Positions 1 to 34,295 of a stretch of 34,295 bases of DNA are shown here, in pieces. The stretch covers positions 1 to 34,295 of the forward strand of contig JACDQI010000121.1 in the NCBI GenBank assembly GCA_015657675.1, given 5' to 3'. A model generated the notes under the pieces. It ran no database searches. It worked only from the letters and a program-made list of their open reading frames with translations, and was not told the DNA's origin. Position 1 is the stretch's first letter. Each line of letters starts with the position of its first letter. The stretch comes from Devosia sp. (lineage in GTDB: Bacteria; Pseudomonadota; Alphaproteobacteria; Rhizobiales; Devosiaceae). The translations under genes were made by a program, and so were the position numbers.

Positions 1-127
1 CGTGCACCTTGGCGTGCGCTCGGCCGAGAGGCGCGTATCCGGCGCCGGTGAGGATCATCGACGCCGCCGTCGACGACAACCCGGCCAGTCGCGCCACGTC
101 CGCCAGTGTCACCCGCTTCTTTGCCAC
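1..127 (-). CDS. LacI-family transcriptional regulator, N-terminal HTH only (truncated by window edge)
   Basis: Minus-strand translation from GTG at 127: VAKKRVTLADVARLAGLSSTAASMILTG..., the classic LacI HTH (VTxxDVAxxAGxSxxxxSxxL). Confidence 0.75.
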   Translation of the reverse strand, partial: MAKKRVTLADVARLAGLSSTAASMILTGAGYAPLGRAHAKVH

Positions 128-187
128 CAATCGGCAGTTCCCCCTGAACGACACGGCCCGCTACGTGGATAGCCGGGCACTCTGTTC

Positions 188-244
188 TTGACAACATAGC
201 ACGGCCATTGCATCTGCTAAAACCATTTAGCAGAAGGGTGTACC
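188..244 (+). promoter_or_regulatory. Promoter/operator region: TTGACA at 188-193 and perfect inverted repeat TCTGCTAAA-ACCA-TTTAGCAGA (213-234)
   Basis: 9-bp arms, 4-nt spacer; lies between the divergent LacI gene and the glycosidase; near-identical palindrome recurs at 2407-2424. Confidence 0.7.
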
Positions 245-1204
245 GTGAGTTTCAGGCTGGACTTCGATTGGGTGTGGGATTTCTGGCTGGCCGATGATGG
301 CGAGCGTCACGACATGTTCTACCTGCACGCCCCCAAGGCGCTGGGCAACCCCGATCTGCGCCATCGCAATGCCCGCATCGGCCATGCGACATCCACCGAC
401 TTGCGGACCTGGGAGAACCATGGCCGCATTTTCGAGGCCGGTGCACCGGGCGCCTTCGACTGCACCGCCAACTGGACCGGCAGTGTCACCCGCGGCCCGG
501 ACAGCCTGTGGCGCCTGTTCTACACCGGCTCGCGCTTTCTCTCGCCTGACAGCAACGCCAATATCGAAACGGTCGGCCTAGCCACCTCGCCGGACCTCTT
601 CACCTGGACCAAGCAGCCCGGCCCGATCTGCGTCGCCGACCCGGCCCACTATGAAGTGCTCGGCTCCAGCAGCTGGCCCGAAGAGGCCTGGCGCGACCCC
701 TGGGTGTTCCGCCCGCAAGGCAGCGACCTCTGGCACATGCTGATCACAGCGCGCTCGAGGACCGGCGCCGAACCCGACCGCGGTGTCGTCGGTCACGCCA
801 CCTCCAGCGATCTTGCCACCTGGCAGGTGCAGCCGGCGTTGAGTCAGCCCGGCACCGGCTTCATGCATCTCGAAGTTTTTCAGTATCTCGAGGTCGAGGG
901 CACCGGCCATCTGGTGTTCTGCTGTGATGCCGGCCGGCTCACTGGCCGCCTCGCCGGCCAGCGCGGCGGCATCTGGACCTTCCCGGTCAAGAACTTCCCT
1001 GGGCCGGTCGATCCGACCAAGGCCCGGCTGCTGGTCACCGACGAACTCTATGCCGGCCGCGTCGCCTTCGATCGTGCCGGCCGGCCTATGCTGATGGCCT
1101 TCCACAATGTCAGCGCCGACGGCATTTTCCACGGCGGCGTCAGCGATCCCATGCCGCTGCGGCTCGGTGCCGACGGCTATCTCACTCTGGAGCAGGCGCC
1201 ATGA
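245..1204 (+). CDS. Glycoside hydrolase of the GH32/43/68 five-bladed propeller superfamily
   Basis: MSFRLDFDWVWDFWLADDGERHDMFYLHAPKALGNPDLRHRNARIGHATSTDLRTWENHG; repeated 'GHATSxDLxTW' blades and EEAWRDPWVF. Confidence 0.75.
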   Translation: MSFRLDFDWVWDFWLADDGERHDMFYLHAPKALGNPDLRHRNARIGHATSTDLRTWENHGRIFEAGAPGAFDCTANWTGSVTRGPDSLWRLFYTGSRFLSPDSNANIETVGLATSPDLFTWTKQPGPICVADPAHYEVLGSSSWPEEAWRDPWVFRPQGSDLWHMLITARSRTGAEPDRGVVGHATSSDLATWQVQPALSQPGTGFMHLEVFQYLEVEGTGHLVFCCDAGRLTGRLAGQRGGIWTFPVKNFPGPVDPTKARLLVTDELYAGRVAFDRAGRPMLMAFHNVSADGIFHGGVSDPMPLRLGADGYLTLEQAP

Positions 1205-2361
1205 GCGTGGCTATCGAAGGTACGATCGCCCCGGGCTTCGAGGCCGTGGGTGCGGCCTTCGCCGCGGCCTTCGAGGGCAATCCCACCATGGGGGCAGGGC
1301 TCCATATCCGCCTCGAAGGCGAACCCGTCGTCGATCTCTGGGGCGGCGTTGCCGACGAGCGCAACGGCCGTCGCTGGACCGTCGACACCCCCTCCGTAGT
1401 GTTTTCCTGCACCAAGGGGCTAATGTCGATCCTTGCCGCGCGACTGGTGCAGGAAGGGCGGCTCGCCTATCAGTTGCCGGCCTCGCGCTACTGGCCGGAA
1501 TTTGCCGCCGAGGGCAAGAGCGAGGCTACGGTCACCGACCTCCTCTCGCACCGCGCCGGCCTCTCTGGTCCGCGCCAGGATCTGAGCTTCGAGGACCTGC
1601 TCGATTGGGACCGCATGGTCGGTATCCTTGCCAACCAGTACCCCCTCTGGTGCCCAGGCACGGCCTATGCCTACCACGCCATCACCCATGGCTGGCTGGT
1701 CGGCGAACTCGTCCGCCGCGTCACCGGCCAGTCGCCCGGCCAGTATTTCCGTTCGCTGATCACCGAGCCGCTTGGTGTCGAAGCCTGGGTCGGCCTGCCC
1801 GCTTCCGAAGTCGGGCGGCCGGCACACCTGCAGGTAGCGCCCAGCATCACCGCCCTCTGGGCCGACGAGGCCAAAAAACCCGGGCCGAACTGGCCCTACC
1901 GTGCCATGACCATGGGCGGCGCCCTGCCGGCAGACCTCGTCACCACCGATGGCGGCTTCAACGATCCGCGTCTGCAGGCCGCCGAAGTCCCCGGGGCCGG
2001 CGGCATCGCCACGGCGCGGGCGCTTGGCACCATCTGGTCGGCGACTGTCACCCCGACCGAAGGGGTGCGCCTGCTGGAGTCAGAAGTGGTCGGGATCGCC
2101 ACCCAGACCCAGAGCGCCGGCGCGCCGTGCTTCACCGCCGAACCGCCCTTCTCGCGCTGGGGCATGGGCTTCCAGCTCGATTCCGAGGCGCGGCGCTACC
2201 TTGGCGAAGGCAGCTTTGGCCATGATGGCGCCGGTGGCCAGGTGGGCTTTGCCGATCCAGGTTCTCGCGTCGGATTTGGCTTTGTCACCAACTGGATGAT
2301 GGGTCCGGAGGACAAGCGCGCCACCTCCATCATCGACGCGTTGCGCCAGGCGCTGCGCTGA
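1201..2361 (+). CDS. Beta-lactamase/esterase-type serine hydrolase
   Basis: SxxK motif in VVFSCTKGLMSILAARL, PLWCPGTAYAYHAITHGWLVGELVRRVTG, HDGAGGQVGFADP; ATGA overlap with the upstream gene. Confidence 0.8.
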   Translation: MSVAIEGTIAPGFEAVGAAFAAAFEGNPTMGAGLHIRLEGEPVVDLWGGVADERNGRRWTVDTPSVVFSCTKGLMSILAARLVQEGRLAYQLPASRYWPEFAAEGKSEATVTDLLSHRAGLSGPRQDLSFEDLLDWDRMVGILANQYPLWCPGTAYAYHAITHGWLVGELVRRVTGQSPGQYFRSLITEPLGVEAWVGLPASEVGRPAHLQVAPSITALWADEAKKPGPNWPYRAMTMGGALPADLVTTDGGFNDPRLQAAEVPGAGGIATARALGTIWSATVTPTEGVRLLESEVVGIATQTQSAGAPCFTAEPPFSRWGMGFQLDSEARRYLGEGSFGHDGAGGQVGFADPGSRVGFGFVTNWMMGPEDKRATSIIDALRQALR

Positions 2362-2384
2362 GACTCAAAGCCGCGGCGGATCAC

Positions 2385-2424
2385 TTGACACGCTGCGGCC
2401 TCCATGTGCTAAATCCATTTAGCA
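2385..2424 (+). promoter_or_regulatory. Promoter overlapping a LacI-type operator: TTGACA(2385-2390)-N17-GCTAAA; TGCTAAA-TCCA-TTTAGCA (2407-2424)
   Basis: Perfect 7-bp inverted repeat, same core as the 213-234 operator, directly upstream of the ABC importer gene. Confidence 0.7.
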
Positions 2425-2468
2425 GACGGAAACATCCACTGCAGTCCTGACCCTTGGAGGAGGTAGTC

Positions 2469-3769
2469 GTGAGAACATTCTCTCGCCATGCACTTCGTAT
2501 CGCCCTCGTGATTGCCGCCGCCAGTTCGGCCGGTACCTCGCTTGCGGCTCCCAGTTGCGGCGCCGATCCGGTGGTGCTCAACGCCTATTTCGAGACCGGC
2601 TTCCCGCTGCCGAGCAAGCTCTCGGAAGAATTCACCAAGCAGTTCCCCAATGTCACCTTCGACATCAAGGAAGACCAGTTCGCCAACCTGATGGAGAACA
2701 GCCCGCGTGTCCTCTCCGAGGACAATGCGCCCGATCTCATCCGCCTGCCCTCGATGAGCGATCTCGTCGCCAACGGCCTGCTCAAGAATCTCGACGGCTA
2801 CTTCACCGAATTTGGCTGGGACAAGTTCCCGTCGGCTCAGCTGGTGCAACTGCGTGTCGAAGAGGGCGGTCGTCCGCGCGCACCGGCTCGCTCTACGCCA
2901 TGGGCCTCAACTACTCGATGACCGGCGTCTTCTATAACAAGGAACTGGCTGCCAAGGTCGGCATGACCGAGCCGCCCAAGACGCTGGCCGATCTCGACGC
3001 GCTCCTGGCCAAGGCCAAGGAAGCCGGCATCCAGCCGATCATGCAGTGGAACAAGTCCACTGGTGGCCTCGCCTTCCCGCTGCAGAACCTGATGGGTGCC
3101 TATGGCCCGCCCGAGCCGATCAACGACTGGATCTTCCAGAAGGACGGCGCCACCATCAACACGCCCGAAAATCTCAAGGCCGCCGAGCATCTCGAAGGCT
3201 GGGTCAAGTCCGGCTATTTCCCCAGCGACGCCAACGCCATCGAGTACTTCCAGATGATGAGCCGCTTCATCGGCGGCGAAGGTCTGTTCATGTTCGACGG
3301 TGACTGGGAATCGGGCAATCTCGATACCAATGCCGCCGGCAAGTTCGGCTTCTTCCTGATGCCGTCCGTCACCGCTGATGGCCGTCACGCCGCCATGTCG
3401 GCGCCGCTGACCTTCGGCATCGGCGAAAAGTCCAAGAATCCGGACTGCGCCGCTTTCTTCCTCAACTGGGTCGCGACCAATGAGGAAGCCCGCAAGATCA
3501 ACGTCGCCGTCGGCGGCTCCAACCCCGGTGGCCCGCCGGACCTCCCCATCCCGGCTGTGACCCCCGGCTCGGTGACCGAAGCCACGCTCGCCGCTGGCCA
3601 GGTTCTGGCCAAGGAAAACGGCGCCATGGACTTTATCGCCAACGCTACCGGTGCCATCTTTGCCGCCGGCTGGACTCCCGAGCTGCAGAAGCTCGTCGGT
3701 GGCCAGCAGACCGCCAAGGGCCTGCTCGAAGCCGTGCAGGACGAGTACGAGAAGCAGCTGTCACGTTGA
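2469..3769 (+). CDS. Carbohydrate ABC transporter substrate-binding protein (single -1 frameshift near 2865-2880)
   Basis: Signal peptide then ...GADPVVLNAYFETGFPLPSKLSEEFTKQFPNVTF...; frame switches to ...TGSLYAMGLNYSMTGVFYNKELAAKVGMTEPPKTLADLDALL.... RBS GGAGG before GTG 2469. Confidence 0.85.
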
Positions 3770-4713
3770 GCGCAATGACCTCCCAGACGCACACGAACGG
3801 GGCGGCTGCGGCCGCCCCGGGCACATTGCGCAAGCCGTCATGGGGTTCGCGCAAGGCGGCCATCGTCGCGCTGCTCTTTGCCGCGCCCGCCTTCCTGATG
3901 TACGCGGCCTTCGTCCTCGTCCCCCTCTGCCTCTCAGTATACTACTCGCTGCTGCGCTGGGACGGAATCGGCAAGGCCCGCTTTGTCGGGCTGAACAATT
4001 ACCTGATCGTGCTGACCGATTCCGATCTGCTCCAGATCATCGGCAACGCCTTCCAGCTGGTCCTCTATTTCACCCTCATTCCCGTGCTGATCGGCCTTGC
4101 CGTCGCCGCCGTCATTCGCGAGCACCTCTCGGGCCCGTTCGGCACCGTGACGCGCGTCGTGCTGTTCCTGCCCCAGGTCATTCCGCTGGTCGCCGCCGGC
4201 ATCGCCTGGAGCTGGATGTTCGCGTCCTCGGGTCTGGTCAATCAGGCGCTGCGCGGCATCGGCCTCGGCGATCTGGCGCGCGGCTGGCTCGGCGATTTCA
4301 CCTTCGCGCTGCCGGCTGTCGGCCTGATCGGCGCCTGGGTGCTGCTCGGCCTTTGCACTATGCTGCTGGTCACCGGCATCACCAAGATCGATCCCTCGCT
4401 CTATGAAGCCGCGCGGCTCGATGGCGCCGGCCCCTGGCAGGAATTCATACACATCACGCTCCCCGGCCTGCGGCAGGAGCTGGGCGTCTGCGTCACCGTC
4501 ACCGTGATTGCCGCGCTCGCCAGTTTCGACATTGTCTACATCGCCACGGGAGGGGGACCGGGTATTCAGACGACCGTCCCAGGGCTCGAAATCTACCGGC
4601 TGGCCTTCGCCCACCGGCAGGTGGGGCTCGCATCTGCACTCGCCATCTTCCTGATGGTGCTGGTGCTGGTCTGCGTGCTGCCCATCCAGTGGCTGACGCG
4701 GGTGAAGCGATGA
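3766..4713 (+). CDS. Sugar ABC transporter permease (MalF-like)
   Basis: Six-TM protein with EAA loop 'YEAARLDGAGPWQEFIHITLPGL'. Confidence 0.9.
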   Translation: MSAMTSQTHTNGAAAAAPGTLRKPSWGSRKAAIVALLFAAPAFLMYAAFVLVPLCLSVYYSLLRWDGIGKARFVGLNNYLIVLTDSDLLQIIGNAFQLVLYFTLIPVLIGLAVAAVIREHLSGPFGTVTRVVLFLPQVIPLVAAGIAWSWMFASSGLVNQALRGIGLGDLARGWLGDFTFALPAVGLIGAWVLLGLCTMLLVTGITKIDPSLYEAARLDGAGPWQEFIHITLPGLRQELGVCVTVTVIAALASFDIVYIATGGGPGIQTTVPGLEIYRLAFAHRQVGLASALAIFLMVLVLVCVLPIQWLTRVKR

Positions 4714-5534
4714 ACCGCCTCACCGCCGACGCGTTGGTGGCGCGCACCCTCATCGTCATCCTGATGGCGCTGACACTGATGCCGTTCCTCTCGATGTTCA
4801 CCGCTGCGCTGGCGCCCACTGGCACCTACCCGCAGGGCCTGCAATGGCCGGCCGATCCGCAATGGATGAACTTCGCCAAGGCGTTCGAAGTCGCCAAGAT
4901 GGATCAGCTGCTGCTCTCGAGCGTACTGATCGTCATCGGCGTGGTGCCCGCCAGCGTGCTCTTCGCCACCATGGCAGGCTATGGCCTCGCCAAGTTCGAC
5001 AAGGGCCGCGGCCGCTGGCTCTACCTGGTCTTCGTGCTCGGCCTTACCCTGCCTTTCGAGGCGGTGATCACGCCGCTCTACTACGAGATCAAGGCGCTCG
5101 GCCTGCTCAACACCCGCTTCGCAGTCATCCTGCCGCTGATCGGCCTCTTCATGCCCTTCGGCGTCTACTGGATGCGCACCCATTTCGTGAACGTCCCCAA
5201 GGAACTCTCCGAGGCGGCGCAGATCGATGGCGCCAGCGAGTGGAAGCAGTTCTGGCTGGTGGCAGTCCCCATCGCCAAGCCGGCCATCATGTCGCTGACC
5301 ATCCTCTTCTTCCTCTGGACCTGGAACCAGTTCCTGCTGCCGGTGGTGCTGATCCAGGATCCGCTGCAGCGCACCATGGCGGGTGCACTCGGCGCCTTCC
5401 AGGGTCAGTGGGGCACCGATATTCCGCTGCTCTGCGCCGGCGCGCTGCTGATCCTCGCGCCCACCATCGCGGTGTTCCTCATCTTCCAGCGCCAGTTCGT
5501 GGCGGCGCTGCTGCAGGGCGCGGTCAAAGGCTAG
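4710..5534 (+). CDS. Carbohydrate ABC transporter permease (MalG-like)
   Basis: MNRLTADALVARTLIVILMALTLMPFLSMFTAAL...; 'SEAAQIDGASEWKQFWLVAVPIAKPAI' EAA loop; ATGA overlap with upstream gene. Confidence 0.9.
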   Translation: MNRLTADALVARTLIVILMALTLMPFLSMFTAALAPTGTYPQGLQWPADPQWMNFAKAFEVAKMDQLLLSSVLIVIGVVPASVLFATMAGYGLAKFDKGRGRWLYLVFVLGLTLPFEAVITPLYYEIKALGLLNTRFAVILPLIGLFMPFGVYWMRTHFVNVPKELSEAAQIDGASEWKQFWLVAVPIAKPAIMSLTILFFLWTWNQFLLPVVLIQDPLQRTMAGALGAFQGQWGTDIPLLCAGALLILAPTIAVFLIFQRQFVAALLQGAVKG

Positions 5535-5647
5535 CCGACGGGCCAAACGCGTACCTCTGGCCGGAGTGGTATCGGCCGGAGGTAGCGTTGAAACCGCATT
5601 TGGTCGTGCTACACCCGCAGGGCTTCATCTCTGCGCAGGACCGCCCC

Positions 5648-6951
5648 ATGACCACCTCCGTCTCGCCTGATCTCTTTCTCCCGAACGAGAAGAAGGCATG
5701 GTTCACCCATGACCGGTTCGGCATGTTCGTCCACTGGGGTATCTATGCCTTGGCGGCGCGGCACGAGTGGGTGAAGAGCCGCGAAGAGATCGACGACGCG
5801 AACTACCAGAAGTATTTCGACAACTTCGATCCCGATCTCTACGACCCGCGCGAATGGGCGCGCCGGGCCCGCGAAGCGGGGATGAAATATGTGGTGCTGA
5901 CGGCAAAGCACCATGACGGCTTCTGCCTCTGGGACAGCGCAGCCACCGACTACAAGGCCACCAACACACCCTATGGCAAGGACCTGCTGCGCCCCTTCGT
6001 CGATGCCTTCCGCGCCGAGGGTCTGCGGATCGGTTTCTACTATTCGCTGCCCGACTGGCATCACCCTGATTTCGGCATCGACATGTACCACCCGCTGCGC
6101 AACCGCCCCGATGCGGCGGAGCTCAACAAGAGCCGGGACATCAAGCGCTACGCCGCCTATATGCGCCAGCAGGTGACCGAGCTGCTCACCGGCTACGGCA
6201 AGATCGACATCATCTGGTTCGACTTCAGCTATCCGGAGCGCACCTACAACGGGCTGCCGGGCAAGGGCAGCAACGATTGGGAGAGCCTCGAGCTGCTCAA
6301 GCTGGTGCGCAAGCTGGCGCCCGACATCATCGTCAACAATCGGCTCGACCTCGAAACCGATACCCCCGACATGGTGACGCCCGAGCAATACACGCCGCGC
6401 ACGCCGCCGCTGGTCAACGGCAAGCCGGTGACCTGGGAGATGTGCCAGACCTTCTCCGGCTCATGGGGCTACTACCGCGACGAGGAGAGCTGGAAGAGTC
6501 CGGCGCAACTGCTGCAGATCCTCATCGACGGTGTGGCGCTCGGCGGCAACCTCCTGATGAATGTCGGTCCCACCGCCCGCGGCACCTTCGATCAGCGCGC
6601 CATGACGCGCTCGATGCCTATGCCAAGTGGATGCATCTCCACAGTCGCGCCATCTACGGCGCCGGCCAGTCGACCTACCCGGCGCCCGATGGCTGCCGCT
6701 TCACCCAGAAGGGCAACCGGCTCTACGTCCACATCTACAACTGGCCCAATCAGTACCTGCTGCTGGATGGTCTCGCCGACAAGGTGAAGTACGCCCAGTT
6801 CCTCAACGACGCGAGCGAAGTGCAATGGCCCAAGGAAGGCGCCGACACCCACTTCATGCCGCCGGGCGGTGAGACCACCTTGACCCTGCTGTTGCCGGTG
6901 AAAAAGCCCGACGTGGTGATCCCGGTGATCGAACTCATCCTTAAGGACTGA
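5648..6951 (+). CDS. Alpha-L-fucosidase, GH29 (single -1 frameshift near 6600)
   Basis: WFTHDRFGMFVHWGIYALAARHEWV, MKYVVLTAKHHDGFCLWDS, DIIWFDFSYPE (GH29 nucleophile region), WEMCQTFSGSWGYYRDE; continues in the 6277-6951 frame as LDAYAKWMHLHSRAIYGAGQST.... Confidence 0.9.
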
Positions 6952-6956
6952 CGCCC

Positions 6957-8945
6957 ATGACCACGATCCGCCGCGAGCGCATGAGCCTCCCGATGTCGCG
7001 CCTCGGTGCGCCCAGCAACCTGCCGCGTTTCCGCTGGCAGCAGCCGATGCCCAACAAGGAAACGCCGCCCAATTTCGGGCTCACCGACGAAGAGAGCCGC
7101 CACGGCTTTCAGTGGGGCGAGGACTCGATTCTCCCCTACCAGGTGTCGGACGATTACGATCGCAACAGCGTCCCCTCCGAACTCGACTGCGTCGTCATCG
7201 ACAACGGCCGCCTCCGCGCCGTCGTCGCGCCGTCGCTCGGCGGCCGGTTGCTCGAACTCAAGGACCTCGCCACCGGTCGCGACCTGGTGTTTCGCAATCC
7301 GGTGTTCCAGCCCGCCAACCTCGCAGCCCTAAATGCGTGGTTCTCCGGCGGCATCGAATGGAACGGCCTGATCCCTGGCCACACACCCTTCACCTGTGCG
7401 CCGATCTTTGCCGGTGTGCGCGAGACACCCGAAGGCCCGATCCTGCGGCTCTATGAATTCGACCGCATCGTCGAGGCCACCTGGCAGATCGACCTCTTCA
7501 TGCCGGCCGGCAAGGCGCAGCTCTTTGCCCACGGCCGCATCGTCAATCCCGCCGAAGGCGAGCGCCTTGCCTATTGGTGGACGAACGTCGCCGCGCCGAT
7601 GGATGATGGCGTCCGCGTACTGGCCCCCGCCGAGTACTCCATCGAGCATATCTGGCCGGGCAATAACCTCGGCCGTTGCGATTTCCCCCGCGCTCCCAAC
7701 GACCCGTCCTACCCGGACAATTGGGAGAACGCGACCTCAGTCTTTTTCCGCTCGCCCTCCGCCAAACGCCTCTTCATCGCCTCGGTCGATCGCGCTGGCT
7801 ATGGCCTCGTCCAGACCAGTACGGCGCAGATGCAGGGCCGCAAGTTCTTTTATTTTGGCACCAACCAGGGTGGCCAGAACTGGATGGATTTTCTCGCCCG
7901 TCCGGGCGAGGGCAAGTATCTCGAAATCCAGAGCGGCATTGCCCCAACGCAGAACCAGCGCTTCCCACTGGCGCCGCATCAGGAACTCGACTGGACCGAA
8001 GTCTTTTCACCCATTCAGCTCGATGCCAGCCACGCCCATGCCGACGATTATCGCGCCGCCGTCGCCCATGCCGCCACCGAGCTTGATGGCGTCGTCCCTG
8101 CCGAAGAGCTGGCCCGCATCGATGCTTTCCTCACGCACGAAGCCCGCCAACCTTTGACGCAGCGTTTCTCCGCGGGTGAACCCTGGGGCGCCCGGCAGGA
8201 GCATCTGCTCGGTCGCCCGCTGGCGCAGGGACTCGAGTTTTCTGTCTCCGGCGAAACCGAGTTCTGGGACGATCTCGCCGCCAACAAATCGATCGCCGCC
8301 GAACGGCTCGCGGCCTTGCCCAATGGCTTTGCCGTCTCCGACCTCTGGGTCGAGCGTCTAAAGACCAGTGCCGGGTCGCACAACACCTGGGTCCACGCGT
8401 TGATGCTCGCCATCGCCGCCCTCGATCGCGATGATCGCGACAGTGCGCAGCAGCTCACGCAACAGTCCCTGGCACTCAAACCGAGCTGGCTGGGCTATCG
8501 GCTCGCGGCCCTGCTCAGCACTCGCGCCGATGATGCCATCGGCAACTACAGCAAGGCCTGGGCTATCGGCGATGCGCCGCCGGAACTCGCCGTCGAGATC
8601 GCCCAACACCTGATGGGCGCCAAACGGCCGGCCGAGCTAAAGGCCTTTGTCGATGCCTTGCCCGCCGCCATCGGCGACAACGAACGTATCGTCCTCGCCC
8701 GTGCCGTGGTGGCCGCAGACTCACAGGACTTCGACACCGTCGAGCGCCTGCTCTTCAGCCGGCAGTTCGCCACCATCCGCGAGGGTGAGACGGTGCTCTC
8801 CGACCTCTGGCTAAGGCTGCGCCGTGGGCGGCTCGAAGCTCAACTTGGGCGCACGGCAAATGCCGACGAGATCCGCGCCGATCTGGCGGCGCATCCAACA
8901 CCGCGCCAGCTCGACCTGCGCATGCACGACGTCGACGGCGCCTAG
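6957..8945 (+). CDS. DUF5107-like / aldose-epimerase-like (galactose-mutarotase fold) protein with C-terminal helical repeats
   Basis: SELDCVVIDNGRLRAVVAPSLGGRLLELKDLATGRDLVFRNPVFQPANLAALNAWFSGGIEWNGLIPGHTPFTCAPIFAG. Confidence 0.7.
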   Translation: MTTIRRERMSLPMSRLGAPSNLPRFRWQQPMPNKETPPNFGLTDEESRHGFQWGEDSILPYQVSDDYDRNSVPSELDCVVIDNGRLRAVVAPSLGGRLLELKDLATGRDLVFRNPVFQPANLAALNAWFSGGIEWNGLIPGHTPFTCAPIFAGVRETPEGPILRLYEFDRIVEATWQIDLFMPAGKAQLFAHGRIVNPAEGERLAYWWTNVAAPMDDGVRVLAPAEYSIEHIWPGNNLGRCDFPRAPNDPSYPDNWENATSVFFRSPSAKRLFIASVDRAGYGLVQTSTAQMQGRKFFYFGTNQGGQNWMDFLARPGEGKYLEIQSGIAPTQNQRFPLAPHQELDWTEVFSPIQLDASHAHADDYRAAVAHAATELDGVVPAEELARIDAFLTHEARQPLTQRFSAGEPWGARQEHLLGRPLAQGLEFSVSGETEFWDDLAANKSIAAERLAALPNGFAVSDLWVERLKTSAGSHNTWVHALMLAIAALDRDDRDSAQQLTQQSLALKPSWLGYRLAALLSTRADDAIGNYSKAWAIGDAPPELAVEIAQHLMGAKRPAELKAFVDALPAAIGDNERIVLARAVVAADSQDFDTVERLLFSRQFATIREGETVLSDLWLRLRRGRLEAQLGRTANADEIRADLAAHPTPRQLDLRMHDVDGA

Positions 8946-9949
8946 GCAGGCGCCTTTGCGCTGCTGGCACGTGCAGCCGCAGAAGCAGTGATCCGCGCCA
9001 GCATTGGCTCGTCGACGACAATGCCTTGATGGCGCAGCGCCAGCACCGCTGCGCCGATCGAGGTATCGCCGCTCAGGCGAATATCGACCGCATGGCCCGC
9101 GGCCTGCAGCACCTCGGCCAGGCCGTCACGCAGTCCCGGCAGATGCGCCGCAACGCTGCCGCCGAGCACGATAGGACCGGGCATGCCGGCATCGAAGACC
9201 AGCCGGAAATCGGCGACCAGATAGTCTACCGCCCGCGCCAGCAGGTCCGCCGCCACCGCATCCTCGCGGCACGCGAGCACCAGCGGCGCAAAGCTCGCCA
9301 TCTCGATCGGTCGCATCTTGTAGATCGCATCTATGAAGTATCGCAGCGCCGTCGGTCGGCTATCCGCCGCCCGGTCGTGCACCACCTCGATATTGAGCTG
9401 CCCGAGCACTGCGTTGGTGAGCGCCGTCTGCGGTCCGCGCCCTTCGAGCGCCGCCGTGACGGCAATCGCCGCATGATGGCCGAGCCAATAACCCGAACCC
9501 AGATCGCCGAGCAGATACCCCGCCGCGTCGACCACCGCCTCGATCTCGCCGCCGCGCACGCGTACCGCGCCCGATCCCGTACCGGCAAACACGCAGTAGC
9601 CCTCGGTCGCCGCCGAGATAGAGGGCAGCATGGCGTGCGTGTCCCCGGTGAACACTAGCGGACCGCTGAGCCCAAGCGCACGAAACGCGGCATCGAGGCG
9701 ACGCTGCACATCGGCATTGCGCGGCCCGGCCATTGCCAGCAGCGCCACCTTGAGGTCGAGCTTTACCCCGGCCTGCGCAACCGCAGTCTCTGCTGCTGCC
9801 GCAATCGCGGCCGCTGCCTCTTCGGGTGGATTGGAGCCCGGGTTGCCGCCGCGATTGCGGCCCTGACCGAGGCAGTTGCCATCCATGTCGACCACGATGG
9901 CGCGAGAGTTGGAGCCACCGACATCGATGGCGAGCAAGGCTGTGATCAT
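8942..9949 (-). CDS. BadF/BadG/BcrA/BcrD-type ATPase; N-acetylglucosamine/muramic acid-type sugar kinase
   Basis: MITALLAIDVGGSNSRAIVVDMDGNCLGQGRNRGGNP, VFAGTGSGAVRVRGG, GYLLGDLGSGYWLG. Confidence 0.85.
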   Translation of the reverse strand: MITALLAIDVGGSNSRAIVVDMDGNCLGQGRNRGGNPGSNPPEEAAAAIAAAAETAVAQAGVKLDLKVALLAMAGPRNADVQRRLDAAFRALGLSGPLVFTGDTHAMLPSISAATEGYCVFAGTGSGAVRVRGGEIEAVVDAAGYLLGDLGSGYWLGHHAAIAVTAALEGRGPQTALTNAVLGQLNIEVVHDRAADSRPTALRYFIDAIYKMRPIEMASFAPLVLACREDAVAADLLARAVDYLVADFRLVFDAGMPGPIVLGGSVAAHLPGLRDGLAEVLQAAGHAVDIRLSGDTSIGAAVLALRHQGIVVDEPMLARITASAAARASSAKAPA

Positions 9950-10055
9950 TCTGTCATACGACCGCTTGTCATCCCCAAAATTGCTGGGTAAGAATTGTTT
10001 TCACCGTAGCCCGGCCGTCTTGAGAGTGATTTTCAGGCATGAGCGCCTAACACAC

Positions 10056-10985
10056 ATGTCAGCTGTCGCAAAGACCTTCAGTGTGCTGGATCGCATCGAG
10101 ACTTACCAGTCTCAGATGCCCGTCACGATGGCGAAAATTGCGGCTGTTCTCATGGACGATCCCAAGGCCCCGCTCAGCCTCTCGATCACCGAACTCGCCG
10201 AGCGTGCCCGCACCTCCGCCGCCAGTGTCACGCGCTTCTGCCGCCTCATTGGCTACACAGGTTACAACCAGTTGCGCGTCGGCATCGCCGAGGACGTCGG
10301 TCGCGGCGGTTCCAAGGCGGCCTGGATCGCCGACATCGGCCGCTCCTTCGGCCCGGACGATCCGCCCGAGCAGGTCCGCTCGGTTCTCTTGAACACCCAC
10401 ACCCTGTCGCTGCAGACCACTGCCGGCCTGCTCGATCTCGACGCCGCCGTGCGCGTTGCCCAGGCCATCGGTAAGGCGCGGCAGGTCGATGTCTACGGCG
10501 TCGGCGGCAGCGCACTGACCGCGCTCGAAACCCAGCACCGGCTCTATCGCATCGGCATCAACGTCCACACCTGGTCCGAAGTGCATGCCGGTCTCACCAG
10601 TGCCGCCATCCTCGACGAAAACTGCGTGGCGATCGGCATCTCCAATACCGGCCGCACCGAAGAAACCATCCACATGCTGAGCGTCGCCAAGGCGACCGGC
10701 GCCTACACCGTCGCCATCACCGGCAATCCGGATTCCCCGCTCGGCAAACTCGCCGACGACGTGCTGACCGCTGCCGCGCCCAACGGCTACCTGCAGCCGG
10801 CGGATCTCTCGGCGCGCCACTGCCAGCTCTTCGTCGTCGACTTCCTCTACCTGTTGATCGCCCAGGCCAACTTCGATCGCACCACGCGTCTTCTCGCGGC
10901 CTCGGCCGCGGCCGTGCAGCCCCGGCGTCGCCCGGCGCGCGGCGTTGCTCTTGCCAGTTTCAACACCCGTCCCGCGACGGCCTAA
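10056..10985 (+). CDS. MurR/RpiR family transcriptional regulator (HTH + SIS)
   Basis: SITELAERARTSAASVTRFCRLIGYTGYNQLRVGI HTH; SIS domain VDVYGVGGSALTALETQHRL, GISNTGRTEETIHML. ATG 10056 preferred over the track start at 9876. Confidence 0.9.
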   Translation: MSAVAKTFSVLDRIETYQSQMPVTMAKIAAVLMDDPKAPLSLSITELAERARTSAASVTRFCRLIGYTGYNQLRVGIAEDVGRGGSKAAWIADIGRSFGPDDPPEQVRSVLLNTHTLSLQTTAGLLDLDAAVRVAQAIGKARQVDVYGVGGSALTALETQHRLYRIGINVHTWSEVHAGLTSAAILDENCVAIGISNTGRTEETIHMLSVAKATGAYTVAITGNPDSPLGKLADDVLTAAAPNGYLQPADLSARHCQLFVVDFLYLLIAQANFDRTTRLLAASAAAVQPRRRPARGVALASFNTRPATA

Positions 10986-11005
10986 GCCGAAAGAAAAATA
11001 GCTCT

Positions 11006-11755
11006 ATGTCTGACCTGACCGCCCAGTTTGCCAAAGAAGTCTCGACCCGCCTCGAACGCCTCGCCGGCCCCAATCCGGCGATCGATGCGGCCGTCGCGCT
11101 CATCGCCGACTCGCTTGAAAACAACGGCGTGGTGCAGGCGTTTGGCACCGGTCACTCCGAAGCCTTCGCCATGGAAATCGCCGGTCGTGCCGGCGGCCTG
11201 ATCGCCACCAACCGCATCGCCCTGCGCACTCTGGTACTGCGCGGCGATCGTGACGTATCCGCCCTCGGCGGCGCCGAGTTCGAGCGCGATCCCAATGTCG
11301 GCGAGAACCTCCTGGCGCTGTTTGATGTGCAGCCCAACGACGTCTTCATCATCGCCTCGAACTCGGGCGTCAACGGCTCGATCCTCGGCGTCGCGCTGGC
11401 CGCCAAGGCCCGCGGTCACAAGGTGATCGCCGTCACCAGCCTCGACCACACCATGAAGGTCACGCCCAAGCATCCGAGCGGCAAGCGCCTCAGCGAAGTT
11501 GCCGACGTGGTCATCGACAATCTGGCGCCCTATGGCGACAGCACCATGGCGCTCGCGGGCGGCATCGGCGTAGGCGCCGTGTCCTCGATCACCGCCGCCT
11601 TTATTGCGCAGCGCATCACTATCGGCGTCGCCGAAGCGATCCGCCTGCGCGGCAAAACGCCCCCGGTCTACATCTCGGCCAACATTCCGGGCGGCGACGA
11701 GCACAACCGTGCTCTCGAAGATCTTTACGGCGAGCGGATCCGCAGAGAGGCGTAA
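11006..11755 (+). CDS. SIS-domain phosphosugar-binding protein
   Basis: NNGVVQAFGTGHSEAFAMEIAGRAGGL, IIASNSGVNGSILGVALAAKARGHKVIAVTSL. Confidence 0.85.
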   Translation: MSDLTAQFAKEVSTRLERLAGPNPAIDAAVALIADSLENNGVVQAFGTGHSEAFAMEIAGRAGGLIATNRIALRTLVLRGDRDVSALGGAEFERDPNVGENLLALFDVQPNDVFIIASNSGVNGSILGVALAAKARGHKVIAVTSLDHTMKVTPKHPSGKRLSEVADVVIDNLAPYGDSTMALAGGIGVGAVSSITAAFIAQRITIGVAEAIRLRGKTPPVYISANIPGGDEHNRALEDLYGERIRREA

Positions 11756-11819
11756 GCCTTGCGGAGCCGGTTGGCGTGGGGTGTAGTGTTCTGATTATCG
11801 ACAAGGGAAGGGACTAGAC

Positions 11820-13196
11820 ATGACTTTCAATAAGACTATCGACCGCCGCACGTTCCTGCGCGGGACGACGGCTCTGGTAGCAGTGGCGCCGTTCGGCGGC
11901 CTGCTGGGATCCACCAGCGCTTTCGCTCAGGATGCGGCCAATCCGTTCGGCGTCGCCGAAGGTTCGACCGTTGACGCCGTCATCTTCAACGGTGGCTATG
12001 GCATCGACTACGTCGAGTTCGCCGCCAGCATCATGGCTAAGAACCATCCGAGCCTCACCATCAAGGTGTCGCCGTCGACCCAGATCGCCCAGGAACTGCA
12101 GCCGCGTTTCCTCGGTGGCAATCCGCCGGATCTGATCGACAACTCGGGCGCGCAGGCGATCGGCTTCTCGGCCATCATCGACCAGCTCGAAGACATGAAC
12201 TCGGTGCTGGACGCCCCGAGCCTCGAAGGCGTCAAGATCCGCGACACCCTGGTGGGTGGCGTCGAAAAGCCGGGCACCTTCGGCGACAAGTTCATCGCGC
12301 TCAACTACGTGATGACCGTCTATGGCATCTGGTACTCGGCTCAGCTGTTTGAAGACAATGGCTGGACCCCGCCGACCACCTGGGCCGAAGCCATCGAGCT
12401 GGGCAAGGTTGCCAAGGAAAAGGGCCTCTACCTGTTCGGCTGGGGCAAGGAAGCCGCCACCTACTACCGCACGACCGCAGTCGCCTCGGCGATCAAGGCC
12501 GGCGGCGACGAGGTGCGTCTTGCTGTCGACAACTTCACCCCGGGCTTCTGGTCGCACCCCGCGTTCCAGTCGGTCTTCACCTCGCTCTACGAGATCATTC
12601 AGGGCGGCATGATGAAGCCGGGTGGCGCTGGTACCCAGTTCACCGCTGCTCAGGCGCAGTGGTCGAACGACCAGTCCTTCCTGCTCTACCCGTCGGGCTC
12701 GTGGATCGAAAACGAGATGAAGCCGGCGACCAAGGAAGGCTTCCGCATGACCGGTATGCCGGAGCTGTCGATCGACGCGAACGACAAGCTCCCCAAGACC
12801 GCTCTGCACGCCACTGCCGGCGAGCCGTTCATCATCCCGCTCGGCGCGCTCAACCTTGCCGGTGGCAAGGAACTGCTCCGCACGATGCTCTCGAAGGAAG
12901 CTGCGACGAACTTCGCCAAGTCCAAGCTCGCTCCGACCATCGTCAAGGACACCGTGCCGGCCGACGGTTTCGGCTCGACCGCCCTCGTCTCGCAGAGCAA
13001 GCTGCTGGCTGACGCCGGCAACGACGTGTTCACCTGGAACTCGTTCGACCTCTACGGCACCAACCAGGACGAACTCGTCGTCTGGAACAGCTTCCTTGAT
13101 GGCAAGCTCGACGTCGCGGCCTTCACCGCTGCGCTCGAAGCCATCACCTCGGCTGTCTACAACGACCCGTCCGTCACCAAAGTCGTAGTGATGTAA
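11820..13196 (+). CDS. NgcE-like N-acetylglucosamine/chitobiose ABC transporter substrate-binding protein, Tat signal
   Basis: Twin-arginine DRRTFLRG; PFGVAEGSTVDAVIFNGGYGIDYVEFAASIMAKNHP...QELQPRFLGGNPPDLIDNSGA. Confidence 0.85.
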   Translation: MTFNKTIDRRTFLRGTTALVAVAPFGGLLGSTSAFAQDAANPFGVAEGSTVDAVIFNGGYGIDYVEFAASIMAKNHPSLTIKVSPSTQIAQELQPRFLGGNPPDLIDNSGAQAIGFSAIIDQLEDMNSVLDAPSLEGVKIRDTLVGGVEKPGTFGDKFIALNYVMTVYGIWYSAQLFEDNGWTPPTTWAEAIELGKVAKEKGLYLFGWGKEAATYYRTTAVASAIKAGGDEVRLAVDNFTPGFWSHPAFQSVFTSLYEIIQGGMMKPGGAGTQFTAAQAQWSNDQSFLLYPSGSWIENEMKPATKEGFRMTGMPELSIDANDKLPKTALHATAGEPFIIPLGALNLAGGKELLRTMLSKEAATNFAKSKLAPTIVKDTVPADGFGSTALVSQSKLLADAGNDVFTWNSFDLYGTNQDELVVWNSFLDGKLDVAAFTAALEAITSAVYNDPSVTKVVVM

Positions 13197-15093
13197 TGGA
13201 AAGCACGATGGCGAGGGCACCGGCCACAAGAACCCGTCGGTGGAAATTGCCGAGCCTCGAGAACACCGGCTTCATGCTGGTGTTCCTCGGGCTCCCCCTG
13301 GCGATCTACGTGATCTTCGTGATCTCGCCATTCGTGCAAGCCTTCTATTATTCCATGACCGATTGGTCAGGCTTTTCGAAGAAGATGAACTTCGTTGGCC
13401 TGACCAATTATCTCACGCTTTTGAGCGACCCGGTCTTCACCAAGGCCGTCTACAACTCGATCTTCCTGGTGCTGGTGCTGCCGCCCCTGGTGATCGTCCT
13501 CTCGCTGACGCTGGCCACGCTGGTGACCGTCGGCGGCGTCACCAAGGGCGAGGTGCAGGGCCTCAAGCACTCCGGCATCTACCGGGTGATCTCCTTCTTC
13601 CCCTATACCGTGCCCGCCATCGTCATCGGCATCCTCTGGGCGCAGATGTACGATCCGTCGAGCGGCCTGCTCAATGGCATCCTCACGGCCATGGGGTTCG
13701 AATTCTTCAAGTCCTTCGCCTGGCTGGGCGACGAGCGCACCGCCATGGGCGCCTCGATCTTCGTCATCGCTTGGTCGATGGTCGGTTTTTACATGGTGCT
13801 GTTCATCGCCGCCATCAAAGGCATCCCGGCCGACGTCTATGAAGCCGCGCGCGTCGATGGCGCCGGCCGCTTCCGCACGGCCATCTCCATCACCGTGCCG
13901 ATGATCCGCGACACCATCCGCACCGCTTACATCTACCTCGGCATCCTCGCGCTGGACGCCTTCGTCTACATGCAGGCGCTCAACCCCTCGGGCGGTCCGG
14001 CCAACTCGACCGTGGTGATCTCCCAACACCTGCTGAACACCGCCTTCAAGAAGGGCAAGTTCGGCTACGCCACCTCGATGGGCGCTGCGCTCGCCATCAT
14101 CACGCTGGTCTTTGCCGCCATCGTCTTCTTCGTTTTCTGGTGGACCGGTCGTCCCGCCAAGTGGAAGGCAACCGGTACGGGTTCCGCGCCCGTCGCCCGC
14201 GCTACGCCTGTGGCAGCACCGCCCAAGTCCGTGACCCGGGTGCCCAGCACGCCGCGCAAGCCCTTTTGGAACGATAAGACCGTCGCCACCGTTTCGCACG
14301 TCGCTCTCATTGCCTGGGTGATCGTCATCTGCGCGCCCCTGCTCTGGGTGCTGATGAGCTCGTTCAAGACCACGCAGCAGATCTTCGGCTCGCCCTTCTC
14401 GCTGCCGACGAGCTTCAACTTCGAGAACTACATTTCCGCCTGGACCACCGCGAGCATCGGCAATTACTTCGTCAACACGGTCATCGTGGTCGGCGGCGCG
14501 CTGGTCATCGTCATGCTGCTGGGCGCCATGTGCGCCTACTACCTGGCGCGCTACGAGTTCAAGGGCAGCAAGATCATCTACTACCTGATGCTCGCTGGCC
14601 TGACCTTCCCGATCTTCCTCGCCGTCGTGCCGCTGTTCCAGACGCTGCGTGGCTTCGGTCTGCTCAACACCTTCCCGGGGCTGATCATCACCTACGTGGC
14701 CTTCGCGCTGCCCTTCACGGTGTTCTTCCTCTACGCCTTCTTCCGCACCCTGCCGCAGGAGATCGCCGAGGCGGCCCAGCTCGATGGCGCTGGTCCGTGG
14801 CGGATCTTTTTCACCATCATGCTGCCCATGGCGACACCGGGCATCGCCTCGGTGGCGATCTTCAACTTCCTCGGTCTCTGGAACCAGTTCCTGCTGCCAT
14901 CGCGCTGAACACCAACACGGCCAATTACGTGCTGAGCCAGGGCATGGCATCCTTCGCCTCGCAGGCGGGCTATGCGGTGAACTTCGGCGCGCTATTTGCC
15001 GCCGTGGTGATCACCGTGCTGCCGGTGCTGGTCACCTACATCATCTTCCAGCGCCAGCTGCAGGGTTCCGTGTCGCCGGGCCTGCTGAAGTAA
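13196..15093 (+). CDS. Two ABC sugar permease domains in one ORF (NgcF- and NgcG-like), with a -1 frameshift near 14900
   Basis: Two complete permease modules with EAA loops (YEAARVDGAGRFRTAISITVPMI; AEAAQLDGAGPWRIFFTIMLPMA) joined by a Pro/Ala-rich linker; C-terminus continues in the 14530-15093 frame ...IALNTNTANYVLSQGMASF...IIFQRQLQGSVSPGLLK. Confidence 0.8.
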
Positions 15094-15116
15094 CGAGGCA
15101 CACCAGCCTCTCCAAT

Positions 15117-15155
15117 CCTCCCCCGCACGCGGGGGAGGGGGACCGGCGCAGCCGG
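15117..15155. repeat. Intergenic palindromic repeat between convergent genes: CCTCCCCCGC-AC-GCGGGGGAGG followed by CCGGC-GCA-GCCGG
   Basis: Perfect 10-bp inverted repeat (15117-15138) plus second stem (15143-15155) in the gap between permease and murQ. Confidence 0.75.
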
Positions 15156-15169
15156 TGGAGGGGGCACTG

Positions 15170-16096
15170 CTAGCGCGTCGCCCCGGCAACCGCGCGGCGC
15201 AACACCCCACCGGCATCGGCGAGGGTCTTGCGGCCCGTCTCGATATCCGTGCCCGTGAGCAGCATCAGGATCGCCAGCTTGCTGTCATTGCCGGCCTTGG
15301 CCAGTGCCGCTTCCGCCTCCGCAATGCTGCGGCCCGTCGCTTCGGCCACGACGCGTGCCGCGCGCGCCACCAGCTTGCCGTTGCTGGCGATCATGTCGAC
15401 CATCAGGTTGCCGTAGGTCTTGCCGATCCGCACCATGCTGGCGGTCGAGAGCATGTTGAGCACCAGCTTCTGGGCTGTGCCCGACTTGAGCCGCGTTGAG
15501 CCGGTGATCACCTCGGGGCCGACCAGCGGCGCGATCGAAATATCGGCCATCCGGGCAATCGGCGAATCCGGGTTGCAGGTCAGCGCCACCGTCCTGGCGC
15601 CCAGCGCCTTGGCATGCTCCAGCGCGCCGATCACATAAGGCGTGCGGCCGCTGACCGCGATCCCAACCACCACATCGCTTGCGGAAAACCCGAGCGCCGC
15701 CAGGTCGGCCGCGCCGGCATCGGCCCGATCCTCAGCCCCTTCCGAGGCATTGACCAGCGCGTCGAGGCCACCCGCGATCAGGCCCACCACCATCGTCGGC
15801 GGCACGCCAAAAGTCGGCGGGCATTCCGACGCATCGAGCACGCCCAGCCGCCCGCTGGTGCCCGCCCCGATATAGACCAGCCGGCCCCCGGCGTTGAAAG
15901 CCGCCACGATGGCGTCCACCGCCTGCGACACCTGCGGCAGCGTCTGGCGCACCGCCCCCGCCACGCCGCCATCTTCGTCATTGATCGTCGTGACCATCTC
16001 GAGGCTCGACATCAGGTCGATATCGGTGGTGCGCGGATTGCGCCCTTCCGAGACGAGCTGTTGCAACTGGTCGTGCAGCGCGACTGGGGAGGCCAT
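15170..16096 (-). CDS. murQ: N-acetylmuramic acid 6-phosphate etherase
   Basis: [40 protein letters not shown] and [21 protein letters not shown], MurQ hallmarks; ATG at 16096. Confidence 0.93.
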
Positions 16097-16107
16097 GGAC
16101 TTGTCTC

Positions 16108-17268
16108 CTAGGCGGTCTTCGACCACGCCGTCTTGCCACCGATGATGGTCTGGTTGACCTGCAGGTCTTCGCTGAGATGCACCAGATCGGCCCGCAGCCC
16201 GCGTTTCAACGCCCCGCGCTGGCCCGCCACGCCCAGGGCCTGTGCCGGATAGAGCGACGCCATCCGCAGCGTCTCCTCCAGCGGCAGCCCGATGGTTTTG
16301 TGCACATAGGTCACGGCCTGGATCATCGTCAGGTCGGCACCCGCCAGCGTGCCATCGGCGAGGCGCAGCGCACCGTTCTTGCGATAAACCGTCTGCCCGG
16401 TGAGCACAAAACTCTCCGCATCCGTCCCGGTCGGCGACATCGCGTCCGTGACGAGAAAGATATGACCCGGTCCGCGCTTGGCCCGCAGCGCCACGCCGAG
16501 CGATACCTCGCTCACATGGATGCCGTCGGCAATGACGCCGGCCGAGACCTGGCCGAGGTCGAGCGCCGCGCCCACCACGCCGCCGTCGCGATTGCCCAGC
16601 TGGCTCTGCGCATTGAAAAGATGCGTCACCATCGTGGCACCGGCCTCAATGGCGGCGCGCACCACCGGGTAGGGGACATCCGAATGGCCGATGCTGACTA
16701 CGATGCCGGCATCCACCAGCCGCCGGATCTGCTCCGGCCGCACGGTCTCGGCGGCCACGGTGATCAGGAGGTTCGGTAGTCGTTTGCGACCCTCCACCAG
16801 CGCCACGAGGTCAACCTCGTCCATCGGCCGGATCAGCGCCGGGTCATGCGCGCCCTTGCGCGACACCGCCAGATGCGGACCTTCGATATGCAGCCCCAGG
16901 AAACCGGGCACCTGCTGTTCCGCCGCGGCGATCCCCGCAGCCACCGCCAGCCGGTTTTTCTCCGGCGTATCGGTGATCAGCGTCGGCAGCGTCGCCGTGG
17001 TGCCGAAGCGCGCAAAGGCGCTGCAGATCGTGGTGATGGTCGGAACGTCCGGCGTCAGGTTGAACAGCGCCCCGCCGCCGCCATTGACCTGCAGGTCGAT
17101 AAAGCCCGGCGCCAGGATGCCGCCATCGAGCGCCACGCGCTCGGCATCGCTCGGCGAGTCGGCCGCGATAATGCCTTCGATCATGCCGCCGTTCACCACC
17201 AGCGCCGACCGGTCCCACCAGTCGGTGCCATCAAAGATTCGGGCTCCGGTATAGGCGATGCGGCTCAT
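16108..17268 (-). CDS. nagA: N-acetylglucosamine-6-phosphate deacetylase
   Basis: [68 protein letters not shown]. Confidence 0.93.
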
Positions 17269-17583
17269 GGTGCGACCTTCTGAGGTTAAGCGGACCTTCG
17301 TCTAAACAATTGCACCACCACAGCTTTCAACTGAGAAAGCCCCGCCGCAGCAGCCCGCTGGAGCGATTGTCTGGCAGATTGAATGGCAACGTGTCCTCAC
17401 CGCCAATAATACCAATATGAGACCATTTAGCAAGGCCGCGCAGAGCCAGCATCGTGTTTCGCCGCAGCCGGAAACACTGCGCCGAGGAAGTGGTGGGCCC
17501 GATAGGAGGGGGTGAGTTGCTCAGCGTCGCCAAGGCCTGCTTGACCACATGTAAGCGTCCCCCATGCCCCCAACCTTAGGTGT

Positions 17584-18357
17584 TCACCGCCCAGGCGGCG
17601 CGAGACGTCTTACCGCAGCAATGGCCTTCTGCACCGCCGACATCGCACGCAAGAACCCGTCGTTCCTAAGCGCGCTCGTCTCATCCATGTAGATGTCGCG
17701 TCGCAATTCAATCATGACCGATTGAACAAGCGGTTCTTTGCCGTAGTAGCGCATCGGAACCAGGCTGCCGTCGAATGGAGTGTTTACGTCGACGGAGTAG
17801 CCCGCTTCATCGAAAGCACCCAGCAGCCCATCTCTTAGCCACTCCGGGGTATGGGTCGCGTCGGTGCCGATGCAGATCTGGGGTCGTATCGGGTCCTGAA
17901 CCCGCTCGTAGGGCAAGGGAGATGACGGGAAGCTATGGCAGTCGATGATAATGGCGCGCCAATGTGCGACCAGGTGCCGCTCAACCGCGTCTTCAAGACG
18001 ACGATGGTGTGGGACGAAATACGTCTCCACCAGCCGGTCCTTTTCGTCGAGATTGTCTCGGAGAACTGTTCGGTCATGACACCTGGTGTAGACGACACCC
18101 ATGCCGCGGCTGGCCATCGGCTCATGCTCATCGTCGACGAAACGTTCTGGATCGAGCACGAGCCGCGACACCGGAAACGCCACGATTTCATCGCCAGCAA
18201 CAGCCGCTGCCGAGAATATCTCGTCCGTGTACCAATCGGTCATCTTCAGCCGTTCGATGTCCAGTTCTGCTTCGCTGATGACCAGGGATAGGCGCTCTGC
18301 CGGCGGGACCAGCAAAGCGGCGTGCGGTATGTGAAAGATCAGCGGTTGTTCAGGCAT
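17584..18357 (-). CDS. N-formylglutamate amidohydrolase family protein
   Basis: MPEQPLIFHIPHAALLVPPAERL, DWYTDEIF, FPVSRLVLDPERFVDDEHEPM, AIIIDCHSFPSSPLPYE, ICIGTDATHTPEW. Confidence 0.9.
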   Translation of the reverse strand: MPEQPLIFHIPHAALLVPPAERLSLVISEAELDIERLKMTDWYTDEIFSAAAVAGDEIVAFPVSRLVLDPERFVDDEHEPMASRGMGVVYTRCHDRTVLRDNLDEKDRLVETYFVPHHRRLEDAVERHLVAHWRAIIIDCHSFPSSPLPYERVQDPIRPQICIGTDATHTPEWLRDGLLGAFDEAGYSVDVNTPFDGSLVPMRYYGKEPLVQSVMIELRRDIYMDETSALRNDGFLRAMSAVQKAIAAVRRLAPPGR

Positions 18358-18545
18358 CTCTTTGCCCCATTGCGGTTCACGGTGAATCCGTCTTCCCCCC
18401 ATAGGCGGCAACGAACGTTTCCGGGCCGCAGGTTTTTTGCAATTCTATGACTAGCGCTCCCACAGTTTGTCGCTAAATTCCATCACAGGACTTGGCGGGA
18501 AGAGGCACTTTGCCTCCCGCCGGGCGGGAATAGCGAGAGTGATGA

Positions 18546-19370
18546 ATGGCGAACAAGTATAACGTATTCGCGGTCGCGCTGCTGGCGGCGATCGCTATGG
18601 TCATGCCTGCCTTTGCGCAGGAAAAGACCCCGAACGATCCAAGGCTCTTCACCCCGGGCAAGCTGACTGTCTCGACCTCCGAGCCGAGCTATCCGCCATG
18701 GGTCCTCGACAACAACCCGGAAGCCGGTGAGGGTTTTGAGGCCGCGCTGGTCTATGCGCTCGCCGCCGAGCTCGGCTTCAAGAAAGAAGACGTGGTCTGG
18801 GTCGACGTGACCTTCGACGGCGCCATCGCGCCGGGTCCCAAGGCCTATGACTTTTCGATCCAGCAGATCTCGGTGACCCCGGATCGCGCCAAGGTGGCGA
18901 CCTTCTCCGATGTATACTACCAGTCGGACAAGGTCGTGATCGCCCTGCCGGCCTCGGCCGTGGCGACGGCCAAGACCTTCGCCGATCTGAAGGCCGCCAA
19001 GTGGGGCGTCGCCGTCGGTACCACCGATTTCGACTACGTCACCAACGTGCTCGGTATCGCCGACGCCGCCGTCTTCGACGACCAGGCCGGCGTGTTCCAG
19101 GCCCTGCAGGGCGGCCAGATCGACGCCACCGTCGCGGCGCTGCCGACCGCGCTGTACGCGACGTGCTGCCAGGTGCCGGAAGCGAAGGTTACTGCGCTTC
19201 TTCCCAAGGACCCCAAGGACGAAGGCCTCGGTCTGCTCTTTGCCTACGAGAACCCGATCGTGCCCTGGATCAATGAGGGCCTCGCGGCAATCAAGGCCAA
19301 AGGCACTGTCGACGAACTCGTCAAGAAGTACCTCGTGGCCGATCCTAACATTCCCACGATCAGCCAATGA
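18546..19370 (+). CDS. Polar amino-acid ABC transporter substrate-binding protein
   Basis: Signal peptide; GKLTVSTSEPSYPPWVLDNNPEAGEGFEAALVYALAAELGF; FSIQQISVTPDRAKVATFSDVYY. Confidence 0.88.
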   Translation: MANKYNVFAVALLAAIAMVMPAFAQEKTPNDPRLFTPGKLTVSTSEPSYPPWVLDNNPEAGEGFEAALVYALAAELGFKKEDVVWVDVTFDGAIAPGPKAYDFSIQQISVTPDRAKVATFSDVYYQSDKVVIALPASAVATAKTFADLKAAKWGVAVGTTDFDYVTNVLGIADAAVFDDQAGVFQALQGGQIDATVAALPTALYATCCQVPEAKVTALLPKDPKDEGLGLLFAYENPIVPWINEGLAAIKAKGTVDELVKKYLVADPNIPTISQ

Positions 19371-20203
19371 CCCGAAGGCCCGGCAAGGGGCGCCGGCGGA
19401 TTGCGCTCAAGGACCGGCTCGCGCCGGTCCTTGTTAGTTTAGTCAGCGTCGTGGTGGTGTTCGGCGCAGTGGCCTATTTCGTCGGCTCGTCTCCGCAATG
19501 GCCGCGCATCCAGCTGCAGTTCTTCAGCCTCGAGGCTATGCTCGAAGCGGCGCCCGGCGTCGCCAAGGGCTTCCTCGTCTCGCTGCAGATTTGGCTGATC
19601 AGCCTCGTCTGCATCGGCGTCTGGGCCCTGGTCCTCGCGATCTTTCGCGCCATGGGTGGGCCATGGTTTGCCCCGCTGCGGGTCTTCGCCATAGTCTATG
19701 TCGACCTTTTCCGCGGCCTGCCGGCTTTGCTGCTCGTGCTGCTCTTCGGCTTCGGCATTCCGGCGCTGAACCTGCCCGGCCTGCCCAAGGAGGGGCTGTT
19801 CTGGGGCGGCATCGCGCTGGTGCTGAGCTATTCGGCCTACGCCACCGAGGTGTATCGCTCCGGCATTGAGGCGGTGCACGAGGGCCAGTCGATGGCCGCC
19901 AAGGCGCTCGGCCTCACCCGTTGGCAGACGCTGCGCTACGCTATCCTGCCGCAGGCCCTGCGCAATGTGGTGCCTGCGATGCTCAATCTCGTGGTTGCCT
20001 TGCAGAAGGACGTGGCTTTGCTCTCGGTGCTTGGTGTTCGCGACGCCGTGCGTGAGGCGCAGATCTATACCGCCCGCACCTTCAACTATTCCTCGCTCGT
20101 CGTGGCGGCGATCCTGTTCCTGCTCGCCACCATACCGCTGGCCCGCCTGACCGATCACCTGCAGCGCCGCGACCGCCAGCGCCGCCTCCAAGGTGCCCTC
20201 TAG
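19367..20203 (+). CDS. Amino-acid ABC transporter permease (HisM type)
   Basis: FRGLPALLLVLLFGFGIPALNLP, YSAYATEVYRSGIEAVHEGQSMAAKALGLTRWQTLRYAILPQALRNVVPAM. Confidence 0.92.
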   Translation: MTRRPGKGRRRIALKDRLAPVLVSLVSVVVVFGAVAYFVGSSPQWPRIQLQFFSLEAMLEAAPGVAKGFLVSLQIWLISLVCIGVWALVLAIFRAMGGPWFAPLRVFAIVYVDLFRGLPALLLVLLFGFGIPALNLPGLPKEGLFWGGIALVLSYSAYATEVYRSGIEAVHEGQSMAAKALGLTRWQTLRYAILPQALRNVVPAMLNLVVALQKDVALLSVLGVRDAVREAQIYTARTFNYSSLVVAAILFLLATIPLARLTDHLQRRDRQRRLQGAL

Positions 20204-20205
20204 GA

Positions 20206-20961
20206 ATGAACCGTATCGAGATCGACAAGCTCACCAAGTTCTACGGCGAGCGCCAGGTGCTGGACCAGATCGACCTGTCGGTGTCGGCGCACGAAGTAGT
20301 GTGCCTGATCGGCGCCTCCGGCTCCGGCAAGTCGACGCTGCTGCGCTGCATCAACGGCCTCACCGAGTTCGACGAGGGCAGTGTTCGCATCGACGGCGTC
20401 GATATCTACGACCCGAGTTTCGGGCGCACCGGCCTCTACAAGAAGGTCGGCATCGTCTTCCAGGCCTATAATCTCTTCCCGACCATGAGCGTGCTGCAGA
20501 ACATCACGCTCGCCCCGATCAAAGTACACGGTCGGCCCCGTGCCGAGGCCGAGGCCGCGGCGATGAAGCTGCTCGGCCTTTTCGGGCTGGAGCAATATGC
20601 GAAATCCTACCCCGAGCAGCTCTCGGGCGGCCAGCAGCAGCGCGTCGCCATTGTCCGCTCGTTGGCGACGGAGCCGGAGGTCGTGCTGCTCGACGAGGTC
20701 ACGGCGGCGCTCGACCCAGAGCTGATCGGCGAAGTGCTCAAGATCATCCGCGACCTCAAGGCGACCGGCATGACCATGGTGATCGTCACCCACGAAATGG
20801 CCTTTGCCCGCGACGTTGCCGACCGCGTCTGCTTCCTCGACAACGGCCGCATCATCGAACAGGGCGAGCCCCGCCGCCTGTTCTCAAATCCGGAAAATCC
20901 TCGCACCCAGAAATTCCTGCAGCGGATCATCGAGTCCGGGCGGCTTGAGGCGAAGGTGTAA
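20206..20961 (+). CDS. Amino-acid ABC transporter ATP-binding protein
   Basis: Walker A GASGSGKST, signature LSGGQQQRVAI, Walker B VVLLDEVTAALDPE. Confidence 0.95.
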   Translation: MNRIEIDKLTKFYGERQVLDQIDLSVSAHEVVCLIGASGSGKSTLLRCINGLTEFDEGSVRIDGVDIYDPSFGRTGLYKKVGIVFQAYNLFPTMSVLQNITLAPIKVHGRPRAEAEAAAMKLLGLFGLEQYAKSYPEQLSGGQQQRVAIVRSLATEPEVVLLDEVTAALDPELIGEVLKIIRDLKATGMTMVIVTHEMAFARDVADRVCFLDNGRIIEQGEPRRLFSNPENPRTQKFLQRIIESGRLEAKV

Positions 20962-21089
20962 GGGGCGCTGGCAATCCGCCCCCAAAACAGCAACGCACAC
21001 AGGGTTTTATCCCGCTCAAGGCCGTCAAGCCAACGGAAGGCGCCACGGAATTAGGGGCTCGGCTGAGAGAGCTAACTGGCTGAGGTTAG

Positions 21090-21138
21090 TGGCGCACCCG
21101 ACAGAATTCGAATCTGTGACCTCTGCCTTCGGAGGGCA
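21090..21138 (-). repeat. Left att copy: 3' fragment of tRNA-Arg(CCG)
   Basis: Reverse complement TGCCCTCCGAAGGCAGAGGTCACAGATTCGAATTCTGTCGGGTGCGCCA. The D-arm side to the right is absent (continues AGGGTTTTGGG), so this is a remnant. Identical 49 bp at 34247-34295. Confidence 0.92.
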
Positions 21139-21252
21139 AGGGTTTTGGGTTTCCCCGCTGTTCCATTGGCCCTCGATGTGACCGTAAGTCCTTGTAAACG
21201 TGACATTCGATAGCCCTTGAGGTTTCCGATGATTACCCCTACTTTCTGAGTA

Positions 21253-21272
21253 GTGGCTACTGGGTGGCTACT
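21253..21272 (+). repeat. Tandem GTGGCTACT at 11-bp period; candidate integrase arm-type sites (left)
   Basis: GTGGCTACTGG|GTGGCTACT at 21253 and 21264; counterpart GTGGCTGTCAG|GTGGCTGTT at 34161-34180. Confidence 0.5.
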
Positions 21273-21293
21273 TTCACGGCGGGGACAAGAGTG

Positions 21294-22565
21294 ATGGCGA
21301 CGGTAAAGCTGAATAAGCGGACGATCGACGCCTTGCCGGCTGCGGATCATCCAACTTTCTATTTTGACGGCGACCTCAAGGGCTTCGGCCTCAAGGTGAT
21401 GCCTTCGGGAGTGAAGACCTTTATCGTCGAGTATCGGCCCGGAGCAGGGGGGCGAAGCACACCCAAACGCCGCCTTACGCTTGGTCGACTCGGAGCGCTT
21501 ACGCCGGACGAAGCGCGAGAATTGGCCAAAGGCACACTTGGTCGCGTGCACGCCGGCAATGATCCGGCGAGCGATCGCGCCAAAGCGCGCGCCGAGATGA
21601 CCTTTGATAAGGTCTGCGACCTCTACCTAAAGGAGGGGTGCGAGACTAAGAAGGCTAGCACCATCGCCACCGACCGTGGCCGCATCGAGCGACATATCAA
21701 GCCGCTACTCGGCAAGAAGAGGATCGGCGAGATTACCCGGACCGACGTCGAGAAATTCATGCGGGACGTTGCCAACGGCAAGACGGCTGCCGACGAAAAA
21801 ACCAAGCTCCACGGCCGCGCTATCGTCGAGGGCGGCAAGGGCACCGCCACGCGTACGGTCGGGCTGTTGGGTGGGATCATGACGTTCGCTGTCTCTCGCC
21901 AGCTTCGCGCAGACAACCCGGTGCGCGGGGTTAAGCGCTACGCCGACAAGAAGGGCGAGACCTTCCTCTCGGCGTCCGAACTTGGAAAGGTTGGCGCGGC
22001 CCTCACGGCGCTGGAAACTGAAGGCGCCAATCCGTCGGCAGTGGCAATCATCCGGCTGCTGGCTTTCACCGGTGCACGCAAGAGCGAGATTGCCTCGCTG
22101 CGCTGGTCGGAAGTCGATCTTGAACGCGGCTATCTTCGACTGGGCGATTCCAAGACAGGCGCAAAAGTCATCCCAATAGGTGCGCCGGCCTGCGAAGTGC
22201 TGGCAAGCGTTGCGGCGATCGAGGGCAGCGACTTCGTGTTCCCGGCGGCAAGCGGCGATAGTCACTTCCAAGGCGTCGAGAAAGTCTGGCGCAAGGTCCG
22301 GACGGATGCCGGTTTCCCCAGTCTCCGGCTGCACGACCTTCGCCACAGCTTCGCATCGGTCGGGCTGGCGCGTGGCGACGCGCTGCCGGTCATCGGGGCA
22401 ATTCTCGGACATGCGGACGTCAAGACCACTAGTCGCTACGCGCACTTGGCGGATGATCCGGTGAAGGTGGCAGCGGACGGAATTGCTAGGTCGGTTCAGG
22501 CGGCTTTCGGCGGTAATTCGCCGGCGAACATCGTTCCCCTTCGTCGCCCTCAAGGAAAGGCTTAA
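21294..22565 (+). CDS. int: Tyrosine recombinase, P4-like integrase with DUF4102-type N-terminus
   Basis: VKLNKRTIDALPAADHPTFYFDGDLKGFGLKVMPSGVKTFIVEYRPGAGGRSTPKRRLTLGRLGALTPDEAR; catalytic TGARKSEIASLRWSEVDL, LRLHDLRHSFAS, ILGHADVKTTSRYAHL. ATG 21294 preferred over GTG 21264, which sits in the repeat. Confidence 0.95.
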   Translation: MATVKLNKRTIDALPAADHPTFYFDGDLKGFGLKVMPSGVKTFIVEYRPGAGGRSTPKRRLTLGRLGALTPDEARELAKGTLGRVHAGNDPASDRAKARAEMTFDKVCDLYLKEGCETKKASTIATDRGRIERHIKPLLGKKRIGEITRTDVEKFMRDVANGKTAADEKTKLHGRAIVEGGKGTATRTVGLLGGIMTFAVSRQLRADNPVRGVKRYADKKGETFLSASELGKVGAALTALETEGANPSAVAIIRLLAFTGARKSEIASLRWSEVDLERGYLRLGDSKTGAKVIPIGAPACEVLASVAAIEGSDFVFPAASGDSHFQGVEKVWRKVRTDAGFPSLRLHDLRHSFASVGLARGDALPVIGAILGHADVKTTSRYAHLADDPVKVAADGIARSVQAAFGGNSPANIVPLRRPQGKA

Positions 22566-25214
22566 CCTCGAATGGCTTGGTCTATCCGGGCAAATTCCCT
22601 GCTTTCGATCATCAGGAACAGGCCCTTCCCCGCCGATCGGTCGGCCCAAAGGTCGCCGACCAGCCGCTTCTCCTTCGAGTCGTCATTGGTGAAGTAGGGC
22701 GCGCCTTTGTATTCGAGCACCAGCACACGCCCGTCATGCAGAAGCGCGATAAAGTCGGGATAGAACTTGTCCGATGAGGTTTGCAGCCAGAAGGAATGCG
22801 GCTGGCGAGAGGTGTTGCGCACCCAAGCCTTCACGTCCTTGTGGCGTTCCAGATAGACTGCGCAATCGTACTCCTCGCCGCTGGACTCCATGTCACCGAT
22901 GACGCGGAGAGTGCTTCTCGAAGACCGTGGTGCCCTTGTAGGGTTGGTTGTAGCCATAGCGGCTTTCGTCAAAGACCAGCTCCAGGTCCGCACTGGTTTC
23001 AAACTCCAAGCCACTTTGCGGGAACAGTGCCCTCTCAAAGGCGCTGGCCTCACGTGCGTCTCGGTGCCGGGCAATCGTCTTTACCAGCGCCTCGACAAGC
23101 CGGAACTTGGCGCGCGCCAAGCCTTCGATAGCGAGGCCGGACTTGGTCTCGACTGCGTCCAGAGCCTTGGCGATGAACAGCGTTGACGACACGCGCGTAA
23201 TGTCACGGCGCGCCGAGTACGGTATGCGCCGGTCGAGCCAGTTCACCAGCGCATTCTTTGTCCAGCCACGTTCCTGCAGGGCAAGGGAAAGCTGTTCGTG
23301 CAGGTCATTGACAAAGGCTAGGGTTATTGCCCCGGCGGTGTCGACATCGACATGCGCTTCGTCGGCCGCGCGCTTTGGCGGCTCGAAGTAGTCGAGGATA
23401 GGTGCCGGATCCGCGTCCTCTAGCTTCCATGGAATATCGAGGAAGTGGGCGCGGTCGAAGAGCTGAAGGCCGCTCGTCGAGCGCACGCCGAGGCGTGGCA
23501 CCGCAAACCGTATCGGCTCGGCCTCGATCTCTGTCGCCCTCAACCGGGCGCCCGCGACTTGTGCACCAGCGCGTCGACGGCCTTCGCCGCCGCATCGGGC
23601 ATCGCCAGCAACATGGACGTTCGGTCATAGTCGGTGAGTGCGCCACGCGCGCGGAATACTCCGCTGTTTGTATCGACCTCGACGCGTCCACCCGTAGCGG
23701 TTTCGACATTCACTTTGAACGTCTCGGCATCGATCATCCGGGATTGGCTCTTCAAAGAGGAAGGCCCTCCCGCCCTCCTCCATGCCCGGCAGCGAGTCTG
23801 GTGCTAGTCGAACCAGCGCTTTGGCCTCGACCCGCTCAAAGCCGTTGTTCACCAGCCCGTCGCGAAGCGTGTTTGCCGCGCTCTGAAAGCTGGTGGTGGT
23901 GGCAAAGGCATAGGCGCGATTCAGGTCCTCACGCTTCTTGCGTGTGGCGCGGGGAAGACGAAGCACGCGGCCGAGAAGCTGCTCCACCGCACGCGGCGAC
24001 TTCTGCTCCGCCACCGAACAGAGAACATAGGCGAAGGAGCAATCCCAACCCTCGCGTAGCGCCTGTTGCGTGATGATGAAGCGGATTTTGCAGTCCCGGT
24101 CGAAGAGGTCGACGCCATCGATCTCGCGCGCATCGCCGGTCGCCAGTGCAACATGCTCGGCCGGAACGCGGAAGTCCTCGACCAGCATTTTTTTGACCTC
24201 CTCGGCATGCAGCGTCGGCTTATCCTTTGATTTCGGTTCGGCTTGCACGAGCATGACTGGGCGCACGAACTCGCCAGTCTCAGCCTCTTCGGCCGCCGCG
24301 GTGGCTGAAAGTTCGTCGAGCCAGGCAATGGCATCGCCGATCGTCTCGCGTGGTTCGGGCCGGCCGCGAAGGATCACCGGCAACTTGATCATGTCGGCTG
24401 CCTTCAACTCGGCGGCAGACACGTGATGCAGGACGTTGGACGCGAACTTTCCCCTTGCGGGGTCGGCTTCATCGGGCGTGACGGGCGTTGCGGTGAACTC
24501 GACGATCAATGACGGGTCGAGCCTTGCCAGTGTATCGAATGACAGCTCCGTGCGGGCATTGTGCGCTTCGTCGACGATGACCATAGGCCGGTGAAGCCGA
24601 AGGACATTGGCCAGCGACGGCAGCGGGTCGCCCGATGGCCCAGTATCGAGCTTTGTCCGCAAGCCCTCTGCGAGGCCGCTGAAATGATCCATCAGCTCGC
24701 CGTTGGCTTCATAGACTTTCCTACCCTCGGTTTCCTCCACTCGGAAGGCCTGAAGGGTCGCGACGATCACGACGGCTCCGCCGTCATAGTCGGCTCGTTT
24801 GGCATATAGGGCGTCGGCAACACCCATGATTCTCACATTTTCGCCGAACCGATCGGCAAGGGCGCGACGGTTCGGGTTTGCTCGATCGTGCAGGGTGGCC
24901 AGCGTCTGGTCGCGGATCGTCTGCGACGGCACGAGCCACAACACGGTGGGCGCGTCGGTGCGAAGAAAGCTGTCTGCCGCGACGCCGATCGAATGTGCCG
25001 CTAGGATGGTCTTGCCACCGCCAGTGGGAATGCGGAGGCACACATAGGGGAGGCCAGGCAGGCTTGGCGGAGGCGTGAACGGCCTCTTGGTGACCGCATA
25101 GAAGGCCGTGTCGGCATCGCTCAACTCCACCGTCTTTTCGAGGAACTTACGGAGAGCGGCGAGTGTCTGGAGTTGATAGTCCTTCAGCGTGAAGAGTGGC
25201 AGGCTCACGATCAA
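22562..25214 (-). CDS. Type III restriction endonuclease Res-like DEAD/DEAH helicase-nuclease, interrupted by three frameshifts in its 3' third
   Basis: LRIPTGGGKTILA, MVIVDEAHNA, EFTATPVTP, RFIITQQALREGWDCSFAYVL, QLLGRVLRLP; nuclease-like FYPDFIALLHDGRVLVLEYKG in the last segment. Segments: 25214-~23750, ~23750-23540, 23543-~22893, ~22910-22562. Confidence 0.88.
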
Positions 25215-26947
25215 ATCCCCTCGATCTGATAGGGGATCTGCTTGAAAGTCACCCCGAGGCGCGAGAGCCGATCATCGGGCACCGTGCAGCCTTCGGCATA
25301 GACAACGCGTGGGCCGGCAAAGTCCGGCTCGGGCAGAGGCAGGTTTTCGAGCGCGGAGGCCGTGAGCACGTTCCCTGCATTCGTGCTGGCGACGCCAACA
25401 GCTTCTGCCGAGTGAAGCAGATAGATCGCCCTCCCCTGGAAAGTCCCTATTAGAGTAGATGAGCCGTCGGCCCTTCGTGGTATCGGCGAACCGGTCTCAC
25501 AAAAGAAGATATGTGCAGCGAGGTCGGGGTAGAGAACGGCGGGATTTACGCTCCCGTCCGCGTCGAATAGTGGCTCACCGAGGGTACAAAAGCGAAAGCC
25601 CGATCCACCTGTCCAGCCAACCTCGCTGGAAATGCCGCTAGTATCGCTGCCGGTCACCGCTGCGGTTATACGTGGGGCAGTATGCGTGACGGCGTGGTCG
25701 CCCATTTCGACCGTAACGCACTTCCGCCCCATCTTTATCGCCACAGCGGCCGTGGTGCCGGATCCAGCAAAGGAGTCCATCACTACGTCTCCGGTAGAAG
25801 TGGCTAGCTCAAGGCATCGCTTAATCAAGGCCTCAGGCTTTTTCCCCTTCGGAAAATCTACCCCTCCTTCCTTGTGGATGTTGTTGGAGAGGATATCGTC
25901 CCAGAGGGTCGTAAGAGGCTCACCTGAAATGGCCTGACCATCTACGATCTTTATTTTGTCCGAGTAGAAAAGGATGCGCTGGCCATCCTTCAGGTAGATG
26001 TCACTGTAACCTTCCCGCACAACCCTCAGGATCTCGTTGGGCCTTTCTCGGGACTGGTCGATGGCATCGCGGGTATCCTGTCCGACATTAGCGTAGTCCG
26101 GCCGCGCCGGCTGAATGACTGAAGCGGCATTCTGCAGGACGAAATCATCTAGCTCGCCGGGCTCACTCTTCGCTAATTTCCTCGCGTCCTTGAGCGAAAT
26201 TCCTCGGCTTGCCGCAAAACCGCTCATCAGAGTTGTGAACTTCCACTCTGCGAAAGGAGCGTCTCGGTTCTTTATCCAGCCGTTGTAGCGAGTATCTCGC
26301 TCTCGCCCGGTGTAAACCTTGTTCGGTCTCCAAGAGCTCTTTTCTTTCGAATAGACAACAATATTGTTAGCGACGTTGACAAAGCCGGGATTGATAGATT
26401 TGTGTCCTGTAGCTGACGCTTGCTTAAAACAGATCAATCCAACTCGATTTTTTCTGTCAAATATCTCGTCACAGAGCAGTATGCTGTTTCCAATTTCGTT
26501 ATCATCAATATGAAAAAACAAAGTTCCGTCATCGGATAGAAATTGTCGAAGCAGGGCAATGCGGGGGTACATCATGCAAAGCCACTTATCGTGACGCGAA
26601 AGATCCTCCCCCTCCTTTTTTACTACTGTCCCAAGCCACGCGCGGATTTCTGGCGAGTTGACGTTGTCGTTGTAAATCCAATCTTCCGACCCTGTGTTGA
26701 AAGGCGGATCGATATAAATGCACTTCACCTTGCCGGCGTAGTAGGGCAGCAAAGCCTTCAGCGCCCCAAGGTTGTCGCCCTGAACGAGCAGGTTGCCTGC
26801 GTCCGGATCGCCGACGCTCCTGGTCTTGTCACAGTGGATAAGCCGATAGGGCACCTCTCGGTGATGGTTCACCACGGCCTTCTTGCCGATCCAATCCAGT
26901 GTAGGCACCGGTGAGTTCTCCCCCTGTTTGTCTCGCCACGCGGGCAA
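25211..26947 (-). CDS. Type III-like DNA methyltransferase Mod (beta-class N6A/N4C)
   Basis: Motif IV IYIDPPFNTGSEDWIYNDNV, motif I VVMDSFAGSGTTAAVAIKMGRKCVTVE, DGTLFFHIDDNEIGN; ATGA overlap with res. Confidence 0.93.
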   Translation of the reverse strand: MPAWRDKQGENSPVPTLDWIGKKAVVNHHREVPYRLIHCDKTRSVGDPDAGNLLVQGDNLGALKALLPYYAGKVKCIYIDPPFNTGSEDWIYNDNVNSPEIRAWLGTVVKKEGEDLSRHDKWLCMMYPRIALLRQFLSDDGTLFFHIDDNEIGNSILLCDEIFDRKNRVGLICFKQASATGHKSINPGFVNVANNIVVYSKEKSSWRPNKVYTGRERDTRYNGWIKNRDAPFAEWKFTTLMSGFAASRGISLKDARKLAKSEPGELDDFVLQNAASVIQPARPDYANVGQDTRDAIDQSRERPNEILRVVREGYSDIYLKDGQRILFYSDKIKIVDGQAISGEPLTTLWDDILSNNIHKEGGVDFPKGKKPEALIKRCLELATSTGDVVMDSFAGSGTTAAVAIKMGRKCVTVEMGDHAVTHTAPRITAAVTGSDTSGISSEVGWTGGSGFRFCTLGEPLFDADGSVNPAVLYPDLAAHIFFCETGSPIPRRADGSSTLIGTFQGRAIYLLHSAEAVGVASTNAGNVLTASALENLPLPEPDFAGPRVVYAEGCTVPDDRLSRLGVTFKQIPYQIEGI

Positions 26948-26999
26948 AAGATCGCAGATAATGTCAGCGACTCAAAGCCAGCGCAGGTATTGAGCTAGC

Positions 27000-28352
27000 A
27001 TGGATACCGACAAGGGGCTCTCCCGATCCTGGGCAGAAACGCAGGCTCTGAAAGATGACCTTTTCGAGCGGGCTAAGCTCGGCGAGATCACAGGCGAGGA
27101 AGCCGACGCCGAGGCGATCCGACTACGCCTTGGCAGTCTCTCGCACCGGCCCGGTCCTGACGAGTTTCGTCCCGAGTCCGAGACGCACTGGACGCTACCA
27201 ATGGCGGTGGCCTGGATTGCCTATCTCGACCTCGACTCCGTGCGCGAATGGTCTGCCCCCTATCGCGAAGGCAGTACCTACTGGCTTTGGCGAAAGTGGC
27301 AACTTGGCTTCGATGGCGCGGCCCACGAAGGATGGTTCCTAGAGCAGTTCTCGAAGCCAACTCTTGCGCTGCTCGGGATTGCGTCGGCCTTCGACCGAGC
27401 CGAGGGCGAAAAGCCAATGTCGATGTCCGTTTCCGAAGCCCAGGCCGCGCTTTGGGTGGCGCTGCGCGAGGGCTTCTTTGCCGCGAGTGGCGTGGATGTC
27501 GTGACGGGCCGGCGCGTTGAGATTCGCGCTCTGGACTGGCACGAGCTGGTCCCAGTTCAAGGACATGGCGAGATTGATGAGGTGCGATTCGGCCTGCTCG
27601 GCATCGGTTATCGCGACGTCCTCATCCCTTCGATCGCATTGCGCGGTTTCTGGCATCCACCCAAGTTGGTCCGCCTTGAACTGCCGGACCTCATGCCACC
27701 GACGGGCAATGGCTACATGCCCCTGTTCTGCGCGGCGCAATGGATAGCGACCGAGGGCGGCAAGCGGGACTTCGATCCTGCGGATGTGGAGGTCTGGCGA
27801 CCCGCCTACAACGCCCTACTTTCTGCGATGGCGTCGGAGAAGTTGCGGGTGATCGGGATCAAGGGCGGACAACCCGAGCCGGTGCCGTCTCACCTCTTTG
27901 CAGGGATCGAGGTCGACTACCCCTACGCCGATGAATCTCTCGAGTTGATGCTGTCCGGCAATCTGGTCTTGCGCTGCTATCCTTACGTTGACGACGAGCA
28001 CTGGAGGAAGGGATGGGACGACGCGCTGGTCGATCGCGCGCGCGACCACTGGAAACGGCTGATGGTGGAAAAGGGTGACCTTCGCTCGATTTGGCCATTC
28101 GAGCATGCCGTCGATGTTCTGCCCGATCAGCGCACTGGCATGCCCGGTCGACCATCGAAGGCAAGGCATCTGATCGAGGACGAATTCCATCGTAAGGCTG
28201 AAGCTGGGGAGTTGGCGAACACGCTGACCGACGAAGCCGAAGCGTTGCTGGTCTGGCTCGCGACTGCGCACCCGGCGCTATCTCGACCGACGCAAACCAC
28301 TGTCGAGAACAATATGCGCGCTGACTACCGTCGGTTGAAACCCACGAAATAA
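27000..28352 (+). CDS. Hypothetical 450-aa protein of unknown function
   Basis: Long ORF with island-like composition; C-terminus LTDEAEALLVWLATAHPALSRPTQTTVENNMRADYRRLKPTK; no recognised catalytic motif. Confidence 0.75.
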   Translation: MDTDKGLSRSWAETQALKDDLFERAKLGEITGEEADAEAIRLRLGSLSHRPGPDEFRPESETHWTLPMAVAWIAYLDLDSVREWSAPYREGSTYWLWRKWQLGFDGAAHEGWFLEQFSKPTLALLGIASAFDRAEGEKPMSMSVSEAQAALWVALREGFFAASGVDVVTGRRVEIRALDWHELVPVQGHGEIDEVRFGLLGIGYRDVLIPSIALRGFWHPPKLVRLELPDLMPPTGNGYMPLFCAAQWIATEGGKRDFDPADVEVWRPAYNALLSAMASEKLRVIGIKGGQPEPVPSHLFAGIEVDYPYADESLELMLSGNLVLRCYPYVDDEHWRKGWDDALVDRARDHWKRLMVEKGDLRSIWPFEHAVDVLPDQRTGMPGRPSKARHLIEDEFHRKAEAGELANTLTDEAEALLVWLATAHPALSRPTQTTVENNMRADYRRLKPTK

Positions 28353-28388
28353 TCGTTTCGTGGGAATTTCGTGGCCAATTTTTCATGG
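28341..28388. repeat. Inverted repeat CCCACGAAA-TAATCG-TTTCGTGGG followed by further TTTCGTGG (28367) and TTTCATGG (28381) copies
   Basis: Perfect 9-bp arms 28341-28349 / 28356-28364, plus two direct copies of the right arm. Confidence 0.7.
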
Positions 28389-28452
28389 CCCCCGAGACTG
28401 CCAATTCTCCGTCACCCGCCGGAACACCCGGCCAATTGACAGGAGATTCCAG

Positions 28453-28683
28453 TTGACCTCAACCACTTCCCGCTACCTGCGCCGGTCCACCGCCGCCCAC
28501 TATGTCCGCGAGACCTGGGGACTGCCTTGCTCCTCGAAATGGCTCGCCAAGCTCGCGGTCACCGGCGGCGGCCCGATCTTCCGCAAGGCGGGGCGTTTTC
28601 CGATCTACTTGCCTGCCGACTTAGACCAGTGGGCGGGGTCGAGGATCGGAGAGCCGCAGCGCTCCACCTCGGTCGCGGCATAG
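28453..28683 (+). CDS. Small HTH/AlpA- or excisionase-like DNA-binding protein
   Basis: TTG start with AGGAGA upstream; SRYLRRSTAAHYVRETWGLPCSSKWLAKLAVTGGGPIFRKAGRFPIYLPADLDQWAGSRI. Confidence 0.65.
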   Translation: MTSTTSRYLRRSTAAHYVRETWGLPCSSKWLAKLAVTGGGPIFRKAGRFPIYLPADLDQWAGSRIGEPQRSTSVAA

Positions 28684-28690
28684 GTGCCGT

Positions 28691-29134
28691 ATGGCCAGCC
28701 GCCGCCACAGCCCATGCCGCGCGAAGTCGCTGCACGCCTACACCATCGCCGAGACCGCTGAACTCTATCGGGTGCATCGCAACACAGTTCGTCACTGGCT
28801 TTGCGACGGGCTAAAGCCGCTCGATGGTCGGAAGCCCGTGTTGATCCATGGCACGTCACTCAATGGCTACCATGCCGACCGTCGCGCAACGTCGAAGCGT
28901 CCCTGCGGCCCGGATAAACTCTACTGCCTAGTGTGCCGCGCCCCCCGGCGCCCTGCGCTGGATATAGCGGACTACACGCCACTTACCGAGTCAGTGGGGG
29001 CGCTGGTGGCCATCTGCACGGACTGCGGCGGTGTGATGACCCAGCGCGTCAATGCTGCCCGGCTGAAACTGTTCTCGGCGGAAATCCAGGTGACGATCAG
29101 GCTCGCCTCCGAACCCATAAAGGGGAGTGCCTGA
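28691..29134 (+). CDS. HTH plus zinc-ribbon protein
   Basis: YTIAETAELYRVHRNTVRHWLCDGLKPLDGRKPVLIHGTSLNGYHADRR (MerR-like HTH), then CxxC...CxxC (LYCLVCRAP...AICTDCGGV). Confidence 0.7.
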   Translation: MASRRHSPCRAKSLHAYTIAETAELYRVHRNTVRHWLCDGLKPLDGRKPVLIHGTSLNGYHADRRATSKRPCGPDKLYCLVCRAPRRPALDIADYTPLTESVGALVAICTDCGGVMTQRVNAARLKLFSAEIQVTIRLASEPIKGSA

Positions 29135-29174
29135 TGCCTTTCAAACTGTCACCTCAAAACAAGGATCACCAGAC

Positions 29175-30209
29175 ATGGAATTGAACGCCACCAACGAACG
29201 TCTAAAGCACCGCTACGTCGCCTATCTTCGCGGCGCCCGGCAACTGGGCGAGCACTCAATCGACCAGGTGCTTAAGGCGCTGGATCGGTTCGAGGACTAC
29301 ACTCGACGCAAAAGCTTCAGCGAGTTTCGCATCGAGCAGGCGAGCGGCTTTAGAAAGCACTTGGCCACCGTCAATACCAAGGTCGGCATGCGCCGGGTGA
29401 GTAAGGCGACGATCACGTCGACGCTCTACGCCATGCGCGACTTCATCATTTGGCTCGCCGAGCAGAAGGGGTTTCGCCACCGCCTGGTGAAATCGGATGC
29501 CGACTATTTCAAACCATCTCGACGCGACGAAGCTATCGCACGTGCGCCCCGGCCAATGCTGGTGCCGACGGTCGAGCAGATCGGCACCATGATGTCGGCG
29601 ATGCCGGCGACATCCGCTGTGGAGCGTCGCAACCGCGCGTTGGTGGCTATCACTATCGTGACCGGCGCACGAGACAACGCGACGGCATCGCTGCGTCTCA
29701 AGCACCTCGATCTCGATGATCGACAACTCTTTCAGGATGCGCGGGAAGTCCGGACCAAGTTCGGAAAGACCTTCCCGACGTGGTTCTTCCCCGTCGGTGA
29801 GAATTTCGTCGACGTCATTGCCGACTGGAAACAGGAGCTGAAGCGTGACCATGGGTTCGGACCGGACGATCCTCTCTTTCCCCAGACCGAAGTCAGCTTC
29901 GGCGCCGGTGGCGAAGTGTTACCATCGCGCCTCAAGAAAGAGTGCTGGGCAAATGCCGACCCGATCCGTAAGGTTTTCAAGGCAGCCTGCGTTGCGGCCG
30001 GCCTTCCGGACTTCAAGCCGCACAGCTTCCGTCACGCGCTGGCGCAACTGGGAAGCCACCTTTGCACGACGCCGGCCGAGTACAAGGCGTGGTCTCAAAA
30101 TCTGGGGCATGACGGCGCGCTGGTCACGCTGACCAGCTACGGCACGTTGCCGGGCTACACCCAGCGGGAGTTGATCGCGGGTATCGGGAAGCGAGGGAAG
30201 GCTGCATGA
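29175..30209 (+). CDS. Second tyrosine-type recombinase
   Basis: SAM-like N-domain; catalytic VTGARDNATASLRLKHLDL, KPHSFRHALAQLG, NLGHDGALVTLTSYGTL. ATG 29175 or upstream start 29127. Confidence 0.85.
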   Translation: MELNATNERLKHRYVAYLRGARQLGEHSIDQVLKALDRFEDYTRRKSFSEFRIEQASGFRKHLATVNTKVGMRRVSKATITSTLYAMRDFIIWLAEQKGFRHRLVKSDADYFKPSRRDEAIARAPRPMLVPTVEQIGTMMSAMPATSAVERRNRALVAITIVTGARDNATASLRLKHLDLDDRQLFQDAREVRTKFGKTFPTWFFPVGENFVDVIADWKQELKRDHGFGPDDPLFPQTEVSFGAGGEVLPSRLKKECWANADPIRKVFKAACVAAGLPDFKPHSFRHALAQLGSHLCTTPAEYKAWSQNLGHDGALVTLTSYGTLPGYTQRELIAGIGKRGKAA

Positions 30210-30250
30210 CAGAAGGGGCGCCGGTGCCGAGGGTTTGCCGGCCTCGGGGC

Positions 30251-30943
30251 CTAGCCTTCTGATCGACGGCGGCGGCGCCATTCCCAAACCACGGCGTTGT
30301 TCTCTTGCACCCAGTCGGCGAGCTTCTCCACCTCGTCGACAGCTGCCATTAGTTTCTCTCGGCTGACCTCGATCTTCAAAGCGTTCCAAGCCAACGCCCC
30401 AGGCTCCACCCGAGAGTCTTCGTCCACGAAGAAGGGGTTTGGATGTTTCTCCAGCGTCTTGCGGTTGTGGCGGGCGTTGAACGAGACAAAGTCGGAGCTG
30501 TGCGCGATGTCGTTGCGTGCTAGAACCACCTGTTCGATCAGGTCGAACCGGACCGGGCAGGTGGCATAGGCGTCGCCCATGATGTGCTCCAGAATCTGCC
30601 GATAGCCCTCAATGAAGCCCTGCCTGAAGTGAGCCTGCCTAGCCTTGTCGTCCTTGAAGGCGAACCCGACGTCGCGCTCGAACTCGGCGAAGTAGAGCTT
30701 CAAGGTGTCTGACAACAGGGAGACGGCAAGCATGCCGACCAGTTCGCGCGTCTGTTCGGCCTGCATCCATTCCCCGAGGAAAGCTGGCTCGGGACTGTCG
30801 TAATCGGGATTGAAGGATAGCGGCCGCCAAGGCGGGACTTCATCCTCTATGTCCTGCTTTAGCTGTTCGAACGGGAGCCGACCTTTGTCATAAAAGAGCC
30901 GGATGATCGCCGTCCGCTCGCGCATGAAATAAGCGAGATCCAT
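30251..30943 (-). CDS. 230-aa HEPN-like protein (candidate ribonuclease/toxin-type effector)
   Basis: Helical protein with LIEQVVLARNDIAHSSDF, an Rx4H motif (R143, H148). Confidence 0.55.
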   Translation of the reverse strand: MDLAYFMRERTAIIRLFYDKGRLPFEQLKQDIEDEVPPWRPLSFNPDYDSPEPAFLGEWMQAEQTRELVGMLAVSLLSDTLKLYFAEFERDVGFAFKDDKARQAHFRQGFIEGYRQILEHIMGDAYATCPVRFDLIEQVVLARNDIAHSSDFVSFNARHNRKTLEKHPNPFFVDEDSRVEPGALAWNALKIEVSREKLMAAVDEVEKLADWVQENNAVVWEWRRRRRSEG

Positions 30944-30973
30944 GAGAATGAGTCCGTAACTTAGGGCAGATGC

Positions 30974-31789
30974 TCAACTTGGCTGACTGGTGGTCGCATC
31001 CGGGGGTGAAAGCGCCCTCCGGTGAGCTTCCCGTTTTGCTGCAAAGACCGCGTCCTGCTCTATAAAGATCATTACCCAGGCTGGCACGATGATGGTCATA
31101 CTCGCTGGGATGTCAGCGGGATATGTCTTGCCGCCCACTAGGACGTTCAGTCGATCTGGAAACTGACCGCTATGGATGCCCAGCCAGTGCGTCCTTTGAA
31201 CCAGGCTCCCGTATCCCGAAAGTGTTTCGTACGCAAAGACTGGCGAGCCCGAAAACCCCGTCCGGGAGCGCATATCCCCCAAATGGGACGGTCGATTTGC
31301 CCCGTTTCCCTGCGAGACCGGTACCCCCGAACTCGCCATCGCGCTGACATTTCCGAACCGTGCCCGCGGAACGTTCGCTCCGGTATCCGGCTCGTTTGCA
31401 AACAATCCGAGCATGAACAAATCGCTGCCGACGTTGATGTTTGAAGGCATGTCTTGGACCATGGATGACAATTCCACGAAGCCAAAGCGATCTAGAGGCG
31501 CGATCAGCTGGCCGGTAATGTCAATCGCAGCGACGTCATCCCCCGTCGGAGCCACTGTCCAATCTTCGCGCCGAACGGGTATTTGATCGCCGGTGGAGAG
31601 ACGAGCTAGCGTCGCGAGATTGATGCAATGCTGACAAGAAACCAAGTAGAAGCTGTTGAACTGATCATCGAGATTTTCTCGGAACCGCACAATGAAGGCG
31701 GTACCAACCGGTTCTATGACCTGACTGTTAGGATTCGGACGAAACAGGATCGCGACGCTGTCTACTAGCTCTTTTGCAATGACGGCCAC
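30974..31789 (-). CDS. Trypsin-like serine protease (chymotrypsin fold)
   Basis: GTAFIVRF, FYLVSCQHCI (His54), TGDDVAAIDI (Asp85), SRTGFSGSPVF (Ser180). Confidence 0.8.
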   Translation of the reverse strand: MAVIAKELVDSVAILFRPNPNSQVIEPVGTAFIVRFRENLDDQFNSFYLVSCQHCINLATLARLSTGDQIPVRREDWTVAPTGDDVAAIDITGQLIAPLDRFGFVELSSMVQDMPSNINVGSDLFMLGLFANEPDTGANVPRARFGNVSAMASSGVPVSQGNGANRPSHLGDMRSRTGFSGSPVFAYETLSGYGSLVQRTHWLGIHSGQFPDRLNVLVGGKTYPADIPASMTIIVPAWVMIFIEQDAVFAAKREAHRRALSPPDATTSQPS

Positions 31790-31954
31790 CGTCGACTCCC
31801 GAGCGCATGGAACCTGCCTTGCACGCCTAACTGCGGCAGCGACCCGCGAGCGGTCAAGTGTTCGACGGGCGGCACTAGCCGCGGCGAGGGCGAAGCAGAA
31901 GGCCTAGAGCTAGACCTCCAGCCTTTACCGCCCCAGTCCCATTGGCAATCAGCG

Positions 31955-34132
31955 GTGGAACTCCCTATTACTTGGCGTTCCAATCGCCTTACATTCAGTG
32001 ACCTCATGTCGACACTTCAGAGTGCCTTTCCGCATCTATTCGAACTCAACTCAGAGACAGTCGACTGGAAGGCGCCATTCTCTTGGTCGGCTCCCGACCT
32101 TGACCTCCTAGAGGCGATCTGGGCGGTGCAACATATGCGTATGGCTCATCTACCTGACTTCTGGTCTTGGACAGAAGCTATGGTGGGCGACCTCGCAAAT
32201 GCACGCCATGGCGCAACCAGCCGAGAGGCCGACTCGATTGACTGCGTGAGGTTTATCAGTTGCATGCCGGCGACCCATGTCACCAGGTCCGGGGGTCAAA
32301 TGGGGGCGTGCTTTGATTGGATATGGACAGCCGTCGCTTCGACCCATGTTCGAGGCCAACGTGTCAACGCTAATACCTACAGCTTCGCGGTGTTCCCTGA
32401 GGCACCGCCTGTCTTGTTCGATATGTACCTGAGATATGTGCCGAAATTCGCGGCTGCATGTTTCTACGTTGCGTACAAATTTGGCGGCCTAGATACTCTT
32501 TCAGCGGAAGTAGCACCGGTCTGCTGGCGTGTTGCTTCAACGTTTTTTCACAGCGACGCCAGTGACCATGACGCGCTCGAAGCTATGACGCAGATGGTGA
32601 TATGGGCGGCGCATAGAGACTGGCTCGAAGGCAAGTCGTGGGCAGACGAACTGCTGGCCGCTGCCGAACGGACATACTCACCTCGGCAGCGCTTTGAAGT
32701 CGCGATGACATTCATAACTCCCGCAAACCGCTACGTGGATGGCACCCCTCAGGAATGGGCCCACAAAATTCTGCGCGACCATAGTTCTGATATGGTTGAG
32801 CACGAGCGGCTTCAGGTGTTTGCGGTGGCCCTTGAAGGGCCAGAGCACTGGCAAGCTAGCAAGGCAGAAATTCTGGCTGAGATCGGTTGTCTCCGAGCCC
32901 ATTACCTCGCTGACTTGCGAGCCGGTGAATCGGACCTCGAAGTAATGGAGTTGCGAGTCTCCATCATTCATCCCTTGATCTTCGTTCTCGTCAACTGGGG
33001 AGAGATAGACGACCTGATCGCGGTCCTGGGAGCATGGTACCGCGCAGGTGGTGCCGCGCCGGCAGACGCAAACGTCTTAGCTGTAGTGCCAACTCATGGC
33101 GGGGGTGCCGCGTACCTTTGGCCAGGTGGCCGTTGGCTCACCGGAACGGGCGATACTGCCACGCACGATGCCGTTCAACGGGCAGCAGGTGTGGCGCTTG
33201 GATCGTACTTTCGCGGCTCAGATGGCGACCATGCGGCAGACGCCTACGAAGAGATGCGTTTCGATGTTGCCGACGTCGCGGCAGGGCCAGTCTTAGAAGC
33301 GGCTATGGCAGCCCACTACCGTTTCGACGAACTCAGACTGCAGCTCCACGACGGCTGGAAGCCGCGGGCAATACTGATGTTCCCGAGCGGGCCAGAGCCT
33401 TTGCAGGCCATGTTGCGAAAGTCTGGAGCAGTCGCCGCCCCACTGGAGATAAGTTTCCAGCGCGCCCAGCCGCCGCGGCCGATCCGGCGGATATCAGTTT
33501 GGGCGGGAGGCCCGATGCACGAGACGTTCGAGATTGATGCCTTGCGGCACGTAGCGGATCGATCAGGTTGGTCGGTGGAGGTCTACGGGTCAGCTGACGC
33601 TACGCGCCAGGACTTGCGACGATTCTATGAGGACCAAGATGCTGACGTCGTTTGGGTAATTTCGCACGGTACCCATGATCCTTTCACTGCTGGGGGGACA
33701 GGCCTACATCTCCCCGATGGGACGCTAGTCGATTTCGACGAGGTCCGCAGTTGGACGGTACCAGATTTGGGCCGTCGCCTTCTAGTTCTCAACAGCTGCA
33801 GCGGCGCGACTGCACAGGGGCGGGGCGGGCTTGCCCGGATTGGCTTGGCCCAGTCTCTCGTGTCCGGCGGCCAGGCAGTGATTGGACATTTGTGGCCGGT
33901 GCACTGGACTACGGGACTAGCCTACGGCGCTGCTCTAGCAACTTGCTTGGAAACGACATCGACGGAGGCGGCTGCCTTAATGGCGTCAGAGCTGCTTGGT
34001 GAACCACAACGACTCTTGCCCTTCCTGGAAGAGCGATTCCAATCGTGCGAAGAGCTGCTGGATCGTTTGCGCCGGTCCGGCGAGGACTTGACCAGCATCA
34101 CTAACTGGGGCTGCCCGGTCTTGCTCACTTAG
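31955..34132 (+). CDS. Large helical protein with C-terminal CHAT (caspase-like) protease domain
   Basis: C-terminal ADVVWVISHGTHDPFTAGGTGLHLPDG...LGRRLLVLNSCSGA...LAQSLVSGGQAVIGHLWPV; His571 (33665-33667) and Cys615 (33797-33799). GTG start; frame open upstream. Confidence 0.88.
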   Translation: MELPITWRSNRLTFSDLMSTLQSAFPHLFELNSETVDWKAPFSWSAPDLDLLEAIWAVQHMRMAHLPDFWSWTEAMVGDLANARHGATSREADSIDCVRFISCMPATHVTRSGGQMGACFDWIWTAVASTHVRGQRVNANTYSFAVFPEAPPVLFDMYLRYVPKFAAACFYVAYKFGGLDTLSAEVAPVCWRVASTFFHSDASDHDALEAMTQMVIWAAHRDWLEGKSWADELLAAAERTYSPRQRFEVAMTFITPANRYVDGTPQEWAHKILRDHSSDMVEHERLQVFAVALEGPEHWQASKAEILAEIGCLRAHYLADLRAGESDLEVMELRVSIIHPLIFVLVNWGEIDDLIAVLGAWYRAGGAAPADANVLAVVPTHGGGAAYLWPGGRWLTGTGDTATHDAVQRAAGVALGSYFRGSDGDHAADAYEEMRFDVADVAAGPVLEAAMAAHYRFDELRLQLHDGWKPRAILMFPSGPEPLQAMLRKSGAVAAPLEISFQRAQPPRPIRRISVWAGGPMHETFEIDALRHVADRSGWSVEVYGSADATRQDLRRFYEDQDADVVWVISHGTHDPFTAGGTGLHLPDGTLVDFDEVRSWTVPDLGRRLLVLNSCSGATAQGRGGLARIGLAQSLVSGGQAVIGHLWPVHWTTGLAYGAALATCLETTSTEAAALMASELLGEPQRLLPFLEERFQSCEELLDRLRRSGEDLTSITNWGCPVLLT

Positions 34133-34160
34133 GCGTCGCAAGTCCCCAACTATTCGCGCG

Positions 34161-34180
34161 GTGGCTGTCAGGTGGCTGTT
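34161..34180 (+). repeat. Tandem GTGGCTGTY at 11-bp period; candidate integrase arm-type sites (right)
   Basis: GTGGCTGTC 34161, GTGGCTGTT 34172; same spacing as 21253/21264. Confidence 0.5.
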
Positions 34181-34246
34181 GGCATCAACGACGAGGCCGA
34201 TCGGACCTTGTTCTCGAAAATTATGCTTGTAAAACCAATGAGTTAT

Positions 34247-34295
34247 TGGCGCACCCGACAGAATTCGAATCTGTGACCTCTGCCTTCGGAGGGCA
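34247..34295 (-). tRNA. tRNA-Arg(CCG), 3' part (right att copy; 5' half beyond window end)
   Basis: Minus strand: TGCC-CTCCGAA-GGCA anticodon arm (CCG), ACAGA-TTCGAAT-TCTGT T-arm, acceptor CGGGTGC, G, CCA. Confidence 0.88.

Follow-up and report, generated by a model that had tools for sequence, protein, structure and literature searches.

A divergent Borvo gene and its neighbours on an integrative element of Devosia sp.

Borvo is a CHAT-protease defence system described by Millman et al. 2022 (as cited in PMC10952713). Mutations in the DNA polymerase let phages escape it (PMC11348598), a 'Borvo-like' version with two BovA proteins protects Streptococcus thermophilus (PMC12322248), and the mode of action of the system has been entered as unknown (PMC12322248). 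Here, we analysed a 34,295-nt stretch of DNA from Devosia sp. (hereafter, the window), close to the right end of which lie three contiguous genes encoding a 230-aa protein, a trypsin-like protease and a CHAT protease. Their coordinates and strands (Table 1) agree with those of the initial annotation, which had proposed that the three form a new defence system. The Borvo defence itself is already known. The CHAT gene of the window resembles the described system in that it encodes one large protein whose C-terminal part is a CHAT protease, matches the family profile over its full length, retains the conserved His and Cys, and resides on a mobile element; it differs in that it is divergent in sequence, comes from a different bacterium, has unrelated neighbour genes, and is a putative rather than an established phage-protection gene.

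Table 1. Coordinates of the features discussed, in positions of the window
Feature	Coordinates	Strand	Basis
Left end repeat of the integrative element	21085..21138		54-bp direct repeat
Tyrosine integrase of the element	21264..22565	+	Pfam Phage_integrase (4.9e-22), Arm-DNA-bind_3
Rx4H protein, possible HEPN-type RNase, 230 aa	30251..30943	-	phrog_28203, invariant Rx4H
Trypsin-like serine protease, 271 aa, triad H54/D85/S180	30974..31789	-	Trypsin_2 below cut-off; triad invariant; relatives match PDC-S45
Spacer between the divergent protease genes	31790..32005 (to 31954 if GTG 31955 starts bovA)		ORF coordinates
bovA (Borvo), CHAT caspase-like protease, 725 aa as called	31955..34132	+	PADLOC BovA, Pfam CHAT, invariant dyad H571/C615
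Right end repeat of the element	34242..34295		54-bp direct repeat; last base is the contig end

The CHAT protease gene and its Borvo relatives

The CHAT protein matches the PADLOC BovA profile from end to end (positions 1-711 of 711; 604.5 bits; E = 1.1e-181), and also matches the Pfam CHAT profile (PF12770; E = 1.4e-11). As the former match covers the full profile and extends far beyond the CHAT domain alone, the gene is, judged by its sequence, a member of Borvo (bovA), and the earlier statement that the region matches no named system was wrong in its case. Across four aligned BovA-type proteins, two of which are only 20-27% identical, H571 and C615 do not vary. This invariant His/Cys dyad, the PF12770 match and the BovA membership bear out the proposed caspase-like CHAT protein, and an anti-phage effector is what the gene very likely encodes. 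The AlphaFold model of BovA, built on an alignment of two sequences, has a pLDDT of 44, and its best structural matches are not significant; in this low-confidence model, the protein is all-helical to residue 364, after which H571 and C615 are found at strand ends. The predicted secondary structure is thus consistent with the sensor role that had been suggested for the long helical N-terminus.

Because the BovA profile match begins at residue 18 of the CHAT protein as called, translation of bovA probably starts at ATG 32006 rather than at GTG 31955. The two protease genes are indeed divergent, but with this start the spacer between them is likely about 216 bp long, as opposed to the 165 bp initially reported. 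A simple scan of the spacer for sigma-70-type promoters yielded no match beyond chance.

The PADLOC BovA profile is also matched in a Rhizobiales genome (L002), on an IncP plasmid (L011), in Streptomyces (L032) and in Priestia (L033). The closest of these relatives, L002, is 63% identical to the window protein and matches the profile equally well (591.8 bits); its neighbours are a DUF3800 gene and an integrase gene, with neither a trypsin nor an Rx4H gene within about 6 kb on each side. Three of the six BovA-type loci are partial or broken, with the matched ORF lacking the N-terminus in L011, the gene split in L012, and a remnant left in L013. No other full-length BovA relative was found in 385 genomes of the class and 398 of the phylum; their rarity among the genomes sampled leaves one close relative only for comparison. 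Matches in six genomes of the class cover the CHAT part only and were left out of the BovA relatives, and neither single-sequence nor alignment scans detected BovA on viral contigs. Judged by this gene context, in which the relatives occur without the window's neighbours, BovA appears to operate as a single gene.

The initial annotation had drawn an analogy to TPR-CHAT/Csx29 of type III-E CRISPR and to gasdermin-protease loci, which likewise use a CHAT or trypsin-like protease as an effector. When the larger genes of the element were scanned with Pfam and PADLOC profiles, no gRAMP, CRISPR or gasdermin genes emerged, and the only family of direct repeats of at least 20 nt between positions 20700 and 34295 is the pair of end repeats. 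The scanned genes thus give no indication of a type III-E CRISPR or gasdermin-protease locus, and the previously noted absence of gasdermin, gRAMP and STAND proteins holds for the scanned proteins of the element. Effector-associated-domain conflict systems were considered as well, because they combine trypsin- and caspase-type effectors (PMC8195603), but no STAND or MoxR-type core was present among the proteins scanned for Pfam and PADLOC families.

The trypsin-like and Rx4H genes

The trypsin-like protein matches Pfam Trypsin_2 just under the cut-off of 27.6 bits (25.5 bits; E = 2.5e-5). The catalytic triad named in the initial annotation is real, as H54, D85 and S180, together with the GFSGSPVF motif, are conserved in eight aligned proteins, the relatives being 23-43% identical. 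PDB sequence searches were uninformative except for weak matches of the trypsin profile to DO-type proteases. The relatives are scattered over two plasmids, five other genomes among the 385 of the class, and eight viral contigs; a search of the order added three trypsin-bearing genomes among 199, two of them weak matches. On the viral contigs, scans with alignments recovered these eight trypsin loci and one Rx4H locus, while single-sequence scans recovered none. Two of the trypsin relatives match the PADLOC candidate PDC-S45 across the greater part of the protein (E = 1.8e-13 and 3.4e-11), whereas the window's own protein does so weakly and locally (5.8e-5, residues 165-208). We know of no established function for PDC-S45.

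At three loci (L028, L043 and L047), the trypsin-family gene is adjoined by an IS1595/ISXO2-type transposase, which suggests that these genes travel as passengers. What lies downstream of the trypsin relatives varies, and is mostly unrelated or phage genes. In L027 (7851-9330), the trypsin-family gene is followed 1 bp on by an AbiV-type HEPN gene (3.6e-22). On an Agrobacterium pusense plasmid (L009, 8001-11101), it is followed by a gene for a protein combining TIR and response-regulator domains, beyond which a sub-threshold HEPN_RiboL-PSP match (1e-4) is located on the other strand.

In the window, the trypsin-like gene is followed, after a 30-bp gap, by the co-directional gene for the 230-aa protein, which matches phrog_28203 (4.3e-45). 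Its Rx4H motif, R143-N-D-I-A-H148, is invariant in six sequences (the window protein and five relatives, 31-43% identical) and is, therefore, no chance string. Relatives come from six plasmid records, of which we examined four, and from one viral contig. The protein has no Pfam HEPN match, and its AlphaFold model is helical, with a pLDDT of 55 and no fold match. The alignments behind this model and that of BovA comprised only two sequences each, and both models are too poor to assess the folds. The label 'HEPN-like' draws on the conserved motif and the predicted helices, and neither a Pfam profile nor a fold match backs the name. From its sequence features, we regard the protein as a possible HEPN-type RNase.

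The element and the association of the three genes

The three genes sit at the right end of an element bounded by the 54-bp direct repeats (98% identical, one mismatch), the 48-bp core of which is present in two copies only genome-wide. We read these repeats as the 3′ portion of a minus-strand gene for tRNA-Arg(CCG). The integration into a tRNA gene that had been claimed thus finds real end repeats, but no complete tRNA gene in the window; location of the 5′ part of the tRNA beyond the contig end would account for its absence. The left repeat is adjoined by an arm-binding tyrosine integrase, and the GC content is mostly 0.62-0.68 in the left flank versus 0.55-0.63 within the element.

Each fetched locus was translated in six frames and searched with profiles of the three families. 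This covered 29 independent loci (6 BovA, 18 trypsin and 5 Rx4H), with flanks of several kb for most of them and short ones for some viral contigs (L038-L040), where a few associations could be missed. Co-occurrence of the homologues had been set beforehand as the test of the proposed three-gene system, and not one of the 29 loci contains two of the three families. The claim of a new CHAT-trypsin-HEPN system, or cascade, is consequently unsupported in these loci. As no loci are shared outside the window and L002 carries neither partner, the trio is most simply explained as neighbouring cargo.

Most likely, the region is an ordinary stretch of mobile-element defence cargo with no new three-gene system, and we are fairly confident that it consists chiefly of a stand-alone bovA, with the trypsin-like and Rx4H genes as independent cargo. 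We observed that the gene belongs to the BovA family, retains the catalytic dyad, has a mobile setting and lacks conserved partners; the mobile setting of the trio comprises the integrase, the end repeats and the lower GC, and some trypsin relatives lie beside phage genes. A point against this reading is that the divergent protease genes could share regulation. Its consequence is that a divergent Borvo gene is placed on an integrative element, next to genes that only appear to form a system with it, and that a new protease cascade is not wrongly claimed.

A competing explanation, which we consider unlikely, is that the Rx4H protein (possibly a HEPN RNase) is a toxin regulated by the trypsin-like protease, the two forming a module independent of Borvo, which would be just a neighbour. 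The closely spaced, co-directional genes, the L027 and L009 arrangements, and the similarity of trypsin relatives to a PADLOC candidate defence family argue for it, but a HEPN neighbour is absent from most of the 18 trypsin loci, and the Rx4H relatives have no trypsin partner. In L027, as in the window, an Rx4H-type or HEPN protein is encoded directly downstream of the same protease family; the window's protein, however, has no profile similarity to AbiV, and hhalign detects no relationship between the two partner families (probability about 1%). With this single analogue, the pair is a weak lead. A more general form, in which the two genes would be one version of a protease-controlled RNase defence module, built from a trypsin-like protease and a swappable effector (HEPN, AbiV or TIR) and separate from Borvo, we hold to be likewise improbable; if true, the succession of trypsin-like genes and HEPN or TIR effectors would matter, provided that a larger survey confirmed it. 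Very improbable is a three-gene cascade, in which BovA and the trypsin-like protease would activate each other and release or destroy a HEPN-like protein that kills the cell, for although the genes are adjacent and divergently arranged and all catalytic residues are intact and conserved, two of the families meet in no locus except the window, and the closest BovA relative is devoid of both partners.

If bovA stands alone beside independent cargo, as we favour, BovA would stay idle until it senses phage replication, probably via its N-terminal helical part, with phage DNA polymerase as the trigger suggested by the published Borvo work. Going by the same work, its CHAT protease might then cleave some protein and thereby stop the infected cell. 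BovA would need neither the trypsin-like gene nor the Rx4H gene, and these two may share a transcript.

Besides the trio, a type III restriction-modification system is present on the 13-kb element. Its res gene (22562-25214, minus strand) is broken: it is split into three frames matching successive parts (2-483, 625-767 and 784-876) of one 898-position profile, and either is a pseudogene or contains sequencing errors, while the mod gene (25211-26947) is open. A further block on the plus strand of the element (27000-30209) comprises a gene for a 450-aa protein that matches no family, a pair of small genes, one of which encodes a helix-turn-helix, and the gene for a second, XerC-like recombinase.
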